A stretch of DNA of 37,325 bases from a virus, in the IMG/VR virus record IMGVR_UViG_3300019124_000020, positions 1 to 37,325 of that record; one strand, given 5' to 3'. Both the position numbers and the translations under genes were made by a program. Position 1 is the stretch's first letter. Each line of letters begins with the position of its first letter. Of the stretch, positions 1 through 37,325 are shown in pieces. The notes under the pieces are model-generated. The model was not told the origin of the DNA, made no database searches, and saw only the letters and a list, made by a program, of their open reading frames with translations.

Positions 1-6
1 AAAAGC

Positions 7-654
7 ATGGCAGTTCGCATCTCTGTCACCTCGAAGCTCGATGGCATCCGTTCGTGGTCCCTCCAGGCTCTCGATACGTGTCCAGGCTCTCGGTCCGCTG
101 ATGGCGGTCTGGTGCCTGCCTGCTCGGGGTGCTATGCAACGACGGGCAACTATCGGTTCGCCAACGTCAAGGCTCCCAGGCTCGAAAACCGCGAGGACTG
201 GAAGCGTGACGACTGGGTGGATGACATGGTTGCCGCACTCCAGAACGACCGCTATTTCCGGTGGTTCGACTCTGGGGATATGTACGCCCTGGAACTGGCC
301 GAGAAGATTTTCGAGGTCATGTACCTGACGCCGTGGGTCCAACACTGGTTGCCCACTCGGATGCACAAGTTCGCCAAGTTCGAGCGTGTGCTGGAGAAGA
401 TGGAAGCCCTGCCCAACGTGATGGTGCGTCGTTCCTCGGATGACGTGGACGGCACCTTCACTCCTGGGGTGCATGGGTCAACCATCATCCCTGACGCTGA
501 CTCGCTCCCTGAGGGTGCCGTCCGCTGCGAAGCGTATGACCGTGGGGGCAAGTGTGGCGGATGCCGTGCTTGCTGGTCGAAGGACGTTCCTGTCGTGGCC
601 TACGTGGCTCACGGACAGAAGATGGCAAAGGTCATCCGTCTTGTTGCGGCCTGA
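7..654 (+). CDS. GP88-like cysteine-rich phage protein
   Basis: A 215-residue protein that opens the early region. Two cysteine clusters are visible: CPGS followed by CSGCYAT near residues 25-45, and CGGCRACW near residues 182-190, followed by a V-AYVAHGQ segment. This pattern, with LDG-RSWSL before the first cluster, resembles the phage 'gene product 88' (GP88) family, whose function is unknown. The cysteines suggest bound metal, possibly zinc or an iron-sulfur cluster, but this is inference. The ATG is only six bases from the window edge, so its ribosome-binding site cannot be judged and a longer N-terminus is possible. It lies upstream of a run of very small genes. Family assignment is from pattern memory and is moderate. 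Confidence 0.6.
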   Translation: MAVRISVTSKLDGIRSWSLQALDTCPGSRSADGGLVPACSGCYATTGNYRFANVKAPRLENREDWKRDDWVDDMVAALQNDRYFRWFDSGDMYALELAEKIFEVMYLTPWVQHWLPTRMHKFAKFERVLEKMEALPNVMVRRSSDDVDGTFTPGVHGSTIIPDADSLPEGAVRCEAYDRGGKCGGCRACWSKDVPVVAYVAHGQKMAKVIRLVAA

Positions 655-673
655 ACTATCCAGATTGTCAATC

Positions 674-703
674 GTTGCCCTTGTGGATGCACCAGAGGGC
701 AAC
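674..703 (+). repeat. Conserved RNA hairpin, copy A
   Basis: The arms GTTGCCCT (674-681) and AGGGCAAC (696-703) form an 8-bp stem. The hairpin sits between the GP88-like gene and a small membrane peptide gene. Copy B at 1654-1682 shares the flanks CAATC upstream and CGTGG downstream. The last stem pair changes from U-A to C-G between copies, a compensatory change that argues for selection on RNA structure. There is no U-tract, so a processing or stability element fits better than a terminator. Confidence 0.5.
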
Positions 704-731
704 CGTGGACAACCTGCATAGGAGAACAACC

Positions 732-809
732 ATGACCCTGGTCTTGATTGCCTGCTGCGTGGCGGGATGGGTCTTGTCCCGTCCTGTCGTGAAGGCTCTG
801 CGTGTGTGA
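732..809 (+). CDS. 25-aa membrane peptide
   Basis: A 25-codon frame preceded by AGGAG (720-724) at seven bases, a good spacing. The peptide is one hydrophobic stretch (LVLIACCVAGWVL) followed by a short basic tail (SRPVVKALRV), so it is predicted to span the inner membrane with a cytoplasmic C-terminus. Its stop codon overlaps the GTG start of the next gene (GTGA), which suggests translational coupling. Function is unknown. Small early membrane peptides of T7-like phages often act on host envelope functions or on exclusion, but nothing here shows that. Short length limits confidence; the Shine-Dalgarno sequence and the overlap are the support. Confidence 0.5.
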   Translation: MTLVLIACCVAGWVLSRPVVKALRV

Positions 810-1174
810 GGTTCGCCGTGCGTGTCTTCATGTACTGGAACCTGCACAAGCAGTGCTGGAGCCTGAAAGCCCTGAGTGGTCCCTGCCGTGGTCGGGTGGT
901 CGGCCATGCGAACTCAGTGGAACTACGTCAGTGCCACTTCAAGGTCTCAGAAGCTGGTCGCCAGCGTGTGCTGCGCGAGAAGCGAAAGAACGTCCATGCC
1001 GGTGTGGTCGGTGAGCTTGTCGCTACCGATGCCCCGGTGAGCCTGGACGGAGTGCCCGTTACCTACAACCCGTACCGAGTCGGCCACTTCGAGTCGGCTG
1101 ACCTGTTGCGGACTCCCATGACCGAAGCGCCCCGCGTGGTTGCCAACGGTCGCCGCGTGGTGGCCTGCCACTGA
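806..1174 (+). CDS. Hypothetical early protein, 122 aa
   Basis: I place the start at GTG 806, which overlaps the preceding stop as GTGA. An in-frame start upstream at 767 lies inside the small membrane peptide gene and has no good ribosome-binding site. GTG 818 and ATG 830 are alternatives. The protein is basic, with a compact N-terminal half (FMYWNLHKQCWSLKAL followed by GRVVGHA) and a conserved-looking segment FKVSEAGRQRVLREKRKNVH at about residues 45-65. That segment resembles conserved hypothetical proteins seen in phages and prophages. No catalytic motif, signal peptide or membrane segment is visible. I cannot give it a function; early expression is inferred from position. Confidence 0.6.
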   Translation: MRFAVRVFMYWNLHKQCWSLKALSGPCRGRVVGHANSVELRQCHFKVSEAGRQRVLREKRKNVHAGVVGELVATDAPVSLDGVPVTYNPYRVGHFESADLLRTPMTEAPRVVANGRRVVACH

Positions 1175-1220
1175 CGCATTCATCAACCCTGTACTTCCAA
1201 CCTAAGGAGAGAGAGAAGCC

Positions 1221-1481
1221 ATGACCAAGAACGTCGCCAACGAAGCCAAGACCATGACCCTGGAACTGAACCCCCAGGAAGCCATGACCCTCGTGTCGCT
1301 GCTGACCGTGGGACTGGCATCGGCCAAGAAGACCATCACGGACCCGAGTGCCCCACCGAAGGCAACCATCGGTGCGCTCCTGGCGTTCACGATGGGCGAG
1401 CGCCTGATGGACAAGATCGAGAAGGCCATCCCGTTCGAGGAAGGCGAAGCCCAGGCACCTGAGGGCGCAACGCTCCATTGA
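1221..1481 (+). CDS. Hypothetical early protein, 86 aa
   Basis: The start follows a purine-rich Shine-Dalgarno tract, AAGGAGAGAGAG, at good spacing. The 86-residue product looks soluble and mostly helical: a middle helix rich in small hydrophobics (AMTLVSLLTVGLASAKK), a second helix (ATIGALLAFTMGERLMDKIEKAI), and an acidic, disordered tail. The first helix could be mistaken for a membrane segment, but it is short and followed by polar residues. No family is recognised. It heads a cluster with a 16-codon frame and a 36-codon membrane protein immediately downstream, so the three are probably translated from one message. Confidence 0.6.
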   Translation: MTKNVANEAKTMTLELNPQEAMTLVSLLTVGLASAKKTITDPSAPPKATIGALLAFTMGERLMDKIEKAIPFEEGEAQAPEGATLH

Positions 1482-1489
1482 GGGTCGCC

Positions 1490-1540
1490 ATGAACTACGA
1501 CGACCTGCACCTGCTGCTGTACGGGTGGACCAAGCGGTGA
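1490..1540 (+). CDS. Possible 16-aa leader peptide
   Basis: A 16-codon frame starting nine bases after the previous stop, with a modest GAGGGT upstream. Its stop overlaps the GTG of the 36-aa membrane protein as GTGA, the arrangement seen at two other places in this early region. The peptide is leucine- and tyrosine-rich. Its main role may be to couple translation of the downstream GTG, which has no Shine-Dalgarno of its own. At this length coding cannot be shown from sequence alone. Confidence 0.3.
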   Translation: MNYDDLHLLLYGWTKR

Positions 1541-1647
1541 AGCGTGAGACCCGCCAGCGCCTGGATGACGTGCTGACGACCGTGCTGCTTTTGCTCTGGT
1601 TCGTGTTCGCAGTCTTCCTCCCCGACATCTTCGCCCTCAACGGCTGA
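1537..1647 (+). CDS. 36-aa single-pass membrane protein
   Basis: GTG start inside a GTGA overlap with the preceding 16-codon frame. The product has a basic, charged N-terminus (KRETRQRLDD), then one strongly hydrophobic helix (VLTTVLLLLWFVFAVFL), and ends PDIFALNG. Positive residues before the helix predict a cytoplasmic N-terminus. It could be an early inhibitor of a host envelope process or a holin-like peptide, but no family is recognised. The second copy of the conserved hairpin begins seven bases after its stop codon. Confidence 0.5.
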   Translation: MKRETRQRLDDVLTTVLLLLWFVFAVFLPDIFALNG

Positions 1648-1653
1648 CCAATC

Positions 1654-1682
1654 GTTGCCCCTTCACTCCACGAGGGGGCAAC
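1654..1682 (+). repeat. Conserved RNA hairpin, copy B
   Basis: The arms GTTGCCCC (1654-1661) and GGGGCAAC (1675-1682) form an 8-bp stem with a 13-base loop. The upstream 12-mer CAATCGTTGCCC is identical to copy A (669-680), and CAACCGTGG follows the stem in both copies. Loop sequences differ, while the changed stem base pair is compensated. Each copy lies just after a small gene and 30-60 bases before the Shine-Dalgarno sequence of the next, so an mRNA processing or stability role is my reading. Confidence 0.5.
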
Positions 1683-1739
1683 CGTGGGTCAACCCTGGCC
1701 CTACTTCGTGTTCATTCAACAACCATAGGAGATTTCACA

Positions 1740-2003
1740 ATGCAAAACACAAGCCTGTATGCCGAGACCCCCGAGCGTTTCACGATGCGGAATGTTCTGT
1801 CCCTGGCTCCTGGGAAGTTGGTGGGGGTCACCTTCCGCAAGATCGACGGCCAAGTTCGTCGCATGTCGTGCCGTGTGAAGAACACGGACCGCACCAAGAA
1901 GTACCTGACGGTGTTCGACATGAATGCGCGTGGGTTCCGTCGCGTCAACCTCGATTGCATCCTGTCGGTCCGCATCAACGGCATCGACATGAAGGTCCAG
2001 TGA
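1740..2003 (+). CDS. SH3-like beta-barrel phage protein
   Basis: An 87-residue protein with AGGAG eight bases before its ATG. The body, VGVTFRKIDGQVRRMSCRV, then YLTVFDMNARGFRRVNLDC, then ILSVRINGI, is a run of alternating beta strands. It resembles a small phage family annotated as SH3 beta-barrel fold-containing, in which a 'KDG-xRxMxC' strand is followed by a 'V-D--xGFRxxxLD-I' strand. The biochemical role of that family is not established. Its stop overlaps the GTG of the next tiny membrane peptide. Existence of the gene is quite sure; the family call is moderate. Confidence 0.65.
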   Translation: MQNTSLYAETPERFTMRNVLSLAPGKLVGVTFRKIDGQVRRMSCRVKNTDRTKKYLTVFDMNARGFRRVNLDCILSVRINGIDMKVQ

Positions 2004-2083
2004 AGAAGCCCCAACGACTGGAGCGGTGGGCGGTCATCGTCTTCGTGCTCCTTGCTGTGGCCCTGTACTTCAGGACGAGGTGA
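2000..2083 (+). CDS. 27-aa membrane peptide
   Basis: GTG start overlapping the preceding stop as GTGA, the third such overlap in the early region. The peptide has a basic N-terminal end (KKPQRLERW), a hydrophobic helix (AVIVFVLLAVALYF) and a basic end (RTR), so a single membrane span with cytoplasmic N-terminus is likely. There is no separate Shine-Dalgarno, so expression would rely on coupling to the upstream gene. Function is unknown. It is the last gene of the first early block; base composition falls noticeably just downstream. Confidence 0.45.
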   Translation: MKKPQRLERWAVIVFVLLAVALYFRTR

Positions 2084-2093
2084 AAGCCCCCCC

Positions 2094-2123
2094 TTGAAAT
2101 CTGTAGCTCGACAGCAATATCAT
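2094..2123 (+). promoter_or_regulatory. Sigma70-type host promoter
   Basis: TTGAAA (2094-2099) and TATCAT (2118-2123) are separated by 18 bases, each matching the sigma70 consensus at five of six positions. The predicted start near 2130 precedes the 50-aa gene, the MarR-like gene and, past the opposite-strand tRNA, the integrase. The local sequence is more AT-rich than the surroundings. It lies in a non-coding stretch (2084-2214) with operator-like repeats just downstream. Confidence 0.5.
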
Positions 2124-2126
2124 CAC

Positions 2127-2170
2127 TTCCCATGGGGAACTGTTGCGGTATGTCAAGGTTCCTCTGGGAA
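2127..2170 (+). promoter_or_regulatory. Pair of operator-like inverted repeats
   Basis: TTCCC-ATG-GGGAA (2127-2139) overlaps the start predicted for the promoter just upstream. A second site, TTCC-TCTG-GGAA (2159-2170), has its centre 31.5 bp away, three helical turns. Both share the half-sites TTCC and GGAA. The arrangement suits cooperative repression by a dimeric winged-helix protein, and such a gene lies directly downstream at 2384. Binding is inferred. Confidence 0.4.
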
Positions 2171-2214
2171 ATATGACTACAACGACTTGGAAAGGAAGAA
2201 AGGAGGACGCGGAC

Positions 2215-2367
2215 GTGTTCTTCGAGCTGTTTAACTACGAAATCTATCTGGAGATCGAGCGTGTGTTGGAACCAGCCAAGCTGTTCGACTGGATTACTTA
2301 CGATGGTACAATTGAGGCGTGGGTGGATAGGTTCCACCTCGTCATCTCACGACGAATGCGTGACTAA
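2215..2367 (+). CDS. Small hypothetical protein, 50 aa
   Basis: I choose GTG 2215 because AGGAGG (2201-2206) lies eight bases before it. An upstream ATG at 2173 would give a 64-residue product but has only a weak GGGAA before it. The protein is rich in aromatic and acidic residues at the start (FFELFNYEIYLEIERVLEP) and ends basic (HLVISRRMRD). It is probably a small alpha/beta protein with no membrane segment. No family is recognised. Codon use is less GC-biased than in the replication genes, consistent with a separately acquired module. It is the first gene after the sigma70-type promoter and sits directly before the MarR-like gene. Confidence 0.5.
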   Translation: MFFELFNYEIYLEIERVLEPAKLFDWITYDGTIEAWVDRFHLVISRRMRD

Positions 2368-2383
2368 CGCGGAAAGGTAGGAA

Positions 2384-2716
2384 ATGAAAACCCTTTGGAA
2401 GCTGTACCGGGCGGTAGAAGAGATGCGGAAGATCGACCCGGAGATGCAGGCACACACCATCAACATCTTCCTGATGGTCTGCATGAACCCAGGGATCACG
2501 ATGAAAGACCTCGGGAATCAGCTTGGTCTCTCGCAGGCAACGATGTCTCGCAACATCGCGGCGCTAGGGAAGGTTCACCGTCTGAACCGCCCTGGTTATG
2601 ACCTTGTTCAGGCTGAAGAAGACCCTGTGGAGCGGCGGCGCAAGATCGTCAATCTCACAGCCAAAGGGAAGCGGGTTCAGGAGTCGCTTCTTTCGATCAT
2701 GAAAGAAGCCGCGTGA
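2384..2716 (+). CDS. MarR-like winged-helix regulator
   Basis: A 110-residue protein with a purine-rich AAAGGTAGGAA before its ATG. Residues about 25-60 hold a helix-turn-helix: GITMKDLGNQLGLSQATMSR followed by NIAALGK. A wing-like segment follows (GYDLVQAEEDPVERRRKIVN) and then LTAKGKR, the order typical of MarR-family winged helices (recognition helix, wing with D-x-R-R, then LT-x-G). MarR proteins bind inverted repeats as dimers. Two candidate operators lie about 215-255 bases upstream, at the start of the same transcript, and the integrase is downstream. I infer a regulator of the integrase module or of the lysis-lysogeny decision. No ligand-binding site can be read, and dimerisation is assumed from the family. 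Confidence 0.75.
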   Translation: MKTLWKLYRAVEEMRKIDPEMQAHTINIFLMVCMNPGITMKDLGNQLGLSQATMSRNIAALGKVHRLNRPGYDLVQAEEDPVERRRKIVNLTAKGKRVQESLLSIMKEAA

Positions 2717-2742
2717 ACCCTGTGAGGGGCGGAGTTAACTGA

Positions 2743-2826
2743 TGGTGCGCCGGGAGGGACTCGAACCCTCACGCCTTGCGGCAACGGATTTTGAGTCCGT
2801 CATGTCTGCCATTCCATCACCAGCGC
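2743..2826 (-). tRNA. tRNA-Leu(CAA), probable attP
   Basis: The reverse complement folds as a complete class II tRNA with encoded CCA. Acceptor arms are GCGCTGG and CCGGCGC with one G-U pair. The D stem is ATG/CAT. The anticodon arm ACGGA-CTCAAAA-TCCGT gives anticodon CAA (Leu, UUG codons). A long variable arm (GCC-GCAA-GGC) marks a leucine tRNA, and the T arm is GAGGG-TTCGAGT-CCCTC. It is the only minus-strand gene seen and lies 27 bases upstream of the integrase start. That suggests an attachment site copied from a host tRNA gene, so integration would restore the host gene. The intact 5' half means it could also be functional. Confidence 0.9.
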
Positions 2827-2853
2827 AAATTAATACGAAAGGAGCATTATACC

Positions 2854-3849
2854 ATGCCCGTGGTTTCTCGCGGGTCGGGCTATCAAGCCACGGTCCACCA
2901 TAAAGGCGAACGATTCCGTCGCCAGTTCAACACTCAGGCAGAAGCTGTAGCCTGGGAAGCTCAAGCCAAAGCCTCGCTCCTTCGGGGTGAACTCCCAGAC
3001 ATGGGAGAAGGAGAGTCAGGGGCACCAGCCACGCTGGAAACCCTCAAAGACCTCACCCATCGCCGGTTCTGGATCGGCACCAAGGCAGAAGAGACGGCAG
3101 TCCGCAACGCCTCCATCTGCATCAGGGACATCGGCAACATCAGTCCCTCCAAGGTCACCACTCAAACCATCGACGCGGTGGTCTTCAAGTGGCAGGACGA
3201 AGGCAAGTCCAACGCGACCATCAATCGCCGCCTGTCGGCCCTCTCGAAGATGCTGAAGTTCGCCAAGGAGCGGGGGTACATCACTTCGGTTCCCAAGATC
3301 GACCGCAAGCGTGAGGGCAAGGGACGCATCCGGTTCTTCACCCCGCAGGAGGAACAGGAGATCATCCAGTGGTTCGAGTTCACCGGCAACAAGGACATGG
3401 CCGAACTCGTGGTGGTCGCCATCGACACCGGGATGCGGCGCGGGGAACTGCTGCGGATCGAGGGTCGGGATGTCAACGACACCCTGATCAACATCTGGGA
3501 GACCAAGAGCAGCCACCCCAGGACCGTCCCGATGACCCAGCGGGTCAAGAACATTCTCCACGCCAGGAAGGAGCGCCTGGGTGAGGGGCTGCTGTTCCCC
3601 AACGTGACCGAGGACTCCATCCGGTACGCCTGGGACATCATGCGGGAGAACAAGGGGCAAAGCGACGATCCGCAGTTCGTCTTCCATACCCTCCGACACA
3701 CCTTCGTGTCGCGGCTGGTGCAGCGGGGCGTGAACCTGAAACAGGTCTCCGAACTCGCTGGTCACACCAACATCGCCACCACCATGCGCTACGCACACCT
3801 CGCACCGCGCAACTTGGTGGACGCGATCAAGGTACTGGAACCGGCCTGA
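2854..3849 (+). CDS. int: Tyrosine-family integrase
   Basis: A 331-residue tyrosine recombinase that would integrate the phage by strand exchange at an att site. I start at ATG 2854, nine bases after AAAGGAG (2838-2844); an open frame upstream runs into the tRNA and has no such site. The N-terminal part (about residues 5-60) looks like an arm-binding domain, followed by a SAM-like core-binding domain (about 65-160). The catalytic domain shows TGMRRGE with Arg195, HTLRH with His278 and Arg281, AGH with His304, and the nucleophile Tyr313 in MRYAHL. All essential residues are present, so the enzyme should be active. It is adjacent to the tRNA-Leu, and inverted repeats follow it. Integrases are known in some T7-like marine and other podoviruses but are not typical of the group. 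Confidence 0.93.
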   Translation: MPVVSRGSGYQATVHHKGERFRRQFNTQAEAVAWEAQAKASLLRGELPDMGEGESGAPATLETLKDLTHRRFWIGTKAEETAVRNASICIRDIGNISPSKVTTQTIDAVVFKWQDEGKSNATINRRLSALSKMLKFAKERGYITSVPKIDRKREGKGRIRFFTPQEEQEIIQWFEFTGNKDMAELVVVAIDTGMRRGELLRIEGRDVNDTLINIWETKSSHPRTVPMTQRVKNILHARKERLGEGLLFPNVTEDSIRYAWDIMRENKGQSDDPQFVFHTLRHTFVSRLVQRGVNLKQVSELAGHTNIATTMRYAHLAPRNLVDAIKVLEPA

Positions 3850-4034
3850 TTTTTCCCACGAGATCACGCGACAGAGCAATCTCGGCGTTACGCCACACGC
3901 CACACCACGTGGCGTTTGGTGGTGTAGCAGCCGATTTTGTTCCCCTCGTGGATACCTCAATCTCTTATGAATCAAGCACTTAGGAGAACGACCGATCTTC
4001 ACACAGGACTCAAAAGGCAACGCGCAATCTATCC

Positions 4035-4060
4035 ACGTGAGTAACTGATTCACGTATAAT
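4035..4060 (+). promoter_or_regulatory. Possible -10 box within inverted repeat
   Basis: ACGTGA (4035-4040) and TCACGT (4050-4055) form an inverted repeat with a 9-base spacer, and the right arm runs into a perfect TATAAT (4055-4060). No convincing -35 box lies upstream (TCCACG at the expected place). It could be an activator-dependent or repressor-controlled host promoter reading towards the RNA polymerase gene, but a terminator follows within 15 bases. Confidence 0.3.
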
Positions 4061-4073
4061 CCCCCCAGAAGAT

Positions 4074-4097
4074 GCCCACCTCAGTGTGGGCTTTCTT
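4074..4097 (+). terminator. Intrinsic terminator
   Basis: The stem GCCCAC (4074-4079) with GTGGGC (4086-4091), a six-base loop, and a TTTCTT run make a short rho-independent terminator. It would end host transcripts coming from the integrase module before the phage promoters. Confidence 0.55.
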
Positions 4098-4204
4098 CGC
4101 CCGACAACTATCCACTTCGTCAACTTATTCAGGACCACGCCACCAGTCGGTGTCGCGTGTGGCGTAGCCATGTCCTGACACGGGTTCGGAGAGGGTCGGA
4201 AGTC

Positions 4205-4223
4205 GATTTCCACACAGTTATGG
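4205..4223 (+). promoter_or_regulatory. Phage RNAP promoter P1
   Basis: GATTTCCACACAGTTATGG, first of a tandem pair 26 bp apart upstream of the phage RNA polymerase gene. It matches the 19-bp motif found eight times here. Placement before the polymerase gene suggests positive autoregulation. Transcription probably starts at the terminal GG, by analogy with T7. Confidence 0.8.
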
Positions 4224-4230
4224 CCCGCTC

Positions 4231-4249
4231 GATTTCCACACAGGTATGG
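4231..4249 (+). promoter_or_regulatory. Phage RNAP promoter P2
   Basis: GATTTCCACACAGGTATGG, identical to P1 except at one position (T to G). Its transcript would carry the whole 12-bp repeat array in its leader, starting a few bases upstream of it. Confidence 0.8.
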
Positions 4250-4262
4250 GGGATCAGGGGGT

Positions 4263-4346
4263 CACTGAAGTTGAACCTGAAGGGGCAACTGAAGTGGTCA
4301 CTGAAGTGGACTACTGATGTGTTTCCTGAAGGTGATTACTGATGTT
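4263..4346 (+). repeat. Seven-copy 12-bp repeat array
   Basis: CTGAAG or CTGATG begins at 4265, 4277, 4289, 4301, 4314, 4326 and 4339, giving steps of 12, 12, 12, 13, 12 and 13 bases. The best unit is ACTGAAGTGG plus two bases. The array fills the leader between promoter P2 and the RNA polymerase gene. It could be a protein-binding iteron set, a replication-start element or a leader translation control. Confidence 0.7.
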
Positions 4347-4366
4347 GATAACCACAGGAGAAACAC

Positions 4367-6886
4367 ATGACGATCACCGAAGAGATCATTCAGTCCATCG
4401 AAAGCAATCCTGAGTGGCAGGCCAAGATGGACCGCCAGTTCGCCCTGGAGGAGCGGATGAGGAGCATGGGCATCGACCGCTACTGGAACCAAGCCAGCCG
4501 CGCAGCCGAGCGGGGTGCCGAGACCAACACCCGCCCGGTGCGTCGTCTGATGAACCACGCCATCGAACAGGTGTCAGCCGGGGTGGATGCCTTTGTCGCC
4601 CAGGCGTACTCGGGCAAGGCCGGTGTCCGTCACACGGCGGTCAAGTACATCGAGCAACTGGACGCCGAGGCGGTGGCCCTGATGACCGTCCGCTGTGTCC
4701 TCGATGGGGTCACCAAGGGTGAAACCCTGGTTGCCCTGTCCCGCCGCATCGGCTCCATGCTCATGGACGAGGTGCAGTTCCGTCAGTTCAAGGCCCAGAA
4801 CGGCCAGTCCTACGAGTCCCTGCGCCAGAAGTACGAGAAGCAGTCCAAGCACTACCGTCACAAGCGCAACGCCATGCGCCACCACATGGCCGAGAAGGGG
4901 ATCGAGGTGGAAGAGTGGCCGGTCACCGACCTGATCCAAGTCGGGGCCAAGTGCATCGACATCATGGTCGAGACCACCAAGCTGGTCGAGCAGATCACCC
5001 GTACCGTGGACACCAAGCGCCAGGAGACCATCGTCGTCGCCACCAAGGAGACGATGGAGTGGATTCAGGAGGAACACAACCGCTGCGCCGCCCTGTCCCC
5101 GGTGCTGCTGCCCACCATCGTCCCGCCACGTCCCTGGACGACGCCCAAGGATGGCGGTTACTGGACCAACCGTGTCCGTCGCATGTCCCTGGTCAAGACC
5201 TACTCCAAGGGCTACCTTCAGGAACTGGCCGACCACCACATGCCGGATGTGTATGACGCCGTGAACGCGATGCAACACACCGCCTGGGCGATCAACCTCA
5301 AAGTGCTGGAGGTGGCGAAGACCCTGTGGGACAACCAGAGCCAGCTTCCCGTGGTGCCCTCTGCCGTGGACATCGAGATTCCCCAGCGCCCTGCCTTCCT
5401 TGATGACAGCCGTCCGAAGGAAGAGTGGACGGAGCAGGAGCTTGAGCAGTTCCGCGAGTGGAAGCGCAACGCCACCGACACCTACACCATGAACGCCAAG
5501 CTGAAGTCGCTGCGCCTCCAGTTCATCAAGACCCTCATGGTCGCGGAGATGTTTGCCGAGGAGGAGGAAATCTACTTCCCCCACCAGCTGGACTTCCGTG
5601 GCCGGGTGTACGCCATCCCGATGTTCCTCAACCCGCAAGGGGCAGACCTCTCTCGTGGCCTGCTGGAGTTTGCGAATGGGGTTGCAATCAAGGATGAGTG
5701 CGCTCGTTCGTGGTTAGCTATCCACTTGAGCAACTGTTACGGCAACGACAAGGTTAGCCTGGAGGACCGCGTGAAGTGGGTCGAGGACAACGAGGAAGCC
5801 ATCCTGGCGGTGGCCGCGGACCCCTACTCCAACAAGATGTGGGTCGATGCGGACAAGCCCTGGCAGTTCCTGGCTGCCTGCTTCGAGTGGGCCGGGTTCA
5901 AGGCCGAGGGCTGGGGCTACATCAGCACCCTGCCGATCCAGATGGACGGCTCGTGCAACGGTCTCCAGAACTTCTCCGCTGCCCTGCGTGATCCCATCGG
6001 CGGTGCTGCGGTGAATCTTGTGCCTGCCGATCTGCCCCAGGACATCTACCAGAAGGTGGCCGACAAGGTGCTGGAGCGTGTGAAGCAGGACGCCTGCAAT
6101 GCCGAGGACGACGAGACCATGAAGATCGCCCAAGGCTGGTTGGAGTTCGGCATCACCCGCAAGGTGTGCAAGCGCCCTGTCATGACCCTGGCCTACGGTG
6201 CCAAGGAGTACGGCTTCAAGCAGCAGGTATTCGAGGACACCGTGACCCCGGCGAAGTACGACAAGTCCAAGCCCTTCCCCTGGTCGGGTTCCGGCTGGAA
6301 GGCTGCGGACTACATGGGTCGGGTGATCTGGGAGTGCGTGGGTCAGGTCGTCGTTGCCGCACGACAGGCGATGGACTGGTTCCAGAACTCCGCCCGTGCC
6401 GCTGCCAAGGAAGACCTCCCTGTCCGGTGGACCACCCCGGATGGACTGGTCGTCCTCCAGGCGTACCCCAAGCTGGAGACCAAGCGGATCGACATCACCT
6501 TCAACGGGCACCGTCACCTCCTGACCGTCGCTACCGGCTACGCCAAGGAGATTGACCGTCAGCGCCAAGCCAACGGCATCAGCCCCAACTGGGTCCACAG
6601 CATGGACGCCAGCCACATGCGGGCGACGATCCGTCAGGGATGGCGTGAGGGTATCCGCTCGTTCAGCCTGATCCACGACAGCTACGGCACCCACGCGGGT
6701 AACACCGCTGCCCTGGCTGCGATCCTGCGTGAGACCTTCGTCGAGATGTACTCGGAGGACGTGCTGGAGAAGTTCAAGGCCGAACTTGAGTTGCAGCTAC
6801 CCGAGGGTAAGAAGCTGTCACCGCTGCCCCGCAAGGGCACCCTCGATCTGGAGTTGGTGAAGGACTCCAGCTTTTTCTTTGCCTGA
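4367..6886 (+). CDS. Single-subunit phage RNA polymerase
   Basis: An 839-residue homologue of T7 RNA polymerase (883 residues) that transcribes the middle and late genes. Visible landmarks are FPHQLDFRGRVYAIP, motif A DGSCNGLQNFSA with catalytic Asp527, motif B KRPVMTLAYGAKEYGF with Lys602 and Tyr610, HSMDASH, and HDSYGTHA with catalytic Asp771. The C-terminus is FFFA, like the FAFA foot of T7. The region matching the T7 specificity loop, about residues 705-740, differs from T7, consistent with the different promoter motif found here. The start has CAGGAG eight bases upstream. The gene sits behind tandem phage promoters and an integrase, so its first expression must come from a host promoter upstream. 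Confidence 0.97.
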   Translation: MTITEEIIQSIESNPEWQAKMDRQFALEERMRSMGIDRYWNQASRAAERGAETNTRPVRRLMNHAIEQVSAGVDAFVAQAYSGKAGVRHTAVKYIEQLDAEAVALMTVRCVLDGVTKGETLVALSRRIGSMLMDEVQFRQFKAQNGQSYESLRQKYEKQSKHYRHKRNAMRHHMAEKGIEVEEWPVTDLIQVGAKCIDIMVETTKLVEQITRTVDTKRQETIVVATKETMEWIQEEHNRCAALSPVLLPTIVPPRPWTTPKDGGYWTNRVRRMSLVKTYSKGYLQELADHHMPDVYDAVNAMQHTAWAINLKVLEVAKTLWDNQSQLPVVPSAVDIEIPQRPAFLDDSRPKEEWTEQELEQFREWKRNATDTYTMNAKLKSLRLQFIKTLMVAEMFAEEEEIYFPHQLDFRGRVYAIPMFLNPQGADLSRGLLEFANGVAIKDECARSWLAIHLSNCYGNDKVSLEDRVKWVEDNEEAILAVAADPYSNKMWVDADKPWQFLAACFEWAGFKAEGWGYISTLPIQMDGSCNGLQNFSAALRDPIGGAAVNLVPADLPQDIYQKVADKVLERVKQDACNAEDDETMKIAQGWLEFGITRKVCKRPVMTLAYGAKEYGFKQQVFEDTVTPAKYDKSKPFPWSGSGWKAADYMGRVIWECVGQVVVAARQAMDWFQNSARAAAKEDLPVRWTTPDGLVVLQAYPKLETKRIDITFNGHRHLLTVATGYAKEIDRQRQANGISPNWVHSMDASHMRATIRQGWREGIRSFSLIHDSYGTHAGNTAALAAILRETFVEMYSEDVLEKFKAELELQLPEGKKLSPLPRKGTLDLELVKDSSFFFA

Positions 6887-6887
6887 T

Positions 6888-6903
6888 CCTATCCACCGTG
6901 TCA
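6888..6903 (+). repeat. CCTATCCAC-GTGTCA motif, copy 1
   Basis: CCTATCCACCGTGTCA begins one base after the RNA polymerase stop. A 15-of-16 match lies at 11117 in the gap before the DNA polymerase gene. The TCCAC and GT elements resemble the core of the phage promoters, so this may be a weak or divergent promoter. Shorter CTATCCAC occurrences lie at 4028 and 4107. Confidence 0.35.
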
Positions 6904-6930
6904 TGTGTTGACGCGGTGGATGAAGCAACC

Positions 6931-6949
6931 GATTTCCACACAGTATTGG
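6931..6949 (+). promoter_or_regulatory. Phage RNAP promoter P3
   Basis: GATTTCCACACAGTATTGG lies in the gap after the RNA polymerase gene and directly upstream of the 56-aa gene. Its last bases belong to the TAT-TGG subclass shared with the promoters at 7139 and 8890. Confidence 0.8.
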
Positions 6950-6969
6950 ACAGACCACAGGAGGACCAC

Positions 6970-7140
6970 ATGCAGACCATCGACCGCGAAGAACTGACCG
7001 CTTACCGCATCGACGACGTGAAGCTCGATCTGGCAATCGCAATCTGGGAGGAAGGACACGACATCCCCTTCGTTCTGGAGTGCGACCTCCTGGCTTCCGG
7101 CTATGACGTTGCCACGCTCCGCGAGAAGTACATGGCCTGA
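6970..7140 (+). CDS. Hypothetical middle protein, 56 aa
   Basis: I start at ATG 6970, six bases after AGGAGG (6959-6964); an open frame upstream has no ribosome-binding site. The 56-residue product is acidic and predicted helical, with two helices around LDLAIAIWEEGHD and FVLECDLLASG and a short C-terminal helix VATLREKYMA. No family is recognised. It is flanked by two phage promoters, at 6931 and overlapping its stop codon at 7139, so it should be strongly expressed as soon as the phage polymerase appears. In T7 this position holds host-takeover proteins, but nothing in this sequence identifies such a role. Confidence 0.65.
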   Translation: MQTIDREELTAYRIDDVKLDLAIAIWEEGHDIPFVLECDLLASGYDVATLREKYMA

Positions 7141-7157
7141 TTTCCACACCGTATTGG
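7139..7157 (+). promoter_or_regulatory. Phage RNAP promoter P4
   Basis: GATTTCCACACCGTATTGG, one base from P3. Its first two bases are the last two of the upstream TGA stop codon. A terminator hairpin begins only seven bases after it. Confidence 0.75.
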
Positions 7158-7163
7158 ACGACC

Positions 7164-7195
7164 AACCCCCGGCTCACCCCCGGGGTTTTTCTTTT
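7164..7195 (+). terminator. Intrinsic terminator
   Basis: AACCCC (7164-7169) pairs with GGGGTT (7182-7187); GG/CC pairs inside extend the stem past a C-C mismatch. The run TTTTTCTTTT follows. It lies between promoter P4 and the ssDNA-binding protein gene, so it could stop both host polymerase and transcripts begun at P4. Confidence 0.7.
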
Positions 7196-7228
7196 CCCAA
7201 ACCCTCAACAACCGAGAGGTAAATCCAC

Positions 7229-7936
7229 ATGACCGAGAAAGCAAAGCCCTTCAAGGGCACGACTCCCAAGGGCGTCTTCAAGTACCCGAACGTGATCACC
7301 CCGGACTACGGCACGAAGGAGTACCCGAAGCCTGACGGTGAGTTCAACGTGCGCCTGATCCTCGATGCCGACAAGGCCCAGGCGCTGATCAAGCAACTGC
7401 AACCGGAGTTCGACAAGGCTGTCGAGAAGGGCCGCGAGGAGTTCGCCAAGCTGCCGGTGGCAAACCGCAAGAAGCTCAAGGACATCACGATCAACGACTT
7501 CTACGCGGAGGTCTATGACAAGGACACCGAGGAGCCGACCGGCGAGTTCGAGTTCCGCTTCAAGAGCGCGGCCTCGGGTAAGAACAAGGAAGGCAAGCGG
7601 TGGGAGCGCAAGCTGCCGGTGTTCGACGCCAAGGGTGTACCGGCGAAGAACCTCAAGTCCGTGTGGGGCGGCACCGTGGGCAAGGTGTCGTTCAGCGCCA
7701 GCCCGTACTTCGTCGCGGCCACTGGTGCAGTCGGTTTGAGCCTGCGCCTGGAAGCCGTGCAGATCATCGAACTGTCGGCAGGCGGTGCCCGCTCGGCCAG
7801 CGAGTACGGCTTCGATGCCGAGGATGGCTACGACTCCACCGAGGCAAGCCACGGCTTCACCGATGAGACCGATGGTGAGGGCGCTGGTGACGCTGGCGAC
7901 AGCGACTCGGGGTCGGACGGCAACGACGACTTCTGA
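7229..7936 (+). CDS. ssDNA-binding protein, gp2.5-like
   Basis: A 235-residue protein close in size to T7 gp2.5 (232 residues), which coats single-stranded DNA and organises the replisome. The N-terminal two thirds form a beta-rich OB-fold-like body (GVFKYPNVITPDYGTKEYPK and later VWGGTVGKVSFSASPYFVA). The C-terminus is a long acidic tail with D/E/G/S and a final Phe (DDF). The acidic tail with terminal aromatic residue is the contact used in T7 to bind the polymerase and helicase. Start: GAGAGGTAAATCCAC before the ATG. It is followed two bases later by endonuclease I, the T7 gene order. Confidence 0.9.
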   Translation: MTEKAKPFKGTTPKGVFKYPNVITPDYGTKEYPKPDGEFNVRLILDADKAQALIKQLQPEFDKAVEKGREEFAKLPVANRKKLKDITINDFYAEVYDKDTEEPTGEFEFRFKSAASGKNKEGKRWERKLPVFDAKGVPAKNLKSVWGGTVGKVSFSASPYFVAATGAVGLSLRLEAVQIIELSAGGARSASEYGFDAEDGYDSTEASHGFTDETDGEGAGDAGDSDSGSDGNDDF

Positions 7937-7938
7937 TC

Positions 7939-8391
7939 ATGCGGGCCAGGAAGCTGTCAGCCCCCCAGGTGGGGTTGGTGTACGGCTTCCGGTCTGGCCT
8001 GGAGGAACAGGTGGCCGCGCAGTTGAAAGCTGTCGGCATCACCTTCGACTACGAGAGCGTGGCACTTCGCTACACCAAGCCCGCACGTGATGCGAAGTAC
8101 ACGCCCGACTTCATCCTCCCCAACGGAATCATCATCGAGACCAAGGGGAGATTCCTCGTCGAGGACCGTCAGAAGCACCTGATCCTCAAGGACCAGCACC
8201 CGGGGCTGGACATCCGATTCGTCTTCTCCAACAGCAACACCAAGATCAGCAAGAACAGCAAGACCAGCTATGCAGCGTGGTGCCAAAAGTACGGATTCAC
8301 CTATGCCGACAAGTTCATCCCCAAAGGATGGTTAGAGGAACCACCGGACCCTGAGCGTCTTGCTGCTCTGAAAGGAGCAATCAAGACATGA
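7939..8391 (+). CDS. Endonuclease I (Holliday junction resolvase)
   Basis: A 150-residue homologue of T7 gp3 (149 residues), which cleaves branched DNA and helps degrade host DNA and resolve concatemers. The catalytic set is intact: Glu22 in FRSGLEE, Asp57 in YTPDF, then Glu67 and Lys69 in IETKGRF, in the order E, D, E-x-K of the family. The dimer-forming segment VFSNSNTKISKNSKTSYAAW and the C-terminal FADK-like FTYADKFIPKGWLEEP also match. The gene starts two bases after the ssDNA-binding gene, and its stop overlaps the amidase ATG as ATGA. Confidence 0.95.
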   Translation: MRARKLSAPQVGLVYGFRSGLEEQVAAQLKAVGITFDYESVALRYTKPARDAKYTPDFILPNGIIIETKGRFLVEDRQKHLILKDQHPGLDIRFVFSNSNTKISKNSKTSYAAWCQKYGFTYADKFIPKGWLEEPPDPERLAALKGAIKT

Positions 8392-8891
8392 ACCGACAGG
8401 TTGACCACCTGATCATCCACTGCTCGGCCACTCGCGCCGATCAGAAGATCACCGCAATCGACATCGACAAGTGGCACCGCGCCAAAGGCTGGTGGGGCTG
8501 CGGCTACCACTTCGTCATTCCCCGCGATGGCCGCATCCAGTCCGAAGAGAAAGGCGACCGCTGCCGTCCCCTGGCCCAGGCGGGTGCCCATGTGGGTGAC
8601 TGCGGTCCCGGCTGGAACTCCCGCTCCATCGGCATCTGCATGGCAGGCGGGATCAACGCAGCAGGCAAGGCCGAGAACAACTTCACCCCGGAGCAGTGGA
8701 AGGCTCTGGAGGAAGTGGCCCTCTCCCTGCTGGAACGCTTCCCCACCATCAAGACCATCGGCGGTCACCGCGACCTGATTCGCAAGACAGGCGCACCGCC
8801 TAAGGACTGCCCGTCGTTCGACGTGAAGACGTGGTTCACGAAGGAGGTTCTGCCGAAGCAGCCGAAGTACGGCTCCGTCACCTTCATCTGA
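8388..8891 (+). CDS. N-acetylmuramoyl-L-alanine amidase (T7 lysozyme-like)
   Basis: A 167-residue zinc amidase that cuts the bond between N-acetylmuramic acid and L-alanine in peptidoglycan. In T7 the homologue gp3.5 also binds and slows the phage RNA polymerase. Zinc ligands are visible: His11 in IIHCSAT, His127 in GGHRDL, and Cys141 in KDCPSFDV, with Lys139 beside it. The WWGCGYHFVIPRDGRI segment is typical of the amidase_2 fold. There is no signal peptide, so export would need a holin or lysis by other means. The start overlaps the endonuclease stop. A phage promoter overlaps its own stop codon. Confidence 0.94.
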   Translation: MNRQVDHLIIHCSATRADQKITAIDIDKWHRAKGWWGCGYHFVIPRDGRIQSEEKGDRCRPLAQAGAHVGDCGPGWNSRSIGICMAGGINAAGKAENNFTPEQWKALEEVALSLLERFPTIKTIGGHRDLIRKTGAPPKDCPSFDVKTWFTKEVLPKQPKYGSVTFI

Positions 8892-8908
8892 TTACCACAC
8901 AGTATTGG
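8890..8908 (+). promoter_or_regulatory. Phage RNAP promoter P5
   Basis: GATTACCACACAGTATTGG. The first two bases are part of the amidase TGA. As at P4, a terminator follows within ten bases. Confidence 0.78.
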
Positions 8909-8916
8909 ACCACCCG

Positions 8917-8947
8917 AAACCCCTGGCCTAACCCGCCGGGGGTTTTT
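8917..8947 (+). terminator. Strong intrinsic terminator
   Basis: AAACCCCTGGC (8917-8927) pairs with GCCGGGGGTTT (8935-8945), 11 bp including one G-U pair, with a seven-base loop and a run of five T. It stands between P5 and the next gene. Confidence 0.8.
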
Positions 8948-8982
8948 GCTTTCAAGCCCTTCGACAACTGAAAGGAAACCAC

Positions 8983-9180
8983 ATGACTCCGCAAGCTCAC
9001 AAGGTTCTCGGTCATCTGAAGACCGCAGGCTCGATCACCAACGTGGAAGCACACGCTGTGCTGCGTGTTCGCTCCGTGTCCCGTCGCATCACCGAACTGG
9101 TGGACGCTGGCTACCACATCTACAAGGAAATGAAGAAGGACAGCACCGGCCAACGGTACGTCCGCTACTACCTCGTCTGA
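8983..9180 (+). CDS. Small winged-helix (HTH_39-like) protein
   Basis: A 65-residue protein with AAAGGAAA before its ATG. It reads as one helix-turn-helix domain: VLGHLKTAGSITNVEAHAVL, then RVRSVSRRITELVDAGYHI, then a two-stranded wing (YKEMKKDSTGQRYVRYYLV). This matches the small phage HTH_39-type family ('L..gg.iT..eA......R...RI..L...G..I'). Such proteins probably bind nucleic acid, but their targets are unknown. It follows a promoter and terminator and precedes a coiled-coil protein and the primase-helicase, so middle expression is likely. A related-looking winged-helix protein follows the DNA polymerase gene. Confidence 0.7.
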   Translation: MTPQAHKVLGHLKTAGSITNVEAHAVLRVRSVSRRITELVDAGYHIYKEMKKDSTGQRYVRYYLV

Positions 9181-9195
9181 CCGGGAGAAACAGTC

Positions 9196-9414
9196 ATGTT
9201 CAAGCTGAAGACCAACAAGACCTTCGAGGACATCATCAGCGGCTTCAACTCCATGCTGGAGGAACTGGAAGACCTCGTGCGCCGCAACGACTCGCGCATC
9301 GAGGACAACAACGTCCAGGTCCAGCAACTGGTCGCTGAATCCCGCGCTCTCACCGAGGAGAGTAACAAGGCTCGTGTCACCGCCGACCGCATCAAGGCAC
9401 TGATCGGCGGCTGA
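9196..9414 (+). CDS. Coiled-coil hypothetical protein, 72 aa
   Basis: GGGAGAAA lies seven bases before the ATG. The 72-residue product is almost entirely predicted helix with heptad-like spacing (FEDIISGFNSMLEELEDLV, then RIEDNNVQVQQLVAESRALT) and ends IKALIGG. It is probably an oligomeric coiled coil. No family function is known to me; short coiled-coil proteins before the primase-helicase gene occur in related phages. It ends two bases before the primase-helicase ATG, so the two are likely translated together. Confidence 0.65.
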   Translation: MFKLKTNKTFEDIISGFNSMLEELEDLVRRNDSRIEDNNVQVQQLVAESRALTEESNKARVTADRIKALIGG

Positions 9415-9416
9415 CC

Positions 9417-11048
9417 ATGAGCGAGTGGGTAGCGACCCACCTCCCTTGCCCCGCTTGCGGTTCGTCCGATGCCTACAGCATCAACGACCGTGGGTGGGGC
9501 AAGTGCTTTTCGTGTGGGAAGAACATCAACGAAGAAGGGGGCACGAGACCCATGACCGAGAAACAATCCAAGGACAAGCCTCTTGTCCCCTTCGGTGAAT
9601 ACCGTGCGCTGAACAAGCGAGGCATCACCGAGGAAACCTGCAAGAAGTTCGGCTACTTCATCGGAGAGTACAAGGGCGAGACCGTCCAAGTCGCTCCGTA
9701 CCGTGACGCCGAAGGCACGGTGGTTGCACAGAAGGTGCGGACCGCCTCGAAGAAGTTCTCCACCACAGGCGATTTCAAGGAAGTCGTCCTGTTCGGCCAG
9801 CACCTGTGGAACGCAGGGGGCAAGCGCCTCGTGATCACCGAGGGTGAGATCGACTGCCTCTCCGTGAGCCAAGTACAGGGCAACAAGTGGCCGGTCGTGT
9901 CGATCCCCAACGGTGCCCAAGGTGCCGTGGCCGCGATCAAGAAGTCCATCGAGTGGGTGTCCTCCTTCGAGGAGGTCGTGCTGATGTTCGACATGGACGA
10001 GCCAGGACAGGAAGCTGCCCTGAAGGTGGCCGAGTTGCTCCCACCGGGTAAGGCCAAGATCGCTACCCTCCCCGCCAAGGACGCCAACGAACTGCTCCAG
10101 AACGAGCAGGGACAGGAGATCGTCAACGCCATCTGGCAGGCACGAGCCTTTCGCCCCGATGGTCTGGTCAGCATCGACGAGATCATCGAGGAGGTCGAGC
10201 GCCCCATCGAATGGGGTCTGCCCTGGTGGCTGGAGTCTCTGACCAAGCTCACCTACGGTCGCCGCCTTGGTGAGGTCTATGGCCTGGGCGCTGGCACTGG
10301 TGTGGGGAAGACCGACTTCCTCACGCAGCAGATCGCCTACGACATCACCGTTCTCCACGAGAGCGTGGGTGTCATCTTCCTCGAACAGAAGCCAACTGAG
10401 TCTGCCAAGCGGATCGCCGGAAAGATCGCAGGCAAGCGGTTCCACGTCCCCGACGCAGGATGGACCGTCGATGAACTGAAGGAGAACGTCGCCAAGCTGA
10501 AGGGCAAGGTGACCTTCTACGACTCCTTCGGTGAGACCGACTGGGAAGTCGTGAAGGGAAAGATCAGGTACATGGCCGTGACCCTCGGTCACCGTCTGAT
10601 CTACGTGGACCACCTCACTGCGATGGCTGACACCGCCAACGAGAAGGAGTCCCTTGAGCAGATCATGAAGGAGATGGCCGGTCTCGCCAACGAGTTGAAG
10701 ATCGTCATTACCTTCGTGTCCCACCTGTCCACCCCTGAGGGCAAGCCTCACGAGGAAGGAGGGCGCGTGATGATCCGCCACTTCAAAGGCTCCCGCGCCA
10801 TTGGCTTCTGGTCGTACTTCATGTTCGGCCTGGAACGCAATCAACAAGCTGAAGACGAGATCGACCGTCAGACCACGCTGTTCCGTGTGCTGAAGGATCG
10901 GTACACCGGCCAAGCAACAGGCCACGTCATCGCTCTCGGCTACGACGCTGAGACAGGGAGACTCTATGAGCAACAAGCCCCCGCTGACTCCTACGGTTTC
11001 GAGGACGAAAGCAGTCCTGCTCTTGCCACCGAAGGCGAAGACTTCTGA
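9417..11048 (+). CDS. Primase-helicase, gp4-like
   Basis: A 543-residue bifunctional enzyme (T7 gp4 is 566 residues) that makes RNA primers and unwinds DNA as a hexamer. The zinc-binding primase end has Cys11, Cys14, Cys30 and Cys33. The TOPRIM core shows ITEGEIDCLS with Glu142. The helicase domain has Walker A GAGTGVGKT with Lys298, VIFLEQKP, a Walker B-like LIYVDHLTAM, and SRAIGFWS. The C-terminus is acidic and ends with Phe (EGEDF), as in T7, where it contacts the DNA polymerase. An internal ATG at codon 46 with GAAGGGGG upstream could yield a helicase-only form lacking the zinc finger, like T7 gp4B. The start directly follows the coiled-coil gene. Confidence 0.96.
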   Translation: MSEWVATHLPCPACGSSDAYSINDRGWGKCFSCGKNINEEGGTRPMTEKQSKDKPLVPFGEYRALNKRGITEETCKKFGYFIGEYKGETVQVAPYRDAEGTVVAQKVRTASKKFSTTGDFKEVVLFGQHLWNAGGKRLVITEGEIDCLSVSQVQGNKWPVVSIPNGAQGAVAAIKKSIEWVSSFEEVVLMFDMDEPGQEAALKVAELLPPGKAKIATLPAKDANELLQNEQGQEIVNAIWQARAFRPDGLVSIDEIIEEVERPIEWGLPWWLESLTKLTYGRRLGEVYGLGAGTGVGKTDFLTQQIAYDITVLHESVGVIFLEQKPTESAKRIAGKIAGKRFHVPDAGWTVDELKENVAKLKGKVTFYDSFGETDWEVVKGKIRYMAVTLGHRLIYVDHLTAMADTANEKESLEQIMKEMAGLANELKIVITFVSHLSTPEGKPHEEGGRVMIRHFKGSRAIGFWSYFMFGLERNQQAEDEIDRQTTLFRVLKDRYTGQATGHVIALGYDAETGRLYEQQAPADSYGFEDESSPALATEGEDF

Positions 11049-11106
11049 TCCACCCCCAACCAAACCCGTGAAGGTTCCGGTGCTGTTCGGCGGCACTGGC
11101 CGTTGA
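10966..11106 (+). CDS. Candidate overlapping ORF, 46 aa
   Basis: A 47-codon frame begins inside the last 83 bases of the primase-helicase gene in another frame and extends 58 bases beyond it, filling much of an otherwise empty gap. AGGGAG (10955-10960) lies five bases before its ATG. The product is rich in proline, lysine and threonine (PPPTKPVKVPVLFGG near its end) and basic. T7 also has small genes overlapping gene 4. No homologue is known to me, and the composition could be a by-product of the overlapping GC-rich frame. Confidence 0.33.
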   Translation: MSNKPPLTPTVSRTKAVLLLPPKAKTSDPPPTKPVKVPVLFGGTGR

Positions 11107-11116
11107 TTTGCCCGGA

Positions 11117-11132
11117 CCTATCCACGGTGTCA
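11117..11132 (+). repeat. CCTATCCAC-GTGTCA motif, copy 2
   Basis: CCTATCCACGGTGTCA, 15 of 16 identical to the sequence at 6888. It lies 20 bases before the DNA polymerase ATG, in a gap that has no canonical phage promoter. This favours a divergent promoter or regulatory site. Confidence 0.35.
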
Positions 11133-11151
11133 AGTAACCAGCGAGGAATCC

Positions 11152-12945
11152 ATGAAGAAGCTGCTGTTTGACATCGAGACTGACGGGCTTCTCGATGTGC
11201 TGACCAAGGTTCACTCACTGGTCATCAAGGACACCGACACCGGGCAACGCTGGTCCTGCGCGGACAAGCCCGGGTACATGCCCGTCAAGGACGGTGTGCG
11301 AATGCTGATGGAAGCCGACCTCGTGATCGGCCACAACATCATCAAGTTCGACATCCCGGCCCTCCAGAAGGTGTACCCGTGGTTCGACATCGCGGTGGAC
11401 CGGATGCGCGACACGCTGGTCCTGGCCCGTCTGCTCTGGGCTGACGTTGGCGACATCGACGCGAAGCGTGTGAACAAGGGCTTCCCCCGGAAGCTCATTG
11501 GAGCGCACAGCCTGGAAGCCTGGGGCTTTCGCCTGGGCGTCCTGAAGGGTGAGTTCGGGAAGACCAGCGACTGGTCTGCCTGGACGCCCGAGATGCAGGC
11601 GTACTGCGAACAGGACGTTGAGGTGACTGATGCCCTGTGGAAGCGGATCGCGGCCAAGGAACCGGCACCGAGGGCGGTGACCCTGGAGACATGGTTCGCC
11701 TACATCATCGCCAAGCAGGAGAGGTTCGGCTACACGTTCGACAGGGACAAGGCAGTCAAGCTGTACATGACCCTGCTGGAGAAGCGGCAGGAGATCGACC
11801 GTGAACTGAAGAAGTTCTTCGGCTCGTGGTACGTGTCGCTCGGGACGTTCACCCCGAAGGCCAACAACAGCAAGGCCGGGTACACCAAGGGCGCCCCCTT
11901 CACCAAGCTCAAGCTGGTGGAGTTCAACCCCTCGTCGCGCCAGCAGATCGCCAACCGGCTGATCAAGCTGTATGGCTGGAAGCCCCAGGCGTTCACCGAG
12001 AGCGGCCAGCCCCAGGTCGATGAAGACATCCTGGCCGACCTCCCGTACCCGCCGTGCAAGCTCCTGGCCGAACGGTTCATGCTGGAGAAGCGGATCGGGC
12101 AACTGGCCGAGGGTGACAACGCTTGGCTCAAGCTCGAACGCAATGGCCGCATCCACGGCTCCGTGAACACCATCGGGGCGGTGACCGGGCGATGCACCCA
12201 CAGCTACCCGAACGTGGCCCAGGTGCCATCCGTTCGTGCGCCGTATGGGGCCGAGTGCCGGGAACTGTTCTGCGCCCCGCCTGGAATGACCCAGGTAGGT
12301 GCGGACGCCTCGGGCCTGGAACTGCGGTGTCTCGCCCACTACATGGCCCGGTACGACGGTGGTGCCTACGCACAACTGCTGCTCACTGGTGACGTTCACA
12401 CGGCCAACCAGCAGGCGGCAGGACTTCCCACCCGCGACAACGCCAAGACGTTCATCTACGCCTTCCTCTACGGGGCGGGCGACGAAAAGATCGGGCAGAT
12501 CGTGGGCAAGGGCGCGAAGGAAGGGAAGCGCCTGAAGGAGTCCTTCCTGAAGAAGACCCCCGCGCTGAAGCGACTCAAGGATGCCGTGGCATTCAAGGTC
12601 AAGCAGCACGGCTTCCTAACCGGCATCGACGGACGCAAGCTCAAGGTCCGTTCGGAACACGCCGCACTCAACACCCTTCTGCAATCCGCTGGTGCCCTGC
12701 TCGTGAAGCAGGCGACCGTCAACCTGTATCAGGAACTCACCCGCCGTGGCTACGTGTGGGGAACCGACTGGGCGATGGTGGCCCACGTCCACGACGAGTA
12801 CCAGCTTCACGTCCGCACCGAACTCGCTGAAGAGGTTTCCAAGGTTGCCGTCTGGTCCTTCCAGCAGGCAGGCCGCGACTTCGACTGGCGGTGCCCGCTC
12901 GATGGCGAGGCGAAGCTCGGTGCCAACTGGAAGGAGTGCCACTGA
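11152..12945 (+). CDS. DNA polymerase, gp5-like (family A)
   Basis: A 597-residue replicative polymerase; T7 gp5 is 704. The 3'-5' exonuclease domain starts with FDIETDGL (Asp7, Glu9) and continues with VIGHNIIKFDIPAL and YCEQDVEVTDALW. The polymerase domain has GADASGLELRCLAHYM with Asp385, PTRDNAKTFIYAFLYGAGDE (the O helix), and HVHDEYQL with Asp548. Between FGSWY (ends residue 227) and NPSSR (starts 259) there are only 31 residues. In T7 this stretch holds the thioredoxin-binding loop and is more than twice as long, so thioredoxin-dependent processivity may be absent. The start has AGCGAGGAATCC before the ATG. The stop overlaps the next ATG as TGATG. Confidence 0.96.
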   Translation: MKKLLFDIETDGLLDVLTKVHSLVIKDTDTGQRWSCADKPGYMPVKDGVRMLMEADLVIGHNIIKFDIPALQKVYPWFDIAVDRMRDTLVLARLLWADVGDIDAKRVNKGFPRKLIGAHSLEAWGFRLGVLKGEFGKTSDWSAWTPEMQAYCEQDVEVTDALWKRIAAKEPAPRAVTLETWFAYIIAKQERFGYTFDRDKAVKLYMTLLEKRQEIDRELKKFFGSWYVSLGTFTPKANNSKAGYTKGAPFTKLKLVEFNPSSRQQIANRLIKLYGWKPQAFTESGQPQVDEDILADLPYPPCKLLAERFMLEKRIGQLAEGDNAWLKLERNGRIHGSVNTIGAVTGRCTHSYPNVAQVPSVRAPYGAECRELFCAPPGMTQVGADASGLELRCLAHYMARYDGGAYAQLLLTGDVHTANQQAAGLPTRDNAKTFIYAFLYGAGDEKIGQIVGKGAKEGKRLKESFLKKTPALKRLKDAVAFKVKQHGFLTGIDGRKLKVRSEHAALNTLLQSAGALLVKQATVNLYQELTRRGYVWGTDWAMVAHVHDEYQLHVRTELAEEVSKVAVWSFQQAGRDFDWRCPLDGEAKLGANWKECH

Positions 12946-13166
12946 TGGACATCCGCGTCCTTCACCGCGCCTACATCCAGCCCTTCTCGCTTCAGTCCGA
13001 CTACGCCAGGGAACACGCCTTCGAGGTGGCCGAACTGGCGAGTCGTGGACTGATTACCACACAGGTATGGGCAGACCAGTACGGCAAGCACTGGCGTGTG
13101 ACCCAAGCAGGTCTCGCCCTTCTCGAACAGACAACCCTCGGAGATACCCCATGCGTTACACCGTGA
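12945..13166 (+). CDS. Small winged-helix protein, 73 aa
   Basis: The ATG shares one base with the DNA polymerase stop (TGATG), which decides this start over an open frame that runs further upstream. The protein has an N-terminal helix region (YAREHAFEVAELASRGLITT) followed by a beta hairpin (YGKHWRVTQAGLALLEQ), in the order of a compact winged helix. Similar small proteins follow the polymerase gene in related phages, but I know of no function. A phage promoter lies inside its coding sequence, where it encodes LITTQVW. It overlaps the next gene by 16 bases. Confidence 0.65.
   Translation: MDIRVLHRAYIQPFSLQSDYAREHAFEVAELASRGLITTQVWADQYGKHWRVTQAGLALLEQTTLGDTPCVTP
13052..13070 (+). promoter_or_regulatory. 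Phage RNAP promoter P6, inside a gene
   Basis: GATTACCACACAGGTATGG lies within the 73-aa gene and would drive the genes from 13151, including ThyX, exonuclease and ribonucleotide reductase. It matches the consensus fully although it is also coding. Confidence 0.75.
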
Positions 13167-13363
13167 TCGTCGAAGACACCCCCCGTGGTGTCTGCATCGG
13201 CTACGCCGAGAGCCGCAACGGATGCCAGGACCACCCGGCGTCCTCGCTGGCTACCCACGTGGTCACGTCCTTTGCCCTGACGGTGGACAACTTGGTCCGC
13301 CGCAATCTGCTCGTGGTCGATCAGCAGAAGCTGCTCACCGGCCCGCGTCGTGAAAGGGTCTGA
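13151..13363 (+). CDS. Hypothetical protein, 70 aa
   Basis: The start at ATG 13151 lies 16 bases inside the preceding gene, with GGAG nine bases upstream. The product begins with a beta strand (RYTVIVEDTPRGVCIGYAES), then a more polar middle, then a helix-like segment (VTSFALTVDNLVRRNLLVV), and ends basic (GPRRERV). No family is recognised, and no membrane segment is convincing. It is the first full gene after promoter P6 and two bases from the next gene's start, so it belongs to the nucleotide-metabolism transcript. Confidence 0.55.
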   Translation: MRYTVIVEDTPRGVCIGYAESRNGCQDHPASSLATHVVTSFALTVDNLVRRNLLVVDQQKLLTGPRRERV

Positions 13364-13365
13364 CC

Positions 13366-13455
13366 ATGCCGCTGCTGTCGATCTGGCTCATGATCTTCGG
13401 CCCCTGGTTCATCCCCGGCGCTCCCAAGCGTGAGCAGAAGGAGGACGACGAATGA
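13366..13455 (+). CDS. 29-aa membrane peptide
   Basis: ATG 13366 follows the previous stop by two bases, with AAAGGG upstream. The product is a hydrophobic helix (LLSIWLMIFGPWFI) followed by a charged tail (KREQKEDDE), so a single membrane anchor with a cytoplasmic tail is likely. Its stop overlaps the ThyX start as ATGA. Function is unknown. It is one of the few holin-sized membrane genes seen near lysis-related functions, but nothing else supports a lysis role. Confidence 0.5.
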   Translation: MPLLSIWLMIFGPWFIPGAPKREQKEDDE

Positions 13456-14132
13456 AGCAGGGTGCGCTGTACGTCGATCACATGGGCACCGACTTGTCGG
13501 TCGTCCGTGCAGCCAAGGTGTCGTTTGCCAACGATGCGACCGTCCAGCGGTTCATCGACGACATCGAGGCCAAGCAGCTTGGGTGCCGCAGCCACTCGGC
13601 GTTGATCCGATACCTGGCCCGGCACAACCACTGGACTCCGTTCGGTCACACCGCGATCACCTTGCGGATGGCCGCTCCGGTCCCGATCCGTACCCAGTGC
13701 TTCAAGCACAAGGTCGGCTTCGTGGAGAACGAGGAGTCCCGCAGGTACATCAGCAGCCGCCCCGCGCTGTTCGTCCCCGACGAGTTCCGCAAGGCTCCCG
13801 AGGACGGCAAGACCAAGCAGGGCAGCGGTGGTGTCCATCCCAAGTCGCGCATGTGGCGCTTGGCCTACCAGCTTCACACCGAGCAGAGCATCAACCTGTA
13901 CATGGACATGCTGGCCGATGGCGTTTGCCCCGAGCAGGCCCGCTTCGTCTTGCCGCAAGGCTGCATCGTGAACTGGTACTGGACCGGCAACCTCGCCGCC
14001 TACGCCCGTTTCTTCAACCAGCGCAGCGACTCCCATGCCCAGAAGGAGGTGCAGGAGTTGGCCGCGCTTGTCGCATCCATCGTCGCGCCCCTGTTCCCCG
14101 TGAGCTGGGCCGCGCTCACTGAGAAGAGGTGA
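13452..14132 (+). CDS. thyX: Flavin-dependent thymidylate synthase
   Basis: A 226-residue ThyX that methylates dUMP to dTMP using methylene-tetrahydrofolate, FAD and NADPH. The signature region reads KHKVGFVENEESRRY (residues 85-99), a phage variant of the ThyX motif RHRxxSxNExSxR. It keeps N-E-x-S-R but has Lys-His-Lys at the front. SHSALIRYLARHNHWTPFGH is the conserved N-terminal helix region, and CPEQARFVLPQG the later dUMP-binding part. The start overlaps the preceding stop. With the MazG-like enzyme and ribonucleotide reductase downstream, it forms a dNTP supply cluster that would let the phage make dTMP independently of a host ThyA. Confidence 0.92.
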   Translation: MKQGALYVDHMGTDLSVVRAAKVSFANDATVQRFIDDIEAKQLGCRSHSALIRYLARHNHWTPFGHTAITLRMAAPVPIRTQCFKHKVGFVENEESRRYISSRPALFVPDEFRKAPEDGKTKQGSGGVHPKSRMWRLAYQLHTEQSINLYMDMLADGVCPEQARFVLPQGCIVNWYWTGNLAAYARFFNQRSDSHAQKEVQELAALVASIVAPLFPVSWAALTEKR

Positions 14133-14136
14133 ATCC

Positions 14137-14463
14137 ATGAAAAAGCTCCTGACCGTGCTCTGCATCAGCCTTGCGCTGACCAGCACTCCCGCCCTCGCGT
14201 CGCTCCGTATGGGTGGATCGTTCTCTTCGTTCCGCCCGACCATCGGGGTGGCTCCGATGCCACGCCCGGTCTCCGTCCCCCCGAAGGTCGCTCCGGCTCC
14301 GGTGAAGACGCCTGAGGCTCCCAAGGTCACGCCTGTGACCTCGGCTGCTGGGGGCGCTGCCGCGTCCTCGGCGTCCTCTTCGAGCGTCTGGTCCTGGCTC
14401 CCTGCCGTATTCATGTTGGGTTGGTTGCTCGGTGACTCCAGCGACGACAAGGAGAAAAAGTGA
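14137..14463 (+). CDS. Exported Pro/Ala/Ser-rich protein with C-terminal membrane helix
   Basis: A 108-residue protein with GAGAAGAGGTG before the ATG. The N-terminus is a clear Sec signal peptide: KK, then LLTVLCISLALTSTPALA with a predicted AxA cleavage near residue 21. A Pro/Val/Ala/Lys-rich stretch follows (VPPKVAPAPVKTPEAPK), then Ser/Ala repeats, a hydrophobic helix (VWSWLPAVFMLGWLLG) and an acidic-basic tail (DSSDDKEKK). It would be anchored in the inner membrane with a periplasmic Pro-rich region. An envelope role such as superinfection exclusion is possible but not shown. It is unusual inside a replication block. Its stop overlaps the next ATG. Confidence 0.65.
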   Translation: MKKLLTVLCISLALTSTPALASLRMGGSFSSFRPTIGVAPMPRPVSVPPKVAPAPVKTPEAPKVTPVTSAAGGAAASSASSSSVWSWLPAVFMLGWLLGDSSDDKEKK

Positions 14464-14663
14464 TGGACGAAGACGACGGCATTGTGTTCGAGGAGTCCGT
14501 GCCGTTTGCCGCTAGTGCCTGCGTTCAAGACCTGATCGCCCTGGCTCACGCCCACGAGGAGATCAGGGATGCGGACATGCGGAAACGTCTGTTGACCGCT
14601 GCGGACCAAGTGCTGAAGTTGATGACCGTAACCATCTATCCCACCACAGGCACCCCGCAATGA
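14463..14663 (+). CDS. Hypothetical protein, 66 aa
   Basis: The ATG at 14463 overlaps the upstream TGA (TGATG). A GTG three bases earlier is in frame, but AAGGAG upstream suits either start. The product has an acidic N-terminus (DEDDGIVFEESV), then two helices (CVQDLIALAHAHEEI and MRKRLLTAADQVLKLMTV). No family is recognised. It overlaps the exonuclease start as ATGA, so it is embedded in the same translational chain. Confidence 0.55.
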   Translation: MDEDDGIVFEESVPFAASACVQDLIALAHAHEEIRDADMRKRLLTAADQVLKLMTVTIYPTTGTPQ

Positions 14664-15442
14664 CGACCATAGCCCTGATTGATGGGGACATCTTCGCCTA
14701 CGAAGCAGCAGCCGCAGCCGAAGAACCCATCAACTGGGGCGACGATCTCTGGACCCTCCACGCCTACGAGACGCCCGCCAAGGAGGCTCTGTTCGACCGC
14801 ATCAAGAGCCTTCAGGAAGCGGTTGGGGCGGACGAGGTGATCGTTGCCCTGTCCGACAAGGACAACTTCCGCAAGCGCATCCTGCCTTCGTACAAGGCCA
14901 ACCGCGCTGGTGTGCGGAAGCCCATGCTGCTGGTCCCCCTCAAGAACCACCTCAGGGAGAACTTCAAGTTCTACGAGAGGCCCGGCCTGGAGGGAGACGA
15001 CATCCTCGGAATCCTGTCCACCTGGGGAAACCTCAAGGGAGACAAGATCATCGTCTCCAAGGACAAGGACTTCCGGTCCATTCCCGGCAAGGTGTTCTAC
15101 GCCAACCGCCCCGATGACGGGGTGATCGAGGTGTCGGAACACGAAGCCGACCAGTTCCACATGATCCAGACCCTGATGGGTGACCCGACCGATGGCTACA
15201 AGGGTTGCCCGGGGATCGGCATCAAGACTGCCGAGAAGGTGATCGCCAAGGCTCTCGATGAGGGAACCCCTTGGGCATCCCCGAAAGACCTTCGCGCCCT
15301 CTACTGGAAGCATGTGGTCGCTGCCTACGAGAAGGCTGGCCTGAGTGAAGAGGAAGCCCTGGTTCAAGCCCGGTGCGCCCGAATCCTCCGCGCCAGTGAT
15401 TACGACTTCAAGAACAAGGAACCCATCCTATGGACTCCGTGA
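14660..15442 (+). CDS. 5'-3' exonuclease, gp6-like
   Basis: A 260-residue flap-type exonuclease (T7 gp6 is about 300 residues) that removes RNA primers and degrades host DNA. The FEN core is visible: ALIDGDIFAY with Asp8 and Asp10, then SDKDNFRKRILPSYKANR (the helical-arch region), GLEGDDILGI and IIVSKDKDF, whose Asp residues bind metal. GDPTDGYKGCPGIGIKTAEK is the helix-hairpin-helix DNA-binding part. All metal ligands appear present. It starts in an ATGA overlap and ends 13 bases inside the DUF3310 gene. Confidence 0.93.
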   Translation: MTTIALIDGDIFAYEAAAAAEEPINWGDDLWTLHAYETPAKEALFDRIKSLQEAVGADEVIVALSDKDNFRKRILPSYKANRAGVRKPMLLVPLKNHLRENFKFYERPGLEGDDILGILSTWGNLKGDKIIVSKDKDFRSIPGKVFYANRPDDGVIEVSEHEADQFHMIQTLMGDPTDGYKGCPGIGIKTAEKVIAKALDEGTPWASPKDLRALYWKHVVAAYEKAGLSEEEALVQARCARILRASDYDFKNKEPILWTP

Positions 15443-15738
15443 ACCACCCCCCGCACTACGAGCGGAAGGCGGATTCGCTGTCCATTGCAGTCCGTGCTGC
15501 CCTGACCGACAACGGTGACATCGACCCCCTGAACCTTGAGTGCTTCGAGGCGATGGCTTCGATGCTCACCGTTGAAGAAATGCGCGGGTATCTGCGTGGC
15601 AACAGCTTCAAGTACCGCTGGCGCTACACCCACAAGAACGGGACCGAAGACCTCCGCAAGGCTCTCTGGTACGAGAAGAAGCTGCTCCTGCTGGAGGAAA
15701 CGGTCGCTCGCTACATCGACCCCGAGAAGAACAAATGA
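15430..15738 (+). CDS. DUF3310 protein
   Basis: A 102-residue protein with the DUF3310 pattern: VNHPPHY near the N-terminus, LECFEAMASM, YLRGNSFKYRWRYTHKNGTE with DLRKALWY, and a final helix (KLLLLEETVARYI). The family is common in phages, where it is sometimes labelled a nucleotide kinase-like protein; its reaction is not established. It lies between the exonuclease and the MazG-like enzyme and overlaps both, which suggests a link with nucleotide metabolism. The start is 13 bases inside the exonuclease gene. Confidence 0.88.
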   Translation: MDSVNHPPHYERKADSLSIAVRAALTDNGDIDPLNLECFEAMASMLTVEEMRGYLRGNSFKYRWRYTHKNGTEDLRKALWYEKKLLLLEETVARYIDPEKNK

Positions 15739-16064
15739 GATTCGCTGAATACCAAGAACAAGCTCACCCCTTCGCCGAGTACAAACACGACGAGTACCCC
15801 TTCCTCGGCCTCGCTGAAGAGACCGGCGAGTTCCTGGGCATCGCCGCCAAGATCGCCCGAGGCGACGACCTCGCGGCTCGCTTCGGCTCCCAGGAAGCTG
15901 TCGTCCAGAAAGCCCTCAAGGAAGCGGGTGACGTGCTGTGGATGCTGTCCGAGTGCCTGACCCAGATGGGCCTGTCGCTCGAAGATGCCGCCAAACTCAA
16001 CATCGAGAAGCTGACCGACCGCAAGGCCCGCAACGTGATCAAGGGGAGCGGGGATGACCGTTAA
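15735..16064 (+). CDS. MazG-like nucleotide pyrophosphohydrolase
   Basis: A 109-residue all-alpha NTP pyrophosphatase. The metal site EExxE is Glu28, Glu29 and Glu32 in LAEETGEF, and ExxD is Glu63 and Asp66 in KEAGDVLWML. LEDAAKLNIEKLTDRKARNV matches the C-terminal helix of the family. MazG-type enzymes hydrolyse dNTPs or ppGpp-related nucleotides; phage forms have been proposed to adjust nucleotide pools, but the substrate cannot be read from sequence. It overlaps DUF3310 by four bases and the reductase by eleven. Confidence 0.88.
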   Translation: MRFAEYQEQAHPFAEYKHDEYPFLGLAEETGEFLGIAAKIARGDDLAARFGSQEAVVQKALKEAGDVLWMLSECLTQMGLSLEDAAKLNIEKLTDRKARNVIKGSGDDR

Positions 16065-18051
16065 GCACGTGCCCTCAACACGCGCCCAGGTCGTCACCCG
16101 CCGCACTTACAACCGCCCCCTGGACGCCGCTGGTGTGGTGTTCGAGGACTGGACGCAGACTGTGGATCGGGTGATGGGCCATCAGCGGTGGTTGTGGGAA
16201 CGTGCCCAAGGTCGCGGCCTGGACATCGTTCAAGCCGCCGAACTGGACGAACTGCGCGACCTCCTGCTGGAGCGCAAGGTGTCCGTCGCCGGTCGCACCC
16301 TGTGGCTCGGTGGCACCGAGATCGCCAAGCGCCGGGAAGCCAGCCAGTTCAATTGCTCGTTCACCCACATCGAGACGGTGTACGACGTTGTGGATGCCCT
16401 GTGGCTCCTGCTGCAAGGCTGCGGTGTCGGCTTCCGTCCCATCGTGGGGCAGCTGACCGGCTACCAGAAACCAATCCAGAAGCTGACCGTGATCCGCTCC
16501 AAGCGGACCTGCAAGGGTGGCCTGGAACACAACGTGGAGACCTTCGATGCTGACACCGGAGTGTGGACCCTCAAGGTCGGGGACAGTGCCGAAGCCTGGG
16601 CCAAGTTCGTCGGAAAGCTGGTGGCCCACAAGTTTCCCGCCCGTGAACTTGTACTCGACTTCTCCGAGGTACGTCCGGCCGGCGAGCGACTTTCTGGCTA
16701 CGGATGGATCAGCTCCGGTGACGCCGCCTTCGCCAAGGCTTGCACCGAAATCCACAACATCCTGAATCGCCGTGCAGGCTCCCTGCTGTCCCGCATCGAC
16801 ATCCTCGATGTGGTGAACTGGCTGGGCACCGTCCTGTCCTCGCGCCGGTCTGCGGAGATCGCGCTGATGCCCTTCGGGGAGGAAGAGTGGGAGGAGTTCG
16901 CCGCTGCCAAACGCGAGTTCTGGGTCAACAACCCGCAACGCGCCCAGTCGAACAACTCGCTGATCTTCAACCAGAAGCCGACGCGGGAGCAGCTGGAGCG
17001 CATCTTCGACCTGATGGTGTCGTCAGGTGGATCTGAGCCTGGATTCATCAACCGGGAAGCTGCGACCCGCCGTGCCCCCTGGTTCAAGGGCGTGAACCCG
17101 TGCGCCGAAATCCTGCTCGGGAACAAGTCCTTCTGCAACCTCGTGGAGGTGGACGTAGGCAAGTTCAGGGGTGACTCCTCGGGCCTGATCCGTGCCGTAG
17201 AGTTGGCCGCTCGTGCCTGCTACCGGCAGACGTGCGTGAACCTTCAGGACGGCATCCTGCAAGAGGCGTGGCACCTGAACAACCAGTTCCTGCGGCTGCT
17301 GGGGGTTGGACTCACGGGCATTGTTCGTCGCCCTGATCTATCCACCTATGCATACGAGGAACTGAAGCGGGCAGCGGTCGCCGCCGCCTACGCGATGGCT
17401 GACAGCCTGGGGATGCCGCGTCCGAAGAACGTCACCACGGTCAAGCCCTCGGGCACCGTGTCGAAGATCATGGACACGACCGAAGGGGTCCACAAGCCGC
17501 TGGGCCGGTACATCTTCAACAACGTGGTGTTCTCCAAGCACGACCCGCTGGTGCCGGAACTGCGTGGTGCTGGCTACCGGGTGTTCGACCACCCGCTGGA
17601 CAAGGATTCCGTCCTGGCAACCCTGCCGGTGGACTGGAGTGACGTTCCGTTCGACAAGGTGACCAAGGAGGTGGATGGCAAGACCGTCCAACTGGAGGTC
17701 AACCTCGAATCCGCGGTGGCCCAGTTGGAGCGGTACAAGATGCTCCAGACCCACTGGTGTCAGCAGAACGTGTCCTGCACGATCTCCTACGACGCCTCGG
17801 AGGTTCCGGCCATCATCGACTGGCTGCTGGCGAACTGGGACTCCTACGTCGGTGTGAGCTTCCTGTTCCGCGCCGATCCCACCAAGACGGCGAAGGACTT
17901 GGGCTACCTCTACCTGCCCCAAGAAGTGGTGACCGAGGAGACCTTCAAAGCCTACGTGGCGAACCTGTCTCCCATCGAGATCGACAAGGGCAACAGCCTG
18001 GACGAACTTCAGGACGACGGCTGCGCTACGGGTGCCTGCCCGATCCGCTGA
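16054..18051 (+). CDS. nrdJ: Class II (B12-dependent) ribonucleotide reductase
   Basis: A 665-residue monomeric adenosylcobalamin-dependent ribonucleoside triphosphate reductase, which makes dNTPs from NTPs without oxygen dependence. Active-site residues line up with the Lactobacillus leichmannii enzyme: Cys101 in FNCSFTH, radical Cys350 and Glu352 in NPCAEI, and Cys361 in SFCNLVEV. The 350-361 spacing equals that of Cys408 and Cys419. The C-terminal redox pair Cys657 and Cys662 in CATGACPIR sits four positions from the end, as in that enzyme. KPSGTVSKIMDTTEGVHKP is the phosphate-binding loop. It depends on host cobalamin. The start lies inside the MazG-like gene with AAGGGGAG upstream. A terminator follows. 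Confidence 0.95.
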   Translation: MTVKHVPSTRAQVVTRRTYNRPLDAAGVVFEDWTQTVDRVMGHQRWLWERAQGRGLDIVQAAELDELRDLLLERKVSVAGRTLWLGGTEIAKRREASQFNCSFTHIETVYDVVDALWLLLQGCGVGFRPIVGQLTGYQKPIQKLTVIRSKRTCKGGLEHNVETFDADTGVWTLKVGDSAEAWAKFVGKLVAHKFPARELVLDFSEVRPAGERLSGYGWISSGDAAFAKACTEIHNILNRRAGSLLSRIDILDVVNWLGTVLSSRRSAEIALMPFGEEEWEEFAAAKREFWVNNPQRAQSNNSLIFNQKPTREQLERIFDLMVSSGGSEPGFINREAATRRAPWFKGVNPCAEILLGNKSFCNLVEVDVGKFRGDSSGLIRAVELAARACYRQTCVNLQDGILQEAWHLNNQFLRLLGVGLTGIVRRPDLSTYAYEELKRAAVAAAYAMADSLGMPRPKNVTTVKPSGTVSKIMDTTEGVHKPLGRYIFNNVVFSKHDPLVPELRGAGYRVFDHPLDKDSVLATLPVDWSDVPFDKVTKEVDGKTVQLEVNLESAVAQLERYKMLQTHWCQQNVSCTISYDASEVPAIIDWLLANWDSYVGVSFLFRADPTKTAKDLGYLYLPQEVVTEETFKAYVANLSPIEIDKGNSLDELQDDGCATGACPIR

Positions 18052-18058
18052 TCGACTG

Positions 18059-18105
18059 ACCCCCTCCATGCCCCTCAACCGGGTGTGCGGGGGGTTTTCT
18101 TTTTT
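18059..18105 (+). terminator. Intrinsic terminator after RNR
   Basis: ACCCCC (18059-18064) pairs with GGGGGT (18090-18095), enclosing an internal loop, followed by TTTTCTTTTTT. It ends the replication and nucleotide transcript just before the structural-gene promoter. Confidence 0.75.
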
Positions 18106-18124
18106 GATTTCCACACAGTTGTGG
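18106..18124 (+). promoter_or_regulatory. Phage RNAP promoter P7
   Basis: GATTTCCACACAGTTGTGG, one base from P1. It heads the structural genes. Its final GG is part of the GGAGG Shine-Dalgarno sequence (18123-18127) of the next gene, so the transcript leader is only about ten bases long. Confidence 0.78.
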
Positions 18125-18133
18125 AGGGCGCAA

Positions 18134-18349
18134 ATGAAATGTCCTTCGATTCCCAAGGAACTGATCGACTACCTCGAATCGACGATCCCTGAACGCTGCC
18201 CAGACGCTCGCATGTCGGACCGCGAAATCTGGATGTACGCCGGGAAGCGAGACCTCGTGAGGGGGTTGATCGCCCAGTTCCAGTCCCAACAGGAAAACCT
18301 TTTGGAGGAGCCAATCCGTGTGTACCAAGCCGAAGGTCTCAATGCCTGA
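18134..18349 (+). CDS. Hypothetical structural-region protein, 71 aa
   Basis: I start at ATG 18134, six bases after GGAGG, which overlaps promoter P7; a longer frame upstream would cross the terminator. The product is mostly helical and polar (PKELIDYLESTIPERCPD, then DLVRGLIAQFQSQQENLLEE). No family is recognised. Its position, before the gp7.3-like and portal genes, matches the small T7 genes 6.5-7, which include host-range and virion proteins. It overlaps the following gene by 32 bases. Confidence 0.6.
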   Translation: MKCPSIPKELIDYLESTIPERCPDARMSDREIWMYAGKRDLVRGLIAQFQSQQENLLEEPIRVYQAEGLNA

Positions 18350-18485
18350 ACCGGCTGCTCCCGCTGCACCCCCGCCGCCGGTCGAAAAGACGGTGGACCA
18401 GCTTGATCTCGCTGACGAGATGAAGCGCAAGTTCCAGGGCACCCGCAACAGCATGAACCAACTCAAGATCAAACTGAAGGAGTGA
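18318..18485 (+). CDS. MC-starting Pro-rich virion-type protein, 55 aa
   Basis: GTG 18318 with GGAGGAG (18304-18310) seven bases upstream. An in-frame ATG at 18342 lacks such a site. The peptide starts MCTKPKVSMPEPAAP, is proline-rich to about residue 22, then has a charged helix (VDQLDLADEMKRKFQ). The N-terminus closely resembles that of the next protein (MCSKPKV), suggesting tandem duplication or shared N-terminal processing. It is probably a minor virion or adsorption protein, inferred from position and similarity. The overlap with the gene upstream supports coupled translation. Confidence 0.6.
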   Translation: MCTKPKVSMPEPAAPAAPPPPVEKTVDQLDLADEMKRKFQGTRNSMNQLKIKLKE

Positions 18486-18492
18486 CAGAACC

Positions 18493-18714
18493 ATGTGTTC
18501 CAAACCCAAGGTGCAAGTCCAAGAGGCACCCCCGCCGCCTGCCCCACCCGCCCCGGCAGTCGCACCCCAGACCGCCCAGACCGCAGTCGCAACGGCGACT
18601 GACGAAGGGGGCCTCCGCAAGCGCAAGCGCGAAGGCCGCAACTCCCTGCGGATCGACGCGAATGTGGCTGGCGAGAACGGCGCTGGTGGCAACGGTCTGA
18701 ACATCCCGCGATAA
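18493..18714 (+). CDS. gp7.3-like minor virion protein
   Basis: A 73-residue protein, AAGGAG upstream. It starts MCSKPKV, continues with a Pro/Ala-rich linker, and ends with a basic stretch (LRKRKREGRNSLRI) and a glycine-rich tail (GAGGNGLNIPR). The pattern 'GRKK-R-GKKSL ... GGGINI' at the end of T7 gp7.3, a small tail protein needed for adsorption, is similar. The position just before the portal gene is also that of gp7.3. The protein has little regular structure, so the call rests on tail pattern and synteny. Confidence 0.65.
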   Translation: MCSKPKVQVQEAPPPPAPPAPAVAPQTAQTAVATATDEGGLRKRKREGRNSLRIDANVAGENGAGGNGLNIPR

Positions 18715-18725
18715 GGAGGATGCGA

Positions 18726-20252
18726 ATGCAAGGAGCAGGCGCACGTTACCGCCAGCTTGAAGGCAAGCGTGACCCGTTCCTCCGTCGTGCCCGTGAAGCA
18801 GCGAAGCTCACCATACCCTCGCTGCTCCCTCCTGATCTTCACACCGGGGAGTCTGTTCTCCCCACCCCATTCCAAGGGCTTGGTGCCCGAGGGGTGAACA
18901 ACCTCTCGTCCAAGTTACTACTGGCCCTGCTGCCACCCAACAGCCCCTTCTTCCGTCTGACCATCGACGACTACTCGCTGGAGCAGATGACCCAACGCGA
19001 GGGGATGCGGGCGGAAGTCGAGGAAGCCCTCGGCAAGATCGAGCGGGCCACCATGTCGGAAATCGAAACGTCTGCCGTGCGGGTCACTGCGGGTGAGGTT
19101 CTCAAGCACCTGCTGGTTACCGGCAATTCGCTGATGTACCTGCCGCATGATGGTGGGGTAAAGATGTTCCGCCTGGACCGCTACGTGGTCGTCCGCGACC
19201 CGATGGGGAACGTGCTGGAGATCATCGTCAAGGAGAGCATCAGCCCCAAGCTGCTGCCCCGCGAGATGGGCCTGACCGAGGAGTCCAACGACCTCAACCC
19301 TGACAAGACCATCGACCTGTTCACCCACATCCATCTCGATGAGAGCGGTAAGAAGTGGAAGGTGTACCAAGAGGTCAAGAACCTCAAGGTGCCAGGAACC
19401 GATGGTGACTACCCGCTCGACAAGTCCCCGTGGCTCCCGCTGCGATTCACCAAGATCGACGGCGAGGACTACGGACGTGGGTACGTGGAGGAATACTACG
19501 GTGACCTCCGCTCCCTCGAAGCCCTCACGCAGGCCATCGTCGAGGGTTCCGCTGCATCGGCGAAGGTTCTCTTCCTGGTGAACCCCAACGGGGTCACGCA
19601 ACAGAAGACCCTGACTGAGGCTCCGAACGGTGCTGTCCGCAGCGGCAATGCCGAAGACGTGACCGTCCTTCAGGTGCAGAAGTTCGCGGACTTCCGCGTG
19701 GCCCTGGAGACAGTCGAAGCCATCAGCCAGCGGCTGTCCTATGCCTTCCTGCTGAACTCCGCAGTGCAACGCTCGGGTGACCGGGTGACCGCCGAGGAGA
19801 TTCGGTACATGGCGAACGAACTGGAGTCAGCCCTTGGTGGCGTGTACTCGATTCTGAGCCTGGAGTTCCAGCTGCCCCTGGTGAAAACCATCATGCACCG
19901 GCTGGAGAAGCAGCGGCGCATTCCGTCGCTCCCGAAGGGCACTGTCCGTCCCGCCATCACCACCGGCCTGGAAGCACTCGGTCGCGGTAATGACCTCAAC
20001 AAGCTCGACCTGTTCCTGGCAGGCGCAGTCCAGGCTCTTGGACCCGATGTGGTCAAGGAGCGCATCAACGCTGGTGACTACCTGACTCGCCGTGCGACTG
20101 CCTTGGGCATCGACGCGAAGGGTCTGGTACTGACCGACCAGCAGATCAGGGAACAGCAGGCAGAACAGCAGGAGGACGCCCTCAATGCTGCGATGGCTGG
20201 CACTGGTATGGACATGGCGACTGAGGTCGTGAAAGGAGCAATGAAGGCATGA
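18726..20252 (+). CDS. Portal (head-tail connector) protein, gp8-like
   Basis: A 508-residue portal forming the ring through which DNA is packaged and ejected (T7 gp8 is 536 residues). I prefer ATG 18726, six bases after GGAGG (18715-18719), because ATG 18720 directly abuts that site. Typical segments are RDPFLRRAREAAKLTIPSLL, GARGVNNLSSKLLLALLPP, PFFRLTIDDY and a late SYAFLLNSAVQRSGDRVTAE with EIRYMANELE, all familiar from T7-like portals. The C-terminus is helical and Gln/Ala-rich. The stop overlaps the next small gene as ATGA. Confidence 0.95.
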   Translation: MQGAGARYRQLEGKRDPFLRRAREAAKLTIPSLLPPDLHTGESVLPTPFQGLGARGVNNLSSKLLLALLPPNSPFFRLTIDDYSLEQMTQREGMRAEVEEALGKIERATMSEIETSAVRVTAGEVLKHLLVTGNSLMYLPHDGGVKMFRLDRYVVVRDPMGNVLEIIVKESISPKLLPREMGLTEESNDLNPDKTIDLFTHIHLDESGKKWKVYQEVKNLKVPGTDGDYPLDKSPWLPLRFTKIDGEDYGRGYVEEYYGDLRSLEALTQAIVEGSAASAKVLFLVNPNGVTQQKTLTEAPNGAVRSGNAEDVTVLQVQKFADFRVALETVEAISQRLSYAFLLNSAVQRSGDRVTAEEIRYMANELESALGGVYSILSLEFQLPLVKTIMHRLEKQRRIPSLPKGTVRPAITTGLEALGRGNDLNKLDLFLAGAVQALGPDVVKERINAGDYLTRRATALGIDAKGLVLTDQQIREQQAEQQEDALNAAMAGTGMDMATEVVKGAMKA

Positions 20253-20419
20253 CGGAGCAAGTCAAACCCGAAGCAGGCGCTGACGCCCCGAAGGTGGAAC
20301 CGAAGGAGACCGCCAAGAAGGGTGCCAGCAAGGAGAAACAAGCCGCTCCCACCGAGAAGGTGGTGAACGGCAAGCGTGAGGTGACTCTACCGAACGGCAT
20401 GAAGGTCACCTACAACTGA
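20249..20419 (+). CDS. Lys/Glu/Ala-rich 56-aa protein
   Basis: The ATG overlaps the portal stop (ATGA), and GAAAGGAG lies ten bases upstream. The product is low-complexity and charged (PKVEPKETAKKGASKEKQAA) with a short ordered end (REVTLPNGMKVTYN). No family is known to me. Its position between portal and scaffold suggests a minor head or assembly role. It could act as an accessory of scaffolding, but that is a guess. The next gene starts eleven bases later. Confidence 0.6.
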   Translation: MTEQVKPEAGADAPKVEPKETAKKGASKEKQAAPTEKVVNGKREVTLPNGMKVTYN

Positions 20420-20430
20420 GGAGAAACACG

Positions 20431-21213
20431 ATGACTGATTTTGTCCAACCGCAGGTTGACACCAGTGGCAAGGGACCGGAGGGCCACGAAGCCGCCATGA
20501 TCGCCAAGGTCGATCAGGTGGAAGCCTTCCTGCAACAGCAGCAACAGGCACAGCAGCAAAGCCAAGAGCCGCCGAAGCTGGCTGGCAAGTTCGCCTCCCC
20601 GGCAGAACTGGAGAAAGCCTATCTGGAACTGGAGAAAAAGCTCGGCGCTCAGTCGCAGCAGCAGAGCCAGCAGGCCAACGCTGGCGGCATGACCGAACAG
20701 AAGGCCGCTGAACTGGTTCAGAACGCAGGCATCGACATCGACTCGATGGCGAACTACTTCTACCAGAACGGCGGACTCTCCGAGGACCACTACGCGACCC
20801 TGGAGAAGGCGGGCATCCCCCGTGCGTTCGTGGACCAGTACATCGACGGTGTGCAGGCCACGGCGAACCAGATGCGCGACGGCATCATGACCAAGATCGG
20901 TGGTGCCGAAGCGTTCCAGGGCATGGCCCAGTGGGCGCAGGCCAACCTGACCCCGGCAGAACTCGCCGCCTACAACAAGGCGGTGGACAGCCAGGACATG
21001 ACCGTGGTGGAGAACGCCGTCCTCGGTCTGGCCTTCCGCTACCAGCAGGCGATGGGTCGTGATCCGAAGCTGCTTGGTGGTGGCAACGCTGGTGCTTCCG
21101 GCTTCCAGTCGGTGGCGCAACTGGTGGAGGCCATGAAAGACCCGCGCTACGAGAAAGACCCGGCCTACCGCCGCGAGGTGGAGCAGCGTCTGGCCCGCAG
21201 CAACATCATGTGA
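20431..21213 (+). CDS. Capsid assembly scaffolding protein, gp9-like
   Basis: A 260-residue protein (T7 gp9 is about 307) that guides procapsid formation and leaves before maturation. Start with GAGGAGAAA upstream. A Gln-rich helix (FLQQQQQAQQQSQE) is followed by KLAGKFASPAELEKAYLELE, the segment typical of this family, a second Gln-rich linker, and a helical C-terminal half ending YRREVEQRLARSNIM, the part expected to touch the capsid protein. Order portal, scaffold, capsid matches T7, though here a spanin cassette intervenes. Confidence 0.9.
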   Translation: MTDFVQPQVDTSGKGPEGHEAAMIAKVDQVEAFLQQQQQAQQQSQEPPKLAGKFASPAELEKAYLELEKKLGAQSQQQSQQANAGGMTEQKAAELVQNAGIDIDSMANYFYQNGGLSEDHYATLEKAGIPRAFVDQYIDGVQATANQMRDGIMTKIGGAEAFQGMAQWAQANLTPAELAAYNKAVDSQDMTVVENAVLGLAFRYQQAMGRDPKLLGGGNAGASGFQSVAQLVEAMKDPRYEKDPAYRREVEQRLARSNIM

Positions 21214-21221
21214 GGTGGCCT

Positions 21222-21761
21222 ATGACCGCACCGCTTGGTCTCCGTGGCTGGCTGGCGGTCGCCCTGGTGGTCCTGAGTCTCGTTCTGGGTTGGACCACCA
21301 GCCACTACCGCTCCAAGGCCGCAGCCTTCAACCAGCAGTTGACTGTGTTGCAGGCCCGGGTCGCACTCCAGAACCAAGAGGCTGAACGCAAGCTGGCCGA
21401 ACTGACCCGCGAACGTGACGCCAAACAGGCCGAACTGGACGCCTTCCACGTTTCTCAGGAGAAGAAAGATGCGGCTGCAAAAGCTGAAATCGCTCGTCTT
21501 ACTACTGAGCTTGAGCAGCGCCCTATCCGGGTGCGCGTCGTCTCCCAGCCCAGTACCTGTGGGAGTGGTGGTGGAAGCCCCCAAGGTGACAGCACCGCCC
21601 CTTCCAGCCCTGGTCCGTCAGACGGAACCGAAGCCTACGGGCTACTTCCAGAAGCGAATCATCGACGCCTTGTCGCAGTGATTGCCGAAGCGGAGGCGAT
21701 CAACGCCGCCTACGCCTCGTGCAGGGCGCGTCTGTTCGCCCAGGAAGAAGCTCCGCGCTGA
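21222..21761 (+). CDS. Inner-membrane spanin (Rz-like)
   Basis: A 179-residue i-spanin that, with its outer-membrane partner, fuses the envelope at lysis. I start at ATG 21222 after GAGGTGG; GTG 21210 is possible but overlaps the upstream stop. Residues 7-26 form one membrane helix (GLRGWLAVALVVLSLVLGW), then a long coiled coil (about 30-105) with Arg/Glu/Ala heptads, and a C-terminal periplasmic part with two cysteines. The o-spanin gene lies entirely within it in the +1 frame. Spanins between scaffold and capsid are unusual; T7 keeps them after the fibre genes. A phage promoter overlaps the stop codon. Confidence 0.85.
   Translation: MTAPLGLRGWLAVALVVLSLVLGWTTSHYRSKAAAFNQQLTVLQARVALQNQEAERKLAELTRERDAKQAELDAFHVSQEKKDAAAKAEIARLTTELEQRPIRVRVVSQPSTCGSGGGSPQGDSTAPSSPGPSDGTEAYGLLPEANHRRLVAVIAEAEAINAAYASCRARLFAQEEAPR
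21469..21681 (+). CDS. Outer-membrane spanin lipoprotein (Rz1-like)
   Basis: A 70-residue lipoprotein nested in the i-spanin gene in the +1 frame, starting at ATG 21469 with AGGAG upstream. The signal sequence (KLKSLVLLLSLSSA) ends in the lipobox LSGC, giving a lipidated Cys. A proline-rich stretch follows (SPSPVPVGVVVEAPKVTAPP), then a short helix (YFQKRIIDAL). This is the classic embedded Rz1 design. It would bridge the periplasm by joining the C-terminal end of the i-spanin. Confidence 0.85.
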   Translation: MRLQKLKSLVLLLSLSSALSGCASSPSPVPVGVVVEAPKVTAPPLPALVRQTEPKPTGYFQKRIIDALSQ

Positions 21762-21778
21762 TTGCCACACAGTTATGG
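21760..21778 (+). promoter_or_regulatory. Phage RNAP promoter P8 (capsid promoter)
   Basis: GATTGCCACACAGTTATGG, overlapping the i-spanin stop. Its position matches the strong capsid promoter phi10 of T7. Its transcript would begin with the hairpin at 21777. Confidence 0.8.
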
Positions 21779-21795
21779 AGGAACAGGCTTCCTCC
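21777..21795 (+). other. 5'-end hairpin of capsid transcript
   Basis: GGAGGAA (21777-21783) pairs perfectly with TTCCTCC (21789-21795) around a five-base loop. If transcription starts at the promoter's GG, this is the first structure in the RNA. T7 late transcripts also begin with a small hairpin that protects them from decay. Confidence 0.55.
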
Positions 21796-21818
21796 TCTCC
21801 TGTGGTTGTTTTCTCCTT

Positions 21819-21851
21819 GCCCCCTTGAGTTCGACTTGAGGGGGCTTTTTT
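21819..21851 (+). terminator. Intrinsic terminator between P8 and capsid
   Basis: GCCCCCT (21819-21825) pairs with AGGGGGC (21839-21845), followed by six T. It stands 41 bases after promoter P8 and 268 bases before the capsid gene, so it would either end incoming transcripts or make a short RNA from P8. Confidence 0.75.
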
Positions 21852-21855
21852 CAAC

Positions 21856-22118
21856 CCATTGAAAGGAGGTGATCCACCTTCTCCGGTGTGACGGGCCGGC
21901 ATTCCCCGTACTCAGTGTGACCCCACGTCGGGAGACGTTAGGTCATGCGACCTCGTGACGTTGATACGCAAACCGCACTGGCAGCAAAGCCGGTGGTTGC
22001 AACCTGAAGTTCTTCACCACACAACCTTAGCCTCTGCGGAGACAACTTTGTGTGACGTGCGTGAGTGGGCTGATGGGAGCGAACAACTCTCTTCAACGCA
22101 TTCATGAGGTGACAACAA
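21856..22118 (+). ncRNA. Structured capsid leader RNA with anti-16S segments
   Basis: No open frame of use lies in these 263 bases, but several stems do: ACGTC-GGGA-GACGT (21925-21938), AGGTC-ATGC-GACCT (21940-21953), a 10-bp stem with a two-base bulge (21971-21998), and CACACAA (22018-22024) with TTGTGTG (22048-22054). GTGTGAC occurs at 21886, 21915 and 22050. AAAGGAGGTGATCCA (21862-21876) is complementary to the 3' tail of bacterial 16S rRNA. GGTGTGACGGGC (21885-21896) is complementary to the conserved 16S sequence around E. coli 1401-1412. The capsid Shine-Dalgarno, GAGGTGA, is at 22106. It is either a structured 5' leader or a separate RNA; the fold is from reading, not computed. Confidence 0.5.
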
Positions 22119-23075
22119 ATGTCCAACGCGATCGTTTCGCGTCTTGGTCAGGTCAATGGCGCAGGTGCCGTTGATGCCCTGTTTCTGAAGGTCTTCGCAG
22201 GGGAAGTTCTGACCAGCTTCGAGAAGACCAACGTGATGATGGACAAGCACATGGTGCGGACCATCTCCAATGGCAAGTCCGCGCAGTTCCCGGTTATGGG
22301 CCGTGGCTCGGCTTACTACCACACCCCTGGTGAGTTCATCCCGGGTGGGCAGATCAAGCACGCAGAGCGCACCATCACCATCGACGAACTGCTGATCGCC
22401 CCGGCGTTCATCGCTTCCATCGACGAGGCCAAGAACCACTACGACGTGCGTTCGGTGTACTCGAAGGAGCTGGGTGCCAAGCTGGCGAACACGATGGACA
22501 AGCACATCCTCCAGACTGCCGTCCAGGCCGCTCGTTCCACCAAGACCATCGACGACGCCGACCAGTTCGGTGGCACTCAGCTGACGCTGGCTTCCGCTGG
22601 CGATGCGAACAGCGGTGACGCCCTGGCTGATGCCATGTTCGAGGCCGCTCGCATCTTCGATGAGAAGTTCGTTCCGAACGACGCCCGGTTCTTCTTCGTG
22701 CGTCCCGCGCAGTTCTATGCGATGGCGAAGTCCACGAAGGTTCTGAACCGCGACTGGGGCGGCGAAGGGAGCTACGCTGGCGGCAACGTCATCCGCGTGG
22801 CTGGTCTGACCATCGTCAAGACCAACAACCTGCCCGGTAGTGTCGTGGCGAACGGCTCCCTGGAAGCTGGCACCGGCAACAAGTATGCGGGTGACTACAG
22901 CAAGACCGTGGGTCTGGCGATGCATCCGTCTGCCGTGGGTACGGTGAAGCTGCTCGACCTGGCTATGGAAGGTGAGTACCAGATCAACCGCCAAGGCCAC
23001 CTGATGGTGGCGAAGTACGCGGTGGGTCATGGTGTTCTGCGTCCTGAAGCCGCTGTCGAAGTCCGTATTCCGTAA
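22119..23075 (+). CDS. Major capsid protein, gp10-like
   Basis: A 318-residue HK97-fold capsid protein (T7 gp10A is about 345). GAGGTGA lies six bases before the ATG. Recognisable segments are ALFLKVFAGEVLTSFEKTNV, the HTPGEFIPGGQ loop, ITIDELLIAPAFIASIDEAK and the late GYxI-type region (LDLAMEGEYQINRQGHLMV). No slippage sequence is seen before the stop, so a T7-like 10B frameshift product is not predicted. It lies between the long structured leader and a terminator, consistent with very high expression. Confidence 0.96.
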   Translation: MSNAIVSRLGQVNGAGAVDALFLKVFAGEVLTSFEKTNVMMDKHMVRTISNGKSAQFPVMGRGSAYYHTPGEFIPGGQIKHAERTITIDELLIAPAFIASIDEAKNHYDVRSVYSKELGAKLANTMDKHILQTAVQAARSTKTIDDADQFGGTQLTLASAGDANSGDALADAMFEAARIFDEKFVPNDARFFFVRPAQFYAMAKSTKVLNRDWGGEGSYAGGNVIRVAGLTIVKTNNLPGSVVANGSLEAGTGNKYAGDYSKTVGLAMHPSAVGTVKLLDLAMEGEYQINRQGHLMVAKYAVGHGVLRPEAAVEVRIP

Positions 23076-23094
23076 TTCGGACTGAACCACTCGT

Positions 23095-23135
23095 AAGGGG
23101 GTCATGAGGTTAATCCTCGTGATCCCCTTTTTTTT
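23095..23135 (+). terminator. Strong terminator after capsid
   Basis: AAGGGG and TCATGAGG (23095-23109) pair with CCTCGTGA and CCCCTT across a five-base loop, about 14 pairs with one mismatch, and eight T follow. It is the counterpart of T7 T-phi. A near copy lies at 24407. Confidence 0.88.
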
Positions 23136-23153
23136 CGACTTTGGAGAACAAGA

Positions 23154-24230
23154 ATGCTGGTGACTGATAGCACCACTGGTGTGTCGGAGGCTCGGCAGCG
23201 TGACCGCGACGAAGGTCTGATCACATCGCTGAATGAAGCCTTCCGAGACGACTTCACAGCTGGTCTGGACCCGAGCAACTGGCGTGTCGTCATCCAGGGG
23301 CCGAACCAGACTCTCGACAACAGTGTCCCGTCCGAGTTCCGCATCAACGCCGGAACGGGAGCGAACCAAGAGACCATCATCCGTAGCCGTCGTGGCTTCA
23401 AGATGCCCTTCCGCGTGTGGTTCACTGGTCGCTTGTCGCAGCGTATCGCCAACCAAGAGTTCTGCTTGGAGTTGGTGAACGAGGTGGGCGACATGGCCGC
23501 CCGCTGGCACTTCGACGGCATAACGGCCACCAACGCGAAGATTCGCACCGTGAACGGCGGCGTCAGCGGTACTGAATCGACGCTGACCATTGCCACCACT
23601 GCGAGCAACACGATCTTCGAGATCGACATGGGCGTTGACGAGGTGAACTTCGCGCAGCTTGCTGTGGACAGCACGGCGAACCGGACTGTCACGGCCTGCC
23701 GCACGGTCCGCACCCCTGACCCGAACGACACCTACTACGTTCAGATTCGGGCCAAGAACCTGGGAAGCGCCCCGGCGAGCAATACCGCGCTGTTCATGGA
23801 AGCGGTGTCCGTCATGGACATCACCGAGGTATGCGCGGAGGTGAACGGTCGAGGCGACAGCGCCGGTAACCGTGCTGCGGTCGTCGTCGTGGCAAACGCA
23901 CCCAACCGTCCTGCCTACGGCTGGAACAACGACACGACCACTGCCCTGGCTGCGAACGCCACCTTCACGGGCACCTCGCGGGATCACAACACGAGCAACG
24001 CGGCCCTGAACTTCGTGGCGACCTTCAGCACGGACCAACCGGGAACTGCGCGGATCGAAATGTCCAACGACGCCACCACGTGGCGACGGGCTACCCCGGA
24101 TACCGCTGTAGCTGCGAACTCTCCGGTGACGCTTTCGGTTCCGATCCTGACCCGGTACTACCGCGTCATCTACGTGAACGGGGGAACCGCTCAGGGCTTC
24201 CTGATGATCAACTCTCGCTCGGTGCAGTGA
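23154..24230 (+). CDS. Putative head decoration or minor capsid protein
   Basis: A 358-residue protein with TTGGAGAA before the ATG. It is not part of the T7 gene set. The first 220 residues are beta-rich (RVVIQGPNQTLDNSVPSEFR, FRVWFTGRLSQRIANQEFCL, ARWHFDGITATNAKI) and look like a jelly-roll or lectin-like sandwich. The last 80 (LNFVATFSTDQPGTARIEM to YYRVIYVNGGTAQGFLMI) look like a second, Ig-like sandwich. There is no catalytic signature. Its place directly after the capsid gene, isolated by two related terminators, suggests a capsid surface (decoration) protein made in large amounts. The domain calls are by eye. Confidence 0.5.
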   Translation: MLVTDSTTGVSEARQRDRDEGLITSLNEAFRDDFTAGLDPSNWRVVIQGPNQTLDNSVPSEFRINAGTGANQETIIRSRRGFKMPFRVWFTGRLSQRIANQEFCLELVNEVGDMAARWHFDGITATNAKIRTVNGGVSGTESTLTIATTASNTIFEIDMGVDEVNFAQLAVDSTANRTVTACRTVRTPDPNDTYYVQIRAKNLGSAPASNTALFMEAVSVMDITEVCAEVNGRGDSAGNRAAVVVVANAPNRPAYGWNNDTTTALAANATFTGTSRDHNTSNAALNFVATFSTDQPGTARIEMSNDATTWRRATPDTAVAANSPVTLSVPILTRYYRVIYVNGGTAQGFLMINSRSVQ

Positions 24231-24231
24231 T

Positions 24232-24384
24232 ATGGCGAACGTGCCTGAGACTTTCAATCCGGCAATCGCCCATCTCGTGGACGCGGACGGCAACGTCTTC
24301 CAAGTCTTGAACGAGGCGGGCGATGACTGGGACGAAGCGGCCACGCAAGCGGCCTACCGGGCGGCTCATCCCGAGCTTCCCTAA
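24232..24384 (+). CDS. Acidic 50-aa protein
   Basis: ATG 24232 comes one base after the previous stop, so re-initiation is likely; no clear Shine-Dalgarno is visible. The product (about 50 residues) is acidic and helical after a short beta-like start (HLVDADGNVFQVLNEAGDDW, then DEAATQAAYRAAHPELP). It lies in the same transcription unit as the putative decoration protein. It could be a small partner of it, but no family is known to me. Confidence 0.5.
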   Translation: MANVPETFNPAIAHLVDADGNVFQVLNEAGDDWDEAATQAAYRAAHPELP

Positions 24385-24406
24385 GTCCCACCACTCTCAC
24401 CCAACG

Positions 24407-24440
24407 GGGTCATGAGGTTCGTCCTCATGGCCCTTTTTTT
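24407..24440 (+). terminator. Second copy of capsid-type terminator
   Basis: GGG-T-CATGAGG (24407-24417) pairs with CCTCATG-G-CCC (24423-24433), 11 pairs with one U-G wobble, loop TTCGT, then T tract. Sequence GGGGTCATGAGGTT and the following TTTTTCGAC-TTTGG match the terminator at 23095, showing duplication. Confidence 0.85.
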
Positions 24441-24457
24441 CGACCTTTGGGGTTTCT

Positions 24458-25039
24458 ATGCTCTCTCCAACGACTGAACTGGAAGCCATCAACACGATGC
24501 TGTCCACCATCGGGGAAGCCCCGGTGAACACGGTTGAGGACAACGGGATTGTCGATGCCGTGATTGCCCGTCAGATTCTTCGGGCGACCTCCCGTGAAGT
24601 GCAGGCGCGGGGATGGCACTTCAACACCGAAAAGGGGTATCCGATCAACCCCGATGCGGAGGGTTTCCTCCTGCTGCCCTCCACGGTCTTGCGCTGTGAC
24701 TCCGTGGAATCTGATCAGGGAATTGATGTGGTCGTGCGCGGCAATCGCCTCTACGACCGCAAGCGCCACTCCTTCGTCTTCGACAAGCCGGTCAAGGTCG
24801 ATCTGCTGATCCTGCTGCCGTTCGACGACCTACCTGAGGTGGCGCGGTACTACATCACCGTGCGGTCTTCCCGTGTCTTCCAAGAACGGGTCGTCGGCTC
24901 CGAGTCGCTGTCGAAGTTCAACCAGCAGGACGAACTCCGCGCCCTGGTGGCCCTTCAGGACTACGAAGCCGAGACCGCTGACTACAACATGCTGAGTGAC
25001 AACTACTCGGTCGCTCGTGTTCTGGATCGCAACCCATGA
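24458..25039 (+). CDS. Tail tubular protein A, gp11-like
   Basis: A 193-residue tail gatekeeper protein (T7 gp11 is 196) that joins the portal to the nozzle. The N-terminus ELEAINTMLSTIGEAPVNTV and the segment REVQARGWHFNTEKGYPI are hallmarks of the family. Helical C-terminal part ends YSVARVLDR. Start lies after TTTGGGG, a weak site. It overlaps gp12-like by four bases (ATGA). Confidence 0.94.
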   Translation: MLSPTTELEAINTMLSTIGEAPVNTVEDNGIVDAVIARQILRATSREVQARGWHFNTEKGYPINPDAEGFLLLPSTVLRCDSVESDQGIDVVVRGNRLYDRKRHSFVFDKPVKVDLLILLPFDDLPEVARYYITVRSSRVFQERVVGSESLSKFNQQDELRALVALQDYEAETADYNMLSDNYSVARVLDRNP

Positions 25040-27453
25040 GCATCATCTCGACCACCATCCCCAACCTTGTGAACGGGATCAGCCAGCAGCCCTTTGCACT
25101 TCGTCTGGCTTCCCAGGCGGAAGAACAGGTCAACGGCTACTCCACGGTGGTCGAAGGCTTGCGGAAGCGCCCGGGCACCCGTCACATCCGCCGCTTGCCT
25201 TCGACGGTGGCGGCGAACAGCTACCTGCACACCATCAACCGGGACGCCAGTGAGAAGTACCTCGTGGCAATCTCGAACGGTGACCTGAGGGTGTTCGACC
25301 TCCAGGGCAATGAGAAGACGGTGCATTTCCCCCACGGGAAGGCTTACCTGTCTGCCGCGAATCCCCGGGACACCTTCCGGTGCATGACCGTGGCCGACTA
25401 CACCTTCGTACTGAACACCCAACAGGTGGTGGCTCAGTCCGGTGTGTTGTCAGCCAACAGCCGCCCGAATGAGGCTCTGGTGTGGATCAAGCAGGGTTCC
25501 TACGGTGCCACCTATCGGGTGATCGTCAACGGCGCTGAAGTGTCGTACACGGTGCCTGATGGCTCCCACTCCTCGCACACCGCCCAGGTTCGCACGGACA
25601 ACATCGCTGCAAACCTAGCGTCCTCACTGGTGAACACCATCGGCGGCGGGACATGGCAGATCGTCCACTCGAACTCGCAAATCTACCTGCGGCGCTGGGA
25701 CAACCAGCCCTTCACCGTCCGCACCCAGGACTCGCTGGGTGAGAACGGTAGTGAGTGCTTCTACAAGACCGTTCAGCGGTTCGGTTCTCTGCCTGCACGT
25801 GCAGTGAACAACTTCAAGGTGGAGATCACCGGGGACCAAAGCTCGAACTTCGACAACTACTTCGTCGAGTTCTACACCAACGATGGCTCCTTCTCCGGTC
25901 CCGGCACTTGGAAGGAGTCGGTCAAGGGTGGTGAGCCGGTCGCGCTCGATGCGGGCACCATGCCACACACCCTGGTCCGCAACTCGGACGGGTCGTTCAC
26001 CTTCGGGCGGGCATCCTGGGCGGAGCGCAAGGTGGGAGACATCGTGATCAACCCGATGCCATCTTTCGTGGGCCGCAAGATCACCGACGTGTTCTTCCAC
26101 CGCAACCGCCTGGGCTTCGTGGCTGATGAGAGCGTCGTCATGTCGCGCACCGGGGACTACTTCAACTTCTTCCGTGGCACCGCTACGGCAGTGTTGGACG
26201 ATGACCCCATCGACGTTGGTGTGTCGCACGTGAAGGTCTCCCTGATTCGTCACGCGGTCCCGTTCGCGGAGTCGCTGCTGCTGTTCTCCGACCAGACGCA
26301 GTTCCAACTGGCGAAGACCGACATCCTGACGCCCAACACGGTGTCCATTGACCAGACCACTGAGTACGAATGCTCCCTGAAGGCCAAGCCGGTGGGTATT
26401 GGTCGCCACGTGTACTTCACCGTCAACCGAGGGAAGTTCACCGGGGTGAAGGAGTATTACCTCGACGCGGCTACGGAAGTGCTGGACGCTGCGGAGGTCA
26501 CGGGGCACGTCCCTCGGTTCATCCCTGGGGATGTCTTCAAGATCGCCGCGAGTGGCACTGAGGACTGCCTGTGCCTGCTGTCGGACCAGAAGCGCAACCA
26601 CGTGTACGTGTACAAGTTCTACTGGGCCGAGAACGAGAAGATGCAGGCGTCGTGGTCCTACTGGGAGTTCCCGGCAGGCGTCGAAATCCTCAACGCCGAC
26701 TTCATCGAGTCCACGCTGTACATGGTGATCAAGAGGCACGATGGCATCCACTTGGAGTACATCGACCTCGAACCGGGCAAGGTGGAGAGTGACTGGAACA
26801 TCGCAGTCCACTTGGATCAGATGGTACGGGTGCCTCAGGTGGTGAGCATCGTCTTCGACCCCGGTAATCCCAACATCCAAGGCGACGACGTGACCAGGGT
26901 AACGCTTCCCTACAAGCTGGCGTCCCTGAACCCAGACGCCTTCCGAGTCGTTGTGGCCCCGGGAGGTGTCCGCACAGAGGGCCAGATGATCACGGAGTTC
27001 ACCCTCTCGCACAGTGGGAACAACACCGTGGTCCACCTTCCGGGTGACTGGAGGGGCCAGCCGTTCTACATGGGATTGCCCTACCAGTTCCGCTACGTGT
27101 TCTCCACCCTGGCAGTCCGCGAGGACGCTCCTGGCGGTGGTCAAAACGTGGTGGGCGAAGGCCGACTCCAGCTGCGGCGCATGTCGCTGCTCTACGACAA
27201 GACCAGCTACTTCCGTGTGGAGGTGACCCCGAAGAACCGGGACACCTACCGCTACGTGTTCTCTGGTCGCGTCGTGGGTTCGGCTGAGAACGTGATCGGC
27301 AAGGTGCCTGTGGAGCGCGGTAAGTTCCGCTTCGCCCTCATGGGCCGCAACGACCAACTGTCCATCAAGATCGTCAACGACACCCACCTCCCTTGCCACT
27401 TCCTGAGTGGTGAGTGGGAGGGCTACTTCATCCTACGCTCGAAGAGGATTTGA
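25036..27453 (+). CDS. Tail tubular protein B (nozzle), gp12-like
   Basis: An 805-residue nozzle protein (T7 gp12 is 794). It begins with TTIPNLVNGISQQPFALRLA, the family signature, and GYSTVVEGLRKRPGTRHI. VFFHRNRLGFVADESVVMSR and YFNFFRGTATAVLDDDPIDV are typical middle segments. Six copies are expected to form the tail tube with gp11-like. Its stop overlaps the next start as TGATG. Confidence 0.96.
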   Translation: MSIISTTIPNLVNGISQQPFALRLASQAEEQVNGYSTVVEGLRKRPGTRHIRRLPSTVAANSYLHTINRDASEKYLVAISNGDLRVFDLQGNEKTVHFPHGKAYLSAANPRDTFRCMTVADYTFVLNTQQVVAQSGVLSANSRPNEALVWIKQGSYGATYRVIVNGAEVSYTVPDGSHSSHTAQVRTDNIAANLASSLVNTIGGGTWQIVHSNSQIYLRRWDNQPFTVRTQDSLGENGSECFYKTVQRFGSLPARAVNNFKVEITGDQSSNFDNYFVEFYTNDGSFSGPGTWKESVKGGEPVALDAGTMPHTLVRNSDGSFTFGRASWAERKVGDIVINPMPSFVGRKITDVFFHRNRLGFVADESVVMSRTGDYFNFFRGTATAVLDDDPIDVGVSHVKVSLIRHAVPFAESLLLFSDQTQFQLAKTDILTPNTVSIDQTTEYECSLKAKPVGIGRHVYFTVNRGKFTGVKEYYLDAATEVLDAAEVTGHVPRFIPGDVFKIAASGTEDCLCLLSDQKRNHVYVYKFYWAENEKMQASWSYWEFPAGVEILNADFIESTLYMVIKRHDGIHLEYIDLEPGKVESDWNIAVHLDQMVRVPQVVSIVFDPGNPNIQGDDVTRVTLPYKLASLNPDAFRVVVAPGGVRTEGQMITEFTLSHSGNNTVVHLPGDWRGQPFYMGLPYQFRYVFSTLAVREDAPGGGQNVVGEGRLQLRRMSLLYDKTSYFRVEVTPKNRDTYRYVFSGRVVGSAENVIGKVPVERGKFRFALMGRNDQLSIKIVNDTHLPCHFLSGEWEGYFILRSKRI

Positions 27454-27914
27454 TGTTACTGGCAAGAGAAGCAACCCGAGAGGATGTGCTGTACCTTGCC
27501 CCGAGACTCCGCAAAGCAGACCTCCGTGAGGCGCTTGCCACCGGCTACAAAGACCCGGTGGAAGCCCTCATGGCGGGTCTGGAGTCGGAGGACGGATGCG
27601 TCGTTGGGTGTGATCAATCGGGCACCCCTCTGATCATCGGAGGGACTGCCCCCTCCCACGAACCCATCATGGGGTACGGCTGGATGATGGCCTCCGAGGA
27701 CATCTCCAAGCACTGGGTACACGTCCTGAGGAACACGACGCGGTGGATCAACCACTACCGCAAGCACTACCGTGTCCTCGCCAACATGGTTCATGAAGAG
27801 AACGCCCTGCACATCCGGTGGCTCCGGTGGGCAGGTTTCCATTTCCTTCGTCGCATCGAACTGAACGGCGAAGGCTTCTACGAGTTCGCAAAGATTTTTC
27901 CAACGGAGGGTTAA
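27453..27914 (+). CDS. Internal virion or assembly protein, gp13-like
   Basis: A 153-residue protein starting in a TGATG overlap with the nozzle gene. It resembles T7 gp13 (138 residues) and the wider group with a GNAT-like fold: REATREDVLYLAPRLRKADL at the start, LIIGGTAPSHEPIMGYGWMM in the acetyl-CoA-binding position, WINHYRKHYRVLANMVHEEN and HIRWLRWAGFHFLRRIE at the end. No acetyltransferase activity is shown for gp13; in T7 the protein is involved in virion assembly. Position before the gp14-like gene supports the call. Confidence 0.85.
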   Translation: MLLAREATREDVLYLAPRLRKADLREALATGYKDPVEALMAGLESEDGCVVGCDQSGTPLIIGGTAPSHEPIMGYGWMMASEDISKHWVHVLRNTTRWINHYRKHYRVLANMVHEENALHIRWLRWAGFHFLRRIELNGEGFYEFAKIFPTEG

Positions 27915-27916
27915 GC

Positions 27917-28450
27917 ATGTGCAATCCGCTTGCACTCGCGGTCGCAACCTTCGCCATGTCTGCTGGTTCGGCTGTGGCGCAGCACCAGCAGGCGAAGGCG
28001 CAGGCCAACATCCAGACCCGCCTGCACGAGATCAATCAGGTCAACGCCCTGCGCGACATGCAGCAGCAGATGGCCGATGCCGGTGCCCGACAGCTTCAGG
28101 AACACCAGAAAGCCAGCGCGGAGATCGAGGATCGCAAACGTCGGGCGCTGATGGATGTCTCCACTGCCAACGCGGCGGCGGCAGACCGGGGCGTCTCTGG
28201 TTTCACCATGAGCGCACTCCTGGCCCAGGTCATGGGCGAGGCAGGCCGCGATACGTCTCGCATGGAGACCAACCGCGACTGGACGCTGGATCAACTGGAG
28301 CGTGACAAGCAAGGCATCCGTGCCAGCACCATCAGCCGCATGAACAGTTCGACCCCAGGCATCAAGCCTTCCAAGGCTGCCCTGGCGCTCCAGATCGGTT
28401 CGTCGGCACTCAATTCGTACACCGGCTACAAGGCCGGGAAGTTCGGTTAA
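27917..28450 (+). CDS. Internal virion protein, gp14-like
   Basis: A 177-residue protein (T7 gp14 is 196). I start at ATG 27917 with CGGAGGGTT upstream. Like T7 gp14 it begins Met-Cys, followed by a hydrophobic helix (LALAVATFAMSAGSAVA), then Gln/Ala-rich helices (QQQMADAGARQLQEHQKASA) and FTMSALLAQVMGEAGRDTS. In T7 gp14 is ejected into the outer membrane and forms part of the DNA conduit. The N-terminal helix could serve that role. It is the third structural protein here starting MC. Confidence 0.88.
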   Translation: MCNPLALAVATFAMSAGSAVAQHQQAKAQANIQTRLHEINQVNALRDMQQQMADAGARQLQEHQKASAEIEDRKRRALMDVSTANAAAADRGVSGFTMSALLAQVMGEAGRDTSRMETNRDWTLDQLERDKQGIRASTISRMNSSTPGIKPSKAALALQIGSSALNSYTGYKAGKFG

Positions 28451-28472
28451 ACCACGTTCATAGGGGACTGCA

Positions 28473-30212
28473 ATGGCAGCACAAGTTGGAGGACTGCGGT
28501 CTGTCCAATCTCAACGGGTTCTACCCAAGTACGACCGGGGGGAGCGTCCCCTGGTCAACACTGAAAGTCGTCCTGAGGGACTTCGCCCGGTGGCTACTCC
28601 GGTGAGCCGGTACTCTGCGCCGCCTGTGGCCCCTCGTGATGACCGTCTGAATCAACTGGCCGATGCCCTCTCCAGCCTGAACCCGGCGCTCCAGAAGTGG
28701 GGTGCCCTCCAGGCCGAGAACAAGGAGAAGGAACAGGCGGCGAAGCTCCCTGCCTTCATCGAGCAGATCAAACGTGACCGGGGCACAGGGGCGATCAACG
28801 CCGCCCAGGTGGGGGAAATCTTCCCTGAACTGGTCCCCACGATCCGCTGGCGCATTGCCCAGGCGATTGGTGAAGAGGCTGGTGCCGCTTCCTTCGCCCC
28901 GATCATCGAGCAGATCAACACCAACGAGAACCTGCTGTTCAACTCCGAAGCCCGCAAAGCATTCATCGAGGAGCAGCGGTCGAAGTTGTTCGCGCAGATC
29001 GGCGGCGGCAATGACTTCTATGAGGCAGGCTTCGTGTCGGCCTTCGACAAGTCAATCGCTTCGTGGGAGTTGAACTGGCAGCGCCAGACCGCTGGTAAGC
29101 ACATGGAGATCATGGGCAACCAGTGGCAGCGCGAGGCCACGGAAGCCTTCCTGGCTGGTGGTCCTGAGGCTGTCCTGAAGAAGGACTCTGAGTGGGCCAA
29201 CTCTGGTGGTCTTCACCACACCACTCGGAACAAGCTGTTCATCGACCAGATTTCGGAGATCGCCTACCGCGAGGACAACCCGGAGCTTCTGGACAAGATT
29301 CCGCAGCGGTTCCTCAATGCCGACTCGAAGCTCCAGATCGCCAAGGCCAAGGCCCAGATCGAGGAGCATCGGAAAGCGCAGTGGCGCTTCGGTATCCAGA
29401 TGCAGGAGCACCAACGTAGCGAAGAGATTCGCTCGATGAAGACCGAGGCTCTGGAACGCTTCTTCAAGGGCGAGGTGGTGAACCCGGCTGACTACCGGAA
29501 GCACCCCGAAGTGGCCGACTACGTGACCTCCCTGCTGAACCGCCCGCGTGTCCACCCAGTGTCGTCCCAGGCACGAGCCACGCACATCCGCAGCGAGATT
29601 CTGAAGGCCGCAACCTTCGGTGACTTCTCGCGCCTGGGCGTTCCTGGCGACCTGTTCAATGAGGCTGGCCTGATCGACCTGATCCAGAACGACGCAGCCC
29701 TCAATGGCGACGATGCCGGGAAGCTGATCGCGGAGGTTCCGAAGCTGCTGGAGGGTGTCGCCCTACTGCGCGACGACTCCGTGCGTCAGCAGATCGGGGA
29801 CCGTCTGCGTCCGGTGCTGGACTCCCTGAACCAGTCCATCCCTGGTTCGGTGAACAAGGTCGTGGGTGGCCGCAGCCTGTACGCCTGGGGGATGGAGACG
29901 TTCCAGCAGGAGCTTCAGAAACGCTTCACCGCCTACTACGAGCAAAGCGGCAACTGGCCGAGGGGCTTCGAGAAGCAGGACATGATCGACGCGGCTCTTG
30001 AACGGGCCGAGGCGATGGTGCTGCGTCTGGCCGATCCTCGGAACATGAGCCAAACCCTCAACGACGCCAAGAACCCTGGCAAGCCCCAAGCGTCCGCACC
30101 AACTGCGGCAACGAAAGGTGGAAGCCGGGAAGTCTCTGGACGGATCACCGAATCCGGTGCCACGGCACAGCAGCAACAAACCTCAACCACTGAGTTTCAA
30201 CGGAGACGATAA
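28473..30212 (+). CDS. Internal virion (ejection) protein, gp15-like
   Basis: A 579-residue protein, shorter than T7 gp15 (747). It starts with a disordered Pro/Arg-rich stretch, then helical segments (LQKWGALQAENKEKEQAA, FYEAGFVSAFDKSIASWELN) found in the family, and ends with an Ala/Gly/Gln-rich tail. In T7 gp15 assembles with gp16 into the inner-membrane part of the ejection channel. The start has ATAGGGGA upstream. It is directly adjacent to the gp16-like gene. Identity rests on order and helical pattern more than on a motif. Confidence 0.85.
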   Translation: MAAQVGGLRSVQSQRVLPKYDRGERPLVNTESRPEGLRPVATPVSRYSAPPVAPRDDRLNQLADALSSLNPALQKWGALQAENKEKEQAAKLPAFIEQIKRDRGTGAINAAQVGEIFPELVPTIRWRIAQAIGEEAGAASFAPIIEQINTNENLLFNSEARKAFIEEQRSKLFAQIGGGNDFYEAGFVSAFDKSIASWELNWQRQTAGKHMEIMGNQWQREATEAFLAGGPEAVLKKDSEWANSGGLHHTTRNKLFIDQISEIAYREDNPELLDKIPQRFLNADSKLQIAKAKAQIEEHRKAQWRFGIQMQEHQRSEEIRSMKTEALERFFKGEVVNPADYRKHPEVADYVTSLLNRPRVHPVSSQARATHIRSEILKAATFGDFSRLGVPGDLFNEAGLIDLIQNDAALNGDDAGKLIAEVPKLLEGVALLRDDSVRQQIGDRLRPVLDSLNQSIPGSVNKVVGGRSLYAWGMETFQQELQKRFTAYYEQSGNWPRGFEKQDMIDAALERAEAMVLRLADPRNMSQTLNDAKNPGKPQASAPTAATKGGSREVSGRITESGATAQQQQTSTTEFQRRR

Positions 30213-33200
30213 ATGATCGACAACGACCTCTTCGAGCGTGTCTTCTCCCAACTGAAGATCGCAGAAAGCAGGGGTCGGCACCTCGATGCGAAAGGGAATC
30301 TGACGACCTCCCGGGCGGGTGCCGAGGGAATCACCCAGGTGATGCCCAAGACCCAAGCCAACCCGGGATTCGGGATCATGCCCCTCCAGAACAAGTCGCA
30401 AGGCGAGTTCGAGCGTGTGGGCCGCGAGTACCTCCAGGCCATGTACAAGGAGTACAAGGGTGATTGGGAGAAGGCTCTTGCGGCCTACAACGCTGGTCCT
30501 GGCAATGTGAACCGCGCCATCTCCAAGGCCAAGGCCGAGGGTGGCGATTGGAAGGACTACCTCCCGAAGCCGGAAGAGACCCTCCCGTACATCGACAAGA
30601 TCATGGCGGGTGCCGGAATGCGCCGCCCTGGTGCCACCCAGGTCATGGGTGCCGCACGGTCCACGAAGCAGGCTCCAGACGGTGAGGCCGCGCAACCGGA
30701 GGGCATTAAGCCCTTCGGCCCGATCCGCCAGGACATCGACTGGAAGACCTTGGCGAAAGACCCGTCCTGGCTGGATGCCTCGGAGTTGATGTACCGGGCA
30801 ATGGAAGGTAAGCCTCCCCAGGAGGCACTGAAGTCTGACGAGGAGCTTGCCGAGTGGGGCTTGCAGTTCATGGCTGATATGAACTGGAGCCTGATCACGC
30901 TGGGTCGGGTGTCCAACAAGATGCTCAACCTCACCGACCCTGAGACGAAGATGGGTCTGGCCTACATGCTCGACACCTTCGACAACGTGAACACGTCGGC
31001 GGCAGGTGTCTGGCGGGGCACCAAGGCATTCGTCACGGACCCCCTGAACTTCATCGGCCTGTCCACTTTCGGTATCGGATCTGCGGGAAAGGCCGCTGCC
31101 CAACAGACTGCCAAGATGGCATTCCGCGAGGCACTGAAGCGGTCTGCCGGTCGCGCGGGCGTGATTGCAGGCATCGAGGGGATGATCTACTCAGGTGCCG
31201 ACAACTACATGCGCCAGGGGATCGACGTAGAGATCGGTCGCCGGGAGGAACGCAGCACGACGGAACTGGTTGGGATGACTGCTCTGGGTGGTGTCGTCGG
31301 TGGTGCCGCAGGCACAGTCTTCGACCTGGCTGCGACCAAGATCGCTCGTGCCTTCCAGGCGCGTAGGACGGCCCAGGAGACGCTGAATGGCGCTGGCCTG
31401 GGTAACCCTCAGGCGACCCAGAACGCGGCCTCTACGGGCCAACGTGCGACCCCCCAAGACCTGTCCAAGGTGCCCACTCTCTTCGAGAAGGTGGAACCGG
31501 ATACGAGCAAGCTGGACCCCCAGAAGCTCAAAGGTCGCCGCCCTGAGGATGACGTGCTGGTCGGCCCTGATGGTGTCTCCACGAAGGACTTGAAGGACGC
31601 CGGGTTCCGCCTGGACGACCTGAAGACCGGCCTGAGGATGACCCCGCAGTCCATCAACGCTGCCCGGGAGTTGGCCTACGGGCTGGCCGAGCAGATCAAG
31701 GGGATGGGAGCGCGGGAAGTCGAGACGGTGGTGGAAGCCCTTCGCCGCACGGAACTGACGATGGAGGAACACAAGAACCTCGCCGTGGCCGTGCAGATGG
31801 CGGCTGACAGCCTGAAGGTGGAACGTGCCGAACTGATCCTCAAGATCAACAAGGGGCACCTGAAGGGGCCGGAGCTTGAGAAGGCTCTGGCAAGGCAGGC
31901 CGAGATCGAGCGGGTGATCGTTCCCATCGAACTGGCCGACGAAGCCATGAGTTCGCAGATCGGTTCGATGCTGGCTACCCGCAAGGGTGGACTGACGGAC
32001 CTCCGGGGTATCTCGGTAGAGACCGTCAAGCAGCAGTTCCCGAACCTGACCGATGCCCAGGCGCAGGAGGTGTACGCCAACAAGGTGCTGCGGGTGATGC
32101 TGGAGAAGCGGTCCGATGAGGTCCGTGCCCAGTACAACCCCAGGATCGAACAGGCGGCTGCTGCCGGTGACTGGGAAGGTGCCACTCGGCTGATCGGAAT
32201 GCGTGAACAGGCGGTGGATGACGCGGTGGATGGTTTGCTCCCTGATGACCTCAAGGGGCGTTCAGGCTTCGAGCAGTACGGCTCCAGCTTCAAGGCTGGG
32301 TGGTCGGACAAGTTCAACGAGCTTGCCATCTCCAACGTGTTCTCCTCGACTACGCTGATGATCAACATGGTGCCCTCGGCCATCAAGGTGGCGGTGCAGC
32401 CTTTCCTGAAGGCGATCACCAGCAACCCGCTGGAGAAGGCCACGCGGATCGAAATGGTGGGCAACTACCTCGCCATGAAGTCCGCGTTCACTGGTGCAAT
32501 CCGTGCAGCACGTGTGGCGTTCCGCTACGAGCAGGCTCTGCTCACGCGGGACAAGGCGCGATTGATGGAAGGTGAACTGGCGATCAAGGGAGTCAAGGGC
32601 GGGATCATTCGCATGATTCCCCGGCTGCTCAACTCGACAGACGAGTTCCTGTCCCACATGGCCTACAACGGCTACGTGGGTGGCAAGGCGGGGGCGCAAG
32701 CCTACGTCGAAGCCATCGAGCGCGGTATGGCCCCGAGAGAAGCCGAGAAGTACGCAAAGGAGCAAGCCAAGAAGGCACTGGAGAACGCCTACAAGCAGCA
32801 CGACATCGAGGCCCGCCTGAAACCGATCGTCAACAAGGGGATCAACTTCGGGCTGGAGGGTAAGGACTTGGACGAGTGGGTGCTGAACGAGGCCAAGCAG
32901 TTCCTGAAGGACATCCGTCACGGGACCGATCAGGAGGGCCTGGACTACGTGAGGGACATCCTCTACAAGCGCCAGTTCTCGAACGAGACGATGGCTGGTC
33001 GTGCCGGTCAGTGGGTGGAGCAGGGGATCATGAAGATGCCTGCCATCAAGTGGGCTACAGGCCAATTGTTCTTCCGCACCCCGATCCGCGTGATCGAGGA
33101 AGGACTGAGGTTCACCCCGGGCGTGCAGATGCTGATGCCGAACTTCCTGGCCGACCTGTCTGGCAAGAACGGAGCAACCCGCCAGTCTCTGGCCCAAGGC

Positions 33201-34325
33201 CAAGCCCTGCTGTCACTGGCATTCGGCAGTGCAGTGTTGATGAAGTACGCCGAAGGCAAGATCGTCGGTGCCGGTCCAACGGACTACCGCGAACGTCGCT
33301 TGCGCCAGGATTCCGACAACGCCGATCCCTACACAGTTATGGATGAGGACGGCAGCACGTGGAGCTACCGGGCGTTCGATCCCATCGCTACCCCGATGAA
33401 GATCATGGCGACTGCCCTGGAGCAACTTGACCGGCTGAAGATTCGGGAAGCCCAAGGCGAGTTCGTCGGCCCTGATGCCTACAAGAAGACGATGGCGACC
33501 TTCCAGGCGGGAATGATGCCCGTCCTCCTGGCTATCGCGGATGCCAACCTGCTGGCTGGTGCAACCACCACCTACAAGCTGGCGACCGGCCTGGAGAACC
33601 TGGAGGGGGACCACAACGCCTTCATCAAGTACATCGGGGAGCGTCTGCGCTGGTTGGTGCCAAACACGGCTCACAAGCTGTACCGCACGTCCGATCCTGA
33701 ACTCCGCGATCCGCTCACCATGTCCCAGGTGGTGGCAACGCAGTTGGGGCCGCTGGCTCCGGTGGTAGAAGCCAACACCAAGATTCTGACCTCCAAGTCA
33801 TACGACATCCTCGGCAACGTCCGCACGGTGACCGATGTGGGAGCCATGTGGAACATCTTCTCGACTGCCTCGGCGGAAGAGAGGACCAAGGGACGGAGCG
33901 CAGAGGAGTTGGCGGTGCTGCGGGAGATGGATCGGCTGTCCTGGGTGACCGGGGCGACGTTCAGCTTCGGCTTCAAGCACGAGTCCACGGGCGACCTCGA
34001 CCTGAGGACGGTGATGACAAAGGACGGGTCGATGACGCTGTTCGACAGGTGGAACCAGAAGTACCGCGAGTTGGACCCGGTGTCAGCCTTGTACCCCATC
34101 GTCACTGCACCCCTGCCTGATGGCACCTTCACCCACAAGGCCGCGAAGGTCGAAGCGATCCAACGTGTGCTGCGGGAATACCGCAACGCCGCATTCCAGC
34201 AACTGATGGTCGAAGAGGGCGCACTGCTCGAACGAATGATCCAGCAGAAGCTGCGAGAGGGTCAGGTGAAGGCCGGTCAGTGGGACTTCGGTCGAAAACA
34301 GGAAGCGCCACAGCTACCGTGGTAA
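30213..34325 (+). CDS. Internal virion protein with lytic transglycosylase, gp16-like
   Basis: A 1370-residue ejection protein (T7 gp16 is 1318). The first 130 residues are an SLT domain: AESRGRH with catalytic Glu18, GAEGITQVMPKTQ, and AAYNAGPGNVNRAI. It would open peptidoglycan during DNA entry. The rest is long helical core; two segments look membrane-active (ELVGMTALGGVVGGAAGTVF near residues 350-370 and LFRT-PIRV region near 960). A degenerate phage promoter lies within it at 33324. The gene starts directly at the gp15-like stop with GGAGACGATAA before the ATG. Confidence 0.94.
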   Translation: MIDNDLFERVFSQLKIAESRGRHLDAKGNLTTSRAGAEGITQVMPKTQANPGFGIMPLQNKSQGEFERVGREYLQAMYKEYKGDWEKALAAYNAGPGNVNRAISKAKAEGGDWKDYLPKPEETLPYIDKIMAGAGMRRPGATQVMGAARSTKQAPDGEAAQPEGIKPFGPIRQDIDWKTLAKDPSWLDASELMYRAMEGKPPQEALKSDEELAEWGLQFMADMNWSLITLGRVSNKMLNLTDPETKMGLAYMLDTFDNVNTSAAGVWRGTKAFVTDPLNFIGLSTFGIGSAGKAAAQQTAKMAFREALKRSAGRAGVIAGIEGMIYSGADNYMRQGIDVEIGRREERSTTELVGMTALGGVVGGAAGTVFDLAATKIARAFQARRTAQETLNGAGLGNPQATQNAASTGQRATPQDLSKVPTLFEKVEPDTSKLDPQKLKGRRPEDDVLVGPDGVSTKDLKDAGFRLDDLKTGLRMTPQSINAARELAYGLAEQIKGMGAREVETVVEALRRTELTMEEHKNLAVAVQMAADSLKVERAELILKINKGHLKGPELEKALARQAEIERVIVPIELADEAMSSQIGSMLATRKGGLTDLRGISVETVKQQFPNLTDAQAQEVYANKVLRVMLEKRSDEVRAQYNPRIEQAAAAGDWEGATRLIGMREQAVDDAVDGLLPDDLKGRSGFEQYGSSFKAGWSDKFNELAISNVFSSTTLMINMVPSAIKVAVQPFLKAITSNPLEKATRIEMVGNYLAMKSAFTGAIRAARVAFRYEQALLTRDKARLMEGELAIKGVKGGIIRMIPRLLNSTDEFLSHMAYNGYVGGKAGAQAYVEAIERGMAPREAEKYAKEQAKKALENAYKQHDIEARLKPIVNKGINFGLEGKDLDEWVLNEAKQFLKDIRHGTDQEGLDYVRDILYKRQFSNETMAGRAGQWVEQGIMKMPAIKWATGQLFFRTPIRVIEEGLRFTPGVQMLMPNFLADLSGKNGATRQSLAQGQALLSLAFGSAVLMKYAEGKIVGAGPTDYRERRLRQDSDNADPYTVMDEDGSTWSYRAFDPIATPMKIMATALEQLDRLKIREAQGEFVGPDAYKKTMATFQAGMMPVLLAIADANLLAGATTTYKLATGLENLEGDHNAFIKYIGERLRWLVPNTAHKLYRTSDPELRDPLTMSQVVATQLGPLAPVVEANTKILTSKSYDILGNVRTVTDVGAMWNIFSTASAEERTKGRSAEELAVLREMDRLSWVTGATFSFGFKHESTGDLDLRTVMTKDGSMTLFDRWNQKYRELDPVSALYPIVTAPLPDGTFTHKAAKVEAIQRVLREYRNAAFQQLMVEEGALLERMIQQKLREGQVKAGQWDFGRKQEAPQLPW
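33324..33342 (+). promoter_or_regulatory. Degenerate phage promoter inside gp16-like gene
   Basis: GATCCCTACACAGTTATGG matches P1 at 16 of 19 positions, keeping ACACAGTTATGG. It codes for DPYTVMD, so similarity could be chance. If active it would boost the tail fibre and adhesin genes about 1 kb downstream. Confidence 0.4.
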
Positions 34326-34334
34326 TCAATCTCG

Positions 34335-34363
34335 GGGGGACTTCGGTCCCCCTTCTCTTTTCT
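34335..34363 (+). terminator. UUCG-loop terminator after gp16-like
   Basis: GGGGGAC (34335-34341) and GTCCCCC (34346-34352) close a TTCG tetraloop, followed by TTCTCTTTTCT. It separates ejection protein and fibre genes. Confidence 0.85.
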
Positions 34364-34377
34364 GAGGGTTCAACGTA

Positions 34378-35379
34378 ATGGCTCTTGCAAGAGTTAGCTA
34401 CACGCAAAACGTGAGCGGGAACAGGAACTTCACCGTCCCGTTCTCGTACCTCTCTCGGGACCACATCTCGGTCACTGTCAGCGGTGTGCCAGCTGCCTTC
34501 ACGTGGCTCAACGACAACACGGTCAACCTGAACGTGGCTCCCGCTGTTGGCGTCACGGTGGAGATTCGCCGTGCGACCGCCCGAGAGAACCTGCTGGTGC
34601 AGTTCAACGACGGCTCGGTGATTTCCGAGACGGACCTGCGGCTGCTCTCCCAGCAGACCTTTTTCCTCGTTCAGGAAGCTGATGACCTCGCCCGTGAGAC
34701 TCGGGAGATTTCCGACCTCGCGGCGTCCCAGGTTTCCGGTGCGGTGAACACTGCGAACAGTGCAGTGGTGACCGCCAACGGCGCGAGCGCCACGGCCAAC
34801 ACCGCCCTGAACACCGCGAACCAAGCCCTGACGCAGGCGCAGAACGCGAACAACCGGGCGACCTCCGCTGAAGCTGCGGCGGCTTCCGCAGCGACTGACG
34901 CGCAATCGGCTGCGTCGAACGCGAACATAGCTGTCAACACCGCCGGGAATCTCCAGGCGATGGTGAACCAGTTGTACAACGACGTTCAGGCGCTGGTTGG
35001 CGGCGACCTCTCGGACTTCACCAAGAACTCGGACAACCTCGCCAGCCTGACGGACAAGAACCTTGCACGTCAGAACCTCGGCCTGGGCAATGTCAACAAC
35101 ACGTCCGACATGGACAAGCCGGTTTCGACCGCTGTGCAGACGGCTCTCGCCGGGAAGGCGAACACCAGTCACCAGCACAGCTGGAACGACATCACGAACA
35201 AGCCCACGACGTACACGCCCAGCACTCACTCCCACGCTTCGCTCGACACAGCGAACTGGAAGATCGAGCAGTCTGGAACGTCCCTGGTGTTCTTCTACAA
35301 CGGCTCTCGGCGCTTCAGCCTGGACGCCTCCGGGAACCAGATCGTCAGCGGAAACATCACTGCTTTCGGATCGCCATAA
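34378..35379 (+). CDS. Tail fibre protein, gp17-like N-terminus
   Basis: A 333-residue fibre. Residues 1-110 match the T7 tail-fibre attachment domain: RVSYTQNVSGNRNFTVPFSY, NDNTVNLNVAPAVGVTVEIR, ISETDLRLLSQQTFFLVQEA. Next is a coiled-coil-like Ala/Asn/Thr repeat (about 115-210), then LGLGNVNNTSDMDKPVS and two HxH motifs (HQHSWNDITNKP, THSHASL) of the type that bind metal in trimeric fibres. The end (FFYNGSRRFSLDASGNQI) is small. It is shorter than T7 gp17 (553), so receptor binding may be handed to the adhesin encoded next. Confidence 0.9.
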   Translation: MALARVSYTQNVSGNRNFTVPFSYLSRDHISVTVSGVPAAFTWLNDNTVNLNVAPAVGVTVEIRRATARENLLVQFNDGSVISETDLRLLSQQTFFLVQEADDLARETREISDLAASQVSGAVNTANSAVVTANGASATANTALNTANQALTQAQNANNRATSAEAAAASAATDAQSAASNANIAVNTAGNLQAMVNQLYNDVQALVGGDLSDFTKNSDNLASLTDKNLARQNLGLGNVNNTSDMDKPVSTAVQTALAGKANTSHQHSWNDITNKPTTYTPSTHSHASLDTANWKIEQSGTSLVFFYNGSRRFSLDASGNQIVSGNITAFGSP

Positions 35380-35381
35380 CC

Positions 35382-36365
35382 ATGCCTGTGAAATCGTCTG
35401 GTGCGCTGTCTTTCAGCGACATTCGGGCGGAGTTCGGGGGCAGCGGGGCAATCAGTCTCAGCCAGTATTACCGTGGCGGGGGCCGAGTGCCCCTCTTTGA
35501 GGACGTGAACGCCTCGGTCCCGACCTCCGGTCAAATCAGCTTCAACCAGTTCTACAGCTCCCTGAACGGCTTTGTCTTCCAACAGACCATCTCGGGGAAC
35601 ATCCAGAACTATCACCTCAGGAACGCAGCCATCTCCTGGGGGTGGAACCAGTCCCTTCCGCTGTTCGCGAAGGTGACCATCAATGGTGGTGCCTGGGTGA
35701 CCGCAAGTTCAACCGGCATCTACGCCTTCGACACCGGGGATTCCTATCCCGCCTACTCCCGCCTGATCCTCGTGAACCACGGGTACATCGTGGGAATGGG
35801 AGGTAACGGTGGTCAGGGTGCAGGTTCCAGCTGGGGTAGCGCCATCGGCGGCTCCGGTGGTGGTTGGGGTGGTCCCGCTTTCGGTGCTCGCGTGGGCATC
35901 ACCGTCTGGAACTACGGAATCATCGCTGGTGGAGGCGGTGGCGGTGGGGGTGGGCAGAGCGGCACTTATGCCTACTCCGACAAGTACAGCACTTACTACT
36001 ACGCCTTCAGTGGTGGTGGTGGGGGCGGCGGTCGCAGCGGCCTCACCAACGCTGGCGGTGGCTCGAATGGCTCCGCGCAGGGTAACTACGCCTACCACGG
36101 TGGTTGGGGTGGCACTGGAACCCTCAACGGTCAAGGCGGTGGTGGTGCCGGTGGCTACCTGAACGGCAACCTCAGGGGTGGTCCCGGTGGTGCTGGTGGT
36201 GGCTGGGGAGAGAACGGCGGTCCCGGTGGAGATCGCTGGCACCCGCAGAACCTGACCTCCGGGGTCGCTGGTCCCTATGGCGCTGGCGGGGGTGGCTACG
36301 CCCTGCACTGGAGCTGGAACATTTCCTGGGGTAACTGGGGAACTGTTATTGGAGGAATCGGATGA
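35382..36365 (+). CDS. Polyglycine-rich receptor-binding adhesin
   Basis: A 327-residue protein beginning two bases after the fibre. Residues 1-60 hold two copies of a phage motif: SGALSFSDIRAEFGGSGAIS and SGQISFNQFYSSLNG. Next is a beta-rich domain. From about residue 145 there are ten or so glycine-rich runs (such as GGGGGGGGGQSG, GGGGGGGRSG, GGPGGAGGGWG) alternating with Tyr/Trp/Asn loops. This resembles the polyglycine-II sandwich of T4-family gp38 tip adhesins. It would sit at the fibre tip and bind the host receptor, with the loops between glycine runs setting specificity. The gp38 relation is inferred from composition. Confidence 0.7.
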   Translation: MPVKSSGALSFSDIRAEFGGSGAISLSQYYRGGGRVPLFEDVNASVPTSGQISFNQFYSSLNGFVFQQTISGNIQNYHLRNAAISWGWNQSLPLFAKVTINGGAWVTASSTGIYAFDTGDSYPAYSRLILVNHGYIVGMGGNGGQGAGSSWGSAIGGSGGGWGGPAFGARVGITVWNYGIIAGGGGGGGGGQSGTYAYSDKYSTYYYAFSGGGGGGGRSGLTNAGGGSNGSAQGNYAYHGGWGGTGTLNGQGGGGAGGYLNGNLRGGPGGAGGGWGENGGPGGDRWHPQNLTSGVAGPYGAGGGGYALHWSWNISWGNWGTVIGGIG

Positions 36366-36985
36366 ACAACATTCCCTACAAGTACGAAATCACTGCCGTC
36401 CACAACGATGGGCGGTGGATGGAAGTCGTTTACACGTCGCCCGGTCGTGACACTCACCGTGTGGCTGTACGGCTTCCGTATGAGAACGAAAGCCTGGAAG
36501 CGGTGATCCACTCGTTCGCGCCCCTGCCTCACTGGTACGCCAAGGAGGCTCCGGTGCAGGACATCCAGGCCGGCACGACGGGCAGCTACACACCTGACGA
36601 TGGGCCGAAGCTGTCCCTCTTCGAGCGGACCCGCCTGGGCAAGCTGGCCGAGATCGCGGACTGGCGCTACATGCACGAAATCCGCGGAGTCCTTGTGGAT
36701 GGCATCAAGGTGCGGACGGACCGGACCTCGCAAGCCCAACTCACCTCGGCCTACATCAGCCTGACTCAAGGGCTGGTGGAGACGATCCAGTGGAAGGGTG
36801 ATGACGGCACGTTCCGAGCCATCGGCCTGGAAGAAGTCCAGAAGATGCTCGAAGCGGTCAACCGGCACGTCCAGGCTTGCTTCGCCGCAGAAGCCCTCCT
36901 CGTCGAACAGGTGAACGCCGCCCGTTCGGTCGAAGAGATTCAGGGCATCCAGCTGCCAGAAATCCTCTACACCGGAGACACCTGA
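36362..36985 (+). CDS. DUF4376-containing tail protein or fibre chaperone
   Basis: A 207-residue protein starting in an ATGA overlap with the adhesin. The N-terminal 65 residues are a beta-rich segment (YKYEITAVHNDGRWMEVVYT). Residues about 85-195 show the DUF4376 pattern: KLAEIADWRYMHEIRGVLVD, Q-Q-like SQAQLTSAYISL, WKGDDGTFRAIGLEEVQKML and CFAAEALLVEQV. DUF4376 occurs in proteins encoded beside tail fibres, often thought to be assembly chaperones or virion parts. Immediate overlap with the adhesin suggests it helps that protein fold or attach. Confidence 0.75.
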   Translation: MNNIPYKYEITAVHNDGRWMEVVYTSPGRDTHRVAVRLPYENESLEAVIHSFAPLPHWYAKEAPVQDIQAGTTGSYTPDDGPKLSLFERTRLGKLAEIADWRYMHEIRGVLVDGIKVRTDRTSQAQLTSAYISLTQGLVETIQWKGDDGTFRAIGLEEVQKMLEAVNRHVQACFAAEALLVEQVNAARSVEEIQGIQLPEILYTGDT

Positions 36986-37325
36986 TGCGCGGCACTCACC
37001 CAATCGCCAAGTACGAGGTGTTCGGGTGGGTGGTGCATCACATGGGAATGGAGCCGGGGAAGTCTTACCGGGCCTTCATCAGCCCGGGGATGACCCGTGC
37101 TTCCTTCCCTTCGCGCACCCTCTGGACTCGTGGGAGGGTTGTCGGCAAGAGCGACACCGGCATCCTGGCTGAAGACCGGGTGCCCGGACTGTTCACGCTC
37201 GACATGCCTGATCCCGTCCCGGGCAACTACACCTTCGAGGCACTGGACCACACCGAGTGGTGGTGCATCGACCGCAAGTTCAACCAAGGCCAGATTCCAG
37301 AAGTGACCCCGCTGCGGGTCAAAGT
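36985..37325 (+). CDS. Beta-rich tail-region protein, cut by window end
   Basis: The ATG overlaps the preceding stop as TGATG, and the frame is open to the window end (113 codons seen). The visible part is beta-rich with an aromatic core: KYEVFGWVVHHMGMEPGKSY, then LWTRGRVVGKSDTGILAEDR, then PGNYTFEALDHTEWWCIDRK. The last pattern resembles cupin-type or other double-stranded beta-helix phage proteins, but I cannot name the family. It belongs to the fibre-adhesin operon. The C-terminus is missing. Confidence 0.6.
   Translation, partial: MRGTHPIAKYEVFGWVVHHMGMEPGKSYRAFISPGMTRASFPSRTLWTRGRVVGKSDTGILAEDRVPGLFTLDMPDPVPGNYTFEALDHTEWWCIDRKFNQGQIPEVTPLRVK

Follow-up and report, generated by a model that had tools for sequence, protein, structure and literature searches.

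The window analysed here is the whole 37,325-nucleotide stretch of the IMG/VR virus record IMGVR_UViG_3300019124_000020 (positions 1 to 37,325). It includes, in this order, a gene for a MarR-like regulator (marR, positions 2384 to 2716, plus strand), a leucine tRNA gene on the minus strand (2743 to 2826), a gene for a tyrosine integrase (int, 2854 to 3849, plus strand), and the gene for a T7-type single-subunit RNA polymerase (RNAP, 4367 to 6886, plus strand). The RNAP matches PF00940 with an E-value of 1e-112 and is 64% identical to that of Pseudomonas phage LUZ100 (accession number OP329100), the closest annotated relative of the window phage, which has been described as a T7-like phage with temperate features (PMC10134795). 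The major capsid protein (MCP), primase-helicase, DNA polymerase and integrase of the two phages are 82, 74, 71 and 51% identical, respectively, and their proteins are collinear from gp08 to the tail fibre, save for one swap in the gp24/ThyX region. The single-subunit RNAP and the T7 gene order place the window among the temperate T7-like phages (Autographiviridae), and a MarR-like gene and a tyrosine integrase gene directly ahead of the RNAP gene are features of the LUZ100 group. A preliminary description of this DNA had proposed a lysogeny-type module preceding the RNA polymerase gene of a T7-like phage. The position of the RNAP gene agrees with this, and the module is further borne out by the LUZ100-like gene order and proteins and by related prophages found integrated in bacterial genomes (see below).

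The 110-aa regulator is a winged-helix protein of the PHROG_9665 family ('transcriptional regulator', E-value 2.5e-32), which is found beside int in T7-like phages, and is 56% identical to the MarR-like protein of LUZ100. Among the MarR profiles, PF12802 (MarR_2) gave an E-value of 7e-5 and 23.3 bits against a curated cut-off of 27, and PF01047 gave 17.4 against 24.6; HTH_24 was just over its cut-off. Hence, the assignment made earlier holds for a small winged-helix regulator of PHROG_9665 but not at the curated score of either MarR profile, and the protein is called only 'MarR-like' here. No close relatives were found when the viral contigs were searched via this protein. The gene is preceded by a small conserved open reading frame (ORF, 2143 to 2367, plus strand), a homologue of LUZ100 gp09 (33% identity over 46 aa). 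The genes at 2215 and 2384 do have the lower GC content previously noted, with 48.4% for the ORF from 2215 to 2367 and 55.3% for marR against 61.0% for the window.

Further upstream, the sigma70-type promoter reported at 2094 is present as a match to TTGAAA-18-TATCAT (2094 to 2123, plus strand), but such matches are not above the level of shuffled sequence (two sites between 1950 and 4400 against 1.0 ± 0.9 expected). A second sigma70-like match, TCGACT-16-TACAAT (2285 to 2312, plus strand), occupies the position of the tested promoter P3 of LUZ100. The operator-like repeats also reported for this region were not found, as positions 2094 to 2214 include neither a repeat family nor an inverted pair.

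The 331-aa integrase matches Phage_integrase (PF00589, E-value 4.7e-25) and the PHROG_1 integrase family (1e-66). Its catalytic set, R195, K218, H278, R281, H304 and Y313, is invariant in an alignment of eight T7-like phage integrases, in agreement with its earlier description as catalytically complete. A search with the integrase over genome contigs gave few close matches. The integrase of Planctomycetales bacterium ZRK34 (L005, coordinates 10001 to 10984) is 47% identical to that of the window, and no match to a T7-type RNAP was detected in the ZRK34 genome; thus, integrases of this type may also serve another kind of element.

The tRNA gene, likewise reported before, was identified by ARAGORN as tRNA-Leu(CAA) and scored 54.9 bits with the Rfam tRNA model against a gathering score of 29. 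It is complete, including A73 and an encoded CCA. An extended -10 element, TGGTATAAT, located upstream of it (2843 to 2851, minus strand) is a possible host promoter for the tRNA, as judged by a perfect consensus match only. This element is poorly conserved in the relatives, and a conserved host promoter was rejected since -10-like hexamers are only weakly in excess there (43% versus 18% in shuffles).

The predicted attP core GGACTCAAAA is located between int and the RNAP gene at positions 4006 to 4015 (plus strand), about 157 nt past int, and matches the anticodon loop of tRNA-Leu(CAA). The core is short, and the chance of such a match in this gap of the window alone is 0.06; its position was predicted by homology with the junctions of related prophages, and host tRNA-Leu(CAA) is accordingly the expected target. 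Neither a half tRNA extending from the T-arm to CCA nor a 5' half of tRNA-Leu was found in the int–RNAP gap of the window. Two features of tRNA-dependent lysogeny are therefore seen in the window: a complete phage tRNA of the isotype targeted by the attP core (tRNA-Leu(CAA) and the CAA core at 4006 to 4015), and a short core with no half tRNA able to rebuild the host gene.

The predicted core is flanked by an inverted repeat of 18 nt (94% identity), the strong one in the region, with its left arm at 3889 to 3906 and its right arm at 4149 to 4166 (both given on the plus strand), which may represent either arm-type sites of the integrase or operators of the MarR-like protein. Similar GCCACA-rich motifs flank the core on both sides in prophages G387 and G953, as read from the sequences and with no statistics attached; because the cores of these two differ, arm-type sites appear the likelier function of the repeat. 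Motif TATGAATCAAGCACTT (3966 to 3981, plus strand) is also present in prophage L003 at the same place 5' of the core. A terminator-like hairpin with a T-rich tail lies between the core and the RNAP gene (4074 to 4091, plus strand), and the number of such hairpins equals that in shuffled sequences. Two tandem copies of a phage-RNAP promoter-like motif, TCGATTTCCACACAG[TG]TATGG, follow at 4203 to 4249 (plus strand). The motif recurs at 6933, 7141, 8892, 18108 and 21762, and has six matches in the window against 0.01 expected. Five degenerate copies of a sequence around GGTCACTGAAGT, mostly with 12-nt spacing, occur immediately 5' of the RNAP gene (4247 to 4332).

Elsewhere in the window, positions 767 to 1174 of this T7-like phage encode a member of the gp82 family of Mycobacterium phage L5 (PF25735, 2e-39), and positions 7 to 654 a GP88 family protein. 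The gene at 16054 to 18051, near those for ThyX (13452 to 14132) and MazG (15735 to 16064), codes for a protein of 665 aa that weakly matches B12-dependent ribonucleotide reductase; in this place LUZ100 has no more than a gene of 198 nt with the annotation ribonucleotide reductase. A 358-aa protein with a weak DUF6385 match, for which a LUZ100 counterpart was not found, is encoded between the capsid and tail tube genes (23154 to 24230). The contig stops after the tail-fibre region (34378 to 37325) and has no matches to the LUZ100 genes for the holin and for the small and large terminase; hence, part of the genome is missing on the right.

The site of integration in relatives was established by reading both junctions in five related prophages, G387, Xanthobacter YC-JY1, G1025, G1030 and G1037. 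In these, the cores measure 9–13 bp and fall within the anticodon loop of a tRNA-Leu gene of the host. Integration leaves that gene unrepaired, and each prophage has an entire tRNA-Leu of its own with that anticodon. G387, with RNAP and MCP 60 and 74% identical to those of the window, has the RNAP gene at one end and the marR-tRNA-int segment at the other. Its attL and attR hold the 5' and 3' halves of one tRNA-Leu(UAG), flanking the RNAP end and the int end, respectively. The 13-bp core CTGGATTTAGGTT is the sole sequence common to both ends, and the cargo tRNA-Leu(UAG) lies between marR and int. In a sister genome without the prophage the site is unbroken (94% identity over 155 nt). Xanthobacter YC-JY1 shows the same split with UAA and an 11-bp core, GACTTAAAATC. 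A complete tRNA beside int had suggested a classical rebuilt tRNA gene in Xanthobacter, and this was rejected, as that tRNA proved to be the cargo, with the split in the host gene lying 25 bp farther along.

The rejoined halves from G387 and Xanthobacter were accepted by ARAGORN as intact tRNA-Leu genes, and pattern scans of these two genomes found no intact gene for the lost tRNA besides the cargo. The cargo and the broken host gene match at 69 of 85 positions in G387 and 71 of 85 in Xanthobacter. As the two differ by about one-fifth, the cargo was not copied recently from the broken gene.

In G1025, whose integrase is 87% identical to that of LUZ100, the anticodon is UAA and the core is GACTTAAAA. 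Joined together, its two junctions give CAACAGACTTAAAAGGTCTTGCATCC, which is the sequence following int in LUZ100 itself, exactly up to one base past the core; this defines the position of attP in LUZ100. G1030 and G1037 are integrated in UAG genes. Single junctions were read in G1033 (attL, UAG) and L003 (attR, CAA). L003 has marR, tRNA-Leu(CAA) and int in the order of the window; after these comes GATTCAAAATCC...GCCGCTACCA, which is the 3' half of a second tRNA-Leu(CAA). A search for prophages of this type at tRNA-Leu(CAA), as the preliminary description had suggested, thus gave a relative ending in the 3' half of that host gene but not the window phage; among the genome contigs related prophages were found, but the window phage itself was not found integrated. 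As a negative control, prophage G953, whose integrase shares 46% identity with that of the window, has a 21-bp non-tRNA core and no tRNA near int. The core of G953 (L058/L059) lies immediately 5' of a gene resembling that for a ribosome-hibernation factor. Such non-tRNA cases conform to expectation, as do the classical ones, in which half tRNAs are brought by a Roseomonas prophage (3' half of tRNA-Ser, no cargo tRNA seen) and by HTVC109P (5' half of tRNA-Leu).

Taken together, the module ahead of the RNAP gene is very probably a lysogeny cassette with tRNA-dependent integration, belonging to a temperate, T7-like member of the LUZ100 group; lysogeny of the window phage itself is predicted from its relatives. 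Judged from sequence comparison, the tRNA gene at 2743 to 2826 would be a replacement gene and not the attachment site, which would lie downstream of int. By analogy with LUZ100, marR and int would be transcribed by the host RNA polymerase. The integrase would then recombine the ~10-bp core at 4006 to 4015 with the anticodon loop of the host tRNA-Leu(CAA), as is seen in the relatives. The host gene would be cut with its 5' half beside the RNAP gene and its 3' half beside int and, as in the related prophages, neither half would be completed by phage DNA. The junctions expected for the window are the 5' half of tRNA-Leu(CAA) with GGCAACGCG ahead of RNAP, and CACACAGGACTCAAAA followed by the 3' half beside int. 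The complete tRNA-Leu(CAA) of the phage, located between marR and int, would replace the lost gene and so allow the lysogen to live, and precise excision would restore the host tRNA. According to a hypothesis from the LUZ100 paper (PMC10134795), the MarR-like protein may repress the phage polymerase, probably by acting at the phage promoters that immediately precede the polymerase gene.

For a survey of the clade, integrases encoded on the same piece as an RNAP were grouped at 80% identity into 46 clusters; 23 of these have a tRNA-Leu near int. In all 23 cargo-bearing clusters (6 CAA, 13 UAA and 4 UAG) the int–RNAP gap includes a core matching the anticodon of the cargo. Relabelling gave 10.5 matching cores on average (23 were reached in none of 100,000 trials) and shuffled gaps gave 3.6; since the strict core patterns were fixed after the first examples were known, the figures measure how well the pattern fits and do not amount to a blind test. 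In the same gap, 13 of the 23 clusters lacking a whole tRNA have a half tRNA, and none of the 23 with cargo does (~1e-5, hypergeometric, worked by hand from the counts). The integrase tree shows a minimum of 14 changes of label (an anticodon or none), and changes between CAA and UAA occur inside one supported group that holds L095, a near-copy of LUZ100. Thus, joint changes of core and tRNA have taken place on more than one occasion. The nearest integrase to that of the window in this tree is from a contig, L088, that includes no such tRNA, which counts against tRNA-dependent integration of the window phage as set out above.

On balance, it is probable that temperate T7-like phages share, across the clade, the strategy of carrying a whole leucine tRNA with an anticodon that always follows the attP core, to the exclusion of the classical half-tRNA attP, and that they have switched several times between CAA, UAA and UAG by joint change of core and tRNA. 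The tRNA would then act as an addiction-like gene, making loss of the prophage other than by precise excision costly or lethal.

A partly decayed module, from which the phage integrates but keeps no stable lysogeny, is the alternative that survives best, and is nevertheless unlikely. LUZ100 gave no stable lysogens in the published trials (PMC10134795), and T7-like cyanophages integrate without lysogeny (PMC8776855); both observations also weigh against the explanation preferred here. Decay is countered by the open integrase gene with all catalytic residues, the complete tRNA, and the many related prophages in genomes.

Phage tRNAs are known both to supply codons and to replace tRNAs cut by host anticodon nucleases, and the tRNA of the window could serve lytic growth in either way, its closeness to int being incidental. 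Two genes annotated as tRNA splicing ligases, which stand right after tRNA-Leu(UAG) in Mesorhizobium phage Lo5R7ANS (L048, coordinates 5497 to 6978) and perhaps provide repair against such nucleases, speak for this role. However, it predicts neither the agreement of anticodon and core in 23 of 23 clusters nor the mutual exclusion of half and whole tRNAs, and is improbable. Although tRNA genes next to integrases often mark att sites, and although an origin by imprecise excision was proposed for the tRNA of LUZ100 by its authors (PMC10134795), it is highly improbable that the tRNA gene at 2743 to 2826 is the attachment site itself or its remnant, excised imprecisely from a former host, because all the prophages read are broken downstream of int and have the RNAP and marR-tRNA-int at opposite ends, and because the cargo differs from the broken host gene to the extent given above.

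A replacement tRNA suggests a reason why such phages retain a leucine tRNA next to int, and makes the anticodon of that tRNA a predictor of the host gene in which the prophage should sit. It also gives LUZ100-type phages, whose failure to form lysogens in published trials bears on the safety of phage therapy, a concrete integration site. The module is real, well explained and largely known, and the generalisation is useful; the clade-wide rule and the reinterpretation of the LUZ100 tRNA are new here. Neither the clade-wide correlation, nor the exclusion between whole and half tRNAs, nor an application of the scheme to LUZ100 was found in the literature searched, which did not extend to Zhao 2019 and Boeckman 2022, and these may contain part of it.

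LUZ100 resembles the window in the order of marR, minus-strand tRNA-Leu, int, phage promoter and RNAP, and in an attP core of the same kind, confirmed by G1025. It differs in carrying tRNA-Leu(UAA) instead of CAA, and the available part of the LUZ100 paper (PMC10134795) explains the tRNA by imprecise excision and names no attP. The control of lysogeny in integrase-bearing T7-like phages had been called poorly described in the preliminary account, whereas the arrangement, including the idea of a replacement tRNA, is already published (PMC8631192, PMC6811365, PMC10134795). Like the window phage, the Rhizobium phages of Paadamvirus (vTRX32-1 and RHEph01; PMC8631192) are T7-like, with a 12-bp core, CAGATTTAGGTT, in a host tRNA-Leu and a complete tRNA-Leu of their own that is said to replace the broken gene; the anticodon is UAG and not CAA. 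Their tRNA lacks the core motif, which the authors suggested shields the phage from integrating into itself (PMC8631192). In contrast, the tRNA-Leu(CAA) of the window retains 10 nt of the core, and hence any guard against self-integration cannot rest there on a missing core.

The Fonsibacter prophage uv-Fonsiphage-EPL and pelagiphage group III (PMC6811365) are also T7-like, and have an 11-bp core, a tRNA-Leu(TAG) site and a tRNA-Leu of their own that replaces the host gene. They represent a different phage group with SAR11 hosts. Mycobacteriophages Fionnbharth and Gaia (PMC10865867) share with the window a short core in a host tRNA gene that is not rebuilt and a phage tRNA of the same isotype, although they are unrelated actinobacteriophages with lambda-like integrases and mostly tRNA-Lys, Gaia having tRNA-Leu(CAA). 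It is for these phages that tRNA-dependent lysogeny was defined and the need for the tRNA proved by deletion (PMC10865867). As this mode of lysogeny has been described both in mycobacteriophages and in T7-like phages infecting Rhizobium and Fonsibacter, a further case of it is represented by the window.

Follow-up and report, generated by a model that had tools for sequence, protein, structure and literature searches.

The window analysed here, a stretch of 37,325 nucleotides, is the record of a LUZ100-like, T7-like podovirus, and the nearest named relative found for it was Pseudomonas phage LUZ100 (OP329100). The region of interest is the leader of the major capsid gene, whose features are collected in Table 1. 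The capsid promoter put forward in a preliminary description of this DNA was borne out, since CCACACAGTTATGGA corresponds to the phi7 promoter sequence of LUZ100. Promoter-like strings around CCACACAGTTATGG were repeated on the plus strand at positions 4211, 4237, 6937, 7145, 8896, 13058, 18112 and 21766; these probably serve the phage's RNA polymerase as promoters. The same description had missed a strong intrinsic terminator located between promoter and motif. Passages of the LUZ100 report (PMC10134795) describe a local promoter 5' and a strong terminator 3' of the capsid gene and, as far as these passages go, make no mention of the two-hairpin motif presented below. The window agrees with that report, its capsid gene being followed by a strong 15-pair intrinsic terminator (23095-23129, plus strand). 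ARAGORN found a tRNA-Leu as the sole tRNA of the window (anticodon CAA; 2743-2826, minus strand), and a tRNA remnant in the leader was rejected on that result. LUZ100 likewise has a tRNA-Leu, adjoining its integrase, and the window copy is possibly an attachment-site remnant.

Table 1. Features of the capsid leader and of the capsid gene, in window positions
Feature	Position	Strand	Basis
Phage RNA polymerase promoter CCACACAGTTATGGA, start of capsid transcript	21765-21779	+	Identical to LUZ100 phi7 promoter string; similar strings repeat along the window
Intrinsic terminator between promoter and motif	21819-21851	+	12-pair stem and T run
16S 3'-tail complement AAGGAGGTGATCCA (segment 1), start-codon-free	21863-21876	+	14 contiguous Watson-Crick matches
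Hairpin 1: AGGAGGTG (21864-21871) with CACCTTCT (21875-21882); hides the 16S complement	21864-21882	+	Folding, -9.4 kcal/mol
CTCC and X (G21885), proposed 5' side of pseudoknot CCX:X'GG	21881-21885	+	X-X' covariation
Second anti-16S string GGTGTGACGGGC (segment 2)	21885-21896	+	12 bases; overlaps X, spacer and 5' arm of hairpin 2
Hairpin 2: ACGGG/CCCGT, loop CCGGCATTC, CGG (X'GG) at 21897-21899	21891-21909	+	Hairpin at this place kept with unrelated stems
Hairpin 3: outer stem TGACC/GGTCA, inner stem ACGTC/GACGT	21918-21945	+	Folding; LUZ100 has a similar hairpin
P1: AAC, CG bulge, CACTGGC(AGCAAA)GCCGGTG, GTT	21971-21998	+	Inner and outer stems covary across capsid clade
P2	22018-22054	+	Alignment of 20 relatives
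P3; 3' arm abuts capsid Shine-Dalgarno GAGG (22106-22109)	22060-22109	+	Alignment of 20 relatives
Major capsid protein gene	22119-23075	+	LUZ100 homologue annotated as major capsid

A complement of 15 bases to the 16S 3' tail had been proposed at 21862-21876. Fourteen contiguous bases of it stood; the outermost one did not, base 21862 being an A where the complement would need a T. AAGGAGGTGATCCA was the sole match of at least 10 bases to the 16S tail in the window (the next best had 9), and 13 of its 14 bases were retained in LUZ100-clade relatives, a conservation that argues against chance. The 13-mer AAGGAGGTGATCC ends 243 nt before the capsid ATG in the window. Counted from the capsid start, it lay between -249 and -364 in LUZ100, L003, L004, L008-L012, L014 and L039, where it usually adjoins a tRNA gene. 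It was not found upstream of the capsid gene in L005-L007, L013 and L015-L018, nor in any more distant capsid relative. L005-L007, L013 and L015-L018 being near relatives of the window, the motif is dispensable. As the preliminary description had stated, no usable start codon follows segment 1: the nearest, GTG at 21886, lies 16 bases past GGAGG and runs straight into TGA. Two conventional roles were discarded on these grounds, namely that of an ordinary Shine-Dalgarno sequence, with a start codon 5-10 nt downstream, and that of a hidden short ORF, for which no start was found at usable spacing; in Streptococcus phages, the frame from AUC stops within a few codons (examined by eye).

Segment 1 is the 5' part of a motif spanning about 21863-21909 and made up of AAGGNGGUGAUCC, AUCUCC-X and a hairpin with loop X'GGNNA. 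The window displayed the defining sequence, AAGGNGGUGAUC(C) followed by CUCC within about 10 nt (21863-21884), with TTCTCC in place of the usual ATCTCC. Its hairpin 1 (-9.4 kcal/mol) is strong, yet weaker than pairing with the 16S tail (-25.7 kcal/mol). The remainder of the motif was examined statistically, the loci being treated as unrelated, i.e. with phylogeny ignored: a hairpin right after CUCC with a [G/C]GGNNA loop was present in 24 of 48 non-redundant loci that had been chosen by their 5' half only, a figure that fell to 0.67 +/- 0.78 (never above 3 in 100 shuffles) once the downstream sequence had been dinucleotide-shuffled; and where hairpins were picked blind to base X after CUCC (32 distinct stem sequences), X', the Watson-Crick complement of X, preceded the loop GG in 29 of 34 loci (C with GGG, G with CGG), whereas permuted X labels gave a mean of 18.6 and at most 27 in 20,000 (p 5e-5). 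The G/CGG pairs came from several unrelated contigs (L048, L092, L116 and L128) and from the LUZ100 clade, and the window obeys the rule, with X = G21885 and CGG within the loop CCGGCATTC. The putative pseudoknot CCX:X'GG is thus supported by covariation. Hairpin 1 and the pseudoknot would be alternatives, since the same CC bases pair in both. A GGAGGU:AUCUCC hairpin 1 as universal 5' stem was weakened as a candidate, orthologues breaking this pairing and using other purine-rich partners. With a covariance model seeded from other clades, LUZ100 scored 23.5 bits (E 0.0019) and the window, whose own copy is diverged, 15.1 bits (E 0.34).

The idea of a second contact with 16S rRNA, through 12 further bases, did not survive comparison. 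GGTGTGACGGGC was detected in the upstream region of no capsid relative compared and is unique to the window; in relatives its place is taken by a hairpin with a stem that is different almost each time. Being absent from relatives and overlapping a freely varying hairpin arm, the match is a coincidence, and segment 2 was rejected as a functional 16S site. By our own estimate, before correcting for the range of things sought, the chance that some 100 bases contain 12 in a row matching somewhere in a 1.5-kb rRNA is roughly 1%.

A second conserved element, P1-P3, consists of three hairpins (21971-22109) between the motif and the capsid start. It is specific to the capsid clade of the window, where it is kept down to about 60% capsid identity, and it is independent of the motif since motif-less relatives retain it. 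The P1-P3 leader probably tunes initiation around the capsid start. Comparison with relatives, which the preliminary description had named as the check on its proposal, thus yielded conserved complementarity for segment 1 and covariation for several stems. This supports the view of the capsid leader as a structured RNA in which the match to the 16S 3' tail is conserved.

Scans for AAGGAGGTGATCC-n-ATCTCC uncovered the motif in unrelated viral contigs, and BLAST with motif queries added Pakpunavirus, Klebsiella Jedunavirus, Streptococcus phages, PaBG and N4-like roseophages. Matches in genome scans came from Streptococcus, Oceanobacillus, a Bacillus MAG, a Lachnospiraceae MAG and Anaerococcus. 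Most copies lie between genes, coding matches having been taken out by hand (those in Prevotella and LKO4 and a recurrent lysin-type match were discarded in this way). Intergenic copies are known from LUZ100-like podoviruses, Pakpunavirus tRNA arrays, N4-like roseophages and siphoviruses of Streptococcus, Bacillus and clostridial type. In covariance searches, nearly every positive genome had one copy (one had three) and only a few percent of genomes at most were positive, as would be the case for an element carried by prophages. A cellular core element was rejected, copies being sporadic (10 of 297 genomes sampled at family level around one from Streptococcus, 2 of 300 sampled at phylum level). 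The same kind of search recovered no motif in E. coli genomes, and plasmids gave a single marginal match. Rfam reported no family above its gathering score in the leader of the window, only the tRNA elsewhere in it, and only tRNAs in 12 motif-bearing loci. No description of such an element was found in the open-access literature, subscription journals and preprints being outside the scope of that search. Its identity as a conserved phage RNA motif that is not listed by Rfam is well supported. In L188-L190 (phages of S. pneumoniae and S. suis), an upstream DUF6275-type gene has TAGGAGGTGATCC or a similar string at its end, the CTCCC hairpin is missing after it and the scaffold gene follows; this ending is possibly a degenerate or ancestral version of the motif.

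In 18 of the 26 loci examined, the next gene of some size downstream encodes a scaffold, major head, portal or large-terminase protein, an uncontrolled raw count that is biased to long ORFs. For this count, the downstream gene was whichever same-strand ORF stood out most among those beginning within 900 bases, so that smaller ORFs may intervene. These genes span many PHROGs (172, 194, 2303, 422, 283, 247, 544, 212, 10, 12 and 9), and further cases are the capsid gene in LUZ100-like phages and terminase or portal genes in Streptococcus phages. Exceptions were the Pakpunavirus copies inside a tRNA array, N4-like roseophages (in the order gene, motif, terminator), Klebsiella phages, where the motif lies in an antisense gap, and the PaBG copy. 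Often the motif directly adjoins an upstream stop codon, and a terminator often stands 3' of it; the copies of the window and of Streptococcus phages have the terminator 5', not 3'. The annotated terminators T14 and T15 of LUZ100 flank its tRNA-Asn together with the motif. A string of the type TGTCCAAA...GACATAAAAACTG was also observed between terminator and scaffold start in L239, L253, L044, L100 and L188-L190, with or without the motif.

As to selection on the 16S match itself, orthologous Streptococcus leaders varied in the 5' arm and kept CUCCC and hairpin 2. To limit bias, a set was obtained by scanning viral contigs with the 3' half alone (ATCTCCCAGC-n-GGGTTA), which gave 23 members judged true by context. 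They matched on average 10.1 of the 13 letters of AAGGAGGTGATCC, against 6.3 in shuffles (highest mean of 500 shuffles, 7.1). The duplex with the 16S tail averaged -18.2 kcal/mol in 22 members, against -6.4 in shuffles and -5.0 in flanks; the best nearby start-site region reached a mean of -7.1 kcal/mol. With letters kept and duplex energies beating shuffles, the motif consensus fits a complement of the 16S tail, a target that is near-universal in the hosts concerned. The Shine-Dalgarno core is broken in many members (GGCGG in L198, L206, L216, L231, L234 and L253; GGAAG in L205 and L246), indicating that strict Shine-Dalgarno pairing is not needed everywhere. Conservation of the 5' part supports a ribosomal target and stops short of proof, because common descent would also raise the letter and duplex figures.

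Several known systems resemble the motif in part. STAB-SD elements, reportedly described for Bacillus cry3A, share with it a start-codon-free Shine-Dalgarno sequence far 5' of a gene, proposed to hold 30S subunits, and such a sequence does lie in the 5' leader of the window. Yet they consist of a short polypurine string near the 5' end, whereas the motif is a complement of 13-14 bases reaching GAUCC, adds a second hairpin and a covarying pseudoknot and occurs in phages of many hosts. The T7 gene 10 leader with its epsilon enhancer likewise precedes the capsid gene of a T7-like phage, and complementarity to 16S has been proposed for it as well. That enhancer was reportedly proposed to pair with 16S near 458-466; the motif, in contrast, faces the 16S 3' tail, is structured and is common to unrelated phages. 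Ribosome standby sites likewise dock 30S away from a structured start site but are generally single-stranded and unspecific, unlike a sequence-specific tail complement in a conserved fold. The Caulobacter small RNA CC2171 (Rfam RF01867) carries GAAAGGAGGUGAUCCAGUGUCUC near its start and begins with nearly the same string, GAAAGGAGGUGAUCCA, as window positions 21853-21945. Membership was rejected, the window scoring 25.1 bits against a family cut-off of 75 bits. CC2171 further differs by its 159-position model with a long GC stem and by its occurrence only in Caulobacter among 14 control genomes; perhaps it is a bacterial equivalent or the remnant of a prophage.

The reading that we favour, with a confidence slightly short of even, is that a start-codon-free 16S-tail complement in a conserved leader RNA docks or holds 30S subunits on head-gene messages. 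A 30S subunit would pair through its 16S tail with the 13-14 base complement and be docked or held on the leader without initiating, which would raise the local ribosome supply for the capsid start or shield the message. The anti-16S bases would be hidden in hairpin 1 and free in the CCX:X'GG pseudoknot; since these folds are alternatives, the element could be switched by the binding of 30S or by an upstream ribosome as it terminates. In a broader and more speculative form, which we hold possible though doubtful, the motif would be a mobile ribosome-docking RNA module of unrelated tailed phages with Gram-negative and Gram-positive hosts, controlling head genes through this hidden/exposed switch.

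The parked 30S might instead serve only as a stabiliser of the STAB-SD type, protecting the leader from ribonucleases after processing next to the tRNA or terminator, with no direct part in initiation. A start-codon-free Shine-Dalgarno sequence far 5' of a highly expressed gene would fit, as would the adjoining tRNAs, which imply that the 5' end of LUZ100-like and Pakpunavirus copies arises by processing. We consider this unlikely, since hairpin 2 and the pseudoknot are left unaccounted for, 3'-end copies directly before a terminator misfit a 5' shield and Pseudomonas is not known to have the RNase J route of Bacillus. Copies in the Pakpunavirus tRNA array, beside LUZ100-like tRNAs or directly before intrinsic terminators, and the annotated 3'-end regions on both sides of the LUZ100 tRNA-Asn and motif, also recall a trans-acting small RNA, freed from tRNA arrays or terminated transcripts, that binds free 30S or 16S tails of the host. 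The head-gene placement in most tested loci suggests a role in cis, however, the anti-16S bases are held in a hairpin and 30S blocking would harm the phage too, so that a small RNA seems rather improbable.

A transcription attenuator, in which ribosome binding, or termination at a stop codon 5' of the motif, would pick hairpin 1 or the pseudoknot and hence set the activity of the neighbouring terminator before head genes, appears equally improbable. It would draw on the CC bases that both folds would share, on the stop codons that often touch the motif and on the intrinsic terminators 3' of many copies before scaffold genes, but the terminator precedes the motif in the window and in Streptococcus phages, and LUZ100-like copies do not adjoin an upstream stop codon. 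That both anti-16S strings arose by chance in a leader without ribosome-related function is very improbable as a whole: the second string is confined to the window and some relatives wholly lack the motif, yet the first has conservation, structure and duplex statistics on its side. Coincidence is accordingly unlikely for segment 1 and accepted for segment 2.

Even if another mechanism applied, the motif would stand as a conserved phage RNA absent from Rfam. Its occurrence before head genes of many unrelated phages, with Gram-negative and with Gram-positive hosts, suggests, at the level of sequence comparison, a shared way of handling ribosomes on capsid messages. Were 30S docking to hold true, unrelated phages would share one RNA device against a near-universal ribosomal sequence, placed before their most heavily expressed genes. 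The device would then be a new RNA family whose ribosome target can be tested directly. It could be of use as an expression part across a broad range of hosts, and it would inform the question of how phages prioritise their structural messages.
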